From positions 1,860,001 through 1,924,000 of the forward strand of contig NZ_CP024160.1 in assembly GCF_002736145.1 (NCBI RefSeq): 64,000 nt of DNA, written 5' to 3'. Both the position numbers and the translations under genes were made by a program. Each line of letters begins with the position of its first letter. Within the stretch, counting starts at the first letter, position 1. The notes beneath the pieces were generated by a model. That model ran no database searches, was not told where the DNA came from, and worked only from the letters and a program-made list of their open reading frames with translations. The stretch is from Collinsella aerofaciens (GTDB lineage Bacteria; Actinomycetota; Coriobacteriia; Coriobacteriales; Coriobacteriaceae). This document shows positions 1-64,000 of the stretch, one piece after another.

Positions 1-503
1 TGCCCGACACCAAGGACATCCTGCCGCTGCTGTCCGAGATGCAGACCTCGCACGACCAGATCGTGGTGGTCGTGGACGAGTACGGCGGCACGGCCGGCAT
101 CATCACCATCGAGGACATCGTCGAGGAGATCGTCGGCGAGATCGAGGACGAGTTCGACCCTGACAACAAGTACCTCACGCGCCTCTCGCGCCGTGAGTGG
201 CTCGTCGATGGGCGTTTTTCGTGCGATGACGCGATTGAGCTTGGTTGGCCGCTCGAGGAAAGCGATGATTATGAGACCATCGCCGGCTGGATTTTGGAGC
301 TTTGCGACTCGGTGCCCGACATCGGAGAGGTGTTTGAGGTCGCGGGGTACAAGTTTAAAGTGCAGTCGATGCGTGGCCAGCGCATCTCGCTCATTCGCGT
401 GATCGCTCCGGCCGAAACCGATAAGAAGGATTCCGAGTCTTCGGTAGACGAGCCGACGACGTCGGGTGCGGGTTCCGCGAATCCGCACGACGGCGACGAG
501 TAG
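1..503 (+). CDS. CBS/CorC_HlyC-domain membrane protein, C-terminal part
   Basis: The gene enters from the left edge; the reading frame is open from base 3 and no start is visible. The remaining ~166 residues hold the end of a CBS domain (ITIEDIVEEIVGEI) followed by a transporter-associated CorC_HlyC domain (about residues 65-125 of the visible part, containing LVDGRFSCDDAIELGWPL and GYKFKVQSMRG). Members of this family have an N-terminal CNNM/DUF21 membrane domain, which lies outside the window, and are linked to divalent cation (Mg/Co) handling. The tail is Ser/Asp/Glu-rich and ends 24 bases before the next gene, so the two may be co-transcribed. Confidence 0.85.
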   Translation, partial: PDTKDILPLLSEMQTSHDQIVVVVDEYGGTAGIITIEDIVEEIVGEIEDEFDPDNKYLTRLSRREWLVDGRFSCDDAIELGWPLEESDDYETIAGWILELCDSVPDIGEVFEVAGYKFKVQSMRGQRISLIRVIAPAETDKKDSESSVDEPTTSGAGSANPHDGDE

Positions 504-527
504 GACAAGGAAGAGTAGGGGAGAGTT

Positions 528-1373
528 ATGGCAGGCCTGTTCAACATCCTTAAGGTCACCGTCAGTGAGGACAAGATCTGCGCGCATGTGCTGGTGAACC
601 CCGGCATGCCGCTCATGACCTCGGAGGACATCGAGGCCACGGCGCGCGTGTACTACCTGGTGCCCGCGATTGCCAAGCACCTGTGCCTGGGCGATTCCGG
701 CCGCGAGTTCCAGGACTGCATGGGTCAGACCGAGCTCTGCCACCTGCTGGAGCACGTGACGGTCGAGCTCATGAACGAGACCGGTCTTGCCGGTAGCATC
801 TCGTGCGGCCGCACGCGCGTAAGCGAGCATGACGAGCGTGTCTTTGAGGTCGAGCTTTCGTGCCCCGATGACGCACTGGCCATCGGTGCGCTGTCGTCGG
901 CCACCTTTATGATGGACTGGGCGTACCTGCACGCCGACCAGCCGGCTCCCGATGTGGACGGTACGGTCGCGGGCCTGCGCAACCTGGTGCTGGGCATGCG
1001 CGCCGAGGCCGAGGGCAAGGATCCTCACGAGGCCGTCGCCGCTGCGAACGGCGAAGATGCTGCCGAGGACGAGGGCGCTGACGAGGGCGCTGACGAGGGC
1101 GATGTGCCGGTCGACGCCGAGCCCGTTGCCGATGCGACCGCCGAGCCCGTTCCCACCGAGCCCCAGGGCGTCCCCAACTTTGACGACGAGCCCCAGGTGG
1201 CGATTGATACCGAGGGCGCGGTTGCCGAGAACCACGAGGCCTCCGCGGCCGTCTTTGGCGGTGCGGCGACGGTTCCGGCAGGACCTGCGCATGAGGGCGG
1301 CCTGCCGCTCGTGGACGGCGCCGGCGAGGACCCGGGTGCCACGGTGGCCATGCCGGCTATGCCTCAGGAGTAG
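528..1373 (+). CDS. Conserved hypothetical protein with HxxEHxxxEL motif and acidic tail
   Basis: The 281-aa protein has two parts. Residues 1-160 look globular and carry CHLLEHVTVELMNETG at 71-86, which recalls the conserved His/Glu segment in the N-terminal domain of cyanophycin synthetases; this resemblance is by eye only and the ATP-grasp and ligase domains are absent. Residues 165-281 are Ala/Glu/Asp/Pro-rich and probably disordered, including three tandem copies of a DEGA unit encoded at about 1069-1104. A GGGGAGAG Shine-Dalgarno stretch precedes ATG 528. Function unknown; it follows a CBS protein and precedes YtxH. Confidence 0.75.
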   Translation: MAGLFNILKVTVSEDKICAHVLVNPGMPLMTSEDIEATARVYYLVPAIAKHLCLGDSGREFQDCMGQTELCHLLEHVTVELMNETGLAGSISCGRTRVSEHDERVFEVELSCPDDALAIGALSSATFMMDWAYLHADQPAPDVDGTVAGLRNLVLGMRAEAEGKDPHEAVAAANGEDAAEDEGADEGADEGDVPVDAEPVADATAEPVPTEPQGVPNFDDEPQVAIDTEGAVAENHEASAAVFGGAATVPAGPAHEGGLPLVDGAGEDPGATVAMPAMPQE

Positions 1374-1452
1374 GCCTACGCGTTTATCACCATCACGTAC
1401 CTGCGTCTTTGCCGTACGCAGATGAGCGGAGCGGCAAGTGATGCGCTGCGGG

Positions 1453-1458
1453 TATAAT
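1453..1458 (+). promoter_or_regulatory. Possible -10 box of the YtxH/PRC operon
   Basis: A perfect TATAAT lies about 50 bases before the YtxH start in the gap after the 528-1373 gene. No convincing -35 is visible at the expected spacing, so this is a tentative promoter. Confidence 0.35.
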
Positions 1459-1509
1459 GGACAGCATTCAAACGGTGGGCACCGACGTGCCCGCAGGAGA
1501 GGAATGATC

Positions 1510-1899
1510 ATGGGTAAGACTTTCAGCTTTGTCTCCGGCGCACTTTTTGGTGCCGCTGCCGGCGCTATTATCGGTGTTGCTCTGGCCCCGCGCTCGGGCG
1601 CCGAGACCCGCGCCATGGCTGCCGATATCGCCAACGACGCTTGGGACAATATGCGCGACACCTACGAGCACAGCGCCGAGGAGGCCCGTGCTGCGGTGAA
1701 TGACTTTGGCCCGATGGTCGACGCCAAGACTGACGACCTGCGCGCCAAGGTCGACCTGGCCCGCGAGCGCATGGACCAGCTGCGCGAGCAGCTCAACGAC
1801 GCCATTTCGGGTGGCAACGTGACGCCTGCCGCCGACGTCGTGGTCGAAAACGCCGTCGAGGCTGATACCGAGGCTGCGGAGCCCTCGACCGAGGCATAA
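1510..1899 (+). CDS. YtxH-domain membrane-anchored protein
   Basis: A small protein of about 129 residues. The first ~25 residues form a small-residue-rich membrane segment (FSVSG-type, GALFGAAAGAIIGVALAP) followed directly by APRSG, the hallmark of YtxH/Gas-vesicle-accessory-like proteins. The rest is a charged amphipathic helix with many Ala, Glu and Arg, then an acidic tail. YtxH proteins are stress-associated but have no defined reaction. ATG 1510 is preferred because GAGAGG ends 7 bases upstream; ATG 1504 is in frame and equally possible. The stop overlaps the next start (TAATG), so translation is likely coupled. Confidence 0.85.
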   Translation: MGKTFSFVSGALFGAAAGAIIGVALAPRSGAETRAMAADIANDAWDNMRDTYEHSAEEARAAVNDFGPMVDAKTDDLRAKVDLARERMDQLREQLNDAISGGNVTPAADVVVENAVEADTEAAEPSTEA

Positions 1900-2654
1900 T
1901 GCGCGCCGGGGATTTTGTCGGCGCCAAGATCTATCGCAAGCCTACCGAGGACAAGCGCACCAAAAAGGACGGCACGCCGCGCAGCCCTAAAAAGCTCGGA
2001 AAGATTCACTTTCCGGTCTTTACCCCGGGCGGTACGCGCGTGGTCGGCTTTATGGTCCGCCAGTCCGATATCGCGGGCATGATCGAGCGTCCCGACCGAT
2101 TCGTAGCGCTCGACGCCATTGGTGTCTACGAGGGCGCCATTGCGGTCGATGACGTTAAGGACACGTACGATGCCGCCGCCGCCAAGCGCCTCGACATCAA
2201 CCTGGACGATTGCATCATCTGGGTCGGTATGGACGTGCGCACGGAATCGGGCGACGTCGTGGGCTATTGCTCGGACGTCGAGTTCAAGCCACGCTCGGGC
2301 ATCGTGCAGGCATTCTATGTGACCGCCGGTGCTGCTTCGAGTGTTTTGGTTGGTGACACGCAGGTGCCGCCGACGATGCTGCGCGGCTACGAGAACGGCG
2401 CGATGGTCGTCTCAGACGAGGTCAAGTCGCTCGGGTATTCGGGCGGTGCGGCTGCCAAGGCCGCCGAGGCCAGCGTCGTGGTGGGCGACAAGGTCAAGAA
2501 GGGCGCCAAGGTGCTCGACGACAAGGGATCGGTTGCCGTGGACAAGGGCAGTCGCGCACTGGGCAAGCAGCTCGGCAAGACGCGCGGCATGTTCAAGGCC
2601 TTTAAGGACGAATACCAAAAGGCGAGCGGAGGCTCGTCAAAAGCTACAAAATAG
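1899..2654 (+). CDS. PRC-barrel domain protein
   Basis: A 251-aa soluble protein. The N-terminal half is basic and includes the phrase VFTPGGTRVVGFMVRQSDIAG; residues about 105-165 (WVGMDVRTESGDVVGYCSDVEF) match the PRC-barrel fold, a small beta-barrel found in RimM and photosynthetic reaction centre H subunits that usually mediates binding. The C-terminal 60 residues are Lys/Ala/Gly-rich. It overlaps YtxH by one base and is followed by a terminator, so the two form a short operon. The PRC-barrel also occurs at the N-terminus of the MgtE-like protein at 4462. Confidence 0.8.
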   Translation: MRAGDFVGAKIYRKPTEDKRTKKDGTPRSPKKLGKIHFPVFTPGGTRVVGFMVRQSDIAGMIERPDRFVALDAIGVYEGAIAVDDVKDTYDAAAAKRLDINLDDCIIWVGMDVRTESGDVVGYCSDVEFKPRSGIVQAFYVTAGAASSVLVGDTQVPPTMLRGYENGAMVVSDEVKSLGYSGGAAAKAAEASVVVGDKVKKGAKVLDDKGSVAVDKGSRALGKQLGKTRGMFKAFKDEYQKASGGSSKATK

Positions 2655-2675
2655 CGACGTACCAAATGATGGGAG

Positions 2676-2712
2676 GCAAGCCGGAGACCTGTTGCTCCGG
2701 CTTGCTGTGTTT
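2676..2712 (+). terminator. Intrinsic terminator after PRC-barrel gene
   Basis: An 11-bp perfect stem (GCAAGCCGGAG / CTCCGGCTTGC) with an 8-base loop is followed by TGTGTTTAT. It lies 20 bases after the stop of the PRC-barrel gene. Confidence 0.75.
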
Positions 2713-2726
2713 ATGGGGGAGGGCAC

Positions 2727-4133
2727 ATGCGCCAAAACGGATCCAACTTAAACGGGCGTTCGGGTGCGCGTCCGACGGCGCGCCGCGACCTGGGGCAGCT
2801 GCCCAGCGGTCAGCGCCGCCGTCGCCGTAAGCCCGGCGCGATGTACCTCAACCATAGCCGCGGGTTTAGCGACCGCAGCGCGCGCATCGGCAACGGGCGC
2901 TCGCCGCGCCGACCGTCCCGTCTGCCCTATGCGCTCATCGCCGTGGGTTGCGCACTCGTACTGTTTATCGCTGCCGTCGTGGGCTACGTCAACCGCAGCG
3001 TGGACGTGGAGCTCAACGGCCAGAAGACCGCGGTGCGCGTGGGCTCTACGCTGCAGAATCTCATCGACGACCAGGAGTTGACTGACACCTACGACGCAGG
3101 CGACCTGCTGGCCGTCGATGACAGCGTGCTCAAGCGCCATGGCGGCGAAAAGCTGTCGGTTAAGGTGGACGGCAAGCGCATAAAACAGGGCAAATGGGAT
3201 AGCCGCGAACTTGAGGGTGGCGAGAAGGTGACGGTCAAGGATGGCCGTAACACCTACGAGAAGCATGAGGTTCAGGCTACGGTTATCGAGCCCAAGCTCA
3301 AGGTCGAGGGCACGGGCGCTATCGAGTATGTGCAGACGTGGGGCGTTCAGGGCCGCTCCGAGGTGTGGGTTGGTGAGCAGTCGGGCAAGACGCAGGACCG
3401 CGGCGAGGTTGTGCCCGCCACCGATTGCGTCGTTGCGTGCGCCAGCGTGGCGCCCAAGGGCAACGAAAAGTACGTGGCGCTGACGTTTGACGAGGGTCCG
3501 AGCGGTGCGACCAAGCAGATTTTGCAGGTACTCAAGGAAAAGGGCGTCACCGCGACGTTCTTCCTTTCGGGCGATGCGGCCGAGGCCTCGTCCGCCACGG
3601 CCAAGGCGATTGTCGATGCCGGGTGCGAAATCGGATCCAACAGCTACAGCGACGATTCGCTCAAGGGTCAGGACCGTGAGGCGGTACGCGAGCAGATCAC
3701 GAAAGGCACCGATGCGATTAAGTCGGCGACCGGCGTGAAGACGATGCTGCTGCGTGCTCCCTACGCTGCCTTTGACGAGCAAAACTGGATTGATGCGATG
3801 GACCTGGTTTCCGCCGTGGTCTCGTGGAATATTGACTCGGGCGACTGGCTGCTCAACGGTGCCGACGAGCAGGTCTCGACGGTGCTCGATTCGGTGACGC
3901 CGGGCAATATTGTGTTGCTGACCGATAACGATGAATGCGCCGAGCAGACGCTTGAGGCACTGCCGCAGATCATCGACGGCCTTGTCGCCGACGGCTACAA
4001 GATCGTGACGCTCAGCGACCTGATTAAGACGGACACGTCGCTGAGCAAAAAGCTCACCTCGCTGACGAAGGTCACCATGCCCAAGGACGCCGTGTTCCCC
4101 CAACTTGCCGAGGACGATGATACTACAGAGTAG
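2727..4133 (+). CDS. Membrane-anchored NodB-fold (polysaccharide deacetylase-like) protein, degenerate active site
   Basis: 468 aa: a very basic Arg-rich cytoplasmic tail (1-66), one membrane helix (about 67-87), a beta-rich ubiquitin-like/DUF348-like extracellular region (91-200), and a NodB-type barrel (about 247-440). NodB enzymes de-N-acetylate peptidoglycan or chitin oligomers using one Asp and two His as metal ligands. Motif 1 is TFDEGPS (253-259, usually TFDDGPS), motif 2 is SNSYSDDS (304-311, usually NHTYSHPS, both His lost), motif 3 RAPY (343-346) is kept, and motif 5 reads LLTD (397-400, His replaced by Thr). The fold is clear, but catalysis in the usual way is unlikely; a cell-wall-binding role is possible. 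Confidence 0.85.
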   Translation: MRQNGSNLNGRSGARPTARRDLGQLPSGQRRRRRKPGAMYLNHSRGFSDRSARIGNGRSPRRPSRLPYALIAVGCALVLFIAAVVGYVNRSVDVELNGQKTAVRVGSTLQNLIDDQELTDTYDAGDLLAVDDSVLKRHGGEKLSVKVDGKRIKQGKWDSRELEGGEKVTVKDGRNTYEKHEVQATVIEPKLKVEGTGAIEYVQTWGVQGRSEVWVGEQSGKTQDRGEVVPATDCVVACASVAPKGNEKYVALTFDEGPSGATKQILQVLKEKGVTATFFLSGDAAEASSATAKAIVDAGCEIGSNSYSDDSLKGQDREAVREQITKGTDAIKSATGVKTMLLRAPYAAFDEQNWIDAMDLVSAVVSWNIDSGDWLLNGADEQVSTVLDSVTPGNIVLLTDNDECAEQTLEALPQIIDGLVADGYKIVTLSDLIKTDTSLSKKLTSLTKVTMPKDAVFPQLAEDDDTTE

Positions 4134-4134
4134 T

Positions 4135-4165
4135 CATTGGGTAGTCGTTTAAGAACGTCCCCAAT
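4135..4165. repeat. Palindromic repeat family A, diverged copy
   Basis: CATTGGG and CCCAATG flank a core with TTTAAGAACGTCC. The same sequence theme (TCATTGGGGACGT followed by TTAAATGAGT) recurs at 40522, 43513, 50351, 51578, 51737 and 62807. This copy directly follows the stop of the NodB-fold gene. Confidence 0.65.
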
Positions 4166-4461
4166 GGCTATGTCACGGATGCGTCAGCGTTTGGTATGCC
4201 TGCAATGTGCAGCGCATAAATTCGATGCCGCAGGGCGATGCTGATGCTATAGTTACTGCGGTTAATGAGGGTCAAGAGAAAGGTTACAGGTGAAATCCAA
4301 ACCTCGACCATACAGTCGATGACCCCATGCAGGTGCTTTTTGCGCATGCACGGGGTGTAAGCGTCGAGCGGCGTGCCGCCCGCGCATGCGTATACATATC
4401 CAGAAGCCCCCGGACGCCGCACGCGCGGCCGCGTCCGGAGGAATAATGATGGGGAGCACCA
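4166..4461 (+). promoter_or_regulatory. Structured leader of the MgtE-like/NRAMP operon
   Basis: About 300 bases without a long gene. Two strong hairpins are visible: ACCCC/GGGGT with an inner TGCA pairing (4322-4356), and a G+C-rich stem CCGGACGC/GCGTCCGG (4410-4438) whose 3' arm contains the first two G of the GGAGGA Shine-Dalgarno (4437-4442). A 10-codon ORF (4446-4478, MMGSTIELSE) starts just after that Shine-Dalgarno and overlaps the TTG start of the main gene in another frame. This architecture suggests translational control, perhaps by Mg. The conserved core of the M-box riboswitch was not found. Confidence 0.45.
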
Positions 4462-6306
4462 TTGAATTATCTGAGTGAGATGCTCAAATTGCCAGTCTTG
4501 GACGTCGACGGCGAAAAGCTCGGCGTGGTCAACGATTTTGGCATTGCAACCGGCGAAGTTTTTCCGCACGTGACGTCGCTCGCGTTCCGCGGTCCCGGCA
4601 AGACGCCGTTCATGATCAGCTGGCGCAAATGGGTCGACCGTATCGACGAGACGGGCGTGTATCTCAATACGTCTGCCACCAATATTCGCTTCTCGTACCT
4701 GCAACCGACCGAGCTGTTGCTGGCGCGCGATGTTCTCAATAAGCAGATCGTCGACACGCAGGGCATGAAGGTCGTGCGCGTCAACGACATCAAGTTTTCC
4801 ATGTCGGGCGAAAATCAGCTGCGTCTGCTGGGTGCCGAGGTCGGCGCCCGCGGTCTGCTACGCGCCATCAGCCCCGCGCTCGAGCACGTCGTCGAGGGCT
4901 TTATGAAGCACCTGGGCAAGCCGCTCAGCGAGGATATCATCGCTTGGTCCTACATGGACCTGCTCGACCGCTCGACCAAGAACATTCAACTCTCGGTGTC
5001 GCACAAGACGCTCGGCGAGCTGCACCCTGCCGACATCGCCGACATTATCGAGCAGCTCGACCCGCGCCTACGTGCGCAGGTGTTTGCGCAGCTCGATACT
5101 GCCCAGGCCGCCGAGGCCATCTCGGAGTTCGATGACGACGAGCTTATGACCGAGATGCTCGAGGGCCTGTCCGACACGGACGCATCGTCGATGCTGGCCA
5201 TGATGGACCCGGACGACGCTGCCGACCTGATCGACGAGCTCGATTACGAGAAGGCCGAGAAGCTCCTGCGCCTGATGGGTGTCAAGGAGGAGAAGGCGAT
5301 TCGTAACCTGCTGGGGTATGAGGACAACACCGCCGGCCGCATCATGACCTCGGAGTTTGTCTCCCTGCCCGCCACGGCAACGGTCGGTGACGCCATCGAG
5401 GCGATTCGCGAGCTCGACGAAGACTTCGAGAGCGTCTACTACGTCTATACCGAGGATCCGAGCGGCATGCTGACCGGTGTGCTTTCGCTGCGCACGCTGA
5501 TCGTAGCCGATCGCGACGCCACGCTGGGTCAGCTGGCCTATCGCGACCTGGTCTATGTGTCGCCCGACGAGGACCAGGAAGACGTAACGGACGAGATGAC
5601 CAAGTATGACCTGGTCGCTATCCCCGTCTGCGACGAGAACCGTCACATCCTGGGTATTGTAACCTTCGACGACGCCATGGACGTTATCGCCGAGGAGCAT
5701 CAGGAGGACCTGCAGATCGCCGGTGTCGGCTCGGGCGATAGCGCGTCCGACGACTCGACGAACGTGCTCAGCTGGTTCGTGCATCGCCAGTACTGGGTTG
5801 TTGTATGGGGCATCGCGTCGTGCATCATGGCGACCGTGCTGGGAACGGCGCTCGGCTCCGCGCATCTGGTGGTGTTTCCCATGTGCGCCATGCCGCTCGT
5901 GCTGCTGGCGGCCTCGCGCATGGTGTCGTTCGTCAAGAACTACTTCCTGGAGTATGACGGTCACGACGACGAGCCCAAGCCGTATCTGGGGTTCTTCTTC
6001 CAGAGCACGGGCATGGGCCTGATTCTGTCACTCGTGACCTACCTGTGCGCCCAGCTGGTGCGCACCGCTGCGTTCCCCGATGCGTCCATGTTTGAGGAGC
6101 AACTCTTTACCGGGTGTTTTAATATCGCTGCCATCATTTGCCTGGTTGGCAACATGAGTGCCGTGATTTACCTGATGGTGCTGTTCTGGCGTGACGAGCA
6201 TGACCTCAACACGTCGGGCACCGCCATGAACGTCATTGCCGTCATGATCTCGTGTGTGGCGTATTGCATCGCCGCGGTGCTGCTCGCCATGTCAGTCATG
6301 GGTTAG
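4462..6306 (+). CDS. PRC-barrel/MgtE_N/CBS membrane protein (MgtE-like)
   Basis: 614 aa. The N-terminus has two PRC-barrel-like segments (about 1-75 and 85-150), then an MgtE N-type superhelical domain (about 185-290, LHPADIADIIEQLDP, then DPDDAADLIDELD), a pair of CBS domains (about 295-420, DNTAGRIMTSEFVSLP) and a C-terminal region with about five membrane helices (450-614). MgtE uses the N and CBS domains to sense cytosolic Mg and gate its pore. The membrane part here is divergent, so transport versus pure sensing is open. Translation appears to begin at TTG 4462, with GGGGAG 5 bases upstream. It is followed 8 bases later by the NRAMP-related gene. Confidence 0.85.
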   Translation: MNYLSEMLKLPVLDVDGEKLGVVNDFGIATGEVFPHVTSLAFRGPGKTPFMISWRKWVDRIDETGVYLNTSATNIRFSYLQPTELLLARDVLNKQIVDTQGMKVVRVNDIKFSMSGENQLRLLGAEVGARGLLRAISPALEHVVEGFMKHLGKPLSEDIIAWSYMDLLDRSTKNIQLSVSHKTLGELHPADIADIIEQLDPRLRAQVFAQLDTAQAAEAISEFDDDELMTEMLEGLSDTDASSMLAMMDPDDAADLIDELDYEKAEKLLRLMGVKEEKAIRNLLGYEDNTAGRIMTSEFVSLPATATVGDAIEAIRELDEDFESVYYVYTEDPSGMLTGVLSLRTLIVADRDATLGQLAYRDLVYVSPDEDQEDVTDEMTKYDLVAIPVCDENRHILGIVTFDDAMDVIAEEHQEDLQIAGVGSGDSASDDSTNVLSWFVHRQYWVVVWGIASCIMATVLGTALGSAHLVVFPMCAMPLVLLAASRMVSFVKNYFLEYDGHDDEPKPYLGFFFQSTGMGLILSLVTYLCAQLVRTAAFPDASMFEEQLFTGCFNIAAIICLVGNMSAVIYLMVLFWRDEHDLNTSGTAMNVIAVMISCVAYCIAAVLLAMSVMG

Positions 6307-6314
6307 GTGGTCGC

Positions 6315-7577
6315 GTGCAAAATACCAAGCAAAAGTCGGGCACCAAGCAAAAGCTGACCATCGCGGCCATCTTTGGCGCTATGGGTCCCGGTCTGCTGGC
6401 GGCGCTTTCGGGCAATGACGCCGGCGGCATTGCAACGTATTCCAGTGCGGGCGCCAGCTATGGCTACAAGATGCTCTGGATGCTTCCCGTCATGACTGTG
6501 CTGCTCATCGTGACGCAGGAGACTGCGGCGCGCTGCGGCTGCGTCACGGGTAAGGGCCTGGCATCGCTCATTCGCGAGCGTTTTGGCGTGCGCAAGAGCG
6601 TGTTGGCCATGGCAGCGCTGCTGATCGCCAACACGGCTGTGACCATTTCGGAGTTTGCGGGCATCGCCAGCGGCCTTGCTCTCTTTGGCGTGCCGGCGAG
6701 CATCTCGGTACCGTTGGTGGCGCTGCTGGTATGGATGCTTACAATGTCGGGTAGTTTCCAGCGCATCGAGAAGATTCTGCTGCTGGTGAGCTGCGTGTTC
6801 GTGACCTATATCGTCGCCGCGTTTATGGCTGGCCCCAACTGGGGTGAGGTCGCGGTCGACCTGGTCGTGCCTAACATTCAAAATGACCCCAGCTACGTGT
6901 CGCTCGTGGTCGCAACGATCGGTACCACCATCGCGCCATGGATGATTTTCTTGGCGCAGAACAACGTGGTCGATAAGAACGCGGGCGAGGACGATATCGT
7001 GCTGCAGCGCATCGATACCGTGAGCGGCTCGCTTGCCGCCGATGTCATTGCCGGCTTTATTATCATCACGACCGGTACGGTGTTGTTCCCGGCGGGTATT
7101 CAGATTAGCGATGCCGCCGATGCCGCCCGCGCGCTGGAGCCCATCGCGGGCCAGTGGTCCACGGTGTTGTTTGCCTCGGGCCTGGTCGCAGCGAGCTTTT
7201 TGGCTGCCTGCGTGCTGCCGGGCGTTACGTCGAGTGCCATCTGCGAGGCTTTTGGTTGGGAGCGCGGCGCCGATCGCAGCTGGGACGAGGCTCCGGTTTA
7301 CCGCGGCATCATTACGGCCATCATCGGCATTTCTGCCGTGCTGGTGCTTATGCCCGGTGTCGATCTGTTCCAGATTATGATGACCTCGCAGGTCATCAAT
7401 GGCGTGCTACTGCCCGTGGTTCTGGTGTTCCAGGTGGTTATCGCCGCCGACCGTCACATTATGGGTGCAAACCGCAACGGTCGCGTGTGGAACGTGCTCA
7501 CTTGGGCGACTATCGCCGTGATTACGGTGCTGACGGTTGTCATGTTTGTCCTGCAAGCGATGGGCTACAGCGCTTAG
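6315..7577 (+). CDS. NRAMP-family divalent cation transporter, probably Mg-type (NRMT-like)
   Basis: 420 aa with about 11 membrane helices. GTG 6315 is chosen as start, with AGGTGG 4 bases upstream and the MgtE-like stop 8 bases before. NRAMP proteins normally carry DPGN in helix 1 and a Met-containing MPH motif in helix 6 that selects Mn/Fe. Here helix 1 has GNDAGG (33-38) and helix 6 has TIAPWM (205-210), so the selectivity Met is replaced by Ala. Such changes typify the NRAMP-related Mg transporters, whose structural representative comes from the related actinobacterium Eggerthella lenta. Coupling with an MgtE-like sensor supports Mg uptake. Selectivity is inferred, not shown. Confidence 0.85.
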   Translation: MQNTKQKSGTKQKLTIAAIFGAMGPGLLAALSGNDAGGIATYSSAGASYGYKMLWMLPVMTVLLIVTQETAARCGCVTGKGLASLIRERFGVRKSVLAMAALLIANTAVTISEFAGIASGLALFGVPASISVPLVALLVWMLTMSGSFQRIEKILLLVSCVFVTYIVAAFMAGPNWGEVAVDLVVPNIQNDPSYVSLVVATIGTTIAPWMIFLAQNNVVDKNAGEDDIVLQRIDTVSGSLAADVIAGFIIITTGTVLFPAGIQISDAADAARALEPIAGQWSTVLFASGLVAASFLAACVLPGVTSSAICEAFGWERGADRSWDEAPVYRGIITAIIGISAVLVLMPGVDLFQIMMTSQVINGVLLPVVLVFQVVIAADRHIMGANRNGRVWNVLTWATIAVITVLTVVMFVLQAMGYSA

Positions 7578-7596
7578 CGCCTCTTTTGGACTCCAA

Positions 7597-7630
7597 ACAG
7601 GCCGCTGCCATGGGTTACGGCCTGTATTTT
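7597..7630 (+). terminator. Intrinsic terminator after NRAMP gene
   Basis: An 8-bp perfect stem ACAGGCCG/CGGCCTGT with a 13-base loop, then ATTTTG. It lies 19 bases after the transporter stop. Confidence 0.7.
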
Positions 7631-7659
7631 GCCTGTTATAGGGGGTTAGTTATATGGCA

Positions 7660-7889
7660 GTGGACAAAAAATGCCAAATATGAGTACTGTTGCTAAGTGA
7701 ATAGCATTTACATCCAAGAAGATAATGAACATAGCCGATAGTATGTTCATTAAAATTGGCTCCAATATGCCTTAAACCAGTCAGGTTGGCTGCTTTAGGG
7801 GGTTGTAGGGGTCGCTCGGACGTCATTTTGGGTTGTTTTGCCTGCTACTAAAATGGTAACAGTACTCATATTTGCCACTTTTTGTCCAC
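7660..7889. repeat. Element with 32-bp imperfect terminal inverted repeats
   Basis: Bases 7660-7691 and 7858-7889 are inverted copies matching at 30 of 32 positions (outer end GTGGACAAAAA, inner end ATGAGTACTGTT). They enclose 166 bases without a coding sequence and with lower G+C than the surroundings. The layout resembles a miniature inverted-repeat element. A short direct repeat, TTTTGGGTTGTTT, occurs at about 7826 (inside) and 7920 (outside). The rest of the gap to 8020 shows no convincing gene. Confidence 0.55.
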
Positions 7890-8020
7890 GACCTCTTGGA
7901 GTCGGCTCGAAAAGAGTGATTTTGGGTTGTTTGCTGCGGGTGTGGGCTTGGAAACAACGCTCGGGGTGGCGAGGCGCCCAGAATTCGGTCGCAAGGAGGG
8001 CGTTCCTCGGCTGTGCCAGG

Positions 8021-8060
8021 AGTGTCCCTAGGTGCCGGCACATAAGGAACGTCCCTAACT
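8021..8060 (-). repeat. Intergenic repeat family F, copy 1
   Basis: Read on the minus strand this is nearly the same 40-base unit as 40691-40730, with GGGACGTTCCTT, a GTGCCGGCAC palindrome and GGGACACTCCT in the same order. Shorter relatives of the last piece occur at about 43655 and 51770. Confidence 0.6.
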
Positions 8061-8061
8061 G

Positions 8062-8099
8062 CCGGAGGGGGTGCCTGCCGTGGCAGGCGCCCCCTCCGG
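8062..8099 (-). terminator. Strong hairpin after the acetyltransferase gene
   Basis: CCGGAGGGGGTGCCTGCC pairs with its inverted copy around a 2-3-base loop, giving about 18 bp of stem with one offset. It is 24 bases beyond the stop of the leftward gene at 8123. There is no T-run, so termination may be partial. Confidence 0.6.
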
Positions 8100-8122
8100 A
8101 TGTGGGAAGTTTGCGCTGCAGG

Positions 8123-10339
8123 TTACTTGTCGGTGCCCAGCTTGTGCGGCTTGAGAGCGAGCGCATTGACGAGTGCGTCGGTGGCAGACTTGACGGTCGC
8201 CGGCTGCGGATCGTTGACGTGATCCTCGGGATGCACAGGCAGGTCCTTCTTGACTGCATCGTGGATCAAGTTGAGGTACTCAGTCACGCCAGTGGTCGAC
8301 AGGTGCGTGCCATCGCCATCGAACAGGTCGTTGCGATTGGCACTGTATCCGTACCAGTCGATAACGCGCACGTTCTTGTAGCGCGTAGCGGCGTTGGCGA
8401 TGGCCTGGTTGGTAGAGCCAACCCACGGCTGCGGGCTGCGCGTGTTCACAAACACCACAATACGCTTATTTCCTGCATCGGCCATGATGGCGTCGATCTG
8501 GTCGTCGGTTACCAAGCCATTGGTTCCCAGCGCAAAGACCACGATCTTGCCGGCAAGGTTCTGTTGGAGATAGCCCTCAAATGTCGCGCGGCCCGCATCG
8601 AACTGGCGGCCCTTTTCGGCATCGATGTGACTGTGGGGGAACACGCCGTCAAAGGAATCGACGGCGCGCAGCGACACGGAGTCACCGATCATCAGCAGGT
8701 CGTAGGAGCCATCGGGGAAGCCGTCGTTGTCCTTGTCGGTGTCGTCGGCTGCCTGTTGGTCCGTTGGCGCGGTGTTCTTGGCTTCCTTGTTGAGGACTTC
8801 GGCGCCCTCACCGCTCAGTGCGGAGGTCTCCGGCACAAAGATCAGGCCGCCCAGCGCGATAACAAGCACGATGCCGCAAGTGGCGCACACGGGAATATGC
8901 GCGCGCACCCAGTTGGCGGGCGTGGTGGTGCCATCGCGGAATTCGGATACGGTGCGCCCAAAGGCGCCCTTTCTAAACGGCGTCTCGATAAAGCGATATG
9001 AGCATTCGGCTACGGCGACCACCAACAACACCTGCAAAATGTACTGCCACCACGGCGTATCGTTGATGTTGGCGACCGGGTTCATGAGCAACAGTAGCGG
9101 ATAGTGCCACAGGTAGATGCTGTACGAGCGCTTGCCAACCCACACGAGCGGCTCGGCGGACAGTGCACGGGCAACCATTCCCTGGGGCTGCACGCAGGCC
9201 GCGATGACCATGAGCGTGAGGATGGAGCATAGCAGCGTGCCGCCGCGATACTGGAACGCGGTGTAGCCGTTGGTGAGCGCGACCATGGCGGCAAGGCCAA
9301 CCAGACCCACGATGCCCAACACATCGATGGATGCGGGCGAGGACCAAAAGCGCACGAGGGCGCTCGGCTGTGCCGGGACGGTCTCGACTGCGTTGTCGGC
9401 CTTCTCGCCAGGCTTGCCCTCGGCGTTCTTGCCGTGCTTGGCGGCCCCGACCAAGCGGTCGAGCCCCAGGCGATGAGCGAGACGCACCGGCGCCAGGTCG
9501 CGATCGGGGATAAAGGCCATCCAAGCGCCCAGTAGCAGCGAGAACACGCGGGTGTCGGTGCCGTAGTACACGCGGCTGGGGTCGGCGGCGGGGTTATAGA
9601 GCACCATCATGGCGATGGCGGAGACAGCAGCCAGGCCCAGAACCACGCGGCGTGTGTTGGGCTTGCTCATGTGCATGGATACCATAGCGAGCAGCAGCGG
9701 GGGCCAAACCAGGTAGAATTGTTCCTCGATGGCGAGCGACCAAAAGTGCGTAAGCGGCGAGGGGTCGCCCAGGGCGTTGAAGTACGAGACGTTTTGGGCA
9801 ATTTGCCACCAGTTGTTGAAGAACAGCAGCGACGGCAGGATGTCGGGGCGCATCTTGGTGAGCATCACGTGGTTAAAGATGGTGCACAGCGCGCAGGTCA
9901 CGAACACTACCGTTACCACGGCGGGGACCAGGCGACGGATGCGGCGAATCCAGAAGCTCTTAAGGTCGATGCGGCCGGTCTTAGCGACTTCGTTGAGCAG
10001 CAAGCGCGTGATCAGATAGCCCGAAAGCACAAAGAAGATCGTGACGCCAAGCAGGCCGCCCTGAGCCCACGTGAGGTTGAGGTGATAGAGCACCACCGCG
10101 ACGACGGCAAGCGTGCGCAGACCGTCGAGCGCAGGGATGTAGCGGGACTTGGGGCGAGCAGGCGTCTGCTCCGCGGCGGGAGTGTTGGCGCGGCCCGCGT
10201 TGTTGGCAGAAGCGCGATGGGGGCTCGCGGTGCGTCGCGGCTCGTTGGCACGGCGCTCGCCCTTCACGCGTTCGTGCGGCGCCGGCTCGTTGCCCGTGCG
10301 GCGTCGACCGCGCGAGCCCGATTGCGAGAGTTGTTCCAT
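8123..10339 (-). CDS. OatA-like O-acetyltransferase (acyltransferase-3 plus SGNH)
   Basis: 738 aa. A basic cytoplasmic tail (1-65) leads into an acyltransferase-3 domain of about 10-11 membrane helices (RYIPALDGLRTLAVVAVVLYH at its start) and an extracytoplasmic SGNH-hydrolase domain (about 545-738). Catalytic residues are visible: GDSVSL with Ser554, and DGTHL with Asp676 and His679. In OatA the membrane part passes acetyl groups across the membrane and the SGNH part transfers them to peptidoglycan, giving lysozyme resistance; other family members acetylate secreted polysaccharides. It is a single gene, divergent from the ribokinase gene at 10527. The substrate is not determined by the sequence. 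Confidence 0.88.
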   Translation of the reverse strand: MEQLSQSGSRGRRRTGNEPAPHERVKGERRANEPRRTASPHRASANNAGRANTPAAEQTPARPKSRYIPALDGLRTLAVVAVVLYHLNLTWAQGGLLGVTIFFVLSGYLITRLLLNEVAKTGRIDLKSFWIRRIRRLVPAVVTVVFVTCALCTIFNHVMLTKMRPDILPSLLFFNNWWQIAQNVSYFNALGDPSPLTHFWSLAIEEQFYLVWPPLLLAMVSMHMSKPNTRRVVLGLAAVSAIAMMVLYNPAADPSRVYYGTDTRVFSLLLGAWMAFIPDRDLAPVRLAHRLGLDRLVGAAKHGKNAEGKPGEKADNAVETVPAQPSALVRFWSSPASIDVLGIVGLVGLAAMVALTNGYTAFQYRGGTLLCSILTLMVIAACVQPQGMVARALSAEPLVWVGKRSYSIYLWHYPLLLLMNPVANINDTPWWQYILQVLLVVAVAECSYRFIETPFRKGAFGRTVSEFRDGTTTPANWVRAHIPVCATCGIVLVIALGGLIFVPETSALSGEGAEVLNKEAKNTAPTDQQAADDTDKDNDGFPDGSYDLLMIGDSVSLRAVDSFDGVFPHSHIDAEKGRQFDAGRATFEGYLQQNLAGKIVVFALGTNGLVTDDQIDAIMADAGNKRIVVFVNTRSPQPWVGSTNQAIANAATRYKNVRVIDWYGYSANRNDLFDGDGTHLSTTGVTEYLNLIHDAVKKDLPVHPEDHVNDPQPATVKSATDALVNALALKPHKLGTDK

Positions 10340-10526
10340 AAAACATCATCCAATGACGAGAATAATCAGCACGTATTCATTGTAGCTGCCTGCCCCTGTG
10401 AATGCTTGCTGCTGGCGCAAGCTCAAGCGCGCGTCCACATCAAAGTGGACTAAAGTTATAGGGGGTGCGAGAGTGCACAATCGTTGGTCGACGGTGGGCG
10501 CAAAGCCTGAAGACGAGGAGGTTTCC

Positions 10527-11522
10527 ATGGCGGATCACAGCATCGTTGCGGTGTTCGGCAGCATGAACATGGACCTTTCGGTGGCGTGCGAGCGCATGCC
10601 GCGCGCGGGCGAGACGGTCGATGGCAGCGGTTTTATCACCAACGCCGGCGGTAAGGGAGCCAATCAGGCCGTTGCCGCTGCGCGCATGGGTGCGCGCACG
10701 TGCATGATCGGCGCTGTTGGGCGCGATACCTTTGGCGATGCGCTCGTGGCAGGGCTCCAGGATGCCGGCGTGGGCGTTGAGTTTGTGGCGCGTCGCGATG
10801 ACGTGGAGACCGGTACCGCGACTATCATTCGCTGCGAGAGCGACAACCGCATCGTGCTGTCGCCGGGCGCCAACCATGCGCTTGCGGGCGAGGACGTTGC
10901 CCGCGCACTGAGGCGCTTGGTGGCCGACGAGCTCGACGGCGATGCCAGCGAGATTGCCCCGGCTGCTGGCAGCGTCTTTATCGCCCAGGGCGAATGCGAT
11001 CTGATGGCAACGGCCGCGGCGCTCTCTTGCGCTCACGAGCTGGGGTTCTATACGATCTTTAACCCGGCGCCCGCCTGCGACCTGCCGGCAGGAGCGTGGC
11101 CAGCGGTCGACCTGGTCTGCCCCAACGAGACCGAGTGCCAGGTGCTGACGGGCATTCTGCCTACGGATGATGCGAGTTGCGTCGCCGCGCTCAATGCGCT
11201 GCTCGACAAGGGCGCCGGGGCTGCGGTCATCACGCTGGGCGGCGCCGGCTCGGTTACGCTCGGCGATGGCGGTGAGCCGCTGCGCATGCCGGCGCTTTCG
11301 AGCGCGGTGGTCGATACGACGGCCGCGGGCGATACGTTTATCGGCGCGTTGGCGGCGGCTCGTCTGGAGGGCCTGCCGCTCTTTGAGTGCATGGCGGCGG
11401 GCGCTCGCGCCTCGGCGGTGACGGTGTCGCGCCTGGGCGCTCAGCAATCAATTCCCACGCGTGCGGAAGTCGAGCACAAGTTTGGTTTAGACGGTTTGGA
11501 TGTAGACGGAGAAGCGGAGTAG
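10527..11522 (+). CDS. rbsK: Ribokinase (PfkB family)
   Basis: 331 aa. It carries the N-terminal PfkB signature ([18 protein letters not shown]) and the C-terminal [13 protein letters not shown] with the catalytic Asp. The length fits ribokinase, which phosphorylates D-ribose at O5 with ATP. ATG 10527 has GAGGAGG 7 bases upstream. Only 4 bases separate it from the nucleoside hydrolase gene, so the pair should salvage ribose released from nucleosides. Other PfkB sugar kinases (for example deoxyribose) cannot be excluded. Confidence 0.85.
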
Positions 11523-11526
11523 AACA

Positions 11527-12501
11527 ATGGCAACCAAGAAGCTGATCCTTGATCTGGATATGGGTGTGGATGATGCGATGGCGCTTGCCTATGCCATCGC
11601 GAGCCCCGAGGTGGAGCTCGTCGGCATCACCACGTGCTTTGGCAACGTGCGCGTCGAGCAGTCGGCGCACAACTGCTTGGCGGTGCTCGACCTGTTGGGT
11701 CGTCCCGAGGTGCCGGTGTACCTGGGCGCCGATCGTCCCATGAAGGCAACCGAACCCTACACGCCGCCGGCGTCCACCGCGCTTATCCACGGCAAGAACG
11801 GCATCGGCGGCGCAAGCGTGCCCGCCTCGCCGTACGAGCCGGTGGGCGCGACGTCGGCCGATGGCAATGCGGCGGTCGATTACCTGATTGATGCCGCGCG
11901 TACCTATGGGCTCGATCTGGTCTACGTTGCGACCGGCCCGCTCACCAATCTGGCGCTTGCCCTGGAGCGCGATGCGGCGGCGATGATGTCCATCGGCCGC
12001 GTGGTCGTGATGGGCGGTGCGCTTACCGTGCCCGGCAACGTGAGCGCGGGCGCCGAGGCCAATATGGCAAGTGATCCCGAGGCGGCCGATGCCGTGCTGC
12101 GTTCGGGTCGCAAGCTCACTATGGTGGGGCTGGATGTGACGCATCGCGTGGTGCTCACGCGTCGCGACATTGCCGGCTGGACGGGCTCGGGCACTATGGC
12201 TGGCTGCGCGTTTGCGAGCATGGTCGAGCACTATATCGGTTCGTACGAAATGAACGCGCCCTACCTGGGCGGCTGCGCGCTGCACGATCCGCTGGCGGTT
12301 GCCGTGGCGATTGATCCCACGCTCGTGGGCGCGCTCGGCTGTAACCTGCGCGTTGACTTGCTGGGCGAGTATCGCGGCCGCACCATCTGCGACGAGCACC
12401 GTCTGTCCGATCCGGATAAGAGCGCGCTCGTGGCGCTCACCGTGGACGCCCCACGTTTCCTCGTGGAGTTTAAGGCGCGCATGGCCCGCGTCCTGGGCTA
12501 A
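11527..12501 (+). CDS. Inosine/uridine-preferring nucleoside hydrolase
   Basis: 324 aa. The N-terminal calcium site reads DLDMGVDD (9-16), matching the family DTDxGxDD, and ATGPLTNLALAL and the late HDPLAVAVAID segment are also typical. These enzymes split ribonucleosides into base plus ribose. Its position right after ribokinase gives a two-step salvage operon. The specificity (pyrimidine or purine) cannot be read from the sequence. Confidence 0.88.
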   Translation: MATKKLILDLDMGVDDAMALAYAIASPEVELVGITTCFGNVRVEQSAHNCLAVLDLLGRPEVPVYLGADRPMKATEPYTPPASTALIHGKNGIGGASVPASPYEPVGATSADGNAAVDYLIDAARTYGLDLVYVATGPLTNLALALERDAAAMMSIGRVVVMGGALTVPGNVSAGAEANMASDPEAADAVLRSGRKLTMVGLDVTHRVVLTRRDIAGWTGSGTMAGCAFASMVEHYIGSYEMNAPYLGGCALHDPLAVAVAIDPTLVGALGCNLRVDLLGEYRGRTICDEHRLSDPDKSALVALTVDAPRFLVEFKARMARVLG

Positions 12502-12575
12502 ACGGTTTCTGTGCCCCGTTCCAGATTAGCTACCGAGTAAATACGCCCGTTGGGGGAATAGTCGCGTCGCTTCGC

Positions 12576-12621
12576 TTGACAACAGGCTAAACTAGCTATT
12601 AAACATTTACTATTCTGTTTA
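12576..12621 (+). promoter_or_regulatory. Candidate promoter and operator of LacI gene 12705
   Basis: A perfect TTGACA at 12576-12581 is followed after 15 bases by TATTAA (12597-12602). TAAAC (12600-12604) and GTTTA (12617-12621) form a short inverted repeat overlapping the start region, similar to TAAAC/GTTTA operators elsewhere in this window. The regulator may control itself. Confidence 0.45.
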
Positions 12622-12704
12622 GATTGAATTTGCGGTCGTTTAGTTGTCGAGTCACGGGGCGGTCAGGCCACGATGCTCGACCGCGACCGTTACTAGGGGG
12701 AACA

Positions 12705-13715
12705 ATGGCCAAAGCAAGTGTTCGCGAGATCAGCCGCATCACCGGTTTTTCGCCTGCGACCGTGTCCAACGCGCTTAACCGCAAGCGCAGCGTGAGCGAG
12801 GAGACCGCCAAGGTCATCCTGGAGTGCGCGCAGTCGCTCGGCTATCAGCAGTCGACGCAGCTCGAGAGCATCCAGTTTGTGCTCGCGCGCAAGACGGGCG
12901 CCATCCTGGACGAGAGCACCTTTCATCCCGCGGTTATTGAGGGCGTGGAGCGCCAGGCACGTCGCCACGGCATGAGCACGAGCTTTGTCTCGCTCGACTT
13001 TAGCGATCTTGACGCCGTGCGCCCGCAGGTCGAGGGCCTGATTGCCGATCCGTCTGCCGCCATCGTGCTGATGGGCACCGAGCTGGGCGAAGAAGACTAC
13101 GCCCTGTTCGCTAACGCCGCCGCCCACCTGATTGTGCTCGATGGCTGGAGCGACCGCCAGTACTTCGATGCCGTGGTCATTGCCAATACCGATTCGGTGC
13201 TGCGTGCCGTGGACTACCTTATCGAGAAAGGTCACAAGCAAATCGGCTATCTGGCGGGCGACCTTCGTATCCGCAACTTTAAGGATCGCGAGCGCGGCTA
13301 TCGTCAAGCGCTTGAGGACGCGGGCCTTGAGGCCAACCCGACATGGCGCGTCACGCTGGGCACCACGCTCGAGGGCGCTTATCGCGACATGGGCGCGTGG
13401 CTCGACAACGCCTCGCACGAAGATCTGCCAACGGCTTTCTTTGCCGAAAACGACGTGCTCGCCGTTGGTGCCATGCGCGCGTTCAACGAGCATGGCATTC
13501 GCGTGCCCGAGGATGTCTCGATCATCGGCTTTGACGACCTGTCGCTGGGCGCTTTTTCCAACCCGCCGCTCACCACGGTGCATGTTCCCAAACACGAGGT
13601 GGGCGAGATCGCGGTGCGCCGTCTGGTGGGCAACATCCGCAATCCCAAGAGCTATACCTGCAAGACGGCCGTATCGACCTATTTTGTCGAGCGCCAAAGC
13701 GTGCGCGAGATCTAG
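12705..13715 (+). CDS. LacI-family transcriptional regulator
   Basis: 336 aa. A LacI-type helix-turn-helix (VREISRITGFSPATVSNALNRKRSVSE, about 5-31) is followed by a periplasmic-binding-protein-like sensor ending in DVSIIGFDDLSLGAFSNPPLTTV. It lies downstream of the ribokinase/nucleoside hydrolase pair and meets the leftward LacI gene tail to tail. The two stop codons overlap in the four bases CTAG (13712-13715). Its ligand is unknown; likely a sugar or sugar phosphate from the neighbouring catabolic genes. ATG 12705 is preceded by AGGGGG. Confidence 0.88.
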   Translation: MAKASVREISRITGFSPATVSNALNRKRSVSEETAKVILECAQSLGYQQSTQLESIQFVLARKTGAILDESTFHPAVIEGVERQARRHGMSTSFVSLDFSDLDAVRPQVEGLIADPSAAIVLMGTELGEEDYALFANAAAHLIVLDGWSDRQYFDAVVIANTDSVLRAVDYLIEKGHKQIGYLAGDLRIRNFKDRERGYRQALEDAGLEANPTWRVTLGTTLEGAYRDMGAWLDNASHEDLPTAFFAENDVLAVGAMRAFNEHGIRVPEDVSIIGFDDLSLGAFSNPPLTTVHVPKHEVGEIAVRRLVGNIRNPKSYTCKTAVSTYFVERQSVREI

Positions 13716-14707
13716 GCAGAACGGCGTTTGATAAGCGATGCCCCCAGCTCGATTTTGAGCGGGTGGTGCTCGGCCTCGTCGATGATCTCGACGAGGCGTC
13801 GTGCGGCGATGGCGCCCATATACTGCGAAGGAACGTTGAGCGTGGTCAGCTGCGGCTGCACGTAGGTGCCGCCGATGTTGTTGTCGAAGCCGACAATGCG
13901 TACGTCATCGGGCACGCGATAGCCGCGCTCGATGAAGGCTTTCATGGCTCCAATAGCCACATCGTCAAAGACGGCGACGTAGCTTTGGGCAAGGGACTCG
14001 CCCGAATCAATAATGTCGAGCATGCCCGAGTAGGCCTCGTCTAGATCGACGGCGAGCTCGTGGATGATGCCGCATTTTTCCGACCCGGCTAGCTGACCGA
14101 TGGCGTGCTCGTAGGCGAAGCGTCGTTCGGTGAAGTTGCCCAAGGTAATGGGCGTCGTTAACAGGCCGGGGACCGATCCATACTTCGAATACAGGTACTG
14201 TACGGCAAGTGTCATACTGGCAGCGTTGTCGATCTTGACCGTGTCGACCCCAACGCTCATGCATGAGTCCAGCAGCAGCAGAGGGCAGTCCAGCGATGCA
14301 AACGGCAAAAAATCCGACTCGTACATCTCGGTTGCGAGGATGATGACGCCGTCATATCGTGCCTCGGCGATGTCGGCGATCTGTTGGTGAATGTTTTCGA
14401 ATGGCGAGTAGTTCACCAGCGAAAACGAGAATCCCGCATGCCTAAGGGCGCCCTCGACTCCGGCGAGCATGTCGGCGAAAAAGGGGCTCGCAAAGATGCG
14501 GCGCCGGTTAAAGGCAACCAAGGCAACGGTTCCGCTTCTTTGTCGCTCGAACTTAATCTTGCTAAAGTCGTAACCTAGGGCTTCAGCGGTGCTGAGCACC
14601 AGCTGCCGTGTTTTTTCGCTTACGCCGCGTCGATTGTTAAGTGCAAGGGAGACGGCCGCTGCCGAGATTCCCAGCTGATCAGCAATTTGTTTTGCAGTAA
14701 CGGCCAT
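13712..14707 (-). CDS. LacI-family transcriptional regulator, divergent to the glycosidase operon
   Basis: 331 aa with a LacI helix-turn-helix (AKQIADQLGISAAAVSLALN, about 5-24) and an effector domain ending in DVRIVGFDNNIGGTYVQPQLTTL. It is divergent from the hydrolase/glycosidase/PTS genes beginning at 14860, with inverted repeats in the shared upstream region, so it is the most likely specific regulator of that locus. Confidence 0.88.
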   Translation of the reverse strand: MAVTAKQIADQLGISAAAVSLALNNRRGVSEKTRQLVLSTAEALGYDFSKIKFERQRSGTVALVAFNRRRIFASPFFADMLAGVEGALRHAGFSFSLVNYSPFENIHQQIADIAEARYDGVIILATEMYESDFLPFASLDCPLLLLDSCMSVGVDTVKIDNAASMTLAVQYLYSKYGSVPGLLTTPITLGNFTERRFAYEHAIGQLAGSEKCGIIHELAVDLDEAYSGMLDIIDSGESLAQSYVAVFDDVAIGAMKAFIERGYRVPDDVRIVGFDNNIGGTYVQPQLTTLNVPSQYMGAIAARRLVEIIDEAEHHPLKIELGASLIKRRSA

Positions 14708-14724
14708 GGTGGTTCCTAACGATT

Positions 14725-14810
14725 GTTAACTTAAAACGAGCTTAACATTCGGCTGTTCATTAAGCTAAATATTTAGTAAGTCAACTTAAGAATCGATAGA
14801 AGTTAAGTTG
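14725..14810. promoter_or_regulatory. Operator-like inverted repeats between divergent LacI gene and hydrolase operon
   Basis: Three dyads are visible: GTTAA/TTAAC (14725-14746), the perfect 12-bp palindrome CTAAATATTTAG (14765-14776), and CAACTTAA/TTAAGTTG spaced by 13 bases (14782-14810). All lie between the start of the leftward LacI gene and the rightward operon. LacI-family dimers typically bind such sites. Confidence 0.5.
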
Positions 14811-14859
14811 CGTCCCCAGTAGAGTTTGTCTCAACAAACGCAACAGCAAGGGGGACGAG

Positions 14860-16332
14860 ATGATCAGCGTTATTTCCGAAATGCCCGTTACGGATGAGAG
14901 CTATCCGTTTTCGAGCGCCGAGCGCTACTGTCATCTGAGCGCGCATGGCTACGTCGAGCGCGAATATCGCGTTGACGGCACCGCCAACGTGTATCGCACT
15001 GCCGACGAAGATGGCGGCGTAGAGGTCATGACCGCCGATGCCCCCTATTCCAATCGCATTGTTGTCCGCGCACCCAAAGATCCGGCGCAGGCGAGTGGCA
15101 ACGTGGTGGTCGAGATTATCAACCCCACATCGTTCATGGAAATCGAGCGCATGTGGATTCTGGGCTACGGCGAGTTTGTGCGCTCTGGTGACATCTATGT
15201 AGGCATCACCAGCAAGCCCAATACCATCGCCAAGCTCAAGGAATTCAATCCCGATCGCTATGCCTTTATGAATTGGGCGAACCCGACTCCCGAGCGACCC
15301 TTCGACTATGATCCGGCCGAGCTCGAGCGCGGCGGCGCACTTCCCGACATGGACATCTCCTACGAGACGGGTCTGTTTTGGGATATGCTGACCGATCTTG
15401 CGTGGCTCCTGCGCGAGGACTCCGACCTCAACCCGATCCGCGATTATCCGCACCAGGCGATCTGCCTTACGGGATGGTCCCAGTCAGGCGCCTATCTGTT
15501 CCGCTACCTCAACAGCTTTGCCTATCGCGAGGAGGTGCGCCGCGACGGCCGCGTGTTTGACGGCTATCTGTCCGGCGGCGGCATCCATTCGCTGTGCACT
15601 CCCGTCAACCAGTATGAGTGCTGCCGGGACTATGCGCATCACCTGATGCGCGTGGAGCACGTCGAGGAGCCGTTCATCGCCCTTCAGACCGAAAGCGAGA
15701 ACGGTCGCTTTGAGAGTTGGCGCACGCTTATGCCCGATAGCGATGCCCCCGATTTTAAGTACCGGCTGTACGAGGTGACGGGCGCCTCCCACGATACGCA
15801 GTGGAGCTATGTCGACTATTACCAGGACGACGAGGATCTTAAGCGTATCGACCACCTGCCGGTGTATGTCGGCAAGCATGCCGAGGCAAACGCCTATCCG
15901 TCGCAGTATCTCTTCCACGCTGCCTTCCGCAACCTGTTCCGTTGGGTCCGCACCGGCGCCGCGCCGGCAACGTGCCCGCGCATTGAGCTGGATGCAAACG
16001 GCGAGAACGTAAAGGATGCCCTGGGCAACACCAAGGGCGGTCTTCGCACCTGCCTGCTCGAGCATCCGTTTGCCCGTTACTCCAACACGAGCCTGGTCGA
16101 GCCGGGTCAGGGCACGGTCGATAAGACGAGCGACAAGGATGGGCTGTTTGGCCACATGGAGTCGTTCTCGGCATCGATGCTCAAGGAGCTGTACGGATCG
16201 CTCGAAAACTACCGCGCCCTGTGCGAGCGCGATACGGCGATTGAGGTGTCGCAAGGCTTTGTCTGTGCCGAAGACGCCCGGGCGATCGTTGACTTTGCCG
16301 TGAGGTCCGCGAGCGAGCGGGGACTGAACTAG
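14860..16332 (+). CDS. Alpha/beta-hydrolase-domain protein (esterase-like)
   Basis: 490 aa without a signal peptide, so probably cytoplasmic. The nucleophile elbow GWSQSG lies at about residues 205-210, after a conserved leader region with VVEIINPTSFMEIERMW. It resembles the large alpha/beta hydrolase domain family seen near carbohydrate genes. The substrate is unknown; an esterase acting on a decorated glycoside would fit the glycosidase 30 bases downstream. An AAGGGGGACGAG Shine-Dalgarno region precedes ATG 14860. Confidence 0.75.
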   Translation: MISVISEMPVTDESYPFSSAERYCHLSAHGYVEREYRVDGTANVYRTADEDGGVEVMTADAPYSNRIVVRAPKDPAQASGNVVVEIINPTSFMEIERMWILGYGEFVRSGDIYVGITSKPNTIAKLKEFNPDRYAFMNWANPTPERPFDYDPAELERGGALPDMDISYETGLFWDMLTDLAWLLREDSDLNPIRDYPHQAICLTGWSQSGAYLFRYLNSFAYREEVRRDGRVFDGYLSGGGIHSLCTPVNQYECCRDYAHHLMRVEHVEEPFIALQTESENGRFESWRTLMPDSDAPDFKYRLYEVTGASHDTQWSYVDYYQDDEDLKRIDHLPVYVGKHAEANAYPSQYLFHAAFRNLFRWVRTGAAPATCPRIELDANGENVKDALGNTKGGLRTCLLEHPFARYSNTSLVEPGQGTVDKTSDKDGLFGHMESFSASMLKELYGSLENYRALCERDTAIEVSQGFVCAEDARAIVDFAVRSASERGLN

Positions 16333-16361
16333 TAGGTATTAAGACCGGAGAGGGGTCTGTA

Positions 16362-17984
16362 ATGGATACTACGTTGAACCAAGACGCTGTCGCCGAGATC
16401 TGGCGTCCGGTCGTTCTGACGTTTGAGAGCGCCTGTTCGTTCGACAACCCGTTTTTGGATGTTGAGATTTGGGCGGAGTTTGTCGGTCCGAGCGGCAGGG
16501 TGATCCGCCGCGAGGCCTACTGGGACGGCGACCGCACCTACCGCGTCTCGTTTGCCCCGACCGAGCTCGGCGCTTGGAACTATGGTATCGAGGCTCCCGA
16601 GCAGACCGGTCTTAATGGCCGTGTGGGCAGCGTCGAGGCTGTACCGTACACGGGCGACCTCGACCTGTATCGCCACGGCTTTATCCGCGTCGCGGACAAC
16701 CCGCACCTATTTGCCTATTCGGATGGCACGCCGTTTTTTTGGCTCGGCGACACCCACTGGGAGTTTGCCTACCGCGAGAGCTGGGACAAGTCGAACCACC
16801 CTGGCATGACGAGCCAGTTCCGCGGCATGGTCGACCTGCGTGCCAAGCAGGGATTTACCGTCTACCAGACCAACTTGCGCTCTGACATGGGCGCAGATGG
16901 TCGCTACTGGATTGACGGCGGTATGCCCAAGGGCGCAGAGGATCTGCCCAATGTTGCTTTCTACCGGCAGGAGCTTGATCGCCGCATGGCCTATGTCGCC
17001 GATGCCGGTTTGGTCAACGCGCTTGGCCAGGCATGGGCGTTTTCTATTCGCGGCGATCATGGCGTGGAGCATCAAAAGCACCTTGCCCGCTATCTGGTGG
17101 CGCGCTATGGCGCATATCCGATGGTTTGGACGCTTGCCGGCGAGGTTGCCGGGTATGGCAAAGAAGATCGAGCCGCTTTGATCGACGGATGGCGTGAGGT
17201 CGCCTTGGAGATCGAGGCCCGCGACGGCTATGGCCACCTGGCTACGGCGCACTATACCAACGAGCGCCCCTTTGCCGATTACTACCAGGACGAGGCTTGG
17301 ATGGACTTTACGCTCAACCAGGCCGGTCATGGCGATTACCTGATCAAGGCGAGCGACTACTTTGACTATCTGGCAGCTCATGACGACAAGCCCTTCGTCG
17401 AGGGCGAGGCGCTCTACGAGTTTTGCTCGACGCTCGAGGAAATGGGTACGCGCCTGTGCACCGCAGACATGTTGCGTCGCGTGGCGTATATCTGCATGCA
17501 GGCGGGCGGCGCTGGCTATACCTACGGAGCCCAGGGCATCTGGGACAACGTGTGGGAAAGTCCCGAGGAGCTCGATCCCTTTATGGCGATCTTCAACCGC
17601 TTTGGCATTACGTGGGCCCAGGCGGTAGGCGGAGAGGGTGCAGTCCAGATGGGCTATATGCGCTCCTTCTACGAAGAAAATCACTTCTGGGAGCTCGCTC
17701 CCTACGAAACGACCGATGCGGGCAACCTGTTTGCCAACAAGGCTCCGCTGGCAACCGCCAACCGAGACCTTTCGCGCATCGTCGCGTACTTTGGCGATAC
17801 CGTGCGCCGAAAGCTTGCTATCGAGGGCGTGCCGACGGGCGCTGCCTATGCAAGCCGATGGTTTAACCCCCGCACGGGCGCATACCGTGACGGCGAGAAC
17901 GTCTCTGCCGTCACGGACAGCATCACACTGCCTGACAAACCCGAGGTTGGGGATTGGCTCCTCGTCCTCGAGCTCAAGGCATAA
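16362..17984 (+). CDS. DUF5060/DUF4038 glycoside hydrolase, apiosidase-like
   Basis: 540 aa and no signal peptide. Residues about 12-85 form a DUF5060 beta-sandwich (NPFLDVEIWAEFVGPSG, YWDGDRTYRVSFAPTELGAWNY). Residues about 105-440 are a DUF4038-type TIM barrel (LFAYSDGTPFFWLGDTHWEF, later PMVWTLAGEVAGYG and KPFVEGEALYEF), and a short beta domain closes the protein. DUF4038 includes the GH140 endo-apiosidase of rhamnogalacturonan-II breakdown. Being cytoplasmic and directly upstream of a PTS, it probably acts on imported small glycosides. A second DUF4038 enzyme lies at 48934. Apiose specificity is inference. Confidence 0.8.
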   Translation: MDTTLNQDAVAEIWRPVVLTFESACSFDNPFLDVEIWAEFVGPSGRVIRREAYWDGDRTYRVSFAPTELGAWNYGIEAPEQTGLNGRVGSVEAVPYTGDLDLYRHGFIRVADNPHLFAYSDGTPFFWLGDTHWEFAYRESWDKSNHPGMTSQFRGMVDLRAKQGFTVYQTNLRSDMGADGRYWIDGGMPKGAEDLPNVAFYRQELDRRMAYVADAGLVNALGQAWAFSIRGDHGVEHQKHLARYLVARYGAYPMVWTLAGEVAGYGKEDRAALIDGWREVALEIEARDGYGHLATAHYTNERPFADYYQDEAWMDFTLNQAGHGDYLIKASDYFDYLAAHDDKPFVEGEALYEFCSTLEEMGTRLCTADMLRRVAYICMQAGGAGYTYGAQGIWDNVWESPEELDPFMAIFNRFGITWAQAVGGEGAVQMGYMRSFYEENHFWELAPYETTDAGNLFANKAPLATANRDLSRIVAYFGDTVRRKLAIEGVPTGAAYASRWFNPRTGAYRDGENVSAVTDSITLPDKPEVGDWLLVLELKA

Positions 17985-18005
17985 CCATATTTCCCTTGGT
18001 CATAG

Positions 18006-18034
18006 GCGGGAAAGAGTCGGCCGCAATTTCCCGC
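18006..18034 (+). terminator. Hairpin between glycosidase and PTS IIC genes
   Basis: GCGGGAAA and TTTCCCGC form an 8-bp perfect stem with a 13-base loop. It is followed by TTGACAG and not by a T-run, so it may be an attenuator or an mRNA-end-protecting structure within the operon. Confidence 0.4.
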
Positions 18035-18045
18035 TTGACAGCTAG

Positions 18046-19353
18046 ATGAATCGTTTAGAGAGGATCAGTGAACACGAAATGAGCGTTCTCGATTCGATGC
18101 AGGGCTTCCTCGAGAAGCACGTGGGCCCCATTGCCCACAAAGTGAGCAGCTTTAAGGTCGTAAAGGGCCTTATGTCCGGCATGATGGCGACCATGCCCGT
18201 TACGCTGGGCGTGGCGCTGCTCTCCATCATCAACGGACTGCCGATCCCGCCGCTGCAGGCGTTCCTTACCGGCACTGGCATGTCGGCGACGATTGCCGAT
18301 GTGTTGGTCGTCACCATGAACCTCGGTGCCATCTACATGTGCGCTTCGGTTTCGTACTCCTACGGCAAGGTGCTTGAGAACAAGGGCCTTACGACGACGG
18401 TTGCGTCCATTGGCGTTCTGCTCCTGCTGATCCCGCTGGGCCATGCCGAGGACGGCTCGACCTTCATCACCACCCGTTACCTGGGCAGCTCGGGTCTGTT
18501 CGTGGCCCTGCTCGTGGCGCTGATCGTGCCGAAGGCGCTCAACTTCCTTATGAAGCATATCGCCATTCCCATGCCCGATTCCGTCCCGCAGTTCGTCAAC
18601 GACTCGCTGTCCCCAATGTTCTGCGCTATCGTTATCTTCACCTCGGCCGCCCTGATTAAGTGGGGCATGGGCCTGACGAGCTTCGGCGATGTCTTTACCC
18701 TCATCAACACCACCGTTGCTGCGCCCGTTATGTTCCTTGGTTCGAGCCCGTGGGCTGTCGTTATCTACTTTGTGCTGTGCAACCTGCTGTTCTTCTTTGG
18801 TATCCACCCCAGTGTCCTGATGAGCGTGTACATGCCGGTTATCAGCGCCTGCGCCTTGGCCAACACCGAGGCATATGTTGCCGGCCAGCCGCTGCCGTAC
18901 TTGCCGTTCATCATTATGTTCTCCGTGGGTTCTGTTGACGCCTTGGGTATGGAGCTTGCGCTGCTCACGGCCAAGTCCGAGCGTTACAAGGCGCTCTCCA
19001 AGATCGCCCTGGTGCCCGCTATCTTCAATATCTCCGAGCCCATCATCTTTGGTACGCCCATTGCCATGAACCCCTATATGTTCATCCCCTACATCCTGCT
19101 CAAGCCGGTCGCATGCGCTGTTGCCGCTATTGGCCTGCTGCTGGGTCTTGGCAACGCTTTTAACCCGACGATCAGCATGCCGTTCGTGGTGCCGCTGCCC
19201 ATCAGCAACTTCTTTTCCGGCGGTCTTGGCCTGGTCGCTATCGTCTGCGGTGCGATTCTCGCCGTTGCCCTGCTGTTTATCCCGTTTGTCAAGATGGCCG
19301 ACAAGCAGGCCCTCGAGGAGGAGGCTGCTGCTGCAAAGGCTTCTGCCGAGTAG
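18046..19353 (+). CDS. PTS system lactose/cellobiose-family EIIC permease
   Basis: 435 aa with about 10 membrane helices, of the Lac/Cel EIIC family (FNISEPIIFGTPIAMNPYMFIPY, the conserved NISEPI/FGxP region). It transports a beta-glycoside or similar sugar while the IIB and IIA genes that follow supply phosphate. ATG 18046 gives the full N-terminus; ATG 18079 is an in-frame alternative, and neither has an ideal Shine-Dalgarno. The order IIC-IIB-IIA is compact. Confidence 0.9.
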   Translation: MNRLERISEHEMSVLDSMQGFLEKHVGPIAHKVSSFKVVKGLMSGMMATMPVTLGVALLSIINGLPIPPLQAFLTGTGMSATIADVLVVTMNLGAIYMCASVSYSYGKVLENKGLTTTVASIGVLLLLIPLGHAEDGSTFITTRYLGSSGLFVALLVALIVPKALNFLMKHIAIPMPDSVPQFVNDSLSPMFCAIVIFTSAALIKWGMGLTSFGDVFTLINTTVAAPVMFLGSSPWAVVIYFVLCNLLFFFGIHPSVLMSVYMPVISACALANTEAYVAGQPLPYLPFIIMFSVGSVDALGMELALLTAKSERYKALSKIALVPAIFNISEPIIFGTPIAMNPYMFIPYILLKPVACAVAAIGLLLGLGNAFNPTISMPFVVPLPISNFFSGGLGLVAIVCGAILAVALLFIPFVKMADKQALEEEAAAAKASAE

Positions 19354-19443
19354 GACATGGTCCATTAGTTCGTAGGTTCGGTCGATCGCGTTGATTGCCG
19401 AAACATATAAGTCCCTGTGAGGGGTTACAGGAAAGGAACTGCA

Positions 19444-19746
19444 ATGAAAAACATCGTTCTTATGTGCGCCGGTGGCATGTCCACGAGCATCATCATGAAG
19501 AACATCAAGAAGGCTGCCGACGCCGAGGGCTTGGAGTGCGAGGTCTCCGCCCACGCCGTCAGCGAGGCTGCCACCATCGGCCGCAATGCCGACTGCATCC
19601 TGCTTGGGCCGCAGGTTGGCTATGCCAAGGACGAGGTCTCTGCCGCGTGCCCCGAGGTACCGGTCGGCGTGATCCCCATGGCCATCTACGGCATGATGGA
19701 CGGCGTCAAGGCTCTGGCCCAGGCCAAGGAACTGATGGGACTGTAG
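19444..19746 (+). CDS. PTS system lactose/cellobiose-family EIIB
   Basis: 100 aa, the usual size. The phospho-acceptor is Cys8 in MCAGGMSTS, the EIIB-Cel signature. ATG 19444 has AGGAAAGGA upstream. The stop is 2 bases before the IIA start. Confidence 0.93.
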   Translation: MKNIVLMCAGGMSTSIIMKNIKKAADAEGLECEVSAHAVSEAATIGRNADCILLGPQVGYAKDEVSAACPEVPVGVIPMAIYGMMDGVKALAQAKELMGL

Positions 19747-19748
19747 GT

Positions 19749-20066
19749 ATGACGGCAGAAGAGATTCAGCTTCAGAGCTTTCAGATCATTGCGGGCGTCG
19801 GTTGCGCGCGCACCTGCTACATCGATGCGATTCACCTAGCTCGTGACGGCAAGTTCGAAGAGGCCGAGGCGAAGATCGCCGAGGGCCAGCAGCACTATGC
19901 CGAGGGTCACGCGGCTCACGGTGGCCTTGTCCAGCAGACTGCAGCTGGCGAGAACCTGAGCATCGATCTTTTGGTTGTCCATGCCGAGGATCAGCTTATG
20001 AGTGCCGAGGGCTTTGGCATCCTTGCCAAGGAGTTCGTGGACGTCTATCGCAAGATGGGCGCGTAA
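19749..20066 (+). CDS. PTS system lactose/cellobiose-family EIIA
   Basis: 105 aa, all helical. The phospho-histidine is His78 in VVHAEDQLM and Asp81 lies at the position of the trimer metal ligand. It passes phosphate from HPr to the IIB protein. Start ATG 19749, right after the IIB stop (GTAGGTATG). Confidence 0.92.
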   Translation: MTAEEIQLQSFQIIAGVGCARTCYIDAIHLARDGKFEEAEAKIAEGQQHYAEGHAAHGGLVQQTAAGENLSIDLLVVHAEDQLMSAEGFGILAKEFVDVYRKMGA

Positions 20067-20155
20067 CCACGGGCCTTGCAGCCAGATTACCCCCGCGGGC
20101 GGTGTGCTCGCGGGAATAGGGCGGTATTGATTTCGCGTACATACATATGCGGATA

Positions 20156-20182
20156 GAGAGGGTCCTTCGGGGCCCTCTTTTT
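20156..20182 (+). terminator. Intrinsic terminator after PTS IIA
   Basis: AGAGGG pairs with CCCTCT around a CC/GG-containing UUCG-type loop and is followed by TTTTT. It ends the PTS transcript about 90 bases after IIA. Confidence 0.8.
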
Positions 20183-20204
20183 GTTGCCCTTGTATGTTCA
20201 GATT

Positions 20205-20325
20205 GTTTACATACCGTTTAGGCTGATTTCTCTACCGTTTACGAGACTTTCGCGCTAAACTTTTAAACAAAAGAGTAAAATATTTAGTAAACAGAACAAA
20301 ACGAAACACACATCTGTTTACTGAA
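20205..20325. promoter_or_regulatory. A+T-rich regulatory region with repeated GTAAAC/GTTTAC half-sites
   Basis: In a 120-base A+T-rich gap there are at least five GTTTA or TAAAC half-sites. The clearest dyad is AGTAAACAG (20287-20295) with CTGTTTACT (20314-20322). The half-site matches those upstream of the EIIBC gene at 47298 and the LacI gene at 12705, suggesting a shared LacI-type regulator. Confidence 0.5.
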
Positions 20326-20348
20326 CATGTGATTAGGGGAGGACGTAC

Positions 20349-21749
20349 ATGGATAAGATCAAGCTCGGCTTTGTGCCCACGCGCCGCAGTATCTTTAGCG
20401 CGCCGGACGCGATCAAGTATCGCGGCCTGACGGCTGATCGCCTGCGCGAGATCGGCGTCGACATCGTGGATATCGACGACATCAACGACGAGGGCCTGCT
20501 ATTCGACGACAGCCATATCGCGCCTATCGTCGAGAAGTTCCGCGCCGAGGGCGTCGACGGCATCATGCTCTGCCACGCCAACTTTGGTACCGAGTATGTC
20601 TGCGCCCGCCTTGCCCGCGAGCTCGGCTTGCCCGTGCTGCTGTGGGGCCCGCGCGACGAGCGCCCCGAGCCCGACGGCACTCGTCTGCGCGACAGCCAGT
20701 GCGGCCTGTTTGCGACCGGCAAGGTCCTGCGTCGCTTCCAGGTTCCCTTCACCTACATGACCAACTGCCGTCTGACCGATCCCGAGTTCGAGCGCGGTGT
20801 CTGGGACTTTTTGGCCGTGTGCAACGTGGTCAAGACTTTCAAGCACACCCGCATCCTGCAGATGGCCACCCGTCCGTTCGATTTCTGGTCCACCATGTGC
20901 AACGAGGGCGAGCTGCTCGAGAAGTTCAACATTCAGCTTTCGCCCATCCCCATGACCGAGCTTGTCCAGGCCGTGCGCGACGCCCAGGCCGACGAGCAGG
21001 CCATGGCAGCCATGCTCACCCACATTGCCGACAGCTTTGAGATCTGCATCCCCGAGGATAAGGTCCCCGCTGTGGCCGGTCTTGCCATTGCCATGAAGCG
21101 CTTGGTCGAGAAGTACGGCTGCAACGCCGGTGCCATCCAGTGCTGGAACGCCCTGCAGGACGAGCTGGGCATTATGCCCTGCGCCGCCAATGCCATCCTC
21201 AACGAGATGGGTATCCCCGTCGTCTGCGAGACCGATATCCACGGCGCCATCACCGCGCTGATGGTCGAGGCCGCCGACCTGGGCCGTCACCGCGGCATGT
21301 TTGCCGACTGGACCGTGCGTCATCCCGACAACGAGAACGGCGAGCTGCTGCAGCACTGCGGCCCCTGGCCCTGCAGCTGCGCGGCCGTCAAGCCCAAGCT
21401 CACTTACCCGCTGGCTTTCGATCACCCCGGCGCGCTGACGGCCGAGGCCAAGCACGGCGACCTCACCCTTGCCCGCTTTGACGGCGACAACGGCGAGTAC
21501 TCGCTGCTGCTGGGCAACGCCCGCGGCATCGACGGCCCGGCCGGCATGGGCACCTACCTGTGGGTCGAGGTCGAAAACCTCAAGCGCCTCGAGGCCAAGA
21601 TCGTCGAGGGTCCCTACATCCACCACTGTGTCGCCATCCACGCCAACGTGGTGCCGGTGCTCTACGAGGCGTGCAAGTACATCGGCATTGTCCCCGACCT
21701 GTACGATCCCATCGAAGAAGACGTCAAAGCTTACCTGCGAGGAGAGTAG
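20349..21749 (+). CDS. L-fucose/L-arabinose isomerase-family sugar isomerase
   Basis: 466 aa, shorter than E. coli FucI but of the same COG2407-type fold. Candidate metal ligands are the Glu in VCETDIHGAIT, the Asp in MFADW and a His in the C-terminal GPYIHHCVAIH. Such enzymes interconvert aldoses and ketoses with a divalent metal. Directly downstream are split transketolase genes and an FGGY kinase, so this should be the first step of a pathway isomerase, kinase, transketolase. If the locus handles apiose, this would be an apiose-to-apulose isomerase of a different fold from the xylose-isomerase-like type I recall for known enzymes. ATG 20349 follows GGGGAGG. Confidence 0.8.
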   Translation: MDKIKLGFVPTRRSIFSAPDAIKYRGLTADRLREIGVDIVDIDDINDEGLLFDDSHIAPIVEKFRAEGVDGIMLCHANFGTEYVCARLARELGLPVLLWGPRDERPEPDGTRLRDSQCGLFATGKVLRRFQVPFTYMTNCRLTDPEFERGVWDFLAVCNVVKTFKHTRILQMATRPFDFWSTMCNEGELLEKFNIQLSPIPMTELVQAVRDAQADEQAMAAMLTHIADSFEICIPEDKVPAVAGLAIAMKRLVEKYGCNAGAIQCWNALQDELGIMPCAANAILNEMGIPVVCETDIHGAITALMVEAADLGRHRGMFADWTVRHPDNENGELLQHCGPWPCSCAAVKPKLTYPLAFDHPGALTAEAKHGDLTLARFDGDNGEYSLLLGNARGIDGPAGMGTYLWVEVENLKRLEAKIVEGPYIHHCVAIHANVVPVLYEACKYIGIVPDLYDPIEEDVKAYLRGE

Positions 21750-21751
21750 AA

Positions 21752-22588
21752 ATGGCAACTATCGAAGAGCTTGAATCCCTGCGTTGGGACCTTCGCCGCG
21801 ATTGCGTCGATATCATCATGGCTGGCGCCGGCGGGCACATCGGCGGCGACATGTCGGTCATCGATGCCCTCATGACCCTCTACGCCAACCACCTCAACAT
21901 TTCTCCCGAGACCGTCGACGATCCCAACCGCGATCGCTTCGTGCTCTCCAAGGGCCACGCCATGGAGGCCTACTACGCGGTGCTCTGCCACGAGGGCTAT
22001 CTTGACCTCGATGACGTCAAGGCCCGCTTCTCCAAGTTCGGCAGCCCCTACATCGGCCACCCCAACAACAAGCTCAAGGGCATCGAGATGAACTCGGGCT
22101 CGCTGGGTCACGGCCTGCCCGTGGCCGTCGGGATGGCGCTTGCCGGCAAGATGGATGGCCGCGACTACCGCGTCTACACCATCATGGGCGACGGCGAGCT
22201 TGCCGAGGGCTCGGTCTGGGAGGGCGCCATGAGCGGCGGCAACTACCAGCTCGATAACCTGTGCGCGCTCGTGGACCGCAACCGCCTGCAGATCAGCGGC
22301 AGCACCGAGGACGTCATGAAGCAGGATTCGCAGGAGGAGCGCTGGGCCGCCTTCGGTTGGAACGTGCTGTCCATTCCGGGCAACGACGTCCAGGCCATCG
22401 ACGCCGCGCTGACGCTGGCCGCCGAGACCAAGGGTAAGCCCACGGTCATCATCCTCAACACGGTGAAGGGCTACGGCTCGCCGGTTATGGAGGACAAGGC
22501 CGCCTGGCATCATCACCTGCCCAACGATGAGGAATATGCCCAGATCATCGCCGATTTCGCTGCCCATAAGGAGGCTATCAATGGCTAA
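21752..22588 (+). CDS. Transketolase, N-terminal (ThDP-binding) subunit
   Basis: 278 aa, half of a split transketolase. It has the ThDP pyrophosphate motif GDGELAEGSVWEGAMSGG and the conserved GHxxG-type residues (GAGGHIGGDMS, LSKGHAMEAYY, GSLGHGLPVAVG). It pairs with the next gene to form the active heteromer, which transfers two-carbon ketol units. The start is 3 bases after the isomerase stop and the end overlaps the partner by 8 bases, indicating coupled translation. Split transketolases beside a kinase are typical of dedicated sugar pathways, including apulose-4-phosphate cleavage. Confidence 0.9.
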   Translation: MATIEELESLRWDLRRDCVDIIMAGAGGHIGGDMSVIDALMTLYANHLNISPETVDDPNRDRFVLSKGHAMEAYYAVLCHEGYLDLDDVKARFSKFGSPYIGHPNNKLKGIEMNSGSLGHGLPVAVGMALAGKMDGRDYRVYTIMGDGELAEGSVWEGAMSGGNYQLDNLCALVDRNRLQISGSTEDVMKQDSQEERWAAFGWNVLSIPGNDVQAIDAALTLAAETKGKPTVIILNTVKGYGSPVMEDKAAWHHHLPNDEEYAQIIADFAAHKEAING

Positions 22589-23522
22589 CAAGATCGCCAA
22601 CCGCAAGGTTATCTGCGACACGCTGCTCGAGGCCGCCGCAACCGATAAAGACATCGTCGTCCTGTGCTCCGACTCCCGCGGCTCCGCGTCGCTCACGCCG
22701 TTCTTCGATCAGTATCCCCAGCAGTCCATTGAGGTCGGCATTGCCGAGCAGGACCTGGTGAGCATCGCTGCCGGCATGGCCTCGTGCGGTAAGAAGGCCT
22801 GGGCCGCCTCGCCGGCGTCCTTTGTGACCACGCGTTCGTATGAGCAGTGCAAGGTCGATGTCTCGTACTCCAACACCAACGTCAAGCTCATCGGCATCTC
22901 GGGCGGCGTGTCCTATGGCGCCCTGGGTATGAGCCACCATTCTGCGCAGGATATCGCCGCTATGAGCGCGATTCCCAACATGCGCGTGTATTTGCCGAGC
23001 GACCGCTTCCAGACCGCCGAGCTTGTGCGCGCCCTGGTAGCCGACAACAAGCCGGCCTACATCCGCGTGGGGCGCAACCCGGTCGAGGACGTGTACACCG
23101 AGGACGAGTGTCCGTTCCAGATGGATCGCGCCACCTGGGTGCGTCGCGGCACCGATGTGACGCTCGTCGCCACCGGCGAGATGGTCCGCCACGCCGTGGA
23201 CGCCGCCGATCTGCTGGCCGAGCAGGGAATCTCGGCAACGGTGCTCGACATGTACTGCGTCAAGCCGCTCGACGCCGAGGCCGTGATCGAGGCCGCCGGC
23301 GCCACGCGCGCCGTCGTGACCGTCGAGGAGCACAGCCCCTTCGGCGGCCTGGGTTCCATGGTCGCGCAGGTCGTGGGCGAGCATTGCCCGCGTCCGGTCA
23401 AGTGCCTCTCCCTGCCCGACGCGCCGGTCATCACCGGTACGAGCCCCGAGGTCTTTGCGCACTACGGCCTGACGGGTGCCGGAATCGCGCAGACCGTCGC
23501 CGAGTTCTTGCCCGCAGAGTAA
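22581..23522 (+). CDS. Transketolase, C-terminal subunit
   Basis: 313 aa. It contains the pyrimidine-binding domain (VGIAEQDLVSIAAGMASCGKK, with the catalytic Glu in GIAEQD) and a C-terminal transketolase domain (TVEEHSPFGGLGSMVAQVV). AAGGAGG lies 6 bases upstream of ATG 22581, inside the end of the partner gene. Together they act as one transketolase. Confidence 0.9.
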   Translation: MANKIANRKVICDTLLEAAATDKDIVVLCSDSRGSASLTPFFDQYPQQSIEVGIAEQDLVSIAAGMASCGKKAWAASPASFVTTRSYEQCKVDVSYSNTNVKLIGISGGVSYGALGMSHHSAQDIAAMSAIPNMRVYLPSDRFQTAELVRALVADNKPAYIRVGRNPVEDVYTEDECPFQMDRATWVRRGTDVTLVATGEMVRHAVDAADLLAEQGISATVLDMYCVKPLDAEAVIEAAGATRAVVTVEEHSPFGGLGSMVAQVVGEHCPRPVKCLSLPDAPVITGTSPEVFAHYGLTGAGIAQTVAEFLPAE

Positions 23523-23525
23523 CTG

Positions 23526-23560
23526 GAATGTGACAAAGGGACCGCCCCTTTGTCACATTC
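23526..23560 (+). repeat. Palindromic element between transketolase and kinase genes
   Basis: GAATGTGACAAAGGG pairs with its perfect inverted copy around a 4-5-base loop and is followed by GTTTTG. It starts 4 bases after the transketolase stop and ends 19 bases before the kinase, so it could attenuate transcription within the operon. Confidence 0.6.
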
Positions 23561-23578
23561 GTTTTGAAAGGGGTGGCC

Positions 23579-25069
23579 ATGGGCCGCTACATCATCGGAA
23601 TCGATCAATCCACGCAGGGCACCAAGGCGCTGCTGGTGGACGAGGGCGGCCATTTGATTCATCGTGCCGATCGCTCGCATCGCCAGATTGTCAACGAGGC
23701 CGGCTGGGTGAGCCATGATCCAGCCGAGATCGCCGCCAACGTGCTGGCCGTGGCGCGCGCCGTGGTGGAGGAGACCGGGGTCGATCCGGCCGACGTCGCC
23801 GGCATCGGCATCTCCAACCAGCGCGAGACCACCGTTGCCTGGAACCGCACGACGGGCGAGCCGCTGTGCGACGCCGTGGTGTGGCAGTGCGCCCGCGCCC
23901 GCGAGCTGTGCGACGAGCTGGCCGCGCGCGAGGGCGTGGCCGAGCTGGTGCGCGACACGACGGGTCTAGTGCTCTCGCCCTACTACCCGGCGGGCAAGAT
24001 GGCCTGGATCCTCGCGAACGTTCCCGCGGCTGCCGAGGCCGCTGCAGCGGGCGAGCTGTGCCTGGGCACCATCGATGCCTGGGTGGTCTGGACGCTCACG
24101 GGCGGCGCGGAGTTCCGCTGCGACTGGTCCAACGCCAGCCGCACGCAACTCTTTGACCTGCGCCGTGGCTGCTGGAGCGAGCCGGTGTGCGAGGCCTTTG
24201 GCGTTGACGTGGCCTGCCTGCCACAGGTGACCGATTCCGATGGCCTGTTCGGCATGACGGACCTGGGCGGCTTTTTGCCGGCACCCGTGCCCATTCACGG
24301 CGTGCTCGGCGACAGCCATGCCGCCTTGTTTGCGCAGGGCTGCCATAGCCGCGGCATGGCCAAGGCGACCTATGGCACCGGCAGCTCGGTCATGATGAAC
24401 GTCGGCGACGAGTTCGTCGCCAGCTCGCACGGGCTTTCGAGCTCGCTCGCATGGCGCATGGACGGCGTGACCGAGTACGTGCTCGAGGGCAACGTGAGCT
24501 ACGCCGGCGCCGTCAAGACGTGGCTGCGCGACGATCTGGAGCTCATCAACAATCCCGAGGAAGTCACCGACCTGTGCTACGCCGCCAATCCGGCGAGCCG
24601 CGTCTACTTTGTGCCGGCGTTCACTGGCCTGGGCGCGCCGCACTGGGCGAGCGATGCCGAGGGCTGCGTCTTTGGCATGACGCGCACCACGGGCCGTGCG
24701 GAGTTCGTAAAGGCCGCCGACGAGTCGATCGCCTATCAGATCTTCGACGTGATCGATGCGATGGTCGAGGATTCGGGCGCGGCACTGGCCGAGCTTCGTG
24801 TTGACGGCGGTCCCACGCGCGACGCGTACCTGATGCAGTTTGAGAGCGACCTGGTCGGCTCGCCCATCCGCATTGCGAGCAACGACGAGATGAGCGGTCT
24901 GGGTGCGGCTTGGGCCTGCGGCATTGCGCTGGGCATGTACACGCGCGACGTCGTTGACGTCTACGGCGCCCGCGGCATCGTGGAGCCTGCCATGTCTGCC
25001 GACGAACGAGCCAAAAAGATCGCCGGCTGGCGCCATGCTGTCGACGCCACAATTGCATACACTGCCTAG
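23579..25069 (+). CDS. FGGY-family carbohydrate kinase (glycerol-kinase-like)
   Basis: 496 aa. FGGY motifs are clear: IGIDQSTQGTKALLVD at the start, ISNQRETTVAW, and the late GGPTRDAYLMQF. It is closest by eye to glycerol kinase, keeping NQRE, but the substrate loop that reads GDQQAALFGQ in GlpK is GDSHAALFAQ here. In this operon it more likely phosphorylates the ketose made by the isomerase (apulose or another ketopentose) for the transketolase. ATG 23579 is chosen, with GAAAGGGG 5 bases upstream. Plain glycerol kinase remains possible. Confidence 0.8.
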   Translation: MGRYIIGIDQSTQGTKALLVDEGGHLIHRADRSHRQIVNEAGWVSHDPAEIAANVLAVARAVVEETGVDPADVAGIGISNQRETTVAWNRTTGEPLCDAVVWQCARARELCDELAAREGVAELVRDTTGLVLSPYYPAGKMAWILANVPAAAEAAAAGELCLGTIDAWVVWTLTGGAEFRCDWSNASRTQLFDLRRGCWSEPVCEAFGVDVACLPQVTDSDGLFGMTDLGGFLPAPVPIHGVLGDSHAALFAQGCHSRGMAKATYGTGSSVMMNVGDEFVASSHGLSSSLAWRMDGVTEYVLEGNVSYAGAVKTWLRDDLELINNPEEVTDLCYAANPASRVYFVPAFTGLGAPHWASDAEGCVFGMTRTTGRAEFVKAADESIAYQIFDVIDAMVEDSGAALAELRVDGGPTRDAYLMQFESDLVGSPIRIASNDEMSGLGAAWACGIALGMYTRDVVDVYGARGIVEPAMSADERAKKIAGWRHAVDATIAYTA

Positions 25070-25099
25070 GCGGCTGCGCGGCGCCCAAGGATTTTTCTG

Positions 25100-25132
25100 G
25101 GACGGGGATTAAAAACTCATTGATCCCCGTCC
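25100..25132 (+). terminator. Hairpin after the FGGY kinase
   Basis: GGACGGGGAT/ATCCCCGTCC is a 10-bp perfect stem with a 13-base A+T-rich loop. It is 30 bases after the kinase stop; the following TTGG is a weak T-run. Confidence 0.5.
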
Positions 25133-25147
25133 TTGGCAGCTCATTTG

Positions 25148-25212
25148 GGACGGGGCTTTTTTGACTGGTATGATTGGTGCGACCATTCCAACCAGCTAAA
25201 AGAGCCCCGTCC
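25148..25212 (+). promoter_or_regulatory. Long nested hairpin in the luxS leader
   Basis: GGACGGGGCT (25148-25157) pairs with AGCCCCGTCC (25203-25212). Inside, CTGGT pairs with ACCAG and TTGGT with ACCA around a GCG loop. The outer arm repeats the GGACGGGG of the preceding hairpin, so alternative pairings are possible. The structure ends 26 bases before the luxS start. Confidence 0.45.
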
Positions 25213-25238
25213 TAAATTGACTATCGAGAGGATCTGCC

Positions 25239-25727
25239 ATGGAGCGTATCGCGAGTTTTTCCGTTGACCATCTGCTGCTTGAGCCCGGCGTGTACGTGAG
25301 CCGCATCGACCGCGATCCGGCGACCGGCGCCGCCGTCACCACGTTTGACCTGCGCCTGACCACGCCCAACAAGGAGCCGGTCATGAACACGGCCGAGTGC
25401 CACACCATCGAGCACCTGGGCGCGACGTTCCTTCGCAATCATGCCGAGTGGTCGAGCCGCATTGTCTACTTTGGTCCCATGGGCTGCCGCACGGGCTTTT
25501 ACCTGGTTGTTTTTGGTGAGCTGACGAGCGAGGAGATTCTGCCGCTCGTGCGTGAGCTGTTCGAGTTTGTCGCCAGCTTTGAGGGCGATGTCCCCGGAGC
25601 CGCTCCCGAAGAGTGCGGCAACTACCTGGACCAGAACCTTCCCATGGCTAACTGGCTCGCGCGTCGCTATCTCGACCGTGACCTGGCCGATATCGACGAG
25701 AAGCACCTGCATTATCAGCAGGCATAA
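25239..25727 (+). CDS. luxS: S-ribosylhomocysteine lyase LuxS
   Basis: 162 aa, the expected size. The metal site is visible in ECHTIEH (His55, His59), Cys83 lies in GPMGCRTGFYL, and the C-terminal CGNYLDQNL supplies a further Cys ligand. LuxS splits S-ribosylhomocysteine into homocysteine and the AI-2 precursor DPD, in the activated methyl cycle. It stands alone here, without pfs or metK nearby. GAGAGGA precedes ATG 25239. Confidence 0.96.
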   Translation: MERIASFSVDHLLLEPGVYVSRIDRDPATGAAVTTFDLRLTTPNKEPVMNTAECHTIEHLGATFLRNHAEWSSRIVYFGPMGCRTGFYLVVFGELTSEEILPLVRELFEFVASFEGDVPGAAPEECGNYLDQNLPMANWLARRYLDRDLADIDEKHLHYQQA

Positions 25728-25826
25728 GGGCCGCCCTCTGCCTCCAAACCGTTCACACGGAGATATCGACCGTTTAACTGTTTAGAAGTGTTTATTCGAG
25801 GTCATTAGCACTAGCTCGCTTAAACT

Positions 25827-25855
25827 AGTTCTCAGAGTGATATTCAGGCAAGGCT
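25827..25855 (+). promoter_or_regulatory. RAT-type antiterminator target
   Basis: This 29-base sequence ends in TTCAGGCAAGGCT and aligns by eye with ribonucleic antiterminator sites of the BglG/SacY/LicT family, whose 3' half reads GCAGGCAAGACC. Its 3' end overlaps the 5' arm of the terminator at 25850, the arrangement needed for antitermination by the protein encoded just downstream. Confidence 0.6.
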
Positions 25856-25914
25856 CCTGAAGCAGCATCTGTTGACATTGATTGTCGGATTCTGCTTCGG
25901 GAGCCTTGTTCTGT
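25850..25914 (+). terminator. Leader terminator of the antiterminator/EIIBC operon
   Basis: AAGGCTCCTGAAGCAG (25850-25865) pairs with CTGCTTCGGGAGCCTT (25892-25907) with one wobble, followed by GTTCTGTTT. It stands before the coding region and overlaps the RAT site, so it is a regulated leader terminator. Confidence 0.75.
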
Positions 25915-25926
25915 TTAGGGGGGCAC

Positions 25927-26766
25927 ATGGAAATTGTTAAACGAATTAATACCAGCGCTGTCCTCTGCGTCGATGGAAATGGCAGACAGTTGGTTGCATT
26001 CGGCCGTGGTCTGGGGTTTAAGAATGTCGGAGACGAGGTCCCTCTTTCGGAGATTCAACGAACGTTTTATAACGTTAGCTCTCGCTACATCGCTCTCGTT
26101 GACGAGGTCCCCGACGAGCTTCTCGAGCTTACCTCGGATGTTATTGATATGTCGACAGGTTTGCTGCCTTATGAGGTGAGCCCTAATTTGCCATTTATCC
26201 TTGCGGACCATATCGCGTATGCGGTTAAGCGCAAAGAGCAAAATATCGTTGTCCGCATGCCTTTATCGTTTGATGTCCGCCAACAATATCCCGTCGAATT
26301 TAAAATCGGCGAGTATGCACTTAGGATAATCAGGAAACGTCTTAACGTTAGGCTTCCAGCTCATGAGGCAGTTGGAATTGCCATGGCGTTTATCAATAAC
26401 ATGGCCGATTCGGACTCATGCGAAGTAGTTAAAGAGTTTAGCGCAGATATCTATGATCGTGTTCTGGAGGAGTCAACCGTTGCTGTTGAAAATCGGCTTG
26501 GCATTCAAGTTGATCGGGAAGGTTTCGATTACGCAAGGTTCGCAACCCATCTTCAGTACTTATTCAATAGGTTGAACTCTGGCGAAAGCATCGTGAGCGA
26601 CAACCGCAAGATGTACCTCTCGCTCAAAAAAGAATATCCGGTGGCATCAATGTGCGCCGATGATATTGCTTCTGTTCTCAGCCGACTGACGGGGCGGGAA
26701 CTTATAGACGAAGAAAGACTCTACCTCATGATGCACATCAATCGAATTGCATCGAAAACAAGGTAA
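25927..26766 (+). CDS. BglG/LicT-family PTS antiterminator
   Basis: 279 aa: an N-terminal co-antiterminator RNA-binding domain (about 1-55; VKRINTSAVLCVDGNGRQLVAFGRGLGF), then two PTS regulation domains with conserved His (ADHIAYAVKR in PRD1; MMHINRI in PRD2). When the substrate is present it binds the RAT and lets transcription pass. The gene is less G+C-rich than its neighbours. ATG 25927 is preceded by AGGGGGG. Its partner transporter follows at 26835; a paralogue with its own EIIBC lies at 40982. Confidence 0.93.
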   Translation: MEIVKRINTSAVLCVDGNGRQLVAFGRGLGFKNVGDEVPLSEIQRTFYNVSSRYIALVDEVPDELLELTSDVIDMSTGLLPYEVSPNLPFILADHIAYAVKRKEQNIVVRMPLSFDVRQQYPVEFKIGEYALRIIRKRLNVRLPAHEAVGIAMAFINNMADSDSCEVVKEFSADIYDRVLEESTVAVENRLGIQVDREGFDYARFATHLQYLFNRLNSGESIVSDNRKMYLSLKKEYPVASMCADDIASVLSRLTGRELIDEERLYLMMHINRIASKTR

Positions 26767-26834
26767 TTAGTTGGCAAAGGCGCGCGCTTTGCTGATGGTT
26801 ACATATAAAACTCAACATGGGAGAAATGGTATTT

Positions 26835-28205
26835 ATGGCAGATACAACCAAGCTCGCTGCCGAGATTCTCGAGATGGTGGGCGGCACAGACAACGTTACA
26901 TTTGTAGCTCACTGCATGACTCGTTTAAGGTTCAACCTTAAGGACGAAAGCATCGTAGACGATGCAAAAGTCAAGGCGATTGATGGCGTGATCGACATTC
27001 GCCATTCCGCGGGGCAATATCAGGTGATTGTGGGACCTAAGGTCGATAAGGTCTATGAAATCGTTGCCAAGGAAACCGGGATTGATGCCGGAGATTCCGA
27101 GGCAAGCGAAGGAGAGACTAAGGGCTTTCTGGGAAAGCTAATGAAGTTCATCAGCGGCATCATGATGCCCGTTCTTCCTGCCTTGATCGCATGCGGAATG
27201 ATAAACGCCATCCTTAGTATTCTGACGACGGCGGGTGCTGTTTCCGCCGAGAGCGGAATATACACTCTGCTGTACGGCATGGGAAATGCCTGCATGTATT
27301 TCATGCCCGTTCTTGTCGGATCATCTGCTGCTCAGTTCTTTGGAACCGATCGATATATCGGTGCGGTACTCGGCGCAATCCTGGTTTATCCGACTTTCGT
27401 TGCTGCGGCCGGAGCGGGCGATGCGCTGGATCTGCTCGGCATGAAGTTCACAATGGTGAGCTATTCCTCCACGGTGTTTCCTGCTATCGTGGCGGCTTGG
27501 TTCGCATCCGTTCTTAATAAGTGGCTGCGGGCGGTTCTTCCCGATGTTGTGGCATTTGCGCTCGTCCCGTTCCTGACGGTTGCTGTTGCCGCCCCCGTCT
27601 CGCTCCTTGTGATCGGTCCCGTTATTCAGCAGGCGAGCTCTTTGCTTGCGTCTGCAGTGCTGGCGGTCTATCAGTTCAGCCCCGTTCTTTGCGGCGTTAT
27701 TCTCGGGCCGATATTCGGTCTCGTTATGATCCCCCTTGGACTCCATTGGGCCCTGATCGTGCTTTCCATCAACAATATTATGACCGTCGGCTCCGATCCT
27801 ATCCTTGGACTTCTCTGCTGCAGCATGGGTGTTGTCGGCGCTTGTTTGGCGTTTGCTCTCCGCTCGAAGGACCCGAGTGAAAAGAGTCTTGGGTTCAGCT
27901 GTGCCATTACGGGCTTTTTCGGGATTACGGAACCGGCGCTGTACGGCATCATCTTGGAGCACAAGAAGATCATTATCGCTTCCATGGTCGCCGGAGCAAT
28001 CAGTGCTGTTATTCCGGCGATTTTCAACACCTGTACGTTCGTTATGACGTCGAGCGGCATTTTTAGCTTTCCCGGTTATATGGATCCTTCTGGTGATATG
28101 AGCAGCCTCATCGGCGCAATTCTTTGCAATGTCGTCGGTTTAATTCTTAACTTCGTTCTCGTTTACATCCTGTATCGCCCTGATGAAGAGGCAGTAGTGG
28201 AGTAG
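26835..28205 (+). CDS. PTS beta-glucoside-type EIIBC
   Basis: About 456 aa. The IIB domain (1-85) has Cys27 in HCMTRLRF, followed by a IIC membrane domain of about 10 helices with the GITEPALYG signature. No IIA domain is fused, so an unlinked IIA-Glc must supply phosphate. ATG 26835 (MADTTKL) is preferred over in-frame ATG 26817 and 26826. It belongs to the operon of the antiterminator at 25927 and probably imports a beta-glucoside. Confidence 0.92.
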   Translation: MADTTKLAAEILEMVGGTDNVTFVAHCMTRLRFNLKDESIVDDAKVKAIDGVIDIRHSAGQYQVIVGPKVDKVYEIVAKETGIDAGDSEASEGETKGFLGKLMKFISGIMMPVLPALIACGMINAILSILTTAGAVSAESGIYTLLYGMGNACMYFMPVLVGSSAAQFFGTDRYIGAVLGAILVYPTFVAAAGAGDALDLLGMKFTMVSYSSTVFPAIVAAWFASVLNKWLRAVLPDVVAFALVPFLTVAVAAPVSLLVIGPVIQQASSLLASAVLAVYQFSPVLCGVILGPIFGLVMIPLGLHWALIVLSINNIMTVGSDPILGLLCCSMGVVGACLAFALRSKDPSEKSLGFSCAITGFFGITEPALYGIILEHKKIIIASMVAGAISAVIPAIFNTCTFVMTSSGIFSFPGYMDPSGDMSSLIGAILCNVVGLILNFVLVYILYRPDEEAVVE

Positions 28206-28255
28206 ACAATTATTCGGGATGTAAGCTGCCGAAAACCCCGCGGCAGATTGCATGT

Positions 28256-28297
28256 GGTGGGCTTGCCGTTGATTCACGCGAGCCCACCCTCATTTTT
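28256..28297 (+). terminator. Intrinsic terminator after EIIBC
   Basis: GGTGGGCT/AGCCCACC, an 8-bp stem with a 17-base loop, followed by CTCATTTTT. A smaller hairpin (CTGCCG/CGGCAG, 28226-28246) precedes it. The next gene starts 14 bases later, so read-through is possible. Confidence 0.6.
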
Positions 28298-28310
28298 GGA
28301 GTGACTAGCT

Positions 28311-29291
28311 ATGACAATTACTGCCGATATGACGTTTGGCGAAATCGCGCTCCTTCCTGAGTTCGCTGGCTTTGGCGAGCACCTTATGCTTTGCCGGCCT
28401 TTAACTTGGGAGCGCATGTGGAATAAACCCATTGTGTCTCATATGAATTCTGATGCTAATCCATATGAAACTGCTCGTGTTTTGCGTGGATTGAATCGAA
28501 TTGTCGAGCTCGTGGATGACGGGAGGCAGGTTGCCTACGATATTTGGGATGAAGCCGACTGCATCCGTGATCCGACTCGGCGCAATACGAAACTGTTCTT
28601 CTTTCCCGGGAGACCTAGGGCTCCCTTTATCATTGCGGTTTCGGGCGGAGGTTATCAGAGCGTTTGTCATCAAGTGGAAGGCTTTCCCGTTGCCCCCGAG
28701 CTCAACGATGCGGGCTATAACGTGTTCGTGCTGTCATACAGGGTGAGGGTCGAGCCTTTGATGCCGCGCCCAATCGACGATTTAAATCGAGCCGTCCGTT
28801 TTGTCCTGGAGAATTCAGCGAAATTTAATGTCGCAAAAAGTTATGCAGTTATCGGCTTTTCTGCTGGTGCGCATTTAACTGCCGAGTGGGGGACGGACAA
28901 CAAGGGATTTGCGTCCTACGGATGCGAGGCGCCAAAAGCCTTGGCCCTGTGTTATGCACCGATTGATCTTCATGGCTTTGAGAACGCATCAGACAATAGA
29001 TTTCTTGATTCGGTGTGCGGCGGGGCTGGTCGCGACTCGCTCGATGATTTCTGTATTAATCAGCATGTGTGGGAGCAGTATCCTCCGACATATCTTTGGC
29101 AATGCGCTGACGATGATATTGTATCGCCCGACAATTATGAAAAGATGGTCGATGCTCTGGATGCAGCTGGAGTACACCATGAGGGAGTCATGTATTCAGA
29201 AGGGGGGCACGCATTGATGAAGCCCCATGCGCCGGAGACCGACTACTGGTGTATGAGCGTTATTGAGTTTCTTAAAGATTATCTCGACTAG
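28311..29291 (+). CDS. Alpha/beta hydrolase, carbohydrate-esterase-like
   Basis: 326 aa and no signal peptide. The oxyanion region (AVSGGGYQSV), nucleophile elbow GFSAGAHLTAEW and late Asp/His segments (CADDDIVSP; EGGHAL) match BD-FAE/acetyl-xylan-esterase-like hydrolases. It lies after a PTS permease and shares that island's lower G+C. A role in deacylating an imported acylated glycoside is reasonable but inferred. Confidence 0.78.
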   Translation: MTITADMTFGEIALLPEFAGFGEHLMLCRPLTWERMWNKPIVSHMNSDANPYETARVLRGLNRIVELVDDGRQVAYDIWDEADCIRDPTRRNTKLFFFPGRPRAPFIIAVSGGGYQSVCHQVEGFPVAPELNDAGYNVFVLSYRVRVEPLMPRPIDDLNRAVRFVLENSAKFNVAKSYAVIGFSAGAHLTAEWGTDNKGFASYGCEAPKALALCYAPIDLHGFENASDNRFLDSVCGGAGRDSLDDFCINQHVWEQYPPTYLWQCADDDIVSPDNYEKMVDALDAAGVHHEGVMYSEGGHALMKPHAPETDYWCMSVIEFLKDYLD

Positions 29292-29414
29292 GAAGCTGCA
29301 TGTCGCTTTTTGAGCGGGTGATTTCGTCATGCAATGTTTTCGGTATTGATCGTGGTCGTGGATGAATGATGTTCTAGAATGTTCATACTGTCACATAAAC
29401 GAACAGGAGCGAAC

Positions 29415-30059
29415 ATGCATATCTACTCTGTATCAGATCCCGAGTTCAAATCCTATGGTCGAGTGTGGGATGACGTGCCGTCCAACCTGACCGCCCCGCT
29501 TGTCGAGGCGCTTGCGGCCACGCCCATCCCCGAGGGCAGCAAGTACGTAGCAAGTGCGCCGGAGCTCGAGGGCGTCAAGGATGCCGGCAAACTGGGCTTT
29601 CTCATGTTTGGCGGCCGCCCCTTCCAGCTCGGCTGGTGCAACGGCCACAACACGCAGCTCAACTGCCTGGAGTATCACCGCGCCAGCGAGTTTAACCTGG
29701 GCGCCCGCGACTTTATCCTGCTCGTGGCGCATCGCTGGGAGATCGAGGACGGCAAGCTCGACACCGCGTGCGTCAAGGCGTTCCGCGTGCCGGCGGGCAA
29801 GGTCGTCGAAGTCTTCAACACCACGCTTCACTACACGCCCTGCATGGTCGACGACGGCGGCTTCCAAGTGATGGTTGCGCTGCCCGCCGGCACCAATGGT
29901 CCGCGCCCCGAGGCCGCAGCCGACATGCCCGCGGTCGGCGACAGCTACTGCTACTGGAAGGCCGACAAGTGGGTTCTCTGCCACGCCGACAGCCCCAAGG
30001 CTGCCGAGGGCGGCTACGTGGGTCTCGTCGGCAAGAACCTCGACATCACCTGCGACTAG
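29415..30059 (+). CDS. DUF4867-family protein
   Basis: 214 aa. Segments LGWCNGHNTQLNCLEYHRASEFNLG and TTLHYTPC fit the DUF4867 family, a cupin-like group found near sugar-metabolism genes whose function is not established. ATG 29415 has AGGAGC upstream. Codon use returns to the high-G+C style of the host, unlike the three preceding genes. It is monocistronic, with a repeat cluster after it. Confidence 0.7.
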   Translation: MHIYSVSDPEFKSYGRVWDDVPSNLTAPLVEALAATPIPEGSKYVASAPELEGVKDAGKLGFLMFGGRPFQLGWCNGHNTQLNCLEYHRASEFNLGARDFILLVAHRWEIEDGKLDTACVKAFRVPAGKVVEVFNTTLHYTPCMVDDGGFQVMVALPAGTNGPRPEAAADMPAVGDSYCYWKADKWVLCHADSPKAAEGGYVGLVGKNLDITCD

Positions 30060-30073
30060 GGGCTTCCTGTTTG

Positions 30074-30128
30074 TCTCGATCTGTAACATCTGACGGGCCA
30101 AATCGTCTCTTCCTGTTACAGATTGAGA
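30074..30128. repeat. Palindromic repeat family D, copy 1
   Basis: TCTCGATCTGTAACA and TGTTACAGATTGAGA form a 15-bp stem with one wobble, loop 25 bases. This and the next two elements fill the gap 30060-30416 before the 6-phospho-glucosidase; no small gene was seen there. Confidence 0.75.
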
Positions 30129-30153
30129 TAAACCGCAGAGGGTGCCCGAAAGA

Positions 30154-30208
30154 TCTCGATCTGTAACACCAGGCCCGGTTTTGGCGGTCTACCTGTTACA
30201 GATCGAGA
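30154..30208. repeat. Palindromic repeat family D, copy 2
   Basis: TCTCGATCTGTAACA and its perfect inverted copy, loop 25 bases of different sequence from copy 1. Stems are conserved between the two copies while loops are not. Confidence 0.75.
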
Positions 30209-30220
30209 CAAACCTGCCCA

Positions 30221-30257
30221 AACCACCACAAAGGTGCCTGTCCCCTTTGTGGTGGTT
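30221..30257. repeat. Palindromic repeat family C, copy 1
   Basis: AACCACCACAAAGG and CCTTTGTGGTGGTT enclose TGCCTGTCC. Other copies are at 53497, 61598 and, split by an IS, 57217/58691. Confidence 0.8.
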
Positions 30258-30413
30258 GGCGGTTTGGACGGGCAGGTATCAAAAAGTGTCAGACGGGGGC
30301 GGCTGCCGGGCGTCTGTGCGCGAAAAGAAGTGTCGACCTGCGCCGTTGCCGTTGAGTAGCGCGCTGCTTACGGGGATACTGAAGCCACGACAAGCAGCGT
30401 GTGAAAGGATTGA

Positions 30414-31847
<1,434 letters not shown>

Positions 31848-31885
31848 GGAAGCTGAGACACTCGACTTCAGAGTCTCCTGATCAA

Positions 31886-31920
31886 GGCGCCCGGCGAGCA
31901 GTTAATGCTTGCCGGGCGCC
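31886..31920 (+). terminator. Terminator hairpin after GH1 gene
   Basis: GGCGCCCGGC pairs with GCCGGGCGCC around a 15-base loop. There is no T-run. It separates the GH1 gene from the signalling operon. Confidence 0.6.
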
Positions 31921-31989
31921 TCGCCGTCGGCGGATTTTGGGACATGTGGCCCGCTTTTTGGGCCTGCCTGTCGGTACACTAAAAGCACT

Positions 31990-33873
31990 ATGGGTACCCG
32001 CGAGCGACATATCGGCCACGCGGCCGCCCGATCCGCACCCGTGGCGGATCCCAGGGGCGGCAGGCTCTTCGCCATGCCGCGATTCCTTGTTGGTATAACA
32101 CATCAGGTGTACCGTCACCGCGTCTTTGCTATCGCCGGCGCCATCACCGTGCTGTTCCTCATGCTTTTGGCAGTCTTGCCGGCGCTGTTTGCCTCCGACC
32201 CCAAGCTTTCCAACGCCGTGCCCGCCTATAGCGAGGTGTCCGAAGAGGTCGTGGATGCGCTCGTCCACTCGAGCTCTCTCCCGTTGCTTGTCGCCGCAAT
32301 TATATTTTCGATCTGGGGTATATCGGTCTATCTACGCTGTTTGGACTATGTGTTGCGCCGCCGCCTTGTTGCCGTTGCCACCATCTGCGCCCTCTGGATG
32401 ATTGAGGTCATCCTCAAATACAAGTCGTTCACACCGTTCTATGCCACCGTGCTGTGGTACCTGTACTACGTGCCCATGACGCTCATTCCGCTGCTCTACC
32501 AGCTGTGCGGCCTGCGCCTTGCGGGGCTGGAACAACACCGTGCGGGCCGTCGCTATCGCAGCATCCTGTGGGTCGTGGCCATCCTACTTATCGGTTTTGT
32601 GCTCACCAACGATTTCCACCGGCAGGTATTCCACTTTGACCGTGCAAGCGACACCTGGAGCAACGATTACACGTACGGCTGGGGCTATTTCGCCGTCTTA
32701 GTGTGGACGGCCTTTGACTTCGTGGCCTTTTTTATCCTGGTTGGTCGGTCCTCATCCTTTCGCATCCAGCGTTTCTCGGGCACGGCGGCGCTCGTACTGC
32801 TGGGTGGCGCATTCTTTGCCATCTCGTATGCTCTGCGCGTGCCCTGGGCATGGAGGCTCAACTTTTCGCTCGTCTATTGCGTCTTGTGCGTGGTGGCGAT
32901 GGAAATCTGTCTCGATTGCGGTGTCATTCCGTCATATCACGACATTGCTGGCATCTTCGATACCTTGCCGCTCGACCTCAAAGTTCTAACGCGCGACCTG
33001 CAGGAAGTCTATGCCACACCGGTGTCGAAGCCAATGCCGGCGGGCGTGTGCGAAGAGCTTCGGGCCCAGGAACACGGGCATGCCCATGCCTTTGCCGTGG
33101 CGTCCGATCCCGATGTAATGTATCGCGCCTTTCCACTGCTGGGCGGATCGGCCCTGCTTGCCCAAGACGTGTCGGAGCTCAACGAGCTTAACCGTGAACT
33201 GGCACATCGTCGCATGGAGCTGCAGCGCCAAAATGAGCTGCTCACGGCCGACTACGATCTTAAGACGCATCTGGCAGATCAAGAGGCCGAGACCTTGCTA
33301 GTCCAAGACGTGGACCAGGCGCTTGCCCGCGCGTTCGAAGAGATGTACGACCTGCTGAGCTCGCTGCCACCGTTGACCGACGAGGCGTCTTCACACGAGC
33401 GTTACCGCATGCTGCAGCGCGCCAAGATGCTCGTCGCCTATTGCAAGCGCAAAGGGTCGCTCACGTTGGCGCAGCACGGGGAGAGCGGTTTTGATCGCGA
33501 CCGCATTCAACTCATTGCCAATGAGCTCGCAAGCGACCTGCGCACCATCGATGTCGATTGCGCTTCGATTATCGCCATACGGCGCCCGATGCACGCCAGT
33601 ACGGTAAGCGCCCTGTACGACTGCGTGTATGACTTTGCGTTTTTTGCCTACACCACCGACCATCCGGCGCTTATGTATCACTTGGGCGACCATGACCGGT
33701 GCAGTGTCGAGCTGCGCGCCACGCTTTTTTCCAACGATGATGAAGATCTTTCGCAGACGCCCGCTGCGCAAGAGCTCGAAAGCGCTCTGCAAGGGCGCAA
33801 CGTGGCATACCGCCTTGAGGGCGAGTCCGGCCAGCTGCGCATGATCGTCTTGATGCCGAGGGCGGGTGAGTGA
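31990..33873 (+). CDS. Multi-TM sensor with degenerate kinase-like C-terminus
   Basis: About 627 aa from ATG 31990; ATG 32074 (MPRFLVGITHQ) is an in-frame alternative. The first 300 residues contain about 8 membrane helices. A coiled coil follows (ELNRELAHRRMELQRQNELL), then ERYRMLQRAKMLVAYCKRKG, which looks like a DHp-type helix without the phospho-His context, and a final domain with ALYDCVYDFAFFAY where a kinase would carry its N-box. No ATP-binding G-boxes are evident. It precedes a real histidine kinase and response regulator in one operon, so it is probably a sensory or pseudokinase partner. Confidence 0.7.
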   Translation: MGTRERHIGHAAARSAPVADPRGGRLFAMPRFLVGITHQVYRHRVFAIAGAITVLFLMLLAVLPALFASDPKLSNAVPAYSEVSEEVVDALVHSSSLPLLVAAIIFSIWGISVYLRCLDYVLRRRLVAVATICALWMIEVILKYKSFTPFYATVLWYLYYVPMTLIPLLYQLCGLRLAGLEQHRAGRRYRSILWVVAILLIGFVLTNDFHRQVFHFDRASDTWSNDYTYGWGYFAVLVWTAFDFVAFFILVGRSSSFRIQRFSGTAALVLLGGAFFAISYALRVPWAWRLNFSLVYCVLCVVAMEICLDCGVIPSYHDIAGIFDTLPLDLKVLTRDLQEVYATPVSKPMPAGVCEELRAQEHGHAHAFAVASDPDVMYRAFPLLGGSALLAQDVSELNELNRELAHRRMELQRQNELLTADYDLKTHLADQEAETLLVQDVDQALARAFEEMYDLLSSLPPLTDEASSHERYRMLQRAKMLVAYCKRKGSLTLAQHGESGFDRDRIQLIANELASDLRTIDVDCASIIAIRRPMHASTVSALYDCVYDFAFFAYTTDHPALMYHLGDHDRCSVELRATLFSNDDEDLSQTPAAQELESALQGRNVAYRLEGESGQLRMIVLMPRAGE

Positions 33874-33875
33874 CG

Positions 33876-35369
33876 ATGCAGATTTCGTTCATCCTTCCCC
33901 AAATCGTTGCGCTCGATGTTGTCTTTGCCCTGGCTGCGTGTCTGCAGATGATCCACGTCCCGCTCATCGCATCGCGCCGCTCGTCCTATAACCGTAAGGT
34001 GATTTGCGCCTACGAGACGAGCCTTGTGCTTCACCTGATGATTTCGGCGCTCATCTTATTCGCGTCGTCTGGCTCGTATCTGGTGGCGCCGCTTGACGTT
34101 TGCGCCAGGGCAATGGGCGGAGTGCTGTGGCTCAATGCCGCGATCTTTGCCTATGGCGTGGTCCTTATGGTGCACTATCGTCGCCCTGTCATGCTGGCCG
34201 AGCTGCTGCTTGTTGGCGCCGTGACACCGCCGGTGGTTTTTGCCATGGGCTCGGTGTGGGCCGTTGTCCTTATCGCAGAGGGAGCGTTCTTCCTGTTCCG
34301 TTCCGTCGCGGCGCTCTTGATGGACGTCCGTAACCGCCAGGAGGATATCACCGCGTTCTCGACGATCGAAACCATCAACGTGATTCCCGTGGGCATCCTG
34401 TATCTGGACTCGAGGGGCCGTCCACTGCTCATGAACCGCTGCATGCGCAAAAACCTGGTGGAGCTTCATATGCCCACCGACCTAGGCGATATGAGCGGTA
34501 CATGGAACGACCTGCGCAAGCTCAGCATGCAAATGCCCGAAAGCAGCCAGAGCCGCGTGCGCATCAATTTGGACCGCTTTGGTGAGGCGCGCGTTGTGGT
34601 CGAGGTTTCTCCCGCCGAGATTCGCTTGTTTGTGCACGATGACGTTATGGTTTCTGGCCGCCTCTTCGAGCGCATTATCGGTTTGGATGTAACAGAGTAC
34701 GCGCATGCTCACGATCGTTTGGCGCAAGCCAACCACCTGCTTGAGCTCGCGGGTCAAGAGCTCCAGGCCCAGATCGAGGAAGTCAAAAAAGTTGCCGACA
34801 ATGCGGCCTACCTGCGCATGCGCGCTCGCGTGCACGACGTGATCGGGCAGCGCCTGTCCATCCTCCATCGCTATCTGGAGGAGGGGCGCCTGGATGACGA
34901 GTCACTCGAGCAGATCGACCCGCTGCTGCGCTCAATCGCTGCCGATCTGCGCAGCGGGGGCGACACCGAACCGGCAGAGCAACTGGGCGATATCGTCCAT
35001 GCCTTTGGCCTGGTGAGCGTGCAGATCGATGTGGAGGGCGAGCTGCCAAGCGACGTGCGTGTCGCGGCAGCCTTTTTGCAGATTATCCGCGAGGCCTCGA
35101 CCAATGCCACCAAGCATGCGCAGGCGCATCGGGTCCATGTGCGCTTGTGGCAGGAGGGGACGGATGCTGACGCCGTCGCGCACATGACGATTTCTAACGA
35201 CGGGTCCCCGGCCCCCGTATCGTATCGCGAGGGAACGGGTATCCCAGGTATGAGGCATGTCGCGCAAGATCTGGGTGGCAGCCTAGAGGTCCACGCCACC
35301 CCGCCCTTTACGCTTACGGTATCCATTCCGCTTAACGCCAACGACACGTCCCAAAGGAGAAACTCATGA
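33876..35369 (+). CDS. Sensor histidine kinase, HisKA_3/NarL type
   Basis: 497 aa. Residues 1-150 hold about 5 membrane helices, about 160-270 a PAS-like region (VIPVGILYLDSRGRPLLMNRC), then a coiled coil and a HisKA_3-like dimerisation domain with phospho-acceptor His320 in VHDVIGQRLS. The ATPase domain has the N-box EASTNATKHAQ and G-box GTGIPGMRHVAQDLGG. It should phosphorylate the regulator encoded next, whose start overlaps its stop (ATGA). ATG 33876 is chosen over GTG 33870. The signal is unknown. Confidence 0.88.
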   Translation: MQISFILPQIVALDVVFALAACLQMIHVPLIASRRSSYNRKVICAYETSLVLHLMISALILFASSGSYLVAPLDVCARAMGGVLWLNAAIFAYGVVLMVHYRRPVMLAELLLVGAVTPPVVFAMGSVWAVVLIAEGAFFLFRSVAALLMDVRNRQEDITAFSTIETINVIPVGILYLDSRGRPLLMNRCMRKNLVELHMPTDLGDMSGTWNDLRKLSMQMPESSQSRVRINLDRFGEARVVVEVSPAEIRLFVHDDVMVSGRLFERIIGLDVTEYAHAHDRLAQANHLLELAGQELQAQIEEVKKVADNAAYLRMRARVHDVIGQRLSILHRYLEEGRLDDESLEQIDPLLRSIAADLRSGGDTEPAEQLGDIVHAFGLVSVQIDVEGELPSDVRVAAAFLQIIREASTNATKHAQAHRVHVRLWQEGTDADAVAHMTISNDGSPAPVSYREGTGIPGMRHVAQDLGGSLEVHATPPFTLTVSIPLNANDTSQRRNS

Positions 35370-35986
35370 TCCGCGTGTTAATTGTCGAAGATCAGGCCAT
35401 CCTGCGCGAGAGCCTGGCGCGCTCCGTTGGCGACCAGCCCGATATGACCGTCGTTGCCGCGATCGCCGATGCCTCCGAGGCCTTGGGTGTCGCGCTCAAG
35501 GAGCGCCCGGACATGATACTGATGGACGTGTGCACCGAACACGATTCAAACGGCATCGTGGCGGCGGCACGCATCAAGGAGCAGCTGCCCGAGTGTCGCA
35601 TCATTATCATGACAGGCATGCCCGAGATCACCTTTGTCGATCAGGCCCGCGAGGCGGGCGTCGATAGCTTTGTGTACAAGAACGTCGGTATCGACGAGCT
35701 GTTCGCCGTGATGCGCTCCACGTTGGCTGGCTACTGCACGTTTCCCAAGCCGCCCGAGAGCATTTTTTCGGGCACGGCAGCCCTCGACGATGTCGAGCTA
35801 TCGATTTTGCGCCTTGCCTGCGAGGGCAAAAGTCGTCGCGAGATCGCGGCCGAGCTGTTTATGAGTGAGGGCACCATCAAGCGCCGCATCTCGGAGATCC
35901 TGAGCAAGACCGGCTACGACAACATCATGCGCCTGGCCGTGCATGCGGTGACCGAGGGTAGCATCGTTCCCAACATGGAGCGCTAA
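35366..35986 (+). CDS. NarL/FixJ-family response regulator
   Basis: 206 aa. The receiver domain has the acidic pocket EDQ, phospho-acceptor Asp54 (LMDVCTEHD), Thr83 and Lys105. The C-terminal LuxR-type helix-turn-helix includes LACEGKSRREIAAELFMSEGTIKRRISEI. Its start overlaps the kinase stop by four bases, so the pair is translationally coupled. Confidence 0.93.
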   Translation: MIRVLIVEDQAILRESLARSVGDQPDMTVVAAIADASEALGVALKERPDMILMDVCTEHDSNGIVAAARIKEQLPECRIIIMTGMPEITFVDQAREAGVDSFVYKNVGIDELFAVMRSTLAGYCTFPKPPESIFSGTAALDDVELSILRLACEGKSRREIAAELFMSEGTIKRRISEILSKTGYDNIMRLAVHAVTEGSIVPNMER

Positions 35987-36015
35987 CGCTCGTTACGCAT
36001 CGGCATAAAAGCGGC

Positions 36016-36048
36016 GGGGCCGCAGGATCATCTCCTGCGGCCCCGTCT
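36016..36048. terminator. Bidirectional terminator hairpin
   Basis: GGGGCCGCAGGA/TCCTGCGGCCCC is a 12-bp perfect stem with a 5-base loop between two convergent genes. On the plus strand it is followed by GTCT only. Confidence 0.7.
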
Positions 36049-36095
36049 GGTGTGCGCGGATGTGTCCGCCAATCCGCGGCTGTCGTGGTCTACCG

Positions 36096-36938
36096 CTACG
36101 CGATGGTTGCGCTGTAGGAGGCGACGTCCTCGTAGGAATCGGTCAGGTAGGCGTCGATGCCGATGGTCGTGTTGACCAGGTCGTCAAGGCTGTCAAGCTC
36201 GCCGCTCGAGAACGTGAATTCCTCGGTGGCGTTGGTGCCGGGCATCAGGTGAGCCGAGAACCAGGGTTCCTTCATGGTGCCGTTGACGTTGGTCTTGCCG
36301 GAAGGAGCGTAGAAGGTCAGGTCCTTGTCGCTCTTGTTGGTGATGTTGACGACAAAACCGATGTCGCCCCACTCGTCCTTGAACTTCTCGGTGATGGTTA
36401 TGGTGCACAGGTCGTCATCGGCAACGGTGACGGCGGGGGAGATTTCAATCTTCTGGACGTCGTCGTCTTCGACGGCCTCGTCGATCTCTTCTTCCTTCTC
36501 GGCCGCCTCGCGATCCTTCTTCACCGTGCCGGACAGGTCCTTGTCGGACTTGGTAAAGACAAGATTGCCGTCATCCTCTTCGAGGATGAGCTTGCCGTCC
36601 TTGAGCTTCATGTCATGCGACTCGTCTTCGGCGGTGATGGTTACGGTGGTGGCGTCCTTTGCCTCCCATTTAAGGTCGACGACTTCAAGGAACAGGTCGA
36701 GGGCGCCTGTACCGTCCTCATCGAGAATCAGGACGCAGTGCACACCCCAATCCTCGAGCATCTTCATGTACTCATCGGTCAGTTCTTCGCCCTCCAGGGT
36801 TCCACCCGAGAGTTCCCAGCTGCCGACGAAGTTGGCCTTGGGGTCTTTGCCGCCGCCGCTGCAGCCCGTCAGGGCAAAGGCGAGCGCAAGGACGCATGTC
36901 AGAAATGCGAGTACGGACTTTTTGAACGTTGTCTTCAT
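36096..36938 (-). CDS. Secreted lipoprotein of unknown function
   Basis: 280 aa. A signal peptide with a lipobox (LAFALTGC, Cys at about 26) is followed by GGGKDPKANFVGSWEL. Two beta-rich segments are visible: one with repeated lipocalin/DUF4-type strands (about 38-140) and a C-terminal DUF5067-like region (DLCTITITEKFKDEWGDIGFVVNITNKSDKDLTF split over strands). A charged Lys/Glu/Asp linker joins them. ATG 36938 has AAGGAGGAC upstream, a perfect Shine-Dalgarno. It is the last gene of the leftward zinc-ribbon cluster. Confidence 0.8.
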   Translation of the reverse strand: MKTTFKKSVLAFLTCVLALAFALTGCSGGGKDPKANFVGSWELSGGTLEGEELTDEYMKMLEDWGVHCVLILDEDGTGALDLFLEVVDLKWEAKDATTVTITAEDESHDMKLKDGKLILEEDDGNLVFTKSDKDLSGTVKKDREAAEKEEEIDEAVEDDDVQKIEISPAVTVADDDLCTITITEKFKDEWGDIGFVVNITNKSDKDLTFYAPSGKTNVNGTMKEPWFSAHLMPGTNATEEFTFSSGELDSLDDLVNTTIGIDAYLTDSYEDVASYSATIA

Positions 36939-37018
36939 GGTGTCCTCCTTTATCGAACGAAACCCATAGAAGCAAATGCGGGGGTGGCGGATCCCCCGCC
37001 AATTACCAGATAGAGGGG

Positions 37019-38260
37019 CTAGGGCCTGGGCGTTCCGCAGTTGCTGCAGAACTTGCCGCCGTTTTCGCTGCCGCAGTTGGGGCAGAACCACTTGGCCGGT
37101 GCCGGGGCGGGTGCGGGACTGCCACACTCGGAGCAGAACTTGCCGGTGTTGGTGGCGCCGCAGCTGCAGGTCCATGTGCCGGCCGCGGGGGCAGCGGCAG
37201 GAGCCGGTGCGGGGGCGGGTGCCGGAGCCGGCTGCGGGGCGGCCTGCTGCTGTGCCTGGCCGGCGGCGAACAGCTGGCTGGCGTTCATGCCGCCCATGCC
37301 ACCTGCCATGCCCATGCCCATAAAGCCTGCCATCGCGCCGTTGGGATTGGCGGCTGCCGCGCGCATTGCGTCGCTCTGGGCGCTGGCAATGTTGGCTGCC
37401 GCCATGGTGGGATCGCGCATGACCGCGGCTTTCTGCAGATCCTTGATCATCTGCTCGTCCTCTTGTGAGGCGGCGATGGAGTTGACGCCAAAGCTCACAA
37501 TCTCGACGCCGCGCAGGTCACGCCAATCGGCAGAGAGGACCTCGTTGAGCGCGCGGGCGAGCTCGGTGGTGTGGCCGGGGATGGCGCTGTAGCGGATGCC
37601 CATTTCCGAGATCTTGGCAAAGGCGGGCTGCAGGGCGGTGAGCAGCTCGGACTTAAGCTGGCTGTCGATCTTGTCGCGCGTGTAGCTATCGGTCACGTTG
37701 CCGCACACGTTGGTGTAGAACAGCAGCGGGTTGGTGATGCGGTACGAGTACTCGCCGTTGCAGCGCACGGAGATGTCAACGTCCAGGCCAATGTTGTTAT
37801 CGACCACGCGGAAGGGCACGGGCGAGGCGGTGCCGTACTTGTTGCCGATGATCTCCTTGGTGTTGATGAAGTAGACGCGCTGGTCCTTGCCCGCGTCGCC
37901 GCCAAAGGTAAAGCGGCTGCCGATATTGGCGAAGGTCTCCTTGATGGAATCGCCTAGGTTGCCGCTAAAGACGCTCGGCTCGCTGCCGGTATCGAAGACG
38001 AACTCACCGGGCTCCAGTGCGACTTCGATGATCTTGCCGTTTTGCACCACGAGCATGCCCTGGCCGTCGTTGACGGCGATGACGGAGCCGTTGGAGATGA
38101 CGTTGTCCTCGCCGCGCGTGTTGGAGCTGCGGCCACCGGTGCGTTTGCTGCCCTTGCAGGCCAAGACGTCAGCAGGCATCGATTCGCAGTAGATAAATTC
38201 CTTCCACTGGTCGGCCATGACGCCGCCGGCAGCTCCCAATCCAGCTTTCAAGAGTCCCAT
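37019..38260 (-). CDS. SPFH-domain protein with C-terminal zinc ribbons
   Basis: 413 aa. The first ~290 residues form an SPFH/virion-core-like domain (QWKEFIYCESMPADVLACKG; later VYFINTKEIIGNKYGT). A Met/Gly/Ala-rich linker and Ala-Pro repeats follow, then two zinc ribbons (CSCGATNTGKFCSECG and CPNCGSENGGKFCSNCG). It resembles Bacillus subtilis YdjI, which acts with PspA and YdjG at the membrane under envelope stress. The cluster 36096-40393 holds two more zinc-ribbon proteins but no PspA. Confidence 0.85.
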   Translation of the reverse strand: MGLLKAGLGAAGGVMADQWKEFIYCESMPADVLACKGSKRTGGRSSNTRGEDNVISNGSVIAVNDGQGMLVVQNGKIIEVALEPGEFVFDTGSEPSVFSGNLGDSIKETFANIGSRFTFGGDAGKDQRVYFINTKEIIGNKYGTASPVPFRVVDNNIGLDVDISVRCNGEYSYRITNPLLFYTNVCGNVTDSYTRDKIDSQLKSELLTALQPAFAKISEMGIRYSAIPGHTTELARALNEVLSADWRDLRGVEIVSFGVNSIAASQEDEQMIKDLQKAAVMRDPTMAAANIASAQSDAMRAAAANPNGAMAGFMGMGMAGGMGGMNASQLFAAGQAQQQAAPQPAPAPAPAPAPAAAPAAGTWTCSCGATNTGKFCSECGSPAPAPAPAKWFCPNCGSENGGKFCSNCGTPRP

Positions 38261-38308
38261 GGTGATCTTCCTTTCTCGTCAAAGGCCGGGTGGTATTGGT
38301 TGGATTGC

Positions 38309-39631
38309 TTAGTCGTCCTTGTCGTCTTTCATGACAACGGTGGTCTCGGTGTGGCTGAAGGTGTCGTGCTTCTCGGTCAGGTCGAGCTCGCCGCAGTACT
38401 CGTCGGCGTGGGTGGCCTCGTTGGCCGTCTTGAGCTGGCCTACCAGTAGCACGTCTCCGATAATCACGATGATCAGCGGCGCGATGATGTTGATGAGGAT
38501 GCCCTCGATATCAAAGGCGAGGTAATCCGGATCGAAGGCGTTCTCGCCCATAAAGAGAATCTGGGAGAGGACAAATCCGATCACAAAGAACAGCACCGAG
38601 GCGATGGCGAGCTTGGGCTTGGAGCAGGGGAGCTCGCCGACCAAGCGGCCGGTCTGGCCGTTCATGGCAAACAGGTAGCTCTTGCCGTTCCACGAGGTGG
38701 AGAGCATCCAGACGGGGAACAGGGCGTAGTCGCTGTCTTCCCAGGTGTAGTCGAGCTGCTTGCTTTCGACCGTGGCATCGTCGTATTCGTCGACGACGGT
38801 CTCGCGCAGGGCCGAGATCGTGCTCTCCTCCATGCGGCGCTCGGCGCGCGCCTTGCACGTCTCGCAATCCTCATCGTAACGGTTGGCGATGTAGCCGGGC
38901 ATATAGGCGACCGAGAACGGGCGCAACGCGTCGTAGTCAAACGGCTCGATGGCGTCCATGTGGCCGTCGGGCATCTTGGACGATCCGTCGACGGGCACGC
39001 GCTTAAACGAGATATTGCCCTTGCGGTAGGCATCGTAGTGGTCGGTGGTCGTGACGGTGCGGTCGGATTCCTCGGTCACGGTCTCGTTGGTCGCGTCAAA
39101 GTACACTTCGCCGTCAACGCGGGCGCCGTAGAGCCAAAACGGCACGTAGACACCTTGGACCTCGTCGATGTGGTTGCCGGTGACAAAGCTCTTGGGCAGC
39201 AAGATTTTGCCCTTGTAGTGTTCCTTGAGTGCGGCCGTGACGTCGTCGCGCCCGAGCTTAAACGGAATCACCAGGTCGGGCGAGAAGTCGCCAGAGAGCT
39301 GGCCGGGCGCCACGGCGGAGTTACCGCAGTACGGGCAGGTGGTGACGGCGACGGTGCCGTCGGACACGAGCTCGGCGCCGCACGACGAGCAGATGTAGCC
39401 GGCGTTTTGGGCGAGCTCCTGCACCGCGTCGTCGGCAGCAGGTTTGGGAGCTGCGGCTGCGGCATCGGCTTTGGCATCTGACTTGTCCTGGCGCTCGCGA
39501 TAGAGGGCCTCGACTTCTTCGACTTCAAAGCGTGAGTCACAGTAGTCGCAGACAAGCTTTTGCTCGGCGCTGGCAAAATGCAGGGGACCACCGCAGGCGG
39601 GGCACTGATAGTTAACGCTCTCGAAGGCCAT
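38309..39631 (-). CDS. Zinc-ribbon membrane protein (YdjG-like)
   Basis: 440 aa. Two N-terminal zinc ribbons (CPACGGPLHF...CDYCDSRF, and CSSCGAELV...CPYCGN) are followed by a beta-rich domain and two membrane helices (about 345-410). A CETCKAR motif lies in the middle. The arrangement matches TFIIB-type zinc-ribbon proteins encoded beside SPFH proteins. Function is unknown; a membrane-stress assembly with the product of 37019 is likely. Confidence 0.8.
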   Translation of the reverse strand: MAFESVNYQCPACGGPLHFASAEQKLVCDYCDSRFEVEEVEALYRERQDKSDAKADAAAAAPKPAADDAVQELAQNAGYICSSCGAELVSDGTVAVTTCPYCGNSAVAPGQLSGDFSPDLVIPFKLGRDDVTAALKEHYKGKILLPKSFVTGNHIDEVQGVYVPFWLYGARVDGEVYFDATNETVTEESDRTVTTTDHYDAYRKGNISFKRVPVDGSSKMPDGHMDAIEPFDYDALRPFSVAYMPGYIANRYDEDCETCKARAERRMEESTISALRETVVDEYDDATVESKQLDYTWEDSDYALFPVWMLSTSWNGKSYLFAMNGQTGRLVGELPCSKPKLAIASVLFFVIGFVLSQILFMGENAFDPDYLAFDIEGILINIIAPLIIVIIGDVLLVGQLKTANEATHADEYCGELDLTEKHDTFSHTETTVVMKDDKDD

Positions 39632-39655
39632 GATCGGTCCTTTCCGTGCCGGAGG

Positions 39656-40393
39656 CTATGCGCCGATGGCGCCGCCGCAGTATTCGCAGCGCCCACTGGC
39701 ATCGGGAATGGTGGTTGCACCGCAGAAGGGGCAGGTGACCGCGGTCTTGGGGGCCTTGGCGGCCACGACGCTGTCGCGCGTTTCCTGGCGCAGCTGCACC
39801 AGCGCATCGCGGACTTCGGTTGCCTGGCGCTTGGCCTCGCGGTACTCGATGGACCCGCGCTGATCGATGGTGGAGTCGTTCACGCACAGGTTGATCTCGG
39901 TAAAGTACGGCGTGTTGACGTGGATGGTCAGATTAAAGTCGTAATCCAGGTCGTAGCGCGGCGGGTTGTAGCTCTCGCGCTCGCCGTCCTTGGTCTCGCG
40001 ATAGATCTCGGTCCGGTGCTCGTCGATATCCATATCGCAGCCGAGTACCTGTGAGAACTCGATGATGTCGGGATTGGCGTCGCGCCAGCGGCTCTGCGAA
40101 GTGATGATCAGCAGGCCCGCGTCCTCATCGAGCATAATGTTGGTGCGCCCGGCCGAGAGTGTGCGCGTGGGGTTGAACGACGCCAGGCGTTCGGCATTGG
40201 CCTCGCGGTAGGCGAGTTGCTCGCGGATATCGTCCGCGGTGCTGGAACGATAGCCGCCAAAGAAGGGGGAGAGCTTGCCGACGCACTCTTTGCACAGGTA
40301 GCCTTCGTTGATCTTGGTCTTTCCCAAAAGCCCCAGCTCGGTACCGCAAATCGCGCACTCTTTCTTCTCGAACATCTTGTCAAAGAAGCCCAT
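39656..40393 (-). CDS. DUF4428-type zinc-ribbon protein
   Basis: 245 aa. An N-terminal DUF4428 zinc finger (CAICGTELGLLGKTKINEGYLCKECVGKL) precedes a beta-rich central domain with a conserved DxDIDEHRTEIY segment and ends in a second zinc ribbon (CPFCGATTIPDASGRCEYCGG). It is the first gene of the leftward cluster and lies 24 bases before the YdjG-like gene. Function unknown. Confidence 0.8.
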   Translation of the reverse strand: MGFFDKMFEKKECAICGTELGLLGKTKINEGYLCKECVGKLSPFFGGYRSSTADDIREQLAYREANAERLASFNPTRTLSAGRTNIMLDEDAGLLIITSQSRWRDANPDIIEFSQVLGCDMDIDEHRTEIYRETKDGERESYNPPRYDLDYDFNLTIHVNTPYFTEINLCVNDSTIDQRGSIEYREAKRQATEVRDALVQLRQETRDSVVAAKAPKTAVTCPFCGATTIPDASGRCEYCGGAIGA

Positions 40394-40521
40394 GGCTGCC
40401 TCCCATCAACAGGTAGCGTGTGTCACTTTTGATGATGGGCGAGCGCGCGATCTTTCACGATACCCAGACGGCTCAACGAGTCTCCACAACTGGGACAGAT
40501 GGCCCATTTTTGACCAGTCGC

Positions 40522-40569
40522 TGGGGACGTACTTAAATGAGTGAAACTACTCATTTAAGTACGTCCCCA
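40522..40569. repeat. Palindromic repeat family A, complete copy
   Basis: Two perfect 21-base arms (40522-40542 and 40549-40569; core GACGTACTTAAATGAGT) around a 6-base loop. This is the most complete copy of the family in the window. Confidence 0.85.
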
Positions 40570-40586
40570 ATGAGTGCTCGCAGAAT

Positions 40587-40650
40587 GAGAGTGGATAATC
40601 TCCCGTTTTTGGCCTGCTTGTGGGCTCAAAGTGGGAGATTATCCACTCTC
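40587..40650. repeat. Palindromic repeat family B, copy 1
   Basis: GAGAGTGGATAATCTCCC (40587-40604) and its perfect inverted copy (40633-40650) enclose a conserved 28-base loop with TTTTTGGCC. A conserved tail (CGTCCAAAAATCCCCGCTCG) follows to about 40681. Confidence 0.85.
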
Positions 40651-40690
40651 GTCATTTGGACGTCCAAAAATCCCCGCTCGTTTGGCACTT

Positions 40691-40730
40691 GGGGACGTTC
40701 CTTTTGTGCCGGCACCTGGGGACACTCCTT
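40691..40730 (+). repeat. Intergenic repeat family F, copy 2
   Basis: Inverse-orientation match of 8021-8060, with the central GTGCCGGCAC palindrome. Confidence 0.6.
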
Positions 40731-40981
40731 GCCTGGGGGCTACCTCTAAACGGGAGGCGGCGTCGGCCGCGCAGGGGATCGACCGTTCACCGATTAATGC
40801 CGACCGTTCGCCAGGCGCGGCCACAATTCCGCTATTAAAGCGATTCAATGACGCTTAAATAACAGTCAGAGCTCAGCTTGAGTGCGACTCCCTTCGAGGC
40901 ATGATCGGGCGGCTCGTCGATTTGCGCCCGCGCATGCACGCCATGCGCCGCCGTAGAACGCCGTTGCCGAAGGGAAGAACT

Positions 40982-41824
40982 GTGAAGGTCGTCAAGCGAA
41001 TCAACAACAACGCAGTTATGTGCACCGACTCAAAGGGTCGAAGCGTCGTTGCGTTTGGCAAGGGCATCGCCTTCGCTATCGACAAGGAGACGGGCGACCT
41101 GCCGCTCGCCGCTATCGAGCGCACCTTCTACAACGTGGACGAACATTACCTGGCGCTTCTCGAAGAGCTATCGCCCCGCGTGCTCGCGGTCTCTGCCGAA
41201 ATCATTCAGGCCGCCGACCTGGAGCTCCCCTACGAACTCAGTCACAACGCCGTGCTCGCCCTTGCAGACCACATTACTTTTGCCCTGCAGCGCGCCAAGC
41301 GCGGCATTACCGTGCAGATGCCGCTCGCCTATGACGTGGCGCAGATGTATCCCATCGAGTACAAGGTGGGCGTTTTTGCCCTCAGGCGCATCTTCGATGG
41401 CCTCAATGTGGAGCTTGCAGAGAGCGAGGGCGTGGGGATCGCCATGTGCCTGCTCAACGCGCGTCTGGCACCCGAGAACGAGGCCGAAACCGACGCCGAG
41501 GCCCGCGAGGATGAACGTCTCATTGGCGCTATCATCGCAAGGATCGAGAAAACCTACGGAATCGAGGTCGACCGCCACGGCTTTGAGTTTGCACGCTTCG
41601 CTACCCATATCCACTATTTGTTTGGGCGTATCCGTACCGGTGAGCCCATGAACACCGACGGCGCGGAGCTTTACGGAACCGTGCGCGGCGAGATGGGCCG
41701 TTCGGCTGAGGTTCTCGACTACGCCTGTGTCCTTATCGAGGAACATTTTGGATGCCAGATCAGCGACTCCGAGAAGCTATACGTGCTCATGCACATTCAT
41801 CGTATCTCGCACCCCCGGGTGTAG
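40982..41824 (+). CDS. BglG/LicT-family PTS antiterminator
   Basis: 280 aa. Co-antiterminator domain (VKVVKRINNNAVMCTDSKGRSVVAFGKG split over the first 55 residues) and two PTS regulation domains (LADHITFALQRAKRG; LMHIHRI). GTG 40982 aligns with the start of the paralogue at 25927 and has GAAGGGAAG upstream; an upstream extension to 40901 is open but unlike the family. It pairs with the EIIBC gene at 41983 as its probable target. Confidence 0.92.
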   Translation: MKVVKRINNNAVMCTDSKGRSVVAFGKGIAFAIDKETGDLPLAAIERTFYNVDEHYLALLEELSPRVLAVSAEIIQAADLELPYELSHNAVLALADHITFALQRAKRGITVQMPLAYDVAQMYPIEYKVGVFALRRIFDGLNVELAESEGVGIAMCLLNARLAPENEAETDAEAREDERLIGAIIARIEKTYGIEVDRHGFEFARFATHIHYLFGRIRTGEPMNTDGAELYGTVRGEMGRSAEVLDYACVLIEEHFGCQISDSEKLYVLMHIHRISHPRV

Positions 41825-41834
41825 ATATACCGCA

Positions 41835-41865
41835 GCAGCGTCGGTTATCGCTGCAGGTAAACCGG
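41835..41865 (+). promoter_or_regulatory. Possible RAT-like leader before EIIBC
   Basis: CGGTTATCGCTGCAGGTAAACCG shows the GG...GCAGG-AAACC pattern of RAT sites but is shorter than usual. GCAGCG/CGCTGC (41835-41854) and CGGTT/AACCG (41842-41864) are mutually exclusive stems. The site lies between the antiterminator gene and its transporter gene. Confidence 0.35.
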
Positions 41866-41982
41866 CCTGAGGCCGCCGCGAAGCTCCCCATACCCCTTAC
41901 AAATCGCGGCAGCCGGGCGACGGGTTGTTGAGGGCGCCGTAGAGGTGCCGGCGGGCGGGTCCCGCGAGAAAAGGAGGTCATT

Positions 41983-43404
41983 ATGGCCGACAACAAGAAG
42001 ATTGCCGAGGACGTGCTTGCAGCCGTCGGCGGCAAGGAGAACGTCTCGGGCGTGACGCACTGCATGACGCGTCTGCGTTTCACGCTCAAGGACAACGGTA
42101 TCCCCGATACCAATAAGGTCAAGAAGATCAAGGGTGTCATCGGCGCCCAGGAGTCGGGCGGCCAGTACCAGGTCATCATCGGCCAGAACGTGCCCAAGGT
42201 CTATGACGAGGTGTGTGCAATGGGCGGCTTTGCCAAGAGCGCCGCAATCGACGAGAACCTCGATGCACCTAAGCAAAAGCTCACGCCCAAGGTGATCGGC
42301 AACAACATCCTCAACTACCTGTCCGGCTCCATGGTGGCGTTGATCCCCATCTTGATGGCCGGTGGCCTGTTCAAGTGTATCGGCACTCTCATCGGTCCGC
42401 AGGTCTTTAACCTGGTGCCCGAGACTGATCCCACCTACCTGCTGTTCTACACCTACCTGTTTGACGCGGCCATGTACCTGCTGCCGGTCTATCTGGGCTA
42501 CAGCGCGGCCAAGAAGATCGGCGCCAGCCCCGTTCTCGGCATGTTCTGCGGCGGTATCCTCATCTGCCCCGACATCGTGGCGCTCGCCCAGAGCGGCGAG
42601 ACCTCGCTCACGGTCTATGGCATCAGCGCTCCGCTGCAGAACTACCAGCAGACCGTCCTGCCGATCTTGCTTTCGGTCGCCGCACTCTACTGGGTCGAGA
42701 AGTTTTTTAAGAAGATTGTGCCGGACGTTCTGTCTACCGTCTTTACGCCGTTCTTTACGATGGTCGTTATGGTGCCCATCGAGCTTATCGTGCTTGGTCC
42801 TATCGGCAACGAGCTCGGTAACCTGCTCTCCGCCGTCCTCTTTGGTATGGCGGGCACCGGTATCGGCTTCTACATCGCCATGGCCATCGTCGGCGGCCTG
42901 TGGCAGCTGTTTGTCCTGACCGGTATGCACATCGCCGTGATCATGCCGGCTCTCGCCACCTTTATGGCGTTGGGCGAGGACAAGTTCATCTTTGTTGCGT
43001 CCAACTTTGCCATGATTGCTGTGTGGGGTGCTGTGTTTGGAGCCGCGTTGCGCATTCGCAATAAGGAGGAGAAGGCCCTGACCTTTGGTTATGTCATCTC
43101 GGCTATCCTCGGTGGCGTGACCGAGCCCGCGTTGTTTGGCTGCATCATGCGCTTTAAGCGTATGATTCCCTGCATGGTTATCGGCGGCGCCATCTCTGGT
43201 CTGCTCGCCGGCATTCTGGGCGTGACGCTGGGCATGCCTGGTGCTAACTCCAACTTCCTGGTGTTCCTGGGCTACCTCACCCCGGGCATGGGCAACCTCA
43301 TCAACTTTGGCATCTGCTTTGCCGTGGCCTTTATCGTCTCCGCCGTGCTCGCCTTCTTCTTTGGCATCACCGAGGCCGACCAGGCCGAGCTTGACGAGGA
43401 GTAA
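41983..43404 (+). CDS. PTS beta-glucoside-type EIIBC
   Basis: 473 aa. IIB domain with Cys27 in HCMTRLRF, then a IIC domain of about 10 helices (GGVTEPALFG signature). No IIA domain. AAAAGGAGG stands 6 bases before ATG 41983. It is close in sequence to the EIIBC at 47298 and more distant from that at 26835. Confidence 0.93.
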   Translation: MADNKKIAEDVLAAVGGKENVSGVTHCMTRLRFTLKDNGIPDTNKVKKIKGVIGAQESGGQYQVIIGQNVPKVYDEVCAMGGFAKSAAIDENLDAPKQKLTPKVIGNNILNYLSGSMVALIPILMAGGLFKCIGTLIGPQVFNLVPETDPTYLLFYTYLFDAAMYLLPVYLGYSAAKKIGASPVLGMFCGGILICPDIVALAQSGETSLTVYGISAPLQNYQQTVLPILLSVAALYWVEKFFKKIVPDVLSTVFTPFFTMVVMVPIELIVLGPIGNELGNLLSAVLFGMAGTGIGFYIAMAIVGGLWQLFVLTGMHIAVIMPALATFMALGEDKFIFVASNFAMIAVWGAVFGAALRIRNKEEKALTFGYVISAILGGVTEPALFGCIMRFKRMIPCMVIGGAISGLLAGILGVTLGMPGANSNFLVFLGYLTPGMGNLINFGICFAVAFIVSAVLAFFFGITEADQAELDEE

Positions 43405-43450
43405 CGCTTCCTACAGGTATTTTTCTCCTCTGGGGGACAGTTCAGCGCAA

Positions 43451-43488
43451 GGGGCACCGCCGGGATATTCCGACGGCGCCCCTTTTTT
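43451..43488 (+). terminator. Intrinsic terminator after EIIBC
   Basis: GGGGCACCGCCG pairs with CGACGGCGCCCC (one bulge) and is followed by TTTTTT. Confidence 0.88.
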
Positions 43489-43512
43489 GGCACTTGGGCG
43501 TTCTTGTCTGAC

Positions 43513-43540
43513 TAGTCATTTAAGTACGTCCCCAATGAGT
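43513..43540. repeat. Palindromic repeat family A, half copy
   Basis: AGTCATTTAAGTACGTCCCC followed by AATGAGT, one arm plus its flank. It is joined directly to family B copy 2, the same order as at 40522-40650. Confidence 0.7.
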
Positions 43541-43551
43541 ACCCGTAGAAT

Positions 43552-43615
43552 GAGAGTGGATAATCTCCCGTTTTTGGCCTGCTTGTGGGCTCAAAGTGGG
43601 AGATTATCCACTCTC
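43552..43615. repeat. Palindromic repeat family B, copy 2
   Basis: GAGAGTGGATAATCTCCC and its perfect inverted copy, the same 28-base loop and the same tail as copy 1, with small changes in the tail (GGGTGTCC for GGACGTCC). Confidence 0.85.
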
Positions 43616-43691
43616 GTCATTTGGGTGTCCAAAAATCCCCGCTCGTTTGGCGCCTGGGGACACTCTTTGTCGAATGTGGGCGTCGCCCTTG

Positions 43692-45203
43692 CTATGCCAC
43701 GGTCACGGCGACCTGAGCGTAGCGGGTGCAGGGGCGCTCGGCGTGCGTCTGCACGGTGAGGGCGAGCACAAAGCGGTCGCCGGGTCGTGCGTCGGCGGGC
43801 ACGATGAAAGCGGTGTCTACCGTGCATTCTTGCCACATCGACAGATCCTGGACGCCTGCATAGCTCGACGGGTCTACGGCGACATCCCAATGCGCATCGA
43901 AGCCCCTGCCGTCGGGGTCGACGATGGTCGCCGCAAGGTCGATGCGCTCGCTGGCTGCGGCGCTGCGGTCGGCCGTGACCTCGACAACATGCGCCGGATG
44001 CGAGCAGATGGCCGGATCATGGGCGCACCATTGCGCGCGGGCGGCAAAGTCTTCCTGATAGGCACGCAGATAGGGATTGAGATTGTCGTCTGAGGGCGTG
44101 CCGATGGCGGCAAAACCGTCAGGTGCACTCGCGTCGGGGTGTCCATCAAGAAACATGCGGCCCAGCAGCGTATCGAAGTCGCGGTCGTCGATACCGCGCA
44201 GGCCAAACGGAAGCAGTGGAATATAGGTCATGCTGTCGCCTTCGGCCATAAAATCGCCGCGCTCAAACTGCACCGCGGGCATGCCTTCCAGGCCCCAATC
44301 CAGACGGGCATGCTTGCCAAACTGAAAGCGCTCGGGCTCGTTTTCGTAGACCTTACCATCGCCATAGAGCATATAGCGTGCCATGAGGGGTCCGTTGCCC
44401 TGCGTGAGATTCCGCTCAGGCCAAGGAGCCTTAAACAGCGGCAGCGTATCGGGCTGAGCTGTTTTGGCGTCGAAATAGTTGCCATACATATAGGGCGTAC
44501 GCCAAAAGATGAGCTCGGGAAAGAGCTCGCGCCCATGGTCGAGCCACGAGTTGTCCTGTCCCACGCCATCGGCAACGCCCATCACGCGCACCTTCTGATA
44601 GACCCGCTGCTGTACGGCGGGCCACTCGGGTGTGGCGCGATAACGCTCGGCAATACTCATGAGGGCGCGAACGATCGTATTCATACCACCCCAGCTGAGC
44701 AGCCACAGCGTGCGCGGGTCATCGTCCATGATGGCATCGGCGATGACGTGAGACCCTTCAGTCTCCTCGCGCGCATCACCCTCAAAGGCAACATTTCCCA
44801 CAAAGGTGCGCTCGATCATCTGGGCGGGCGTGGGAAACGGCGGCTCACCGGCAGCGGCCGCATTTGCCTGCAACTGCGGCCAAGCCTGGGCATATTCATT
44901 GCTCCAGAGGCTCTCAATCCAATGCTCGGGAAACGGACGATACTCACGAAGCTCCCCTGCCAGTGGATCGGGTTCATGAGGCACAACAGCCCACTCATAA
45001 GAGCGCCGCCCTTTGGTCCGCCAATGCGAATTCACCTCGCCGAGCGTATGAACCCCATCCCCAAGAAAGTGATACTGCGAAGCCGTATACACCACAGCCT
45101 GAACATCAAGCAAGTTGAGATACAGAGCCAAATGAACAAGCGAGTTCATATCATCGACTTCCATATCAGTGGTAACAATCACTCGAGTCAACTTCTGGGA
45201 CAT
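43692..45203 (-). CDS. Sde182-like, nucleoside-hydrolase-like domain protein (DUF1593)
   Basis: 503 aa. The N-terminal VIVTTDMEVDDMNSLVHL resembles the metal-binding opening of nucleoside hydrolases, and WGGMNTIVRAL is typical of DUF1593/Sde182 proteins. The C-terminal ~90 residues form a beta-sandwich. The family was named from a cellulose-binding protein; no reaction is established. Unlike many members it has no signal peptide. ATG 45203 (MSQKLTR) has GGAG 9 bases upstream and is preferred to 45227. It is downstream of the esterase at 45470 on the same strand. Confidence 0.8.
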   Translation of the reverse strand: MSQKLTRVIVTTDMEVDDMNSLVHLALYLNLLDVQAVVYTASQYHFLGDGVHTLGEVNSHWRTKGRRSYEWAVVPHEPDPLAGELREYRPFPEHWIESLWSNEYAQAWPQLQANAAAAGEPPFPTPAQMIERTFVGNVAFEGDAREETEGSHVIADAIMDDDPRTLWLLSWGGMNTIVRALMSIAERYRATPEWPAVQQRVYQKVRVMGVADGVGQDNSWLDHGRELFPELIFWRTPYMYGNYFDAKTAQPDTLPLFKAPWPERNLTQGNGPLMARYMLYGDGKVYENEPERFQFGKHARLDWGLEGMPAVQFERGDFMAEGDSMTYIPLLPFGLRGIDDRDFDTLLGRMFLDGHPDASAPDGFAAIGTPSDDNLNPYLRAYQEDFAARAQWCAHDPAICSHPAHVVEVTADRSAAASERIDLAATIVDPDGRGFDAHWDVAVDPSSYAGVQDLSMWQECTVDTAFIVPADARPGDRFVLALTVQTHAERPCTRYAQVAVTVA

Positions 45204-45335
45204 AGGAACAGCTCCAATCAAAATCAATTCAGCCAGTTACGCGCAAGGCAAGACGGGACCCACGCCCCCATCGCCCGCGACCCGGCGGCCCGCCGGAAGC
45301 GGCCGACCAGCGTTTCGAACAACGTTAACTTAGGG

Positions 45336-45456
45336 GGCTCTGACCTTTAGTTTTGTAAACATTCCGCAGCGCGAGCCCCGCTTATCCGATGCTCCGAAGG
45401 AGCAGGATAAGCGGGGCTCATGCGCGAGGACGTTTACAAAACTAAAGGTCAGAGCC
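45336..45456. repeat. 121-bp giant nested hairpin
   Basis: Outer arms 45336-45360 and 45432-45456 are a perfect 25-bp inverted repeat (begins GGCTCTGACCTTTAG, ends TTTTGTAAAC). Inside are GCGC/GCGC, a perfect 15-bp stem GAGCCCCGCTTATCC (45373-45387 with 45405-45419) and an apical GCTCC-GAA-GGAGC. Nearly the whole element can fold. It sits between two leftward genes with nothing else in the gap. Confidence 0.85.
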
Positions 45457-45469
45457 GCCGATGGGATGG

Positions 45470-46807
45470 TTACCTCGAAACCCTGGCCGACCACTCCCAG
45501 CAGCCCACCGGCTCGCCGTCGATGAGTACGTTGCCCCCGTCGAAGTCTTGATAACACAGGTCGTTGAATTGGTGGATCCACACGCCGTGGTTGAACGTCT
45601 TTTTGGCCGAGCCGTCGGCTTCGCGATACACGCCGGTCAGGTCTTCGACATGGCTAAAGTAGGTGAGATGCACGTTGGCGCCGGCACCGCGCAGGCGCGC
45701 GAACAGCGGCAGCACGGTCTGTTGCGGGTGCACGAGCTCGTCGCCCTTGGAGTGCGTAAACCACAGCGGAGTCTTGGCGAGCGCGGCCACGTCCTCGTCC
45801 GTGGCGTTGTACCACGGGGCGCAGCAGGGAAGGCCCGCGGCGAAGAAATCGGGGTAGTCGGCGCACAGGCGCAGGGTCATAAAGCCGCCGTTGGAAAGAC
45901 CGGCGACCACGATGCGGTCGGTGTCGATGCGGTCGGCATGCTCGGCGACAAACTCGTCGATAAGCGCCTTGAGCACGGAGGAGTAGATGCTCTGGTTGGA
46001 GCGACCGAGTTGCTCGACGCCGTTGTCCATCCAAAACGTGGGCGACTGCGGCACGAGCACCCAGGCAAAGCCGCCAAAGTAGCGCTGGATCTGCGCCTGG
46101 CTAATGGCCGTCACGCGGTTGCCGATATAGGCGCGCGTAGCGCCTTCGCCTTGCGTGGCGCCCTTGCCCTCGCCGGCGCCGTGCAGATACACCACGAGCG
46201 GTGCCTTTTGGGGCACGACCGTCGCCTCGGGCGCAAAGGGGTTGAAGCATGCCGAGTCTTCGGCCTTAAAGCTGGGCTCAAAGAAGCCGTATTCGAGCGC
46301 GATGCCGTCAACGGCGGTCTTTTGCGTGGCGTTGCTCCAGCCTTTGAGCGCGGGGCAGATATCGCCACGGCAGGTGTCGAAGACCAGGCCGCAGGTGGGA
46401 TCGTCGCCGTCGTTGCCGGGAAGAGCTGTGAGCTGCGTGATGCGCAGCTGGTCATCGAGCATGCGCGAGCCCATGACGCCGCCTTCGATGGTCTTGGTCA
46501 GGCGCTGCTCGGCGACCTCGAGCGCCACATGGGTGCCCACGGCGAGCTTACGTCCGTTCTCGTCGCACGGATATGCGGCGAGAATGTCGATGTAACCCAC
46601 GGAGGGCGCGGCATGGTCGGCGCCGCGCTCCTTGCGCATCAGAACCTCGCCCGAGCGCTCGTGACGCTCTACATATATATGGAAGGTGTTCGCGTCGATG
46701 TCGTTGGCGCGCACGGTGCAGGGCAGGTCGAGTACGACCTTGCTGATCCAGGGGCCAAAGTCGCCCAAGGTGGTGACGGTTGCGTAGGTACACAATTTGA
46801 GCTCCAT
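45470..46807 (-). CDS. Esterase with N-terminal Ig-like domain (feruloyl/prolyl-oligopeptidase-like)
   Basis: 445 aa with no signal peptide. About residues 1-130 form an Ig-like beta domain (KVVLDLPCTVRANDIDANTF). An alpha/beta hydrolase domain follows: oxyanion region VVYLHGAGEGKG, nucleophile elbow GLSNGGFMT, late His near the end. This two-domain layout matches EstA-type esterases and feruloyl-esterase-like enzymes. It is the first gene of a leftward pair and faces the EIIBC operon at 47298 across a region with operator-like palindromes. Confidence 0.8.
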   Translation of the reverse strand: MELKLCTYATVTTLGDFGPWISKVVLDLPCTVRANDIDANTFHIYVERHERSGEVLMRKERGADHAAPSVGYIDILAAYPCDENGRKLAVGTHVALEVAEQRLTKTIEGGVMGSRMLDDQLRITQLTALPGNDGDDPTCGLVFDTCRGDICPALKGWSNATQKTAVDGIALEYGFFEPSFKAEDSACFNPFAPEATVVPQKAPLVVYLHGAGEGKGATQGEGATRAYIGNRVTAISQAQIQRYFGGFAWVLVPQSPTFWMDNGVEQLGRSNQSIYSSVLKALIDEFVAEHADRIDTDRIVVAGLSNGGFMTLRLCADYPDFFAAGLPCCAPWYNATDEDVAALAKTPLWFTHSKGDELVHPQQTVLPLFARLRGAGANVHLTYFSHVEDLTGVYREADGSAKKTFNHGVWIHQFNDLCYQDFDGGNVLIDGEPVGCWEWSARVSR

Positions 46808-46855
46808 GAGCTGCCTCCCTTACGCCGCGAATGCCTGGCATCTGCGGCAATACAA

Positions 46856-46871
46856 ACTAAACATGTTTAGT
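46856..46871. promoter_or_regulatory. Perfect operator-like palindrome
   Basis: ACTAAACATGTTTAGT is a perfect 16-bp palindrome 49 bases upstream of the leftward esterase. LacI-family operators have this size and symmetry. Confidence 0.65.
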
Positions 46872-46937
46872 GTAATCTAGAATTGAAGAATAACCAGATG
46901 AACTCGGTAAACGGCAAAATTGAACACGTCGTGAACC

Positions 46938-46955
46938 ACTAAACATATGTTTACT
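46938..46955. promoter_or_regulatory. Operator-like palindrome 2
   Basis: ACTAAACATATGTTTACT: a 14-bp perfect core (TAAACATATGTTTA) closely related to the palindrome at 46856, with two more central bases. Confidence 0.6.
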
Positions 46956-47174
46956 AGCTTCTAGCAGGGATTCTGTTGATGAGTTAACAGATCAGTGAGG
47001 TGTTCATCAAAATAAAATCCCACGTAAATGGCTATATATCAATAGAGGGTCAAAGAGACCATTTCCCGCCATTCAAATACGTTCACCCCCGATTTCCTAC
47101 CGTTCACCGGACTGTAGACGGCAAAATTGCCATAAATTCGGCGCTCCGTGTAAACTAAAGCCCGTAAACGTTCA

Positions 47175-47191
47175 GTAAACACCTTGTTTAC
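47175..47191. promoter_or_regulatory. Operator-like dyad 3
   Basis: GTAAAC-ACCTT-GTTTAC about 110 bases before the EIIBC start; two further TAAAC half-sites lie just upstream (47150-47170). Confidence 0.5.
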
Positions 47192-47297
47192 AAAAGCGTA
47201 TCCAAGGGTCCGGCAACCGTAAGGGGTTATAGTCGCCGGGCCAAAGGCGTGCCTAAGCCCAAGGGGGCTGGCACACGAAGATATGGGGAGGGGTCCC

Positions 47298-48725
47298 ATG
47301 GCAGTAGATAACAAGCAGATTGCCACCGATGTCCTCGAGCTCGTGGGCGGTGCGGAGAATGTTTCCGTCGCCACCAACTGCATGACGCGCCTGCGTCTGA
47401 CGCTCAAGGACAACAACAAGGCCGACGTGGAGAAGATCAAGAAGGTCAAGGGTGTTCTGGGATGCCAGTTCGCCGGCAGCCAGCTCCAGGTCATCATCGG
47501 CCAGAACGTGCCCAAGGTGCTCGCCGAGTTCGTCGCCATCTCTGGCGTCAAGCAGGGTGCCGCCGTCGACGAGAACCTCGATGCTTCCAAGCAGAAGTTC
47601 GAGCTCAAGAACCTGCCGAACATCATCCTTGACTATCTGTCGGGCTCCATGACCCAGCTCATCCCGCTGCTCATGGCCGGCGGTCTGTTCCGTACCATCG
47701 CGGCCGTCCTCGGCCCCACCATGCTCGGTGTGCTCTCGGCCGACGACCCGACCTATACGTTCCTCTACACCACGCTGTACGAGGCCACGTTCACCTTTAT
47801 CCCCATCTACCTGGGTTATGCCGCGGCTAAGAAGCTCGGCGCCAGCCCCGTGCTCGGCATGCTGCTCGGTGGCGCCCTCATGGCTCCTTCCGTGGTGAGC
47901 GTCGCCACCCAGGAGGGCGGCGGAATCATCTCCGTCTACGGCATCCAGATCGCCGCTGCCAACTATCAGCAGTCCGTCCTGCCGATCATCCTTTCGGTGC
48001 CCGTCCTCTACTTCATCGAGAAGTTCTTTAAGAAGGTCATGCCCGACGTGCTGTCCACGGTCTTCACGCCGTTCTGCACCATGATCGTCACCATCCCCAT
48101 CGCCTTCATCGTCCTCGCCCCGATCGGCAACGAGATCGGTACGCTGATCGCTAACGCCCTCTTCGGCCTTGCTGACCTTGGCGGCATCGGTATCCTGATC
48201 GTCATGGCCGTCCTCGGTGCCTTCTGGCAGCTCTTCGTGGTCTGCGGCATGCACATGCCCGTCATCCTGCTCGCTCAGGTTCAGATCATCGCCGCCGGCT
48301 ACGATCCCTTCGTCTTCGTTTCCACCAACTGCGCTATGGCCGCTGTCTGGGGCTGCGCCTTCGGTGCCTTCCTCAAGATGAAGAACCCCGACGAGAAGTC
48401 CCTTGCCATCGGTTACGTCATCTCCGCCATCGCCGGCGGCGTTACCGAGCCTGCGCTCTTCGGTATCCTCATGCGCTTCCGTCGCACCATGCTCGGCATG
48501 TTCATCGGCGGTGCCATCGGCGCTGTGTTCTCCGGCCTCATGGGTGTTACCTACTACCTCGCAGGCGGTGCGTCCAACTTCCTGGTCTTCACCAACTACC
48601 TGCAGGGTGGCCAGATGAACACCGTCTGGGCTATCGTCGGTATGGCAATCTCCTTTGTCATCGCCGCTGCCGTCGTCTTTGTCTGCGGCTTCTCCAAGGA
48701 GGAACTCGCCGAGATGGAGGCCTAA
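47298..48725 (+). CDS. PTS beta-glucoside-type EIIBC
   Basis: 475 aa. IIB domain with Cys28 in NCMTRLRL, then a IIC domain with the GGVTEPALFG signature. ATG 47298 has GGGGAGGGG upstream. Unlike the other two EIIBC genes it has no antiterminator gene beside it and instead has LacI-type palindromes upstream. The next gene is an apiosidase-like glycosidase, so the substrate may be an apiosylated glycoside. Confidence 0.93.
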   Translation: MAVDNKQIATDVLELVGGAENVSVATNCMTRLRLTLKDNNKADVEKIKKVKGVLGCQFAGSQLQVIIGQNVPKVLAEFVAISGVKQGAAVDENLDASKQKFELKNLPNIILDYLSGSMTQLIPLLMAGGLFRTIAAVLGPTMLGVLSADDPTYTFLYTTLYEATFTFIPIYLGYAAAKKLGASPVLGMLLGGALMAPSVVSVATQEGGGIISVYGIQIAAANYQQSVLPIILSVPVLYFIEKFFKKVMPDVLSTVFTPFCTMIVTIPIAFIVLAPIGNEIGTLIANALFGLADLGGIGILIVMAVLGAFWQLFVVCGMHMPVILLAQVQIIAAGYDPFVFVSTNCAMAAVWGCAFGAFLKMKNPDEKSLAIGYVISAIAGGVTEPALFGILMRFRRTMLGMFIGGAIGAVFSGLMGVTYYLAGGASNFLVFTNYLQGGQMNTVWAIVGMAISFVIAAAVVFVCGFSKEELAEMEA

Positions 48726-48765
48726 GGCCAAACCGTTCGGTCACATATGACCTCACCTACACGAC

Positions 48766-48803
48766 AGGGCCCCGTCAGGCGTAAGCCCGGCGGGGCCCTT
48801 CTT
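48766..48803 (+). terminator. Intrinsic terminator after EIIBC
   Basis: GGGCCCCG pairs with CGGGGCCC around a 16-base loop and is followed by TTCTT. Confidence 0.75.
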
Positions 48804-48842
48804 GCAAGGTAGACTGATGGGGCGGACGGGATTCGCCCGCGA

Positions 48843-48909
48843 GGGTTTGCCAAGCGGCGGGGGCTTTCGCACGGGGTTACCGCGAAAGCCCCCAGCGGTT
48901 CGCAAATCC
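48843..48909 (+). promoter_or_regulatory. Long hairpin leader of the apiosidase-like gene
   Basis: GGGTTTGC/GCAAATCC forms the outer stem (one wobble) and GGGGGCTTTCGC (48859-48870) pairs perfectly with 48882-48893. The structure stops 11 bases before the Shine-Dalgarno of the gene at 48934. Confidence 0.5.
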
Positions 48910-48933
48910 TTTATCAAACGAAAGGACATGCAG

Positions 48934-50247
48934 ATGAGTTTGGGAAAGCTGACCGTCAACGGTCGCCAGGACGGCTTTTTGTGCGAGGGCAAACCGTTCT
49001 TCTGGTTTGCCGATACGTGCTGGAGCGCATTTACGAGCATTGCCGAGGATGACTGGGACTACTACCTGACCCGCCGTGCCGAGCAGGGCATGAATGTGCT
49101 GCAGATCAACACGCTGCCGCAGTGGGATCGCTGCTGCCCCGACCTGGGCATTTGGCCCTATGCCAGCGAGGACGGCGTGCACTTTGATTGGTCCCGTCCC
49201 AACCAGGCATATTGGGACCGCGCCGCCGCCATGTGCCGTGCTGCCGTCGAGCACGGCATCCGTCCGGCGCTCGTGCTTATGTGGTGCAACTACGTGCCCG
49301 GTACCTGGGGTGCCAAGATCGCCGAGCGTTGCGGCGCCGAGGTTATGCCGCGTGAGGAGGTCCGTGCCCACGTTGCCCGCGTCGTCGAGAACCTGGGCGA
49401 GTTCAACCCCGTCTACGTGGTGACGGGCGATACCGACTTTGCCGGCGACGAGGCGATCGCCTATTACGAGGACGCGCTCGACGAGGTCGTCAAGCGCGCG
49501 CCCGAGGCGCTGCGCACCATGCATATCAACCGCGCCAATCGCACCATTCCGGCGCAGTATCTGGACCGTCTGGACTTTTATATGTTCCAGCCCGGCCACA
49601 ACTACGAGGGCCAGCCCGAGGCATGGCGTCTGCCGCAGGACTTTATCGCCAACTACCCTAAAAAGCCGATGGTCAACTCTGAGCCTTGTTACGAGCAGAT
49701 GGGTGCGTCGCGCAATGTGTACTGGCGCTTCACCGCGCAGGATTGCCGCGCGAGCGTATGGTCGTCGATTCTTGCCGGTGCCAGTGCCGGCGTAACTTAC
49801 GGCGCGCACGGCGTTTGGAACTGGCAGACATCGCGCAGCCAAGGCTCGGTGCTGGGCGAGGGCTTCGACATGCCGTTCCGCTGGCAAGAGTGCCTGCAGT
49901 TTGCGGGCGTGTGGGACTTTGGCGCGATTGAGCATGTGCTTGCCGGCCTGGGTGCCACGGCTGCCGACGACGCGCTTGCCGTGGTTCCGGCGCAGGAGCT
50001 CCTCGATGACGCGCGCGAGGCCATTCGTGTGGCGCGCGTTGGCGATCGCGTGGTCACGTACCTGCCGCGCACCACGGCGCTCAAGTTTAAGCTCGACGGC
50101 GCGCGCGGCTGGACGGCGACGGTCCTCGACATGGAGGACAAGCGCATCGCCAAGCTGCCCGTCCGCGATAACGGTGACGGCACCGTGCGCGTGGCTCAGC
50201 ATCCCTTTGAGCACGACGCTCTGGTGATCCTGACCCCCGGGCGCTAA
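48934..50247 (+). CDS. DUF4038 glycoside hydrolase, apiosidase-like
   Basis: 437 aa, no signal peptide. It opens with the DUF4038 barrel (GFLCEGKPFFWFADTCWSAF) and contains NPVYVVTGDTDF and PMVNSEPCYEQMG, the candidate acid/base and nucleophile regions of GH140-type enzymes. A small beta domain ends the protein (about 375-437). Unlike the enzyme at 16362 it lacks the N-terminal DUF5060. ATG 48934 is chosen for its spacing of 8 bases from GAAAGGA; ATG 48928 is in frame. It lies downstream of a PTS EIIBC. Activity on apiosides is inferred. Confidence 0.82.
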   Translation: MSLGKLTVNGRQDGFLCEGKPFFWFADTCWSAFTSIAEDDWDYYLTRRAEQGMNVLQINTLPQWDRCCPDLGIWPYASEDGVHFDWSRPNQAYWDRAAAMCRAAVEHGIRPALVLMWCNYVPGTWGAKIAERCGAEVMPREEVRAHVARVVENLGEFNPVYVVTGDTDFAGDEAIAYYEDALDEVVKRAPEALRTMHINRANRTIPAQYLDRLDFYMFQPGHNYEGQPEAWRLPQDFIANYPKKPMVNSEPCYEQMGASRNVYWRFTAQDCRASVWSSILAGASAGVTYGAHGVWNWQTSRSQGSVLGEGFDMPFRWQECLQFAGVWDFGAIEHVLAGLGATAADDALAVVPAQELLDDAREAIRVARVGDRVVTYLPRTTALKFKLDGARGWTATVLDMEDKRIAKLPVRDNGDGTVRVAQHPFEHDALVILTPGR

Positions 50248-50350
50248 CGGCTCTTCTCCAACATTTACAACCCAGTCCCTTTCATTAGGCTGCGACGGAA
50301 TGGTTGCTGCATGACGGCTTTAAGCTGCCAAGGGGAGCCATTCCGCCACG

Positions 50351-50376
50351 CTCATTGGGGACGTACTTAAATGAGT
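50351..50376. repeat. Palindromic repeat family A copy at a gene breakpoint
   Basis: CTCATTGGGGACGTACTT followed by AAATGAGTG. It abuts the 5' end of the glycosidase remnant at 50376. Confidence 0.7.
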
Positions 50377-50543
50377 GGTCTCGTGAGTTTGAGGGCGAGT
50401 CGGGCGCTCGATACAAGGTGAGTGTCGTGGACACATGGGGCATGACGGAGGAGGAGCTTCCCGGAACCTTTGAGGGCAAGTTCCGCATCGATCTCCCAAG
50501 TAAGCAGTATATGATGCTTCGCCTGACCAAATTAGAGGCGTAA
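50376..50543 (+). pseudogene. Remnant of a glycosidase C-terminus (DUF5605-like)
   Basis: The ORF 50304-50543 encodes 79 residues; the last ~55 (ARYKVSVVDTWGMTEEELPG, then GKFRIDLPSKQYMMLRL) look like the C-terminal DUF5605 beta domain of DUF4038/DUF5060 glycosidases. The catalytic barrel is missing, and upstream of 50376 the frame runs through a family A repeat. It appears to be the decayed tail of a third glycosidase. Confidence 0.6.
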
Positions 50544-50654
50544 AACAGAGATAATCGGCACCGGGCGTGACTTGCTGCACGACCATCGCAGGGGGGTAGC
50601 CCCTGTGATGGTCGCGGCGATGCGCGTCCGGGGCTACGCTTGTAAGGAGTGAAC

Positions 50655-51566
50655 ATGCAGGAGTTTTTTGGAATCGATGTGGGCGGTACGGCCGTTAAAT
50701 GGGCTGTGCTGGGCGAGGATTTTTCCATCCGCGAGCGCGGAAGCCTGCCGACGGGCTTTACCACGGCTGAGGAGACGGTCGCGGCGCTGATCTCGCTCGT
50801 CGAGCCGTATCGCGAGCGCGTGAGCGCCGTGGGCGTGAGTGCGCCCGGCGGCATCTACGAGGGAGATGTCACAGGAACGATCCATCGCGGTGGTGCGCTC
50901 ACGTTTATGGATGGCTGTCCGCTCGGAAAGCTCATGCGCGAGGCACTGGGGGTGCCGATTGCCGTCAATAACGACGGTAAGTGCTGTGCACTCGGTGAGT
51001 ATGCGGCTGGCGCTCTGCGCGGGACGCGTTTTGGCGTGGTGCTCGCTATCGGCACGGGCATCGGCGGCGGTATCGTCATCGACGGCAAGGTCCTGCGCGG
51101 CGCGCACTGCTTTGCAGGCGAGTTCAGCTTCTTGCGCAACGATGTCACGACTGCCGCGAACATGGGAAACTCCTTTGCCGATTCGGGCGGTTGGCGTGCG
51201 CTCCGCGATGCTGCCGTTGCCGAGAAGGGCCTGCCTGCGGGTTCTCCGGTGGACGGCCGCCGCGTCTTTGAGTGGATCGCGAGTGGTGACATGGCGGCGC
51301 AGCGCGCACTCGACCGCTACGCTCGCGCCTTTGACGGACAGCTCATCAACCTGCAGGCCGTGCTCGACCCCGAGGTCTTTGTGATCGCAGGCGGCATCTC
51401 GTGCCATCCCGAGCTCGTTGATGCCCTGCGTGCGCAGATGCCGCTGGCCCTCGCGAGTTACGAAGGGACCCTTGCCGGCATTCCTGTGCCGCAGATAAAG
51501 GCGGCCGAGCTCGGCAACGACGCCAACCTTTACGGTGCCGTCCAGGAGGCCATACGCCTGGTGTAG
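50655..51566 (+). CDS. ROK-family sugar kinase/regulator (BglK-like)
   Basis: 303 aa. ATP motif FGIDVGGTAVKWAVL, catalytic-Asp region PIAVNNDGKC and GIGTGIGGGIV are typical of ROK kinases. No DNA-binding domain is present, so it is an enzyme. The usual CxCGxxGCxE zinc motif is absent, as in beta-glucoside kinase BglK. It may phosphorylate glucose or a disaccharide released by neighbouring glycosidases. ATG 50655 has AAGGAG 5 bases upstream. Confidence 0.87.
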   Translation: MQEFFGIDVGGTAVKWAVLGEDFSIRERGSLPTGFTTAEETVAALISLVEPYRERVSAVGVSAPGGIYEGDVTGTIHRGGALTFMDGCPLGKLMREALGVPIAVNNDGKCCALGEYAAGALRGTRFGVVLAIGTGIGGGIVIDGKVLRGAHCFAGEFSFLRNDVTTAANMGNSFADSGGWRALRDAAVAEKGLPAGSPVDGRRVFEWIASGDMAAQRALDRYARAFDGQLINLQAVLDPEVFVIAGGISCHPELVDALRAQMPLALASYEGTLAGIPVPQIKAAELGNDANLYGAVQEAIRLV

Positions 51567-51577
51567 CGCATTGGACA

Positions 51578-51633
51578 TAGTCATTGGGGACGTTCTTGTT
51601 TGACTAGTCGTTTAAGAACGTCCCCAATGACTA
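51578..51633. repeat. Palindromic repeat family A, complete copy
   Basis: 20-bp perfect arms TAGTCATTGGGGACGTTCTT and inverted copy around a 16-base loop. Directly followed by family B copy 3. With the next two repeats it fills the gene-free 51567-51949. Confidence 0.8.
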
Positions 51634-51643
51634 CCCACAGAAT

Positions 51644-51707
51644 GAGAGTGGATAATCTCCCGTTTTTGGCCTGCATGCGGGCTCAAAGTGGGAGATTATC
51701 CACTCTC
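51644..51707. repeat. Palindromic repeat family B, copy 3
   Basis: GAGAGTGGATAATCTCCC and perfect inverted copy; loop as in copies 1 and 2 except GCATGCGGG for GCTTGTGGG. The tail is truncated. Confidence 0.85.
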
Positions 51708-51736
51708 GTCATTTGATTGGCACTTGCGGCACTTGC

Positions 51737-51763
51737 ACTCATTGGGGACGTACTTAAATGAGT
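51737..51763. repeat. Palindromic repeat family A, single arm
   Basis: ACTCATTGGGGACGTACTT followed by AAATGAGT, and a GGGGACACTCTTTGTCG piece shared with 43657. Confidence 0.7.
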
Positions 51764-51949
51764 GGCAGTTGGGGACACTCTTTGTCGAGCTAGAGACCGC
51801 GCGCGCCCCTTCTGGGTCATGCGGCTCAAAATCGCGGCGTCATGCGGACGGCTGGGGTCGAATTTACAGTATTTCGAGCTCGGCTTCGATATTGAGATTG
51901 GTTCTTTATTAAAATGGTGTTCCGGACAACAAAGCGGGTGGGGGTTACC

Positions 51950-53494
51950 ATGAGGGACCTGGGAGACACAACCGCATATTTGCGCCGGGGCATGCGGGAG
52001 ATTCTGTGCCTAGCGCTGTTCTTCTTCACGTTTTTGGCGTGCGAGTATCTCTTTGATGCGCGCATGGTCGAGTTCGTGCCATCGAGTGAGGTCGTCATCT
52101 ACGAGAGCATCGTTGTCGGCGCGAGCGTGATTGGCTTTTTCGTGCGTCCATTTCTGTACTATCGCTGTCCCCAGACGATCGATGCGACGAGCGATATTAC
52201 GGGCGTGCTGTTGGTATCGGCGTTGCTGCTGATGATTATGGCAGTGCGGTTTGAGGTAGTAATTGCCGGCGGCCTGGTGGCGTGCTGCGCCCTGGGCTAT
52301 TGCGGATCGACCGCCCATGCCAATCTTGCGCGGCGTTTTGCGCAGACGCCCTGCCTGGCGCGCGCCGTGGCGGTTTCCTATGCTGTGGGCATTTTGGTGC
52401 AGGTGCTCAACCATATGGTGATGCCTGCGGGCATTCCCCAGCAGTCTGTTCTCATTGCCTGTGCGATTGCGCTGGTGGGGCTGCTTCACGGTGTCCGCCG
52501 CGCTAAATTGCGTGATGAGCCTGCGCCCGAGTTCGAGGTCGAGATTGCCGAGCTATCGGTCGATGCGTCGGAGCGTGGCGCCAGGTGGCACGATGACCCC
52601 GAGGCAAAGGCGGCCTTTCAGGGTGCCGTGGTGCGTCTGACGGTGGCGACCGCTTGCCTCACCGGCGTGTTCGCGGCCCTCAATGCCGGCCTTACGACCT
52701 CGCATGCCGCTGGCGCTATCGACCTGGGCGACTGGCCGCGCTTGCTGCTGGTTGTGAGCGCCCTTGCCGCCGGCGTCCTGTATGACCTGCGTGGGCGTTC
52801 GTATATGAATATCATCATGACGTGCGCCGCCATGCTGTCCACGCTCTCGTTCTTTGTGCTTATCACCGATGGCAACGGTGGCAACACGCTCGCCGCCACG
52901 ATTATCTTTTACCTTGGCACGGGCTTTTTCGTGGTGTTCTTCACCACGAAGTTCGCCGCGATTTCGATGTATGCCCGCTGGGCGTATCTGTGGCCGTGCA
53001 TGGGCCGTGTTATCAACAACGTTTGCTCGATGCTCGTGACGGCTCCGGCGGTGGCGATTATCTCGAGTCAAAACGTGCTGGCGGCTGTGAGCGTCGTGCT
53101 CGTGCTGTTTGTCGGCATCGCGATTTCGCTGTTGGGACAGTTTGGACAAGACGGTGAGGGCGAGGCGACGCACGGCGGGCTGGCGCTTGCCACCGACGAT
53201 CTTGGCGTGAGCTGTGAGCCCGGCCAGGCCGACACGGTGCCCCTGGAGGCGCCGGAGCTTTCGTTTGACGATCGGCTCGATGGCTTCGTTGCCGCCTTTG
53301 GGCTCACCAAGCGCGAGCGCGATGTTCTGGAGGCGCTGGTCGTTTCGGACGACAGCGTGCAGGACGTGGCGGCGGCACTCTTCCTTTCGCGCTCCACACT
53401 CTATCGCCACATCGCTTCGATCAACAAAAAGACCGGTGCCTCCTCGCGCGTAGCCCTCATCAACTTCTTCTGGTCCTGGACACCCCAAGACTAG
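51950..53494 (+). CDS. MFS-like 12-TM membrane LuxR regulator
   Basis: 514 aa. Residues about 15-420 hold two sets of about six membrane helices separated by a charged loop (about 195-235), like a major-facilitator protein. The C-terminal 70 residues are a LuxR helix-turn-helix (FGLTKRERDVLEALV, then VAAALFLSRSTLYRHIASI). Such membrane-tethered regulators are a hallmark of Eggerthella, Slackia and Collinsella, where some control neighbouring catabolic genes. ATG 51950 follows GGGTGGGGG. The target genes are unknown. Confidence 0.9.
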   Translation: MRDLGDTTAYLRRGMREILCLALFFFTFLACEYLFDARMVEFVPSSEVVIYESIVVGASVIGFFVRPFLYYRCPQTIDATSDITGVLLVSALLLMIMAVRFEVVIAGGLVACCALGYCGSTAHANLARRFAQTPCLARAVAVSYAVGILVQVLNHMVMPAGIPQQSVLIACAIALVGLLHGVRRAKLRDEPAPEFEVEIAELSVDASERGARWHDDPEAKAAFQGAVVRLTVATACLTGVFAALNAGLTTSHAAGAIDLGDWPRLLLVVSALAAGVLYDLRGRSYMNIIMTCAAMLSTLSFFVLITDGNGGNTLAATIIFYLGTGFFVVFFTTKFAAISMYARWAYLWPCMGRVINNVCSMLVTAPAVAIISSQNVLAAVSVVLVLFVGIAISLLGQFGQDGEGEATHGGLALATDDLGVSCEPGQADTVPLEAPELSFDDRLDGFVAAFGLTKRERDVLEALVVSDDSVQDVAAALFLSRSTLYRHIASINKKTGASSRVALINFFWSWTPQD

Positions 53495-53496
53495 CT

Positions 53497-53537
53497 AACC
53501 ACCACAAAGGTGACAGGCACCTTTGTGGTGGTTTTTT
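53497..53537 (+). terminator. Family C palindrome acting as intrinsic terminator
   Basis: AACCACCACAAAGGTG pairs perfectly with CACCTTTGTGGTGGTT around ACAGG and is followed by six T. It starts 3 bases after the stop of the MFS-LuxR gene and is also a copy of the repeat at 30221 and 61598. Confidence 0.88.
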
Positions 53538-53639
53538 ACCTGCAAAAATATGAATATGAGACATTTGTCACCTGCCGTTTTGGTGCTCAAAGGCATATGA
53601 ATGTGATGCTGAGCAGAGCAGAACGGAGGGGGTGCACCT

Positions 53640-54089
53640 ATGGCGTCTCGGGATTGCGCGTCTAATAAAATTGCGGGCGCGCTTATCGCCGTGGTGGTCT
53701 TTGCCGCGGCGGTGACACTCTTGCGAGTTTACGTTGCCGGCGACCATGGCGCTCAGGGAAAGACTGCCGCGCAAGTGTCGCTCAACGATTGCGCTGCCGT
53801 TCCGGTGGCGGTCAAGCTTATCGAGGACGGGGAGGCGCGGACGGTCTATGAGACCGACGATGCCGAACTGGTCGCATCGACCTTTGCTGTGCTCGATGGC
53901 TGCACCGTGGGGGATGCGGTGGATGAGCGGACGAGCGATGCCGGCCGAACGCTCGTCTTTGTCTATACGGATGGCTCGGAGCAATCGGTGGAACTTGAGG
54001 GCAAAAACATCGTGCTCGATAAGACGGCGTACCGACTTAACGGTGCCGATGAGTTATGGCGGCAGCTTGCCGTGATCAAAAACAGCTAA
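53640..54089 (+). CDS. Small single-TM secreted/membrane protein
   Basis: 149 aa. One N-terminal membrane segment (IAGALIAVVVFAAAVTLLRV, about 11-30) and an extracytoplasmic domain of about 110 residues with VYETDDAELVASTFAVLDGC, a pattern seen in small DUF-type beta/alpha domains. Function unknown. The next gene starts 20 bases after its stop. Confidence 0.75.
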   Translation: MASRDCASNKIAGALIAVVVFAAAVTLLRVYVAGDHGAQGKTAAQVSLNDCAAVPVAVKLIEDGEARTVYETDDAELVASTFAVLDGCTVGDAVDERTSDAGRTLVFVYTDGSEQSVELEGKNIVLDKTAYRLNGADELWRQLAVIKNS

Positions 54090-54109
54090 CGAAATTAGGG
54101 GTGTACGGG

Positions 54110-55672
54110 ATGAGTGAGTTGAGATTCTGCCCAGCGTGTGGGGCGCAGCTGCTTCGGGTCGCCGGCGTGCCGGTACGATTTTGCCCGGGGTGCGGCGTCC
54201 GACTTGAGGGCGTTGTGGGCTGCTCGGGCGCCGTGGGGGCTACAGATGGGGCGACTGCCGATGACGATGCGGACGAAGGCGGCGACCCGAGTGTGGACGC
54301 GCCGGCCGATGCGCCGGTGGAGACTGCCGGCGTCGCGTCGTCGTCTCGTGACGCGGCCACGACGGATATGCCTCACATCGGTGACCTTGAGCTTCATGCC
54401 GCATGCGATACCTCCGACGGCCAGGCACTCGCGCAGGTGGCGCTGCCGCGGGGCTGGCATATCGAAGAGGCGCATCTTGAGCGCAGCGGCAGTTTCGACT
54501 GCCCGATTTCGGTTGGCGTGACGGCGGCGGGTCCGATGGGTGAGCGGATTATGTACCGCTCCGAGCTCTGCTACGTGGATGCGGGCGCCGTTGCCAAGCG
54601 TATCCCCACGCAAACCGAACGCAAGGTGTTTGTGCACGTGGAGGCAGCTTGCGACGAGCTGGCTCAGGCCTGTGCGGCACGGCTGGGTGCGCGGGCAGAG
54701 GTTGTTGCCGAGCAACCGTACCCATCGAGCGCGGCGGTCGATATCGAGCGCGAGCGTGCCCGCGTAAAGCGCGAGGCGGCAAACGACTTTGCGATCCAGG
54801 GCTTTTCGATGGAGCCGAGTGATGTGGTCTATGAGTGCCGCATGCGTCGATATCGGCTCACGGGCGCTCCGGTGCCCACCGAGCTCGCGGTGGCGGCCAA
54901 AGTCGAGGGCTATATGTTTTCAATCGGCGGCGTCGCGGGTTCTATGGGCAAAGGTGTTGCCGTTGGGGTCGAGGCGCTGCTGGGCGCGGGCCTTTCGAGT
55001 GGACTGATCGGCGGTGTTTTGGGCAAGCGCCTGCGCGAGCGCCAGGCGGCGACAGCGGCGGGACAGGGCGTCGCGCAAGAACAGCCCACGGGTCGAGGCG
55101 GTCGCCCGGACGGAGCGTCGTTCGAGCTGGGCGCGGCCGACCTGCTGCAGTGGCGTATCAGGGACAGCTTCTGTTTGGTTGCGCCAGAAGGTCGCCTGGA
55201 CGAGGCGGCCTCCACGGCGCTTGCATCAATGGCGTCGACCCTGCGGCTCAATCCGGCGATTGCACGCGAAGCGTCAGCTCAAAAGCAACAGATGGTGCTT
55301 GAGCAGCGCCAACGCACGCAGATGAACATTGCCCAGCAGCAACAGCAGTTTGCAGCCTGGCAACAGATGCATGCCTCGCAACAGGCGGCGTTCGACAGCT
55401 ACCAGCAGGCGTGGTTCGATCGCAGCGACCGTCAGCACGCCGCGAATATGGCTGCCAGCGCCGCCAATTTTTCCAGTGCGGGCGTGGGGACGGGCGCCGC
55501 CTCGTATTCCGATGCCATTCGCGGGGTCAACCATTACACCAGACCCGACGGCACCGATGTCGAGGTCTCGGTGATGGCCGACCAGGCCTGGGTCAACGGT
55601 TCGGGCGATGTGATCGGTACACGCGATGGTTTTGAACCCGGTTTTGGCTGGACGGAACTGCCTCGTCAATAG
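54110..55672 (+). CDS. Zinc-ribbon protein with Gln-rich coiled region
   Basis: 520 aa. Two CxxC pairs at the N-terminus (FCPACGAQLL and FCPGCGVRLEG) form a zinc ribbon, followed by an acidic linker (35-85), a globular domain (about 95-285), a Gly/Ala-rich possible membrane-active segment (SIGGVAGSMGKGVAVGVEALLG), and a Gln-rich helix (about 400-450). The C-terminus is Trp-containing and beta-like. No known family was recognised with confidence; the layout recalls the zinc-ribbon cluster at 36096-40393. ATG 54110. Confidence 0.75.
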   Translation: MSELRFCPACGAQLLRVAGVPVRFCPGCGVRLEGVVGCSGAVGATDGATADDDADEGGDPSVDAPADAPVETAGVASSSRDAATTDMPHIGDLELHAACDTSDGQALAQVALPRGWHIEEAHLERSGSFDCPISVGVTAAGPMGERIMYRSELCYVDAGAVAKRIPTQTERKVFVHVEAACDELAQACAARLGARAEVVAEQPYPSSAAVDIERERARVKREAANDFAIQGFSMEPSDVVYECRMRRYRLTGAPVPTELAVAAKVEGYMFSIGGVAGSMGKGVAVGVEALLGAGLSSGLIGGVLGKRLRERQAATAAGQGVAQEQPTGRGGRPDGASFELGAADLLQWRIRDSFCLVAPEGRLDEAASTALASMASTLRLNPAIAREASAQKQQMVLEQRQRTQMNIAQQQQQFAAWQQMHASQQAAFDSYQQAWFDRSDRQHAANMAASAANFSSAGVGTGAASYSDAIRGVNHYTRPDGTDVEVSVMADQAWVNGSGDVIGTRDGFEPGFGWTELPRQ

Positions 55673-55745
55673 CGTGGGGTGGCTTATGTGTGAATCGATG
55701 CCGGGTGTGTTTCTCGGCATTGTGCTAAAGAACGGGAAAGGAACA

Positions 55746-56486
55746 ATGATGAGGGAGACGGTACTTTCGCGCGCGGCATTTGTCGCGGCGGCGGGAACGG
55801 CGCTGCTGACGCTTGTGGGGTGCGGCGGACAGCGGGCGCAGGATGCGACGGGTTTTAACGACGACCGCCCGGTAAAGGACAAGATGGACGCGGGTGCGAC
55901 GTCGGGCGATTCCGGCGACGCGGACAGCGGCTCGGCGGATGCGTTCGATACGTGGTCGGATGATTGCTGGGATGCGCACCGCAACATCAGCATCGCGGCG
56001 CTCCTCGAGCTTAAGGGCTGGCAGTTGCAGGAGTTTGCCTCGCAGCAGGGCTATACCTGGCAAGACGCGCTCGAGATGTACGAGGACGAGGCGGGACACG
56101 TGCTCAGCGTCTGCAATATCAGCAAGGACGGCGCGGCCGAATGGCTCGGCGAGGACGAAATCGGAAAGCTCGACAAGGGCGGCACCGGAAGCACCGTGAT
56201 GTTCACGCTGCAACTTTCGGGCTATTCGAGCTGCGAGGATGTTATCGCGGGCTTTTCCGTGCCGGTCGAGGACCGGGCGCAGATTACTTCGGGCTCATGG
56301 ATCGCGTGCGTATACGGTTCCAACATGGCGCGGCACGTTGCCATGACGAGCCCGATGGAAAACGGTGACTACCGCTTGGATCTCATTACCGAGGAGGCTA
56401 TCAAGACCGGTAGGTTTACCCAGGGCGGCGGTGCTCCGACGATAGACGAATTTTGGCAGGAAAAGACTGGACGCGCGCTCGGCTAG
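55746..56486 (+). CDS. Lipoprotein, paralogue of the next gene
   Basis: 246 aa. Signal peptide with lipobox (LLTLVGCGG) and the motif SRAAFVAAAG, which looks like a twin-arginine signal with the second Arg replaced by Ala. The mature part has NISIAALLELKGWQLQEFAS and YTWQ, shared with the product of 56522. ATG 55746 and ATG 55749 are both possible, with GGGAAAGGA upstream. Function unknown. Confidence 0.8.
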   Translation: MMRETVLSRAAFVAAAGTALLTLVGCGGQRAQDATGFNDDRPVKDKMDAGATSGDSGDADSGSADAFDTWSDDCWDAHRNISIAALLELKGWQLQEFASQQGYTWQDALEMYEDEAGHVLSVCNISKDGAAEWLGEDEIGKLDKGGTGSTVMFTLQLSGYSSCEDVIAGFSVPVEDRAQITSGSWIACVYGSNMARHVAMTSPMENGDYRLDLITEEAIKTGRFTQGGGAPTIDEFWQEKTGRALG

Positions 56487-56521
56487 GTGCGACGTGGCCA
56501 ATACCATAGCGAGGAACGAAC

Positions 56522-57208
56522 ATGATGAATGAAGTGACGATGAACCGTGCGGCCTTTGTGGCAGGCGCGGGTGCGCTGGCTTGTGCGCTGGCTGGCTGCT
56601 CGGGCGGATTGGGCGGCGCGGGCGGTGCCAAGAAGGCGACCACGGCGGACGCCGCCTGTGTAGACGACAACGCCAACGTGACGGTCTATGCTGCGATCAA
56701 CTTGGACGGCGCCGACCTGGTGCGCCTGCTCAAGCATCAAAACTATGAGTGGCAAGGCGAGAGCGTGGGCTACGGTGCCGCCGATGATGCGGGACTTTTC
56801 GCTTTTACCTTTTCTAAGATTTCGGATGACGTGGACGAACTTGCGAACAGCGCGATACCGCTTTCGGAGTCCGAGTACGAGGAACTTGAGCCGGGCGGCG
56901 GAGACGATAGCGTGGCGATTTTGCTCTCGGTAGGCGGCTATACGACGGGCGATCGTGCGCTCACCGGCGCAATCGGCGATGCGGCGATAGTGCAGGAGAA
57001 GTGCACAATCGACGATTCCGTGTATTGGCTGGTCAAGGCGCTCGACGGCAGCCGTTACGTGATTTCGGCCTACGACACCGAAGATGATGGCGACAGCGCG
57101 CATGACATCTATATCTATAGTGAGTCTTTTATTCACACCGGTTATCTGAGCGGCGGCGACCAAATCGATATTGACGAACTCTGGAGCCGCCTGACCAATG
57201 CCTCGTAG
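56522..57208 (+). CDS. Lipoprotein, paralogue of the previous gene
   Basis: 228 aa. Lipobox CALAGCSGG and the same single-Arg NRAAFVAGAG motif as the gene before. The mature part (VTVYAAINLDGADLVRLLKH, YEWQGES) parallels the neighbour, so the two arose by tandem duplication. Function unknown. It ends 28 bases before the IS3 element. Confidence 0.8.
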   Translation: MMNEVTMNRAAFVAGAGALACALAGCSGGLGGAGGAKKATTADAACVDDNANVTVYAAINLDGADLVRLLKHQNYEWQGESVGYGAADDAGLFAFTFSKISDDVDELANSAIPLSESEYEELEPGGGDDSVAILLSVGGYTTGDRALTGAIGDAAIVQEKCTIDDSVYWLVKALDGSRYVISAYDTEDDGDSAHDIYIYSESFIHTGYLSGGDQIDIDELWSRLTNAS

Positions 57209-57216
57209 CGCACCAA

Positions 57217-57236
57217 AACCACCACAAAGGGGACAG
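57217..57236. repeat. Left half of a family C repeat split by the IS
   Basis: AACCACCACAAAGGGGACAG runs up to the IS end. Joined to 58694-58710 it restores a complete family C palindrome. Confidence 0.85.
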
Positions 57237-57274
57237 TGAACTGCGCCCCGAAACTTGGACTGAATAAATAGCGA

Positions 57275-58186
57275 CTACGCCGCAAGGGCCCGGTCCCGGA
57301 ACTCCTCCGGCGTCAGGCCCTTCAATCTTACCTGCCTGCGCCGCGTGTTCCAATGGACTATGTACTCCTCCAGGTCGCGCTTGAAGTCCTCGAAGCTGCC
57401 CCACTCCCTGCCGCGGTAGAACTCGTCCTTCACGTGGCCGAAGAGCTGCTCGGTGGCGGCGTTGTCGACGCAGTTCCCCTTGCGCGACATGCTCTGGGTG
57501 ATGCCCGCCCCCTCCAGCCTGGAGGTGTAGGACTCGTGCTGGTACTGCCAGCCCATGTCCGAGTGCATGGTCGGTGCCGCCCCGTCGGGCAGGGCCTCGA
57601 GGAGCCGGTCGAGCATCCTGTGCTGCTGGGCGAGGTCCGGCGAGGTCGATATGTCGCTCGCCACGATCTCCTTCGTGCAGAAGTCGAGCACCGGGGCCCA
57701 GTAGGCCTTGGCGCCGGCGACCTTGAACTCGGTGACGTCGGTGCCGAGCTTCTGCCACGGCCCCTCGGCGCCGAAGTCCCTCGCGATGACGTTCTCGAAC
57801 GTGCTCCCCACGAGCCCCCTGTAGGAGCTGTACCGGCGGCGGGAGCCCCGGCGGCGTATCCCGCACCGGATGCCCATCTCGCGCATCATCTTGAGCACGG
57901 TCTTGTCGGCCACGACCGCGCCCAGCTCGGCGCGCAGGCACATGGCTATCTGCCGGTGCCCGCAGCCGTTGGCGGTGCGCGAGAATATCTCGGCCGCGGC
58001 GTCGCGCAGCTCGGGCCTGGTCGGCCTCCGCGGGTGCGCCAGCGCGTAGTAGTAGGTCGACCTCCTGAGCCCCGAGCACTCCAGCAGGTGGCGCAGGGAG
58101 TGCCCCTCCGCCCTCAGCGCCCCCACCGCCTCGGCCGCCGCCCTGGTCAGAGCCCGTCCCGCTCGACCAGGGCGCGCAATTTTTTT
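57275..58186 (-). CDS. IS3-family transposase OrfB (made by -1 frameshift)
   Basis: About 300 aa of the -1 frame, ending 38 bases from the IS end. It has an HTH_21-type N-terminal region (HRQIAMCLRAELG) and an rve integrase core with the DDE residues in GTDVTEFKV, MHSDMGWQYQ and NAATEQLFGHVKDEF. The frame stays open upstream within OrfA, and fusion at the A7 site is the expected route of expression. No interruption is seen. Confidence 0.9.
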   Translation of the reverse strand, partial: KKIARPGRAGRALTRAAAEAVGALRAEGHSLRHLLECSGLRRSTYYYALAHPRRPTRPELRDAAAEIFSRTANGCGHRQIAMCLRAELGAVVADKTVLKMMREMGIRCGIRRRGSRRRYSSYRGLVGSTFENVIARDFGAEGPWQKLGTDVTEFKVAGAKAYWAPVLDFCTKEIVASDISTSPDLAQQHRMLDRLLEALPDGAAPTMHSDMGWQYQHESYTSRLEGAGITQSMSRKGNCVDNAATEQLFGHVKDEFYRGREWGSFEDFKRDLEEYIVHWNTRRRQVRLKGLTPEEFRDRALAA

Positions 58187-58644
58187 AGGTAGGCGACCTC
58201 GGCCTCGAGCCTGCGGCAGCGCTCCTCGAGCTCCTGCTCGCGGGTGCGGGCCCGGGGTTTCGACCTCGACCCCCTCGGCCTGCCCTTCGGTCCGGGCCGC
58301 AGCGCCTCGGCGCCGCCCTCGCGGTAGAGCCTGCACCAGCGCTCCAGCGGGGACTTCGACCTGATCCCGAACTCGGCCATGGCGTCGGTCTTCGCCATCC
58401 CGCCGTCGACCACGGCCGATGCCGCGGCGACCCTCTGCTCGAATGTGTACCTGGATTGTTTCCCGCCCATGGACAGCAGCGCCTCGCTTCCGAACGCCCG
58501 GTATACCCACTGCCATTCTCTCACGGTCTCGCGGGGGACGGACAGGGCCTCGGCCGCCGGTTTGCAGCCGACGCCGGCGTCGAAGAGCTCGACGGCCCGC
58601 CTCCTGGACTCCAGGTCGTGCTTCACCCTGAGGTCTATACTCAT
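58147..58644 (-). CDS. IS3-family OrfA (helix-turn-helix)
   Basis: 165 aa. N-terminal HTH (AVELFDAGVGCKPAAEALSVPRETV region) plus a second HTH and a C-terminal leucine-zipper-like coil (EQELEERCRRLEAEVAYLKKL). ATG 58644 has GGGAGG 6 bases upstream. It overlaps OrfB by about 40 bases. Confidence 0.9.
   Translation of the reverse strand: MSIDLRVKHDLESRRRAVELFDAGVGCKPAAEALSVPRETVREWQWVYRAFGSEALLSMGGKQSRYTFEQRVAAASAVVDGGMAKTDAMAEFGIRSKSPLERWCRLYREGGAEALRPGPKGRPRGSRSKPRARTREQELEERCRRLEAEVAYLKKLRALVERDGL
58180..58186 (-). promoter_or_regulatory. A7 ribosomal slippery site
   Basis: Seven A on the coding strand lie at YLKK near the end of OrfA, where a -1 slip enters OrfB. Confidence 0.75.
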
Positions 58645-58690
58645 GGAAAACCTCCCATTTCCCGATGTCCAAGAAATGGGAGGCAGTTCA

Positions 58691-58710
58691 CAGGCACCTT
58701 TGTGGTGGTT
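58691..58710. repeat. Right half of a family C repeat split by the IS
   Basis: CAG (target duplication) followed by GCACCTTTGTGGTGGTT. Confidence 0.85.
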
Positions 58711-58746
58711 TTGCCCTTGGGCTGTCTACTGTGGCGGCTCACCGTG

Positions 58747-61515
58747 CTAAAGCAGCTCGCCGTGGCGGGCGATGTAGCGGCGCTTGGCCAGTTGGGTGAG
58801 CGCGATGTAGGCGGCGACAATGCCGATGAGCAGCGCGAAGAAGATTGGCGGCAGCGGCATGAGACCCAGCGCATCGGCGATGGGGCTTGCCGGCAGCCAG
58901 GTGACGAGCACCAGGCCCAGCACGGTGAGGAGGCACAGCGCGGGCGCGGCGTGGTCGCGCGGGCGTGGCAGGCGCGGGGAGCGCAGCATGTGGACCACGA
59001 GCGTCTGCGACCACATGGACTCGACAAACCAACCGCTCTGGAAGAGCGCCGTAAAGGCCGCCATGCCTGCGACGTCGCCTACAGCGGCAAGCTCTGCCCA
59101 GCTTGCGCCCACGGCGGCGGGGCACACCACAAAGAAGAGCGCGGCGAAGGTCACGATATCAAACAGCGAGCTCACGGGACCCAACTCGAGCATAAAGCCC
59201 TTAATGGACGCGGCATCCCAGGCGCGCGGACGGGCAGTCCAGGCGTCATCGACGGTGTCCCACGGCAGCGCGATGCATACGATCTCGTAGACGAGCGACA
59301 ACAGCACCAACTGCAGGGCACTCATGGGCAAAAATGGCAAGAACAGGCTCGCGGCGGTTACGGACAGCACGTTGCCAAAGTTGGAGCTCACCGTGGTCTT
59401 GAGGTACTTGAGCAGGTTGCCGTAGGTGCGGCGGCCTTCGATGATGCCGCGCTCGAGCACGCCCAGGTCCTTTTGGAGCAAGATGATATCGGCGGATTCC
59501 TTGGCGATATCGACGGCGGAGTCGACCGAGATGCCGCAGTCGCTCGCACGCATCGCGGCGGCGTCGTTGATGCCGTCGCCCATAAAGCCCACGGTGTGGC
59601 CGAGTAGCTCGCGCATGACGCGCACCAGGCGCGCCTTCTGCAACGGCGAGAGCTTGGCGAAGAGGTGAGTTTTCTCGGCGCGCTCGGCAAGCTCGGCGTC
59701 GTCGAGCGCATCGATCTCGGAGCCGAGCAAGACGTTGCTCGCATCGATGCCGATCTGCGCGCAGACGGTGGCGGCGACGCGGTCGTTGTCGCCGGTCAGG
59801 ACCTTGACCGCTACGCCCTTGGCCTCGAGGGTGGCGACGGCGCCCGCGGCACTTGCTTTGGGTGGATCGAGGAAGGCCAAAAAGCCCATCAGCACCATGT
59901 CGCATTCGTCGGCGATGCCAAACTCGCCCACGCAGCGCGGATTGGTTTTCTGCGCCACGGCAATCACGCGCAGGCCCTCGGCGTTGAGTCCAGCGACCTG
60001 CTTGCGAATCTGGGCGAGCTTGTCTTTGGTGAGCGGCTGGGCGATGCCATCGACCTCGACAAAGGAGCAGATCTCGAGCATTTCCTCGGCAGCTCCCTTG
60101 GTAACCATCTGGGTTTTGCCCTGGGCGTCGGCGACAACTACGCTCAGGCGACGGCGCGAGAAATCGAAGGGTACCTCGTCGACCTTGGTATAGCGGTCGC
60201 GCAGGCTCTGGCCCAGCATGGAATCGGGTGCGACGGTCGAGGGTGTCACATCGGCACGGTCGATTACGGCCAGGTCGATAAGGTTTTTGAGGCCGGTCTG
60301 GAAGAAGCTGTTCAAAAACGCATGGCGCAGAACGCGCGCGTCCTCGTTGCCATCGGTGTTGAGGTAGCGCTCGAGCACGATGCGGTCTTCGGTGAGAGTG
60401 CCGGTCTTGTCGCAGCACAGCACGTCCATGGCGCCCAGGTTTTGGATCGCTGGCAGCTCCTTGACGATAACCTGGCGACGAGCGAGGTCCTTGGCGCCCT
60501 GTGACAGGCTCGTGGTCACGATGACGGGAAGCATCTGCGGCGTGATGCCCACGGCCACGCTCGTGGCGAACAGCAGCGCGTCGATGACGTTGCCCTTGGT
60601 GGCGGCGTTGATGGCAAAGACGGCTGGCGCCATAACGAGCATGAGGCGTACGAGCAGCATGGAGACGCTCGACACGCCGCGGTCAAACGCGCTCTTCTCG
60701 CCGCGCCCGTTGAGCATCTTGGCGATGCCGCCCAGGTGGGTGTCCGAGCCAGTGGCAACGACAAGCGCCATGGCGGTGCCGTTTTGCACGGAGGTGCCGG
60801 TAAAGACGATGTTCTTGCAGGCGGAGAGTGGCAGCGCGGAGCCGTCGGCACCCTCGACGACGGTGATGGCAGTGGTCTTCTCGACGGCCTCGCTCTCGCC
60901 GGTGAGTGCGGACTCGATCACAAACAGATCGCGTGCGGTGATGATGCGGGCATCGGCCGGCACCATGTCGCCGGCAGAGAGGCGGATTACATCGCCGGGG
61001 ACGAGCTCGTCGAAGGGGATCTCGATGCGCTCGCCGTCGCGCAGGGCGGTGCAGGTGTTGGAGACCAGGTCCTTGAGGGCCTCTGCCGCATTGCCGCTGC
61101 GGGCTTCTTGGATAAACTTCATGCCGCCCGATACCAGCAGCATGATGCCGATGACGATGACCGTGGAGGGGTCGCGCTGCGGCTCAGGCACGGCGAGCAC
61201 GTCGATGTAGAGCGAGACCAGCGCGAGCGCGGCGAGGATGCCGGCGAAAGGATCGATGAACGCATCGGCGATGCGGCGGGCGAGCGTCTTGGTCGGTGCC
61301 TCGATGGTGTTGGGGCCGGAGGCGTCCAGGCGCTCGGTTGCCTGCTCGGCGGTGAGGCCGTTTGCCGTGGCGTCAAGCAGTACGAGAGCGTCCTCGGCAC
61401 TATGGGTGGCGGCGAATATGGTGTTCTTGGACAGGCCGGTATGAGCGGCGGGGCGCGCCGTGCGGCGGCGCTTGGAGATGGCTTCGAGTACCGTGGCGGT
61501 TTTGAGCATCAGCAT
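58747..61515 (-). CDS. mgtA: Mg-importing P-type ATPase MgtA
   Basis: 922 aa, the normal length for P3B ATPases. Phosphorylation site CCDKTGTLTEDRI, actuator TGES (ALTGESEAV), hinge GDGINDAAAMRASDCGISVD and the N-domain KGAAEEM are present. MgtA imports Mg with ATP hydrolysis when Mg is scarce. ATG 61515 has AAGGAGGA upstream. It is transcribed away from pyrE. A 23-codon ORF with a perfect ribosome site lies 141 bases upstream and a family C palindrome lies between. Confidence 0.93.
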   Translation of the reverse strand: MLMLKTATVLEAISKRRRTARPAAHTGLSKNTIFAATHSAEDALVLLDATANGLTAEQATERLDASGPNTIEAPTKTLARRIADAFIDPFAGILAALALVSLYIDVLAVPEPQRDPSTVIVIGIMLLVSGGMKFIQEARSGNAAEALKDLVSNTCTALRDGERIEIPFDELVPGDVIRLSAGDMVPADARIITARDLFVIESALTGESEAVEKTTAITVVEGADGSALPLSACKNIVFTGTSVQNGTAMALVVATGSDTHLGGIAKMLNGRGEKSAFDRGVSSVSMLLVRLMLVMAPAVFAINAATKGNVIDALLFATSVAVGITPQMLPVIVTTSLSQGAKDLARRQVIVKELPAIQNLGAMDVLCCDKTGTLTEDRIVLERYLNTDGNEDARVLRHAFLNSFFQTGLKNLIDLAVIDRADVTPSTVAPDSMLGQSLRDRYTKVDEVPFDFSRRRLSVVVADAQGKTQMVTKGAAEEMLEICSFVEVDGIAQPLTKDKLAQIRKQVAGLNAEGLRVIAVAQKTNPRCVGEFGIADECDMVLMGFLAFLDPPKASAAGAVATLEAKGVAVKVLTGDNDRVAATVCAQIGIDASNVLLGSEIDALDDAELAERAEKTHLFAKLSPLQKARLVRVMRELLGHTVGFMGDGINDAAAMRASDCGISVDSAVDIAKESADIILLQKDLGVLERGIIEGRRTYGNLLKYLKTTVSSNFGNVLSVTAASLFLPFLPMSALQLVLLSLVYEIVCIALPWDTVDDAWTARPRAWDAASIKGFMLELGPVSSLFDIVTFAALFFVVCPAAVGASWAELAAVGDVAGMAAFTALFQSGWFVESMWSQTLVVHMLRSPRLPRPRDHAAPALCLLTVLGLVLVTWLPASPIADALGLMPLPPIFFALLIGIVAAYIALTQLAKRRYIARHGELL

Positions 61516-61597
61516 AGGGTCCTCCTTGTTGAAGGGAGTTAGCGTACGTGTCGTATTTGCTTCAAAAAACCTAGATGTCGCTCACGTCAAGCTCGCG

Positions 61598-61634
61598 AAC
61601 CGCCACAAAGGGGACAGGCACCTTTGTGGTGGTT
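61598..61634. repeat. Palindromic repeat family C, copy in mgtA leader
   Basis: AACCGCCACAAAGG and CCTTTGTGGTGGTT around GGACAGGCA. Its centre GGGGACAGGCACC is identical to the reconstructed IS target. Confidence 0.8.
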
Positions 61635-61655
61635 TTGGCGATTGGTTCGTGGCGC

Positions 61656-61727
61656 TTATGCGTGTGCGGAATCCTCGCGGCGTGCCGAGGGCGACATGCA
61701 GGTTTTTCGACTATGACTGCCTTCCAT
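61656..61727 (-). CDS. Candidate leader peptide upstream of mgtA
   Basis: A 23-codon ORF (begins MEGSHSRKTC, ends RREDSAHA) with a perfect AAGGAGG 6 bases before ATG 61727. It is co-directional with mgtA, 141 bases upstream, and has a Pro and a basic/acidic cluster. Mg-responsive leader ORFs are known before mgtA in enterobacteria. Expression is not shown. Confidence 0.4.
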   Translation of the reverse strand: MEGSHSRKTCMSPSARREDSAHA

Positions 61728-61951
61728 GGCACACCTCCTTAAGGCCGGGCGCTGCGCGCTTTGGGCATCTCGTACCCGTTTGAATCCGCCCGTATTCTTG
61801 ATGAGGGGGTTTATCGTGTCAACCCCATTGTTCGGAAAACCATTGCCCCTGACAAAGCCTTTACAGAATGCCGTGGCCTGAAAGCGCACCCGCAACGCGC
61901 CCTGCCTGCGCTAAACTGGAAAGCACGTACGCAATTACGAGAGGAGCCCAC

Positions 61952-62632
61952 ATGGAGGCTTACAAGCAAGAGTTCATCAAGTTTATGGTCGAGTCCGACG
62001 TTCTTAAGTTCGGCAGCTTTACGCTCAAGAGCGGCCGTCAGTCCCCGTTCTTTATGAACGCCGGCGCTTACGTGACGGGCTACCAGCTCAAGAAGCTGGG
62101 CGAGTATTACGCCCAGGCCATCCACGATAACTTTGGCGACGACTTTGACGTGCTGTTTGGGCCGGCCTACAAGGGCATTCCCCTGGCCGTCGTGACCGCC
62201 ATTGCCTACCACGAGCTGTACGGCAAGGAGGTCAAGTACTGCTGCGACCGCAAGGAGGCCAAGGACCACGGCGCCGACAAGGGCAACCTGCTGGGCTACG
62301 AGCCCCAGGATGGCGACCGCGTGGTCATGGTCGAGGACGTCACCACCAGCGGCAAGTCCATCGACGAGACCTATCCCAAGGTCAAGGCTGCTGCCGATGT
62401 CGAGATCAAGGGCCTCATCGTGTCCCTCAACCGCATGGAGGTCGGCAAGGGCGGCGTGACCACTGCGCAGAAGGAGATCGAGGCCAAGTACGGTTTTCCC
62501 GTCGCGAGCATCGTCTCCATGGCCGAGGTCGTCGAGACTCTCTACAACCACGAGATCGACGGCAAGGTCGTCATCGATGACGAGCTCAAGGCCGCCATCG
62601 ATGCCTACTACGAGCAGTACGGAGCTCGTTAG
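61952..62632 (+). CDS. pyrE: Orotate phosphoribosyltransferase
   Basis: 226 aa. The PRPP-binding motif VVMVEDVTTSGKS and the N-terminal FKSG-like SFTLKSGRQSPFFMN are typical. PyrE converts orotate and PRPP to OMP in pyrimidine synthesis. ATG 61952 has GAGAGGAGC upstream. It stands alone, outside a pyr operon. Confidence 0.95.
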   Translation: MEAYKQEFIKFMVESDVLKFGSFTLKSGRQSPFFMNAGAYVTGYQLKKLGEYYAQAIHDNFGDDFDVLFGPAYKGIPLAVVTAIAYHELYGKEVKYCCDRKEAKDHGADKGNLLGYEPQDGDRVVMVEDVTTSGKSIDETYPKVKAAADVEIKGLIVSLNRMEVGKGGVTTAQKEIEAKYGFPVASIVSMAEVVETLYNHEIDGKVVIDDELKAAIDAYYEQYGAR

Positions 62633-62659
62633 TTACGCGGTTTTACCAAACCGCGTAAC
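62632..62659 (+). terminator. Hairpin at the pyrE stop
   Basis: GTTACGCGGTTT pairs with AAACCGCGTAAC around TACC; the stem starts at the last base of the stop codon. It is followed by AGCTTG, without a T-run. Confidence 0.6.
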
Positions 62660-62672
62660 AGCTTGACGCTGC

Positions 62673-62771
62673 AAACCCGCCAGAACGGCAATCTGCCTTT
62701 CAACTTCGGCGGCATGACCAGAAGGTCAATGCCGCCTTGTTTCAAGGCACCTTGCTCGCTCTGGCGGGTTT
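62673..62771. other. Structured 99-base element with branched folding
   Basis: AAACCCGCCAGA (62673-62684) pairs perfectly with 62760-62771. Inside are GGCGGCAT-GACC with GGTC-AATGCCGCC (62708-62736, AGAA loop), GGC/GCC around AATCT (62688-62698) and CAAGG/CCTTG (62744-62755). The result is a cloverleaf-like four-way junction. It is not a tRNA and carries no ORF. Confidence 0.65.
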
Positions 62772-62806
62772 TCGCTGTCGCTGCCGAAACATCGGCGTTG
62801 CCGTGG

Positions 62807-62864
62807 TAGTCATTGGGGATAGACATAAATGAGTAGTCATTGGGGACGTTCTTAAATGACTACT
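62807..62864. repeat. Palindromic repeat family A, tandem degenerate copies
   Basis: Two partial copies in a row: AGTCATTGGGGATAGACATA then AATGAGT, and AGTCATTGGGGACGTTCTT then AAATGACTACT. A family B tail (GTCCAAAAATCCGCGCTCG) follows without its palindrome at about 62876. Confidence 0.7.
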
Positions 62865-63000
62865 CAGGATGAGCGTCCAAAAATCCGCGCTCGTTCGATT
62901 GGCGCATGTCTACGCAGCGTAGGTTGTCGAGCCTGGCCTTCAAATGGATACTGACTGTCGAACCGGTTCACTCCATTTCTTCAATTTGATTGGACAGCCC

Positions 63001-63621
63001 ATGAACCAGACACGGCAAACCAATGCCTCCCATACTTTTTTGGCAGCGCATGCCATCAAGCAGCTGCGCGAAGAGCGCGGCCTCACCCAGCGCGCCCTGG
63101 CGGAAAGCCTTGGCGTGACCGATAAAGCCGTCAGCAAGTGGGAATCCGGCCGCGGCCTTCCCGACATTTCCCTCGTTGAGCCTTTGGCCCAGAGACTCGG
63201 CATAAGCGTGGCCGAGCTTTTGGCTGGTGACATTCGGGCCAACGCCAACCGTGCAGGCAATATGCTCAAAGGCGTCTTTTACGTTTGCCCTATCTGCGGA
63301 AACGTTGTGCACGCGCTCGGAGAAGGCAGCTTTAGCTGCTGTGGCTCCACGATGTTTCCCCAGGAGGCCGAAGAGCCGGACGCGGACCACGCCTTTTCCA
63401 TCGAGCGCATCGAGGACGATTGGTACGTCACGCTCGATCATCCCATGACCAAGGATCACTACATTAGCTTTGTGGCATATGCGACTATGGACGGCATCTG
63501 CTTTAAGAAGCTCTATCCAGAGCAATCGGTGCAGCCGCGCTTCCATATTACCGGGCGCGGCAGGATATATCTTTACTGCAACCAACACGGACTCTTTACG
63601 TCGCTGACGCCTCGCAAATAA
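63001..63621 (+). CDS. XRE-family regulator with desulfoferrodoxin-like C-terminal domain
   Basis: 206 aa. An XRE helix-turn-helix (REERGLTQRALAESLGVTDKAVSKWE, about 22-47) is followed by a Cys-rich domain (FYVCPICGNVVHALGEG, FSCCGSTMFP) and a His-containing beta domain (TLDHPMTKDHYISFVAY, YCNQHGLF) that resembles superoxide reductase/desulfoferrodoxin folds. This suggests a metal- or redox-sensing regulator. ATG 63001 is favoured because it begins the family's usual N-terminus; 62944 is in frame. Confidence 0.82.
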   Translation: MNQTRQTNASHTFLAAHAIKQLREERGLTQRALAESLGVTDKAVSKWESGRGLPDISLVEPLAQRLGISVAELLAGDIRANANRAGNMLKGVFYVCPICGNVVHALGEGSFSCCGSTMFPQEAEEPDADHAFSIERIEDDWYVTLDHPMTKDHYISFVAYATMDGICFKKLYPEQSVQPRFHITGRGRIYLYCNQHGLFTSLTPRK

Positions 63622-63667
63622 CGGCTGTCTATCCGCCCTCCTCATGCGTTCCCAGGGGACCCAAAAT

Positions 63668-63731
63668 GAGCGTGGATAATCTCCCGGTTTTGGCCTGTGT
63701 GCGGGCTCAAAGTGGGAGATTATCCACGCTC
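63668..63731. repeat. Palindromic repeat family B, copy 4 with compensatory change
   Basis: GAGCGTGGATAATCTCCC and perfect inverted copy. Compared with copies 1-3, A is replaced by C on one arm and T by G on the other, so pairing is kept. Confidence 0.85.
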
Positions 63732-63785
63732 GTTAGGTTAGTGTTCGAAAATCCACGCTCGTTATATTTGGCTGGGCTGCGATGC

Positions 63786-64000
63786 CTATCTAATCGGCTC
63801 GGCGTCTTCCCTGAGAATCGAAAGATACTCCTCATACCCGTACTGCCGGTATCTCTGTCTTGACTCGTCGAGCGGACGGAGGATACCCAATTCTTCAAAT
63901 GATTTGACGAGCGAGCTCGCGGTACTCCTGCCGATATCGAGTTGGGCAGCGATAAATGCGGTGTCGATGATGGGATGCTCTTCAAGAATGCCCAACAGCC
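63786..64000 (-). CDS. Fic-family protein, C-terminal winged-helix end (partial)
   Basis: The gene runs off the right edge; about 71 C-terminal residues are visible. DTAFIAAQLDIGRSTASSLV and FEELGIL form the winged helix common at the end of Fic-domain proteins. Fic proteins transfer AMP or other groups to targets; the catalytic motif is outside the window. Assignment rests on this end only. Confidence 0.55.
   Translation of the reverse strand, partial: LLGILEEHPIIDTAFIAAQLDIGRSTASSLVKSFEELGILRPLDESRQRYRQYGYEEYLSILREDAEPIR

Follow-up and report, generated by a model that had tools for sequence, protein, structure and literature searches.

A predicted Mg2+ import operon of Collinsella aerofaciens with a leader-peptide gene, an MgtE-like partner and an NRAMP-related transporter

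The locus and its transporter

The window analysed here is a stretch of 64,000 nucleotides that belongs to a 2.31-Mb single-contig genome of Collinsella aerofaciens. Within it, the gene of an NRAMP-related transporter (NRMT) starts 8 nt after the stop codon of a gene for a membrane protein, referred to below as the partner, which is itself preceded by a candidate promoter element, a short leader-peptide gene and two RNA helices. The positions of these features are given in Table 1, together with those of a partner gene found next to another transporter in related genomes.

Table 1. Features of the operon (window positions) and of the partner loci of family f10 (positions in loci L080 and L081)
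Feature	Position	Strand	Remarks
Candidate -10 box TATAGT of the operon promoter	4248-4253	+	Putative
P1 5' arm GGGTCA	4269-4274	+	Pairs with 4320-4325
Leader Shine-Dalgarno GAGAAAGG	4276-4283	+	6 nt before the leader start
Leader-peptide gene MKSKPRPYSR-stop	4290-4322	+	GTG start; family core PHS
P1 3' arm TGACCC	4320-4325	+	TGA is the leader stop codon; CCC also needed by P4
Hairpin P4 ACCCC..TGCA.GTGC/GCGC.TGCA.GGGGT	4322-4356	+	Mutually exclusive with P1
Partner	4462-6306	+	TTG start, 614 aa; PRC-barrel, MgtE_N, two CBS, plug and five-helix membrane domain
Partner PRC-barrel domain	4465-4644	+	aa 2-61; PF05239, 32.4 bits (cut-off 21.2)
Partner Mg2+ sensor (MgtE_N, CBS pair, plug helix)	5020-5721	+	aa 187-420; predicted
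Degenerate MgtE channel domain, five helices	5761-6300	+	aa 434-613, last 180 residues of the partner
NRMT, NRAMP-related Mg2+ transporter (predicted)	6315-7577	+	GTG start, 420 aa; PF01566, 296 bits
f10 partner and Mg2+ P-type ATPase	L080 1501-4229; L081 1-2070	-; +

The sequence-only reading had taken the transporter for an NRAMP-related Mg transporter with GNDAGG in helix 1 and a Met-to-Ala change at the replaced MPH site; the motifs were borne out and the assignment gained support. Helix 1 reads G33-N-D35-A-G-G38 and helix 6 T204-T205-I206-A207-P208-W209, so that TTIAPW stands at the MPH site, the metal-site Met being changed to Ala and the MPH His to Trp. EleNRMT is the closest solved structure (PDB 7QIA; 497 bits, E 3.6e-148) and all other solved NRAMPs score 109 bits or less, which by bit score places the protein nearer to the proven NRMTs than to MntH. 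The replacements that mark the NRMTs, with the Asp retained, are Asn to Gly, Met to Ala and Ala to Thr (PMC8806188, also the source of the names of the EleNRMT metal-site and coupling-site residues), and all are present in the alignment to EleNRMT (G38, A207 and T204, with D35 kept). The aligned positions were Asp55, Gly58, Thr224, the Met-to-Ala position, Glu133 (E113 here) and Gln379 (Q359 here). Since D35, G37, G38, T204, T205, P208 and Q359 are invariant across 12 diverse homologues from Coriobacteriia, the motif pattern is not a matter of chance. Identity to the closest named records, which are from Collinsella, is 80-86%. Orthology to EleNRMT suggests that the protein imports Mg2+.

A transporter that mainly imports Mn2+, with a partner that senses this metal, would agree with the observation that EleNRMT carries Mn2+ as well (PMC8806188) and with the rescue of Mn2+ transport by the NrmT of A. 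capsulatum in the presence of its partner (PMC4072509). We consider this very unlikely, given that Met-to-Ala and Ala-to-Thr are Mg2+ features of NRMTs, that Mg2+ riboswitches precede the same operon in relatives, and that the only other Nramp of the genome (L001) is a canonical one, with DPGN and MPHN motifs, as expected for Mn2+, while neither CorA nor a true MgtE was found in a search of the whole genome. An MgtA-type Mg2+ P-type ATPase is encoded on the minus strand at window positions 58756-61422, about 51 kb from the NRMT gene (982 bits against TIGR01524, cut-off 610.75).

The partner protein and its distribution

The partner matches PF05239, PF03448 and PF00571, these domains being followed by about five hydrophobic helices, and reaches 218 bits against TIGR00400, under the cut-off of 232.75. 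The numbering of TtMgtE was mapped onto it with an offset that held for 21 of 21 published residues, and all eight acids that have been mutated at MgtE sites Mg2 to Mg7 are kept (E218, D251, D255, D383, D404, D407, E415 and D416), so that N domain, CBS pair and plug are present with their Mg2+ acids as in MgtE. Among 104 loci with five-helix partners, many of them from near-identical Collinsella or close relatives, D251, D404, E412, E415 and D416 are invariant, and equivalents of MgtE D91, D247, E258 and D259 are found in every one. The plug acids are mostly missing in soluble partners and are decaying in those with one helix, which indicates that sensor and plug accompany the five-helix domain. 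Residue F227 of the TtMgtE ATP ring is Leu in the partner, as it is in half of the MgtE controls.

Four results connect the five-helix membrane domain with MgtE. PF01769, which gives no match in this partner, reaches the domain in three deep members, exceeding its cut-off of 27.6 bits in G013 (28.0 bits) and staying below it in G087 and G040. In profile-profile alignment (hhalign) the domain aligned to MgtE with a probability of 85.6% (P 5.6e-6) and colinearly, and an AF2 model of the isolated domain (pLDDT 94.2) retrieved MgtE chains at Foldseek ranks 1-7 (probability 0.99-1.00, the next row having 0.15). Z scores of the model against MgtE were 12-13, in a range (below about 13) that is not decisive alone for helical bundles; for the whole partner and a full-length MgtE structure Z was 20.1 over 409 residues with an rmsd of 11.5, which probably reflects the different placement of the domains in the two proteins. 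Profile alignment and structure model thus both give the five-helix membrane fold of MgtE. A new fold was rejected on the strength of the hhalign, AF2/Foldseek and Z score results, and a relationship of the domain to NRMT on account of an hhalign probability of 0.3% to the NRMT profile.

While the fold can be recognized, the pore residues cannot. The pore Asp (D432 in TtMgtE) is replaced in 53 of 54 five-helix domains and retained in the remaining one, and the GGN motif is lost in all 54; in the partner studied here V594 stands at the Asp432 site and ASR at the GGN motif. Mutation of D432 abolishes conduction by MgtE (PMC5882242), and this is one reason why we find it most improbable that the partner is itself a second Mg2+ channel, a divergent MgtE merely co-regulated with NRMT, even with a full-length MgtE fold and a complete sensor with plug to suggest it. 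The membrane domain has also diverged where the rest is conserved (mean identity among ten loci is 24% for this domain, 56-70% for the sensor parts and 58% for NRMT), and only one of its helices is left in Eggerthellaceae-like genomes and none in family f10. Judged from its sequence, the five-helix partner of Coriobacteriia is an MgtE that has kept the sensor and lost the pore, which appears to be a new finding. At the former GGN site in helix 2, residue 485 is Asp or Glu in 36 of 54 domains and residue 486 in 34 of 54, this partner having Ser-Arg there (window 5914-5919); the acidic residues possibly form a new contact or metal site.

The NRMT family and a neighbouring gene homologous to the cytosolic domain of MgtE were described in 2014 (PMC4072509), and NRMT with an MgtE-like neighbour as its core is therefore already known, a publication that the sequence-only reading had missed along with the degenerate channel domain and the leader peptide upstream. 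The MgtE-like gene adjoins most nrmT genes, and feedback regulation was proposed for it (Shin et al., 2014; PMC4072509); in the literature within reach, which excluded most subscription journals, nothing on the partner was found after 2014 beyond the two NRMT papers. The pairing with a CBS/MgtE_N membrane protein noted from the sequence proved real and deeply conserved. In 68 of 70 loci from the class Coriobacteriia the partner gene immediately precedes that of NRMT, and the partner also comes first in 76 of 80 named loci from different phyla; three of the other four end at a contig edge, and in the fourth (L170) NRMT follows straight behind an M-box with no partner. No fusion of the two was seen in the loci read. 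Very long NRMT open frames in some loci (e.g. L040) run far upstream of the gene and were set aside as artefacts. Four to five helices are predicted for the partners of Coriobacteriia, those of Eggerthellaceae-like genomes having a single one, and outside the class the protein stops after the CBS pair, with a tail of 0-19 residues and no helix.

The partner is also found away from NRMT. It is kept with no NRMT match in genomes G170 and G225, in loci L034 and L051 and in family f9 (the families are coded from f1, the operon's own), and since f9 retains the membrane domain, this domain is not only a dock for NRMT. In family f10, made up of two draft genomes, a partner with no membrane domain lies directly downstream of an Mg2+ P-type ATPase (658.8 bits, cut-off 610.75; Table 1). 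A quick tree nests f10 among membrane-bearing partners (SH-aLRT 86-98), so the swap of transporter is probably derived; in the same tree soluble and Coriobacteriia partners are sister groups. MgtA is present in all five f9 genomes and in G170, CorA in G225, and all 14 tested genomes with neither partner nor NRMT have CorA. The occurrence of the partner beside MgtA or alone argues for a general Mg2+ sensor rather than half of a transporter, and fits a protein that follows whichever importer is in use.

These data bear on the proposal, put forward from the sequence, that sensing and transport are divided between the two proteins. A sensor partner fits what was found, and the near-constant order of the genes, the 8-nt gap and the membrane-bound nature of the partners throughout Coriobacteriia, except in f10, could even speak for an obligate two-component transporter in which neither protein works alone. 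Yet the relatives transport alone: EleNRMT does so in proteoliposomes (PMC8806188) and CAC0685 in complementation (PMC4072509). This, together with the soluble partners outside the class, the partners that persist where NRMT does not (L034, L051, f9), the one beside MgtA in f10 and the partnerless L170, makes the strict form of the proposal quite unlikely, and the partner fits better as a regulatory sensor subunit. With the NrmT of A. capsulatum, which acted as a Mn2+ transporter, co-expression of its soluble partner gave no better rescue (PMC4072509); the presence of a partner is thus not strictly bound to one substrate.

The leader-peptide gene and its RNA helices

Alignment of the upstream regions revealed a block conserved in Collinsella and Enorma between unconserved flanks, and TATAGT is found at the same place in many of the upstream regions of these genera. 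The short ORF of this block has the codons GTG AAA TCC AAA CCT CGA CCA TAC AGT CGA TGA; in relatives it encodes peptides such as MKPRPHSR, MKPKPRPHSS, MKVRKSKPHSK and MNEHPHSN, each up to its stop codon, with PHS as the common core, and an AGAAAGG-like site precedes it in other loci too. It bears a coding signature: ATG, GTG and TTG starts and TGA, TAA and TAG stops interchange, the third bases of the Pro codons vary, and indels comprise whole codons. P1 shows compensatory changes (UA/CG and CG/UA) and scores above slid controls. The stop variants TGA, TAA and TAG are matched on its 5' arm by GGGTCA, GGGTTA and GGGCTA, which supports the coding and the helix readings at once. For P4, 97.6% of cells are paired in 23 leaders, with a compensatory change G-C/A-U. 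The predicted single-strand fold of positions 4260-4365 contains P4 and that of 4260-4330 contains P1, and both need the same CCC. As in an attenuator, the 5' leader therefore holds a conserved short ORF with a Shine-Dalgarno sequence, overlapped by mutually exclusive stem-loops. No run of T was seen after P4, which does not clearly cover the ribosome site of the partner.

The leader is closely tied to the partner gene. A covariance model (R1) trained on leaders of the own family gave one match per genome in 118 of 296 genomes, including families outside the training set; it also matched 50 times within 800 kb of locus sequence, and these matches, when read, lay upstream of the partner. The genomes sampled include many close relatives. 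All 99 matches of a degenerate minigene search in 2.73 Mb (both strands) were likewise upstream of it. A whole-genome leader pattern matched once in each of 116 of the 296 genomes, as opposed to a single match in all of them for the reversed pattern, and the 102 of these 116 leaders that were compared lie, without exception, 51-167 nt before the partner on the same strand. By comparison across genomes, both the leader gene and its helices are supported. No report of the leader peptide was found in the literature within reach, most subscription journals lying outside it, and the presence of such a gene before the partner-NRMT operon appears to be new. An Rfam match to a human lncRNA inside the MgtE_N coding sequence (E 0.15) was taken as chance.

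Two covarying, mutually exclusive helices, and a Ser codon that is always AGT in 30 distinct leaders, might also be expected of an RNA aptamer riboswitch of a new kind, the short ORF being incidental. The whole-codon indels, three stops, swapped starts, third-position changes and Shine-Dalgarno sequence render this unlikely, as do a change of Arg to Lys by CGA to AAA, the absence of any Rfam match at E 10 in positions 4230-4470, and the decay of the helices in Eggerthellaceae-like leaders, most of which keep KPHS or PHS. Some Eggerthellaceae-like leaders lack P2, and those of Slackia lack the PHS core; in the Slackia-like loci L059, L060, L137 and L142 the ORFs keep MKVRK (MKVRKHNNR and MKVRKHIVR), and this leader is decayed or changed. 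A GC-rich inverted repeat at window 4409-4440 (CCGGACGC...GCGTCCGG) runs into GGAGG just before the partner start and is followed by an overlapping 10-codon ORF (MMGSTIELSE up to its stop); the start site of the partner could be masked by this arrangement or coupled to it.

In deep relatives the same place is occupied by a known Mg2+ sensor. Of 18 deep Coriobacteriia loci, 15 have an M-box (RF00380) ahead of the operon of five-helix partner and NRMT, and so does L163; outside the class, about one in two loci carry it before the operon. An M-box in the present genome was considered and rejected, since neither the whole-genome search nor that of positions 4230-4470 at E 10 gave a match, and among the loci scanned with Rfam none had M-box and leader peptide together. 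Leader peptide and M-box thus seem to replace each other before one and the same operon, which appears not to have been described before. The position of the M-box in the deep relatives points to the leader as probably its Mg2+-responsive replacement, and this exchange is the strongest reason to suppose that the leader responds to Mg2+; from sequence, Mg2+ regulation of the operon by the leader may be inferred.

Proposed control of the operon and related systems

These results probably reflect an operon for Mg2+ import that is controlled at two levels, in which translation of the leader would govern expression and the pore-dead MgtE would govern transport. NRMT would import Mg2+ as its relative EleNRMT does, with no need of the partner for transport itself. 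The pseudo-channel of the partner most likely senses cytosolic Mg2+ in the way of MgtE, closing when Mg2+ is high, and the signal would reach the neighbouring importer by way of the membrane domain and hold it back. At the RNA level, the leader ORF ends inside two exclusive helices, and the position of the ribosome would select P1 or P4; a ribosome that finishes the leader would cover the CCC common to both. P4 might then act by way of pausing, Rho or translation. When Mg2+ is low, translation across the alternating Pro codons would slow down or abort, and the operon would then be expressed, in a manner similar to mgtL.

The mgtL gene of Salmonella is the best analogy for such a mechanism. In mgtL, alternating Pro codons are present and translation chooses between stem-loops that determine mgtA transcription (PMC6460261, PMC11282234). 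Like mgtL and mgtP, the leader described here is a short Pro-rich ORF with alternating prolines, ahead of a predicted Mg2+ importer and with alternative stem-loops, but it has KPRPHSR instead of the EPDP motif of MgtL, is basic and not acidic, is shorter and comes from a different phylum. By eye nothing beyond the alternating Pro is shared and the peptides are too short for a test of homology, so that the likeness is one of analogy only. The mycobacterial uORF Rv1805A is also a small conserved upstream ORF of an Mg2+-controlled operon in Actinomycetota, but it lies behind an M-box and is reported as mycobacteria-specific (PMC12810186). The M-box (ykoK) itself, absent from this genome, is found at this site ahead of the operon both in deep Coriobacteriia and in other phyla.

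As for the proteins, EleNRMT from Eggerthella lenta (PDB 7QIA/7QIC; PMC8806188) belongs to the same family and to the same bacterial class, and has the same Asp, Gly, Thr, Ala, Glu and Gln at its metal and coupling sites. It was studied in isolation from a partner, and partners of the Eggerthella type (L148, E. sinensis) end in a single C-terminal helix, compared with five here. The NrmT operons with an 'MgtE-like fragment' (PMC4072509) share the gene pair and its order, an M-box in some cases and a proposed regulatory role. That fragment is a small protein resembling the cytoplasmic domain, whereas the partner described here adds a PRC-barrel and a degenerate channel domain, occurs also beside MgtA or alone, and has a leader peptide ahead of it. 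TtMgtE (PDB 2ZY9/5X9H) has in common with the partner the N domain, CBS pair, plug helix, five membrane helices and the acids of Mg2 to Mg7; unlike it, the partner lost Asp432, GGN and F227, gained a PRC-barrel, and stands beside another importer or derives from forms that do.

A tentative extension, which we would put somewhat short of an even chance, is that in Coriobacteriales a leader of 8-11 residues with a PHS core replaced the M-box as Mg2+ sensor, the ribosome taking over the sensing, and that a pore-dead MgtE became the Mg2+-sensing regulatory subunit of a transporter whose fold is wholly unlike its own, namely an NRAMP protein and, in one lineage, perhaps MgtA. The loci form a natural series in which the operon is constant and its RNA control goes from riboswitch to leader peptide, which allows two modes of Mg2+ sensing to be set side by side on one set of genes. 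They also offer a testable case of a channel turned regulator and a partial answer to the question raised in 2014 by the MgtE-like gene beside NrmT, which in this class encodes an MgtE with its sensor but no longer its pore. The hosts are common gut bacteria, and the present genome combines NRMT with an MgtA ATPase and has no CorA.

Some features of the gene surroundings deserve mention. Immediately ahead of the leader or partner, a tRNA gene is present in the Eggerthellaceae-like loci L060, L064, L071, L137, L142, L148 and L079. The f10 loci have a PRC-like gene nearby and, in L081, a YtxH-like gene, and genes of the same types are found upstream in the window. The C-terminal part of a CNNM/CorC-like protein (CBS and CorC_HlyC) is encoded at window 39-503, about 4 kb upstream of the partner, and in G170 a CNNM-like gene is located about 5 kb upstream of the orphan partner (L093). 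A wider Mg2+ gene cluster is possible in both cases.

Follow-up and report, generated by a model that had tools for sequence, protein, structure and literature searches.

The hairpin at positions 45336-45456 of the Collinsella aerofaciens window (the whole stretch of 64,000 nucleotides that was analysed) raises the question of why so long a palindrome is kept between two genes. The preliminary description had reported a 121-bp element between two esterase/hydrolase genes and proposed that its integrity reflects a function or a recent arrival. The hairpin proved to be real and its coordinates exact. The outer arms (45336-45360 / 45432-45456) pair perfectly over 25 bp and the inner stem (45373-45387 / 45405-45419) over 15 bp, as had been claimed, and at the apex a GAA triloop sits on a stem of 5 bp. 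When the segment 45316-45476 was folded and compared with shuffled sequences, -63.2 kcal/mol was obtained as DNA (z -13.5) and -103.3 kcal/mol as RNA (z -13.7), and none of the 200 shuffles folded equally well. The arm sequence did not occur a second time within the window, where 0.00 occurrences were expected. Pfam assigned the gene upstream of the hairpin in the sense direction, on the minus strand, to the esterase-like alpha/beta hydrolases and the gene beyond it, also on the minus strand, to the Sde182-type nucleoside-hydrolase-like proteins.

The self-complementary unit exceeds the claimed 121 bp. Local alignment of the reverse complement of the left flank with the right flank showed that 45260-45318 repeats the esterase 3' end (45475-45533) in inverted, degenerate form, over 59 nt and in symmetric register. 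A short unpaired foot separates this pairing, P1, from the outer stem P2. The minus-strand RNA of 45240-45545 was folded into a single hairpin of about 290 nt with -215.6 kcal/mol (z -15.3). In the sense direction, the locus has the following features:

45475-45533, minus strand: P1, coding-sequence side; last esterase codons, pairing with 45260-45318 (local alignment, RNA fold)
45470-45472, minus strand: TAA stop of the esterase ORF 45470-46807, 10 nt from the hairpin base
45432-45459, minus strand: P2, 5' arm on the sense strand; outer stem, perfect over 25 bp
45425-45431, minus strand: invariant core strand 1, GUCCUCG in sense, CGAGGAC on the plus strand (columns invariant in 30 of 30 aligned copies)
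45405-45419, minus strand: P3 inner stem, 5' strand in sense
45391-45403, minus strand: apical 5-bp hairpin with a 3-nt loop, GAA on the plus strand, UUC in sense (folding)
45373-45387, minus strand: P3 inner stem, 3' strand in sense
45363-45369, minus strand: invariant core strand 2, CUGCGGA in sense, TCCGCAG on the plus strand (columns invariant in 30 of 30 aligned copies)
45333-45360, minus strand: P2, 3' arm on the sense strand
45260-45318, minus strand: P1, distal 3'-UTR side; degenerate inverted copy of the esterase 3' end
45258-45457, no strand: segment missing at the otherwise matching site of genome G018, with 4 bases instead

The other long inverted repeats of the window differ in sequence from the element, in line with the earlier statement that it is unrelated to families A-F. 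A second family with 18-bp arms and a 28-nt spacer (GAGAGTGGATAATCTCCC... or close), unrelated in sequence to the hairpin element, was seen at four places (40587-40650, 43552-43615, 51644-51707 and 63668-63731). One of its copies adjoins a palindrome with 21-bp arms at 40522-40569.

Further copies of the element were searched for by BLAST, which gave several in this genome, and with a covariance model built from 30 copies. The model gave 15 clear copies in this genome (E <= 1.1e-15), counted as 23 model rows minus 4 reverse-strand duplicates and minus 4 weaker related matches of the subtypes C and D. The hairpin is thus neither unique nor decayed, and with these copies and the independent assemblies an assembly artefact or a unique decayed sequence was excluded. 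The four weaker matches (G000:C1 632942-, 373696+, 514928+ and 1618995-; L273, L275, L276 and L274) have related but different cores, for example GTTCCGCA...GCAGGACTG with a CACTTAATGTG apex, and are probably sister subfamilies. Some of them directly follow ORFs that, by the look of the ORFs only, resemble def and a HAD hydrolase.

Model matches were obtained in 39 of the 43 genomes of the genus, the named ones being Collinsella, and in 61 of the 297 genomes of the order (15 of 107 genera), where some are weak and possibly chance. In a pattern scan, those named matches that had well-paired arms (at least 21 of 24) were Collinsella, among the matches listed. The unit is about 80-134 bp long across the family; in several genera of the same family and in family f5 most units are smaller (about 80-117 bp) and keep the core between variable arms. 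Outside Collinsella, a hairpin with TTCCGCAG and CGAGGAC and partly paired arms (18 of 24) was seen near 2837-2901 of a locus (L193) of the MAG Actinomycetes 7-NCT_026; it may be kin of the family or chance. A phage origin was rejected, as no exact arm match was found and viral contigs gave 17 pattern matches, none with well-paired arms.

In Rfam, the element gave no match above cut-off, and a set of weaker matches, all below their gathering scores, was judged to be chance. A literature search for palindromes, hairpins or RNAs of Collinsella and Coriobacteria, and wider searches, gave no published description in the texts within reach, supplementary tables being outside it. A large screen, in the part of the article that was accessible (PMC8040213), places 250 palindromic candidates in its supplements, where an unnamed entry for the element may exist. 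The family apparently is undescribed so far.

Alignment of the copies separated a constant from a variable part. Along the sense strand, a short foot follows the stop codon; then come P2 (about 28 bp), GUCCUCG and the variable-length P3, next a 3-nt loop and, on the way back, P3, CUGCGGA, P2, foot and the P1 strand. The asymmetric core GUCCUCG...CUGCGGA, 14 bases over two strands, was invariant in all 30 aligned copies. In the stem of about 28 bp the sequence varies freely and the pairing is kept: 40 of the 46 modelled pairs change on both sides, and doubly changed cells numbered 356, against 104.6 in shuffled and at most 91 in slid alignments. The covariation was 0.688, compared with 0.188 when shuffled and at most 0.169 when slid. 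The outer stems were Watson-Crick at 2680 of 2733 positions, and double changes were common even among close relatives. The arms appear free to change because only their pairing matters. Template switching creates and repairs stems, according to the accessible text of PMC8794818, and we propose that the arm changes are paired because it rewrites both sides. As it would also erase the asymmetric core, selection must keep the core.

The copies have a fixed place. In 103 of 126 distinct copies, an ORF of 60 codons or more, on one fixed strand, has its stop codon 0-45 nt from the stem base, and in a wider search window, among copies with enough flank, an ORF of at least 100 codons ends on that side in 94 of 116 and on the mirror side in 23 of 116; both counts include orthologues and are not independent events. 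The other 23 of the 126 copies have no adjoining gene end, some because the locus sequence ends early. In this genome, 13 of the 15 copies directly follow an ORF. A copy at G000:C1:214138-214266 (L259) has no adjoining gene end and is followed by promoter-like sequence; the copy that follows the oligopeptide ABC ATPase gene lies 180 bp away, in opposed orientation.

By Pfam, the host genes encode a homoserine kinase (GHMP), a semialdehyde dehydrogenase, GroEL, Pta, a class II aldolase, PEP carboxylase, a TPP/ferredoxin enzyme (PFOR-like), a class IV aminotransferase, a MIP channel, a glycyl-radical protein, the oligopeptide ABC ATPase, a P-type ATPase and the esterase. The set includes thrB, asd, groEL, pta, fba, ppc and PFOR and belongs mostly to central metabolism or is chaperonin; the names thrB, asd, ilvE, glpF, grcA and PFOR are interpretations of the Pfam matches. 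Such genes are presumably highly expressed. Close to the groEL copy an FMN riboswitch was seen (L260:1101-1293), and the copy behind the oligopeptide ABC ATPase gene has a tRNA in its vicinity (L258:2084-2170).

The pairing with the gene end was then scored at 44 loci. The reverse complement of the left flank gave a mean score of 10.1 with its own right flank and of 6.6 (sd 1.3) with those of other loci. The own-flank score was above the 95th percentile of the mismatched pairs at 26 loci and above the 99th at 11, so the longer palindrome is common, not universal. The strand was addressed with isolated wobble mismatches, counted once per context. They numbered 51 on the mRNA-sense strand and 20 on the other (p 3e-4), and 38 and 18 under a stricter rule (p 0.010). 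By stem, the sense:other counts were 24:5 in P1, 21:11 in P2 and 6:4 in P3, of which only P1 is significant singly; the P3 value is the filtered one, the raw count of 62:8 having been set aside because loop positions may be misaligned. The excess suggests that the sense RNA is the selected form, but a C-to-T bias in transcribed DNA could give an excess of the same sign. A pure DNA-hairpin role had at first been favoured, with no G.U excess seen (G.T 8 versus A.C 15), and was weakened by the larger counts.

The strains were compared at the esterase site, which is polymorphic. Of six genomes with a match outside the element, G000, G004, G010 and G019 have the element, and G018 has both neighbour genes, with 4 bases in place of 45258-45457; the sixth, the distant G028, gave no alignment at the element. 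The one site without the element, that of G018, has no clean target duplication and may have arisen by deletion. The elements of G004, G019 and G010 have different arms, each self-pairing in its own way.

A longer history was read at the 3' end of thrB, where the comparison covered the 30 of 41 matches that have DNA. The exact core was found in 24 of these 30 genomes and a near match at that place in 2 more. No core was present at the expected place in L372, L373, L376 and L353; in the last (genome G059) the core is deleted and a short hairpin with the old arm sequence is left. The 20 close relatives, which are C. aerofaciens-like genomes with the exact core, carry four discrete hairpin versions. 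Between versions (149 pairs) the coding sequence is 93.7% identical and the arm 64%, and within versions (41 pairs) the values are 94.6% and 97.8%. Version 4 lies directly after the stop codon, and past it the sequence resumes at the apical hairpin of an older version and continues through the distal half of that version. This half is from version 1 in G012 (L045/L364) and from version 2 in G062 (L354) and G010 (L358). The stranded halves indicate that whole cassettes replace one another, by insertion or recombination.

At the 3' end of groEL, the exact core was present in 9 of 30 chosen genomes, in the families f1 and f5, and about 5 more had near matches with at least 15 of 26 arm pairs; the genomes were hand-chosen, mostly with model matches, and give no frequency estimate. 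The remaining ones have core-less hairpins or ordinary terminators at the same place; the assignments were made partly by eye, and the gene end of L383 was misplaced. Taken together, the invariant core, the covariation, the fixed place after stops and the recurrence at groEL in two families support the function that the preliminary description had considered. A recent arrival is not supported for the family, but the esterase site itself is polymorphic.

Several known systems were compared with the element. Integron attC sites have the boxes RYYYAAC and GTTRRRY; by eye, this consensus does not fit. The inverted repeats, which we took to resemble an ISL3-like MITE, have arms that are not conserved between copies, and this candidate was dropped. 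The Collinsella-1 RNA (RF01700) comes from the same genus and is of similar size (196 positions), but it has another sequence and fold and about one good copy per genome; its identity with the element was rejected, as the Rfam model had no match in this genome. RF01700 passes the cut-off in 20 of the 43 genomes of the genus (L069-L088), not in this one.

Nearest in kind are ERIC and REP, judged from those parts of their published descriptions that were available. ERIC/IRU, as described in the accessible part of PMC2229807, is a dispersed, intergenic, imperfect palindrome of about 120-130 bp, transcribed beside genes and with an orientation that matters in the Yersinia case, and the element resembles it. 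ERIC is conserved in sequence (about 127 bp), whereas the Collinsella element has only about 14 conserved core bases and wholly different arms, keeps a fixed orientation after stops and extends its palindrome into the coding sequence. REP/BIME palindromes (GTAG/CGTC) lie mostly downstream of ORFs, often at less than 20 bp, and may supply a TAG stop, in the portion of PMC3733652 that could be consulted. The REP unit measures 20-40 bp, in contrast to about 80-134 bp here, where the arms are not conserved. No convincing element was found within about 1.3-1.7 kb of either PF01797 (Y1, RAYT) gene of this genome, the best match having 12.2 bits and E 0.088. The size, the variable arms and the lack of an adjoining Y1 gene argue against REP membership. 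TAG occurred within the last 26 nt at 24 of 38 loci (10.8 when shuffled) and GTAG at 14 of 38 (3.0 when shuffled), but TAG is also the commonest stop here. The reading as a GTAG tag of the REP/RAYT type, suggested by the TAG in front of the hairpin, was set aside, since TAG is the usual stop and no Y1 gene adjoins. A mechanical count of the non-overlapping long ORFs in the window gave TAG for 25 of 43 stops, TAA for 13 and TGA for 5. U-poor stem-loop 3' ends, known from Streptomyces, and I-shaped terminators of GC-rich bacteria share a stable stem, few U and the place at mRNA 3' ends (PMC8269248, accessible part). The conserved internal loop, set stem length and coding-sequence pairing of the Collinsella element are not known from them.

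From the family, its core, the covariation, the position, the orientation and the cassette versions, we infer a transcribed Coriobacteria 3'-UTR RNA element that would form or protect mRNA 3' ends, with a probability of about 0.5. The mRNA would fold just past the stop codon into a very long hairpin of P1, P2, the conserved asymmetric loop, P3 and the 3-nt loop, in which the outer helix P1 could take in the last codons of the gene. The hairpin would act as a U-poor, terminator-like structure that blocks exonucleases at the mRNA 3' end, with the invariant internal loop as a putative site for a protein or nuclease. Template switching between arms, along with the exchange of entire cassettes, would rewrite its two arms in step. 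The fixed place and strand after stops (103 of 126 copies), the covariation (40 of 46 pairs), the pairing of the left flank with its own gene end (26 of 44 loci), the wobble excess on the sense strand (51:20) and the recurrence of the core at groEL across f1 and f5 argue for this. The wobble excess could, however, reflect transcription-associated C-to-T mutation, and the 2680 Watson-Crick pairs of 2733 are tighter than selection on an RNA usually needs. By the look of the GNA-type triloops and G.A-rich loops, the opposite strand fits better, and 23 of 126 copies have no adjoining gene end. A simple scan found an ordinary terminator-like site further downstream of 4 of the 15 copies; such a site would be superfluous if the element itself ended transcription. 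The missing U-tract speaks against a plain intrinsic terminator: at least 3 U within 8 nt after the stem were found in only 6 of the 15 copies, one of which has 6.

The element might instead be non-autonomous mobile DNA of the REP, ERIC or MITE kind that inserts behind stop codons. The hairpin DNA would then be the mobile form, any RNA role secondary and the post-stop position a matter of target choice or tolerance. We hold this to be possible but doubtful. It is in keeping with the 15 dispersed copies, the esterase site with and without the element, the four discrete thrB versions, the older half stranded beyond version 4 and the Y1-type transposase genes (PF01797) in 37 of 43 genomes, 2 of them in this one. 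But neither of these two genes is near an element, the G018 site lacks a clean target duplication, and viral contigs had no match with well-paired arms. No full-length copy was seen at two clearly different loci among the pairs listed (the best pair at clearly different ORFs reached 0.856), and mobility is also hard to square with an orientation that is fixed and with a vertical recurrence seen both at thrB, where 24 of 30 genomes have the exact core, and at groEL. Rather improbable, in our estimate, is a family of mobile RNA-ending cassettes in an order of gut bacteria, whose members would place themselves behind stops, copy the gene end in inverted form into their own stem and displace one another site by site, while providing much-used mRNAs with their ordinary 3' ends.

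By analogy with REP, which near stop codons stalls ribosomes under a distance rule of less than 16 nt (accessible part of PMC12306157), and with ERIC, which exposes an RNase E site (PMC2229807, likewise in part), a ribosome at the stop could melt P1 and so make the loop or a nuclease site more or less accessible. The stop is indeed close to P2 and often inside or beside P1. We consider such a translation-coupled switch unlikely, as the distance from stop to stem is 0-45 nt and often above 15, many loci have a weak P1 (below the 95th percentile at 18 of 44), and the hosts include abundant enzymes, where repression would be odd. Template switching during replication might also keep palindromes near gene ends perfect with no function at all. 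The nearly always paired arm changes, the double changes between close relatives and the known creation and repair of stems (PMC8794818, in the text available) fit this, yet an asymmetric core that is unchanged in all 30 aligned copies and is met again in other families would be lost in this process, which would not fix place and orientation either. This explanation is very improbable.

As a 3'-UTR RNA element, the family would be a large conserved 3'-end structure, seemingly undescribed, of bacteria that are common in the human gut, and the rewriting of its arms in pairs is documented unusually clearly. Protein-coding sequence as one strand of a helix would be an unusual case, in which gene end and UTR evolve as a pair. 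The origin of long RNA stems and the upkeep of their perfect pairing become directly testable with it, as does the question of whether Coriobacteria have a mode of their own for ending or protecting mRNAs.
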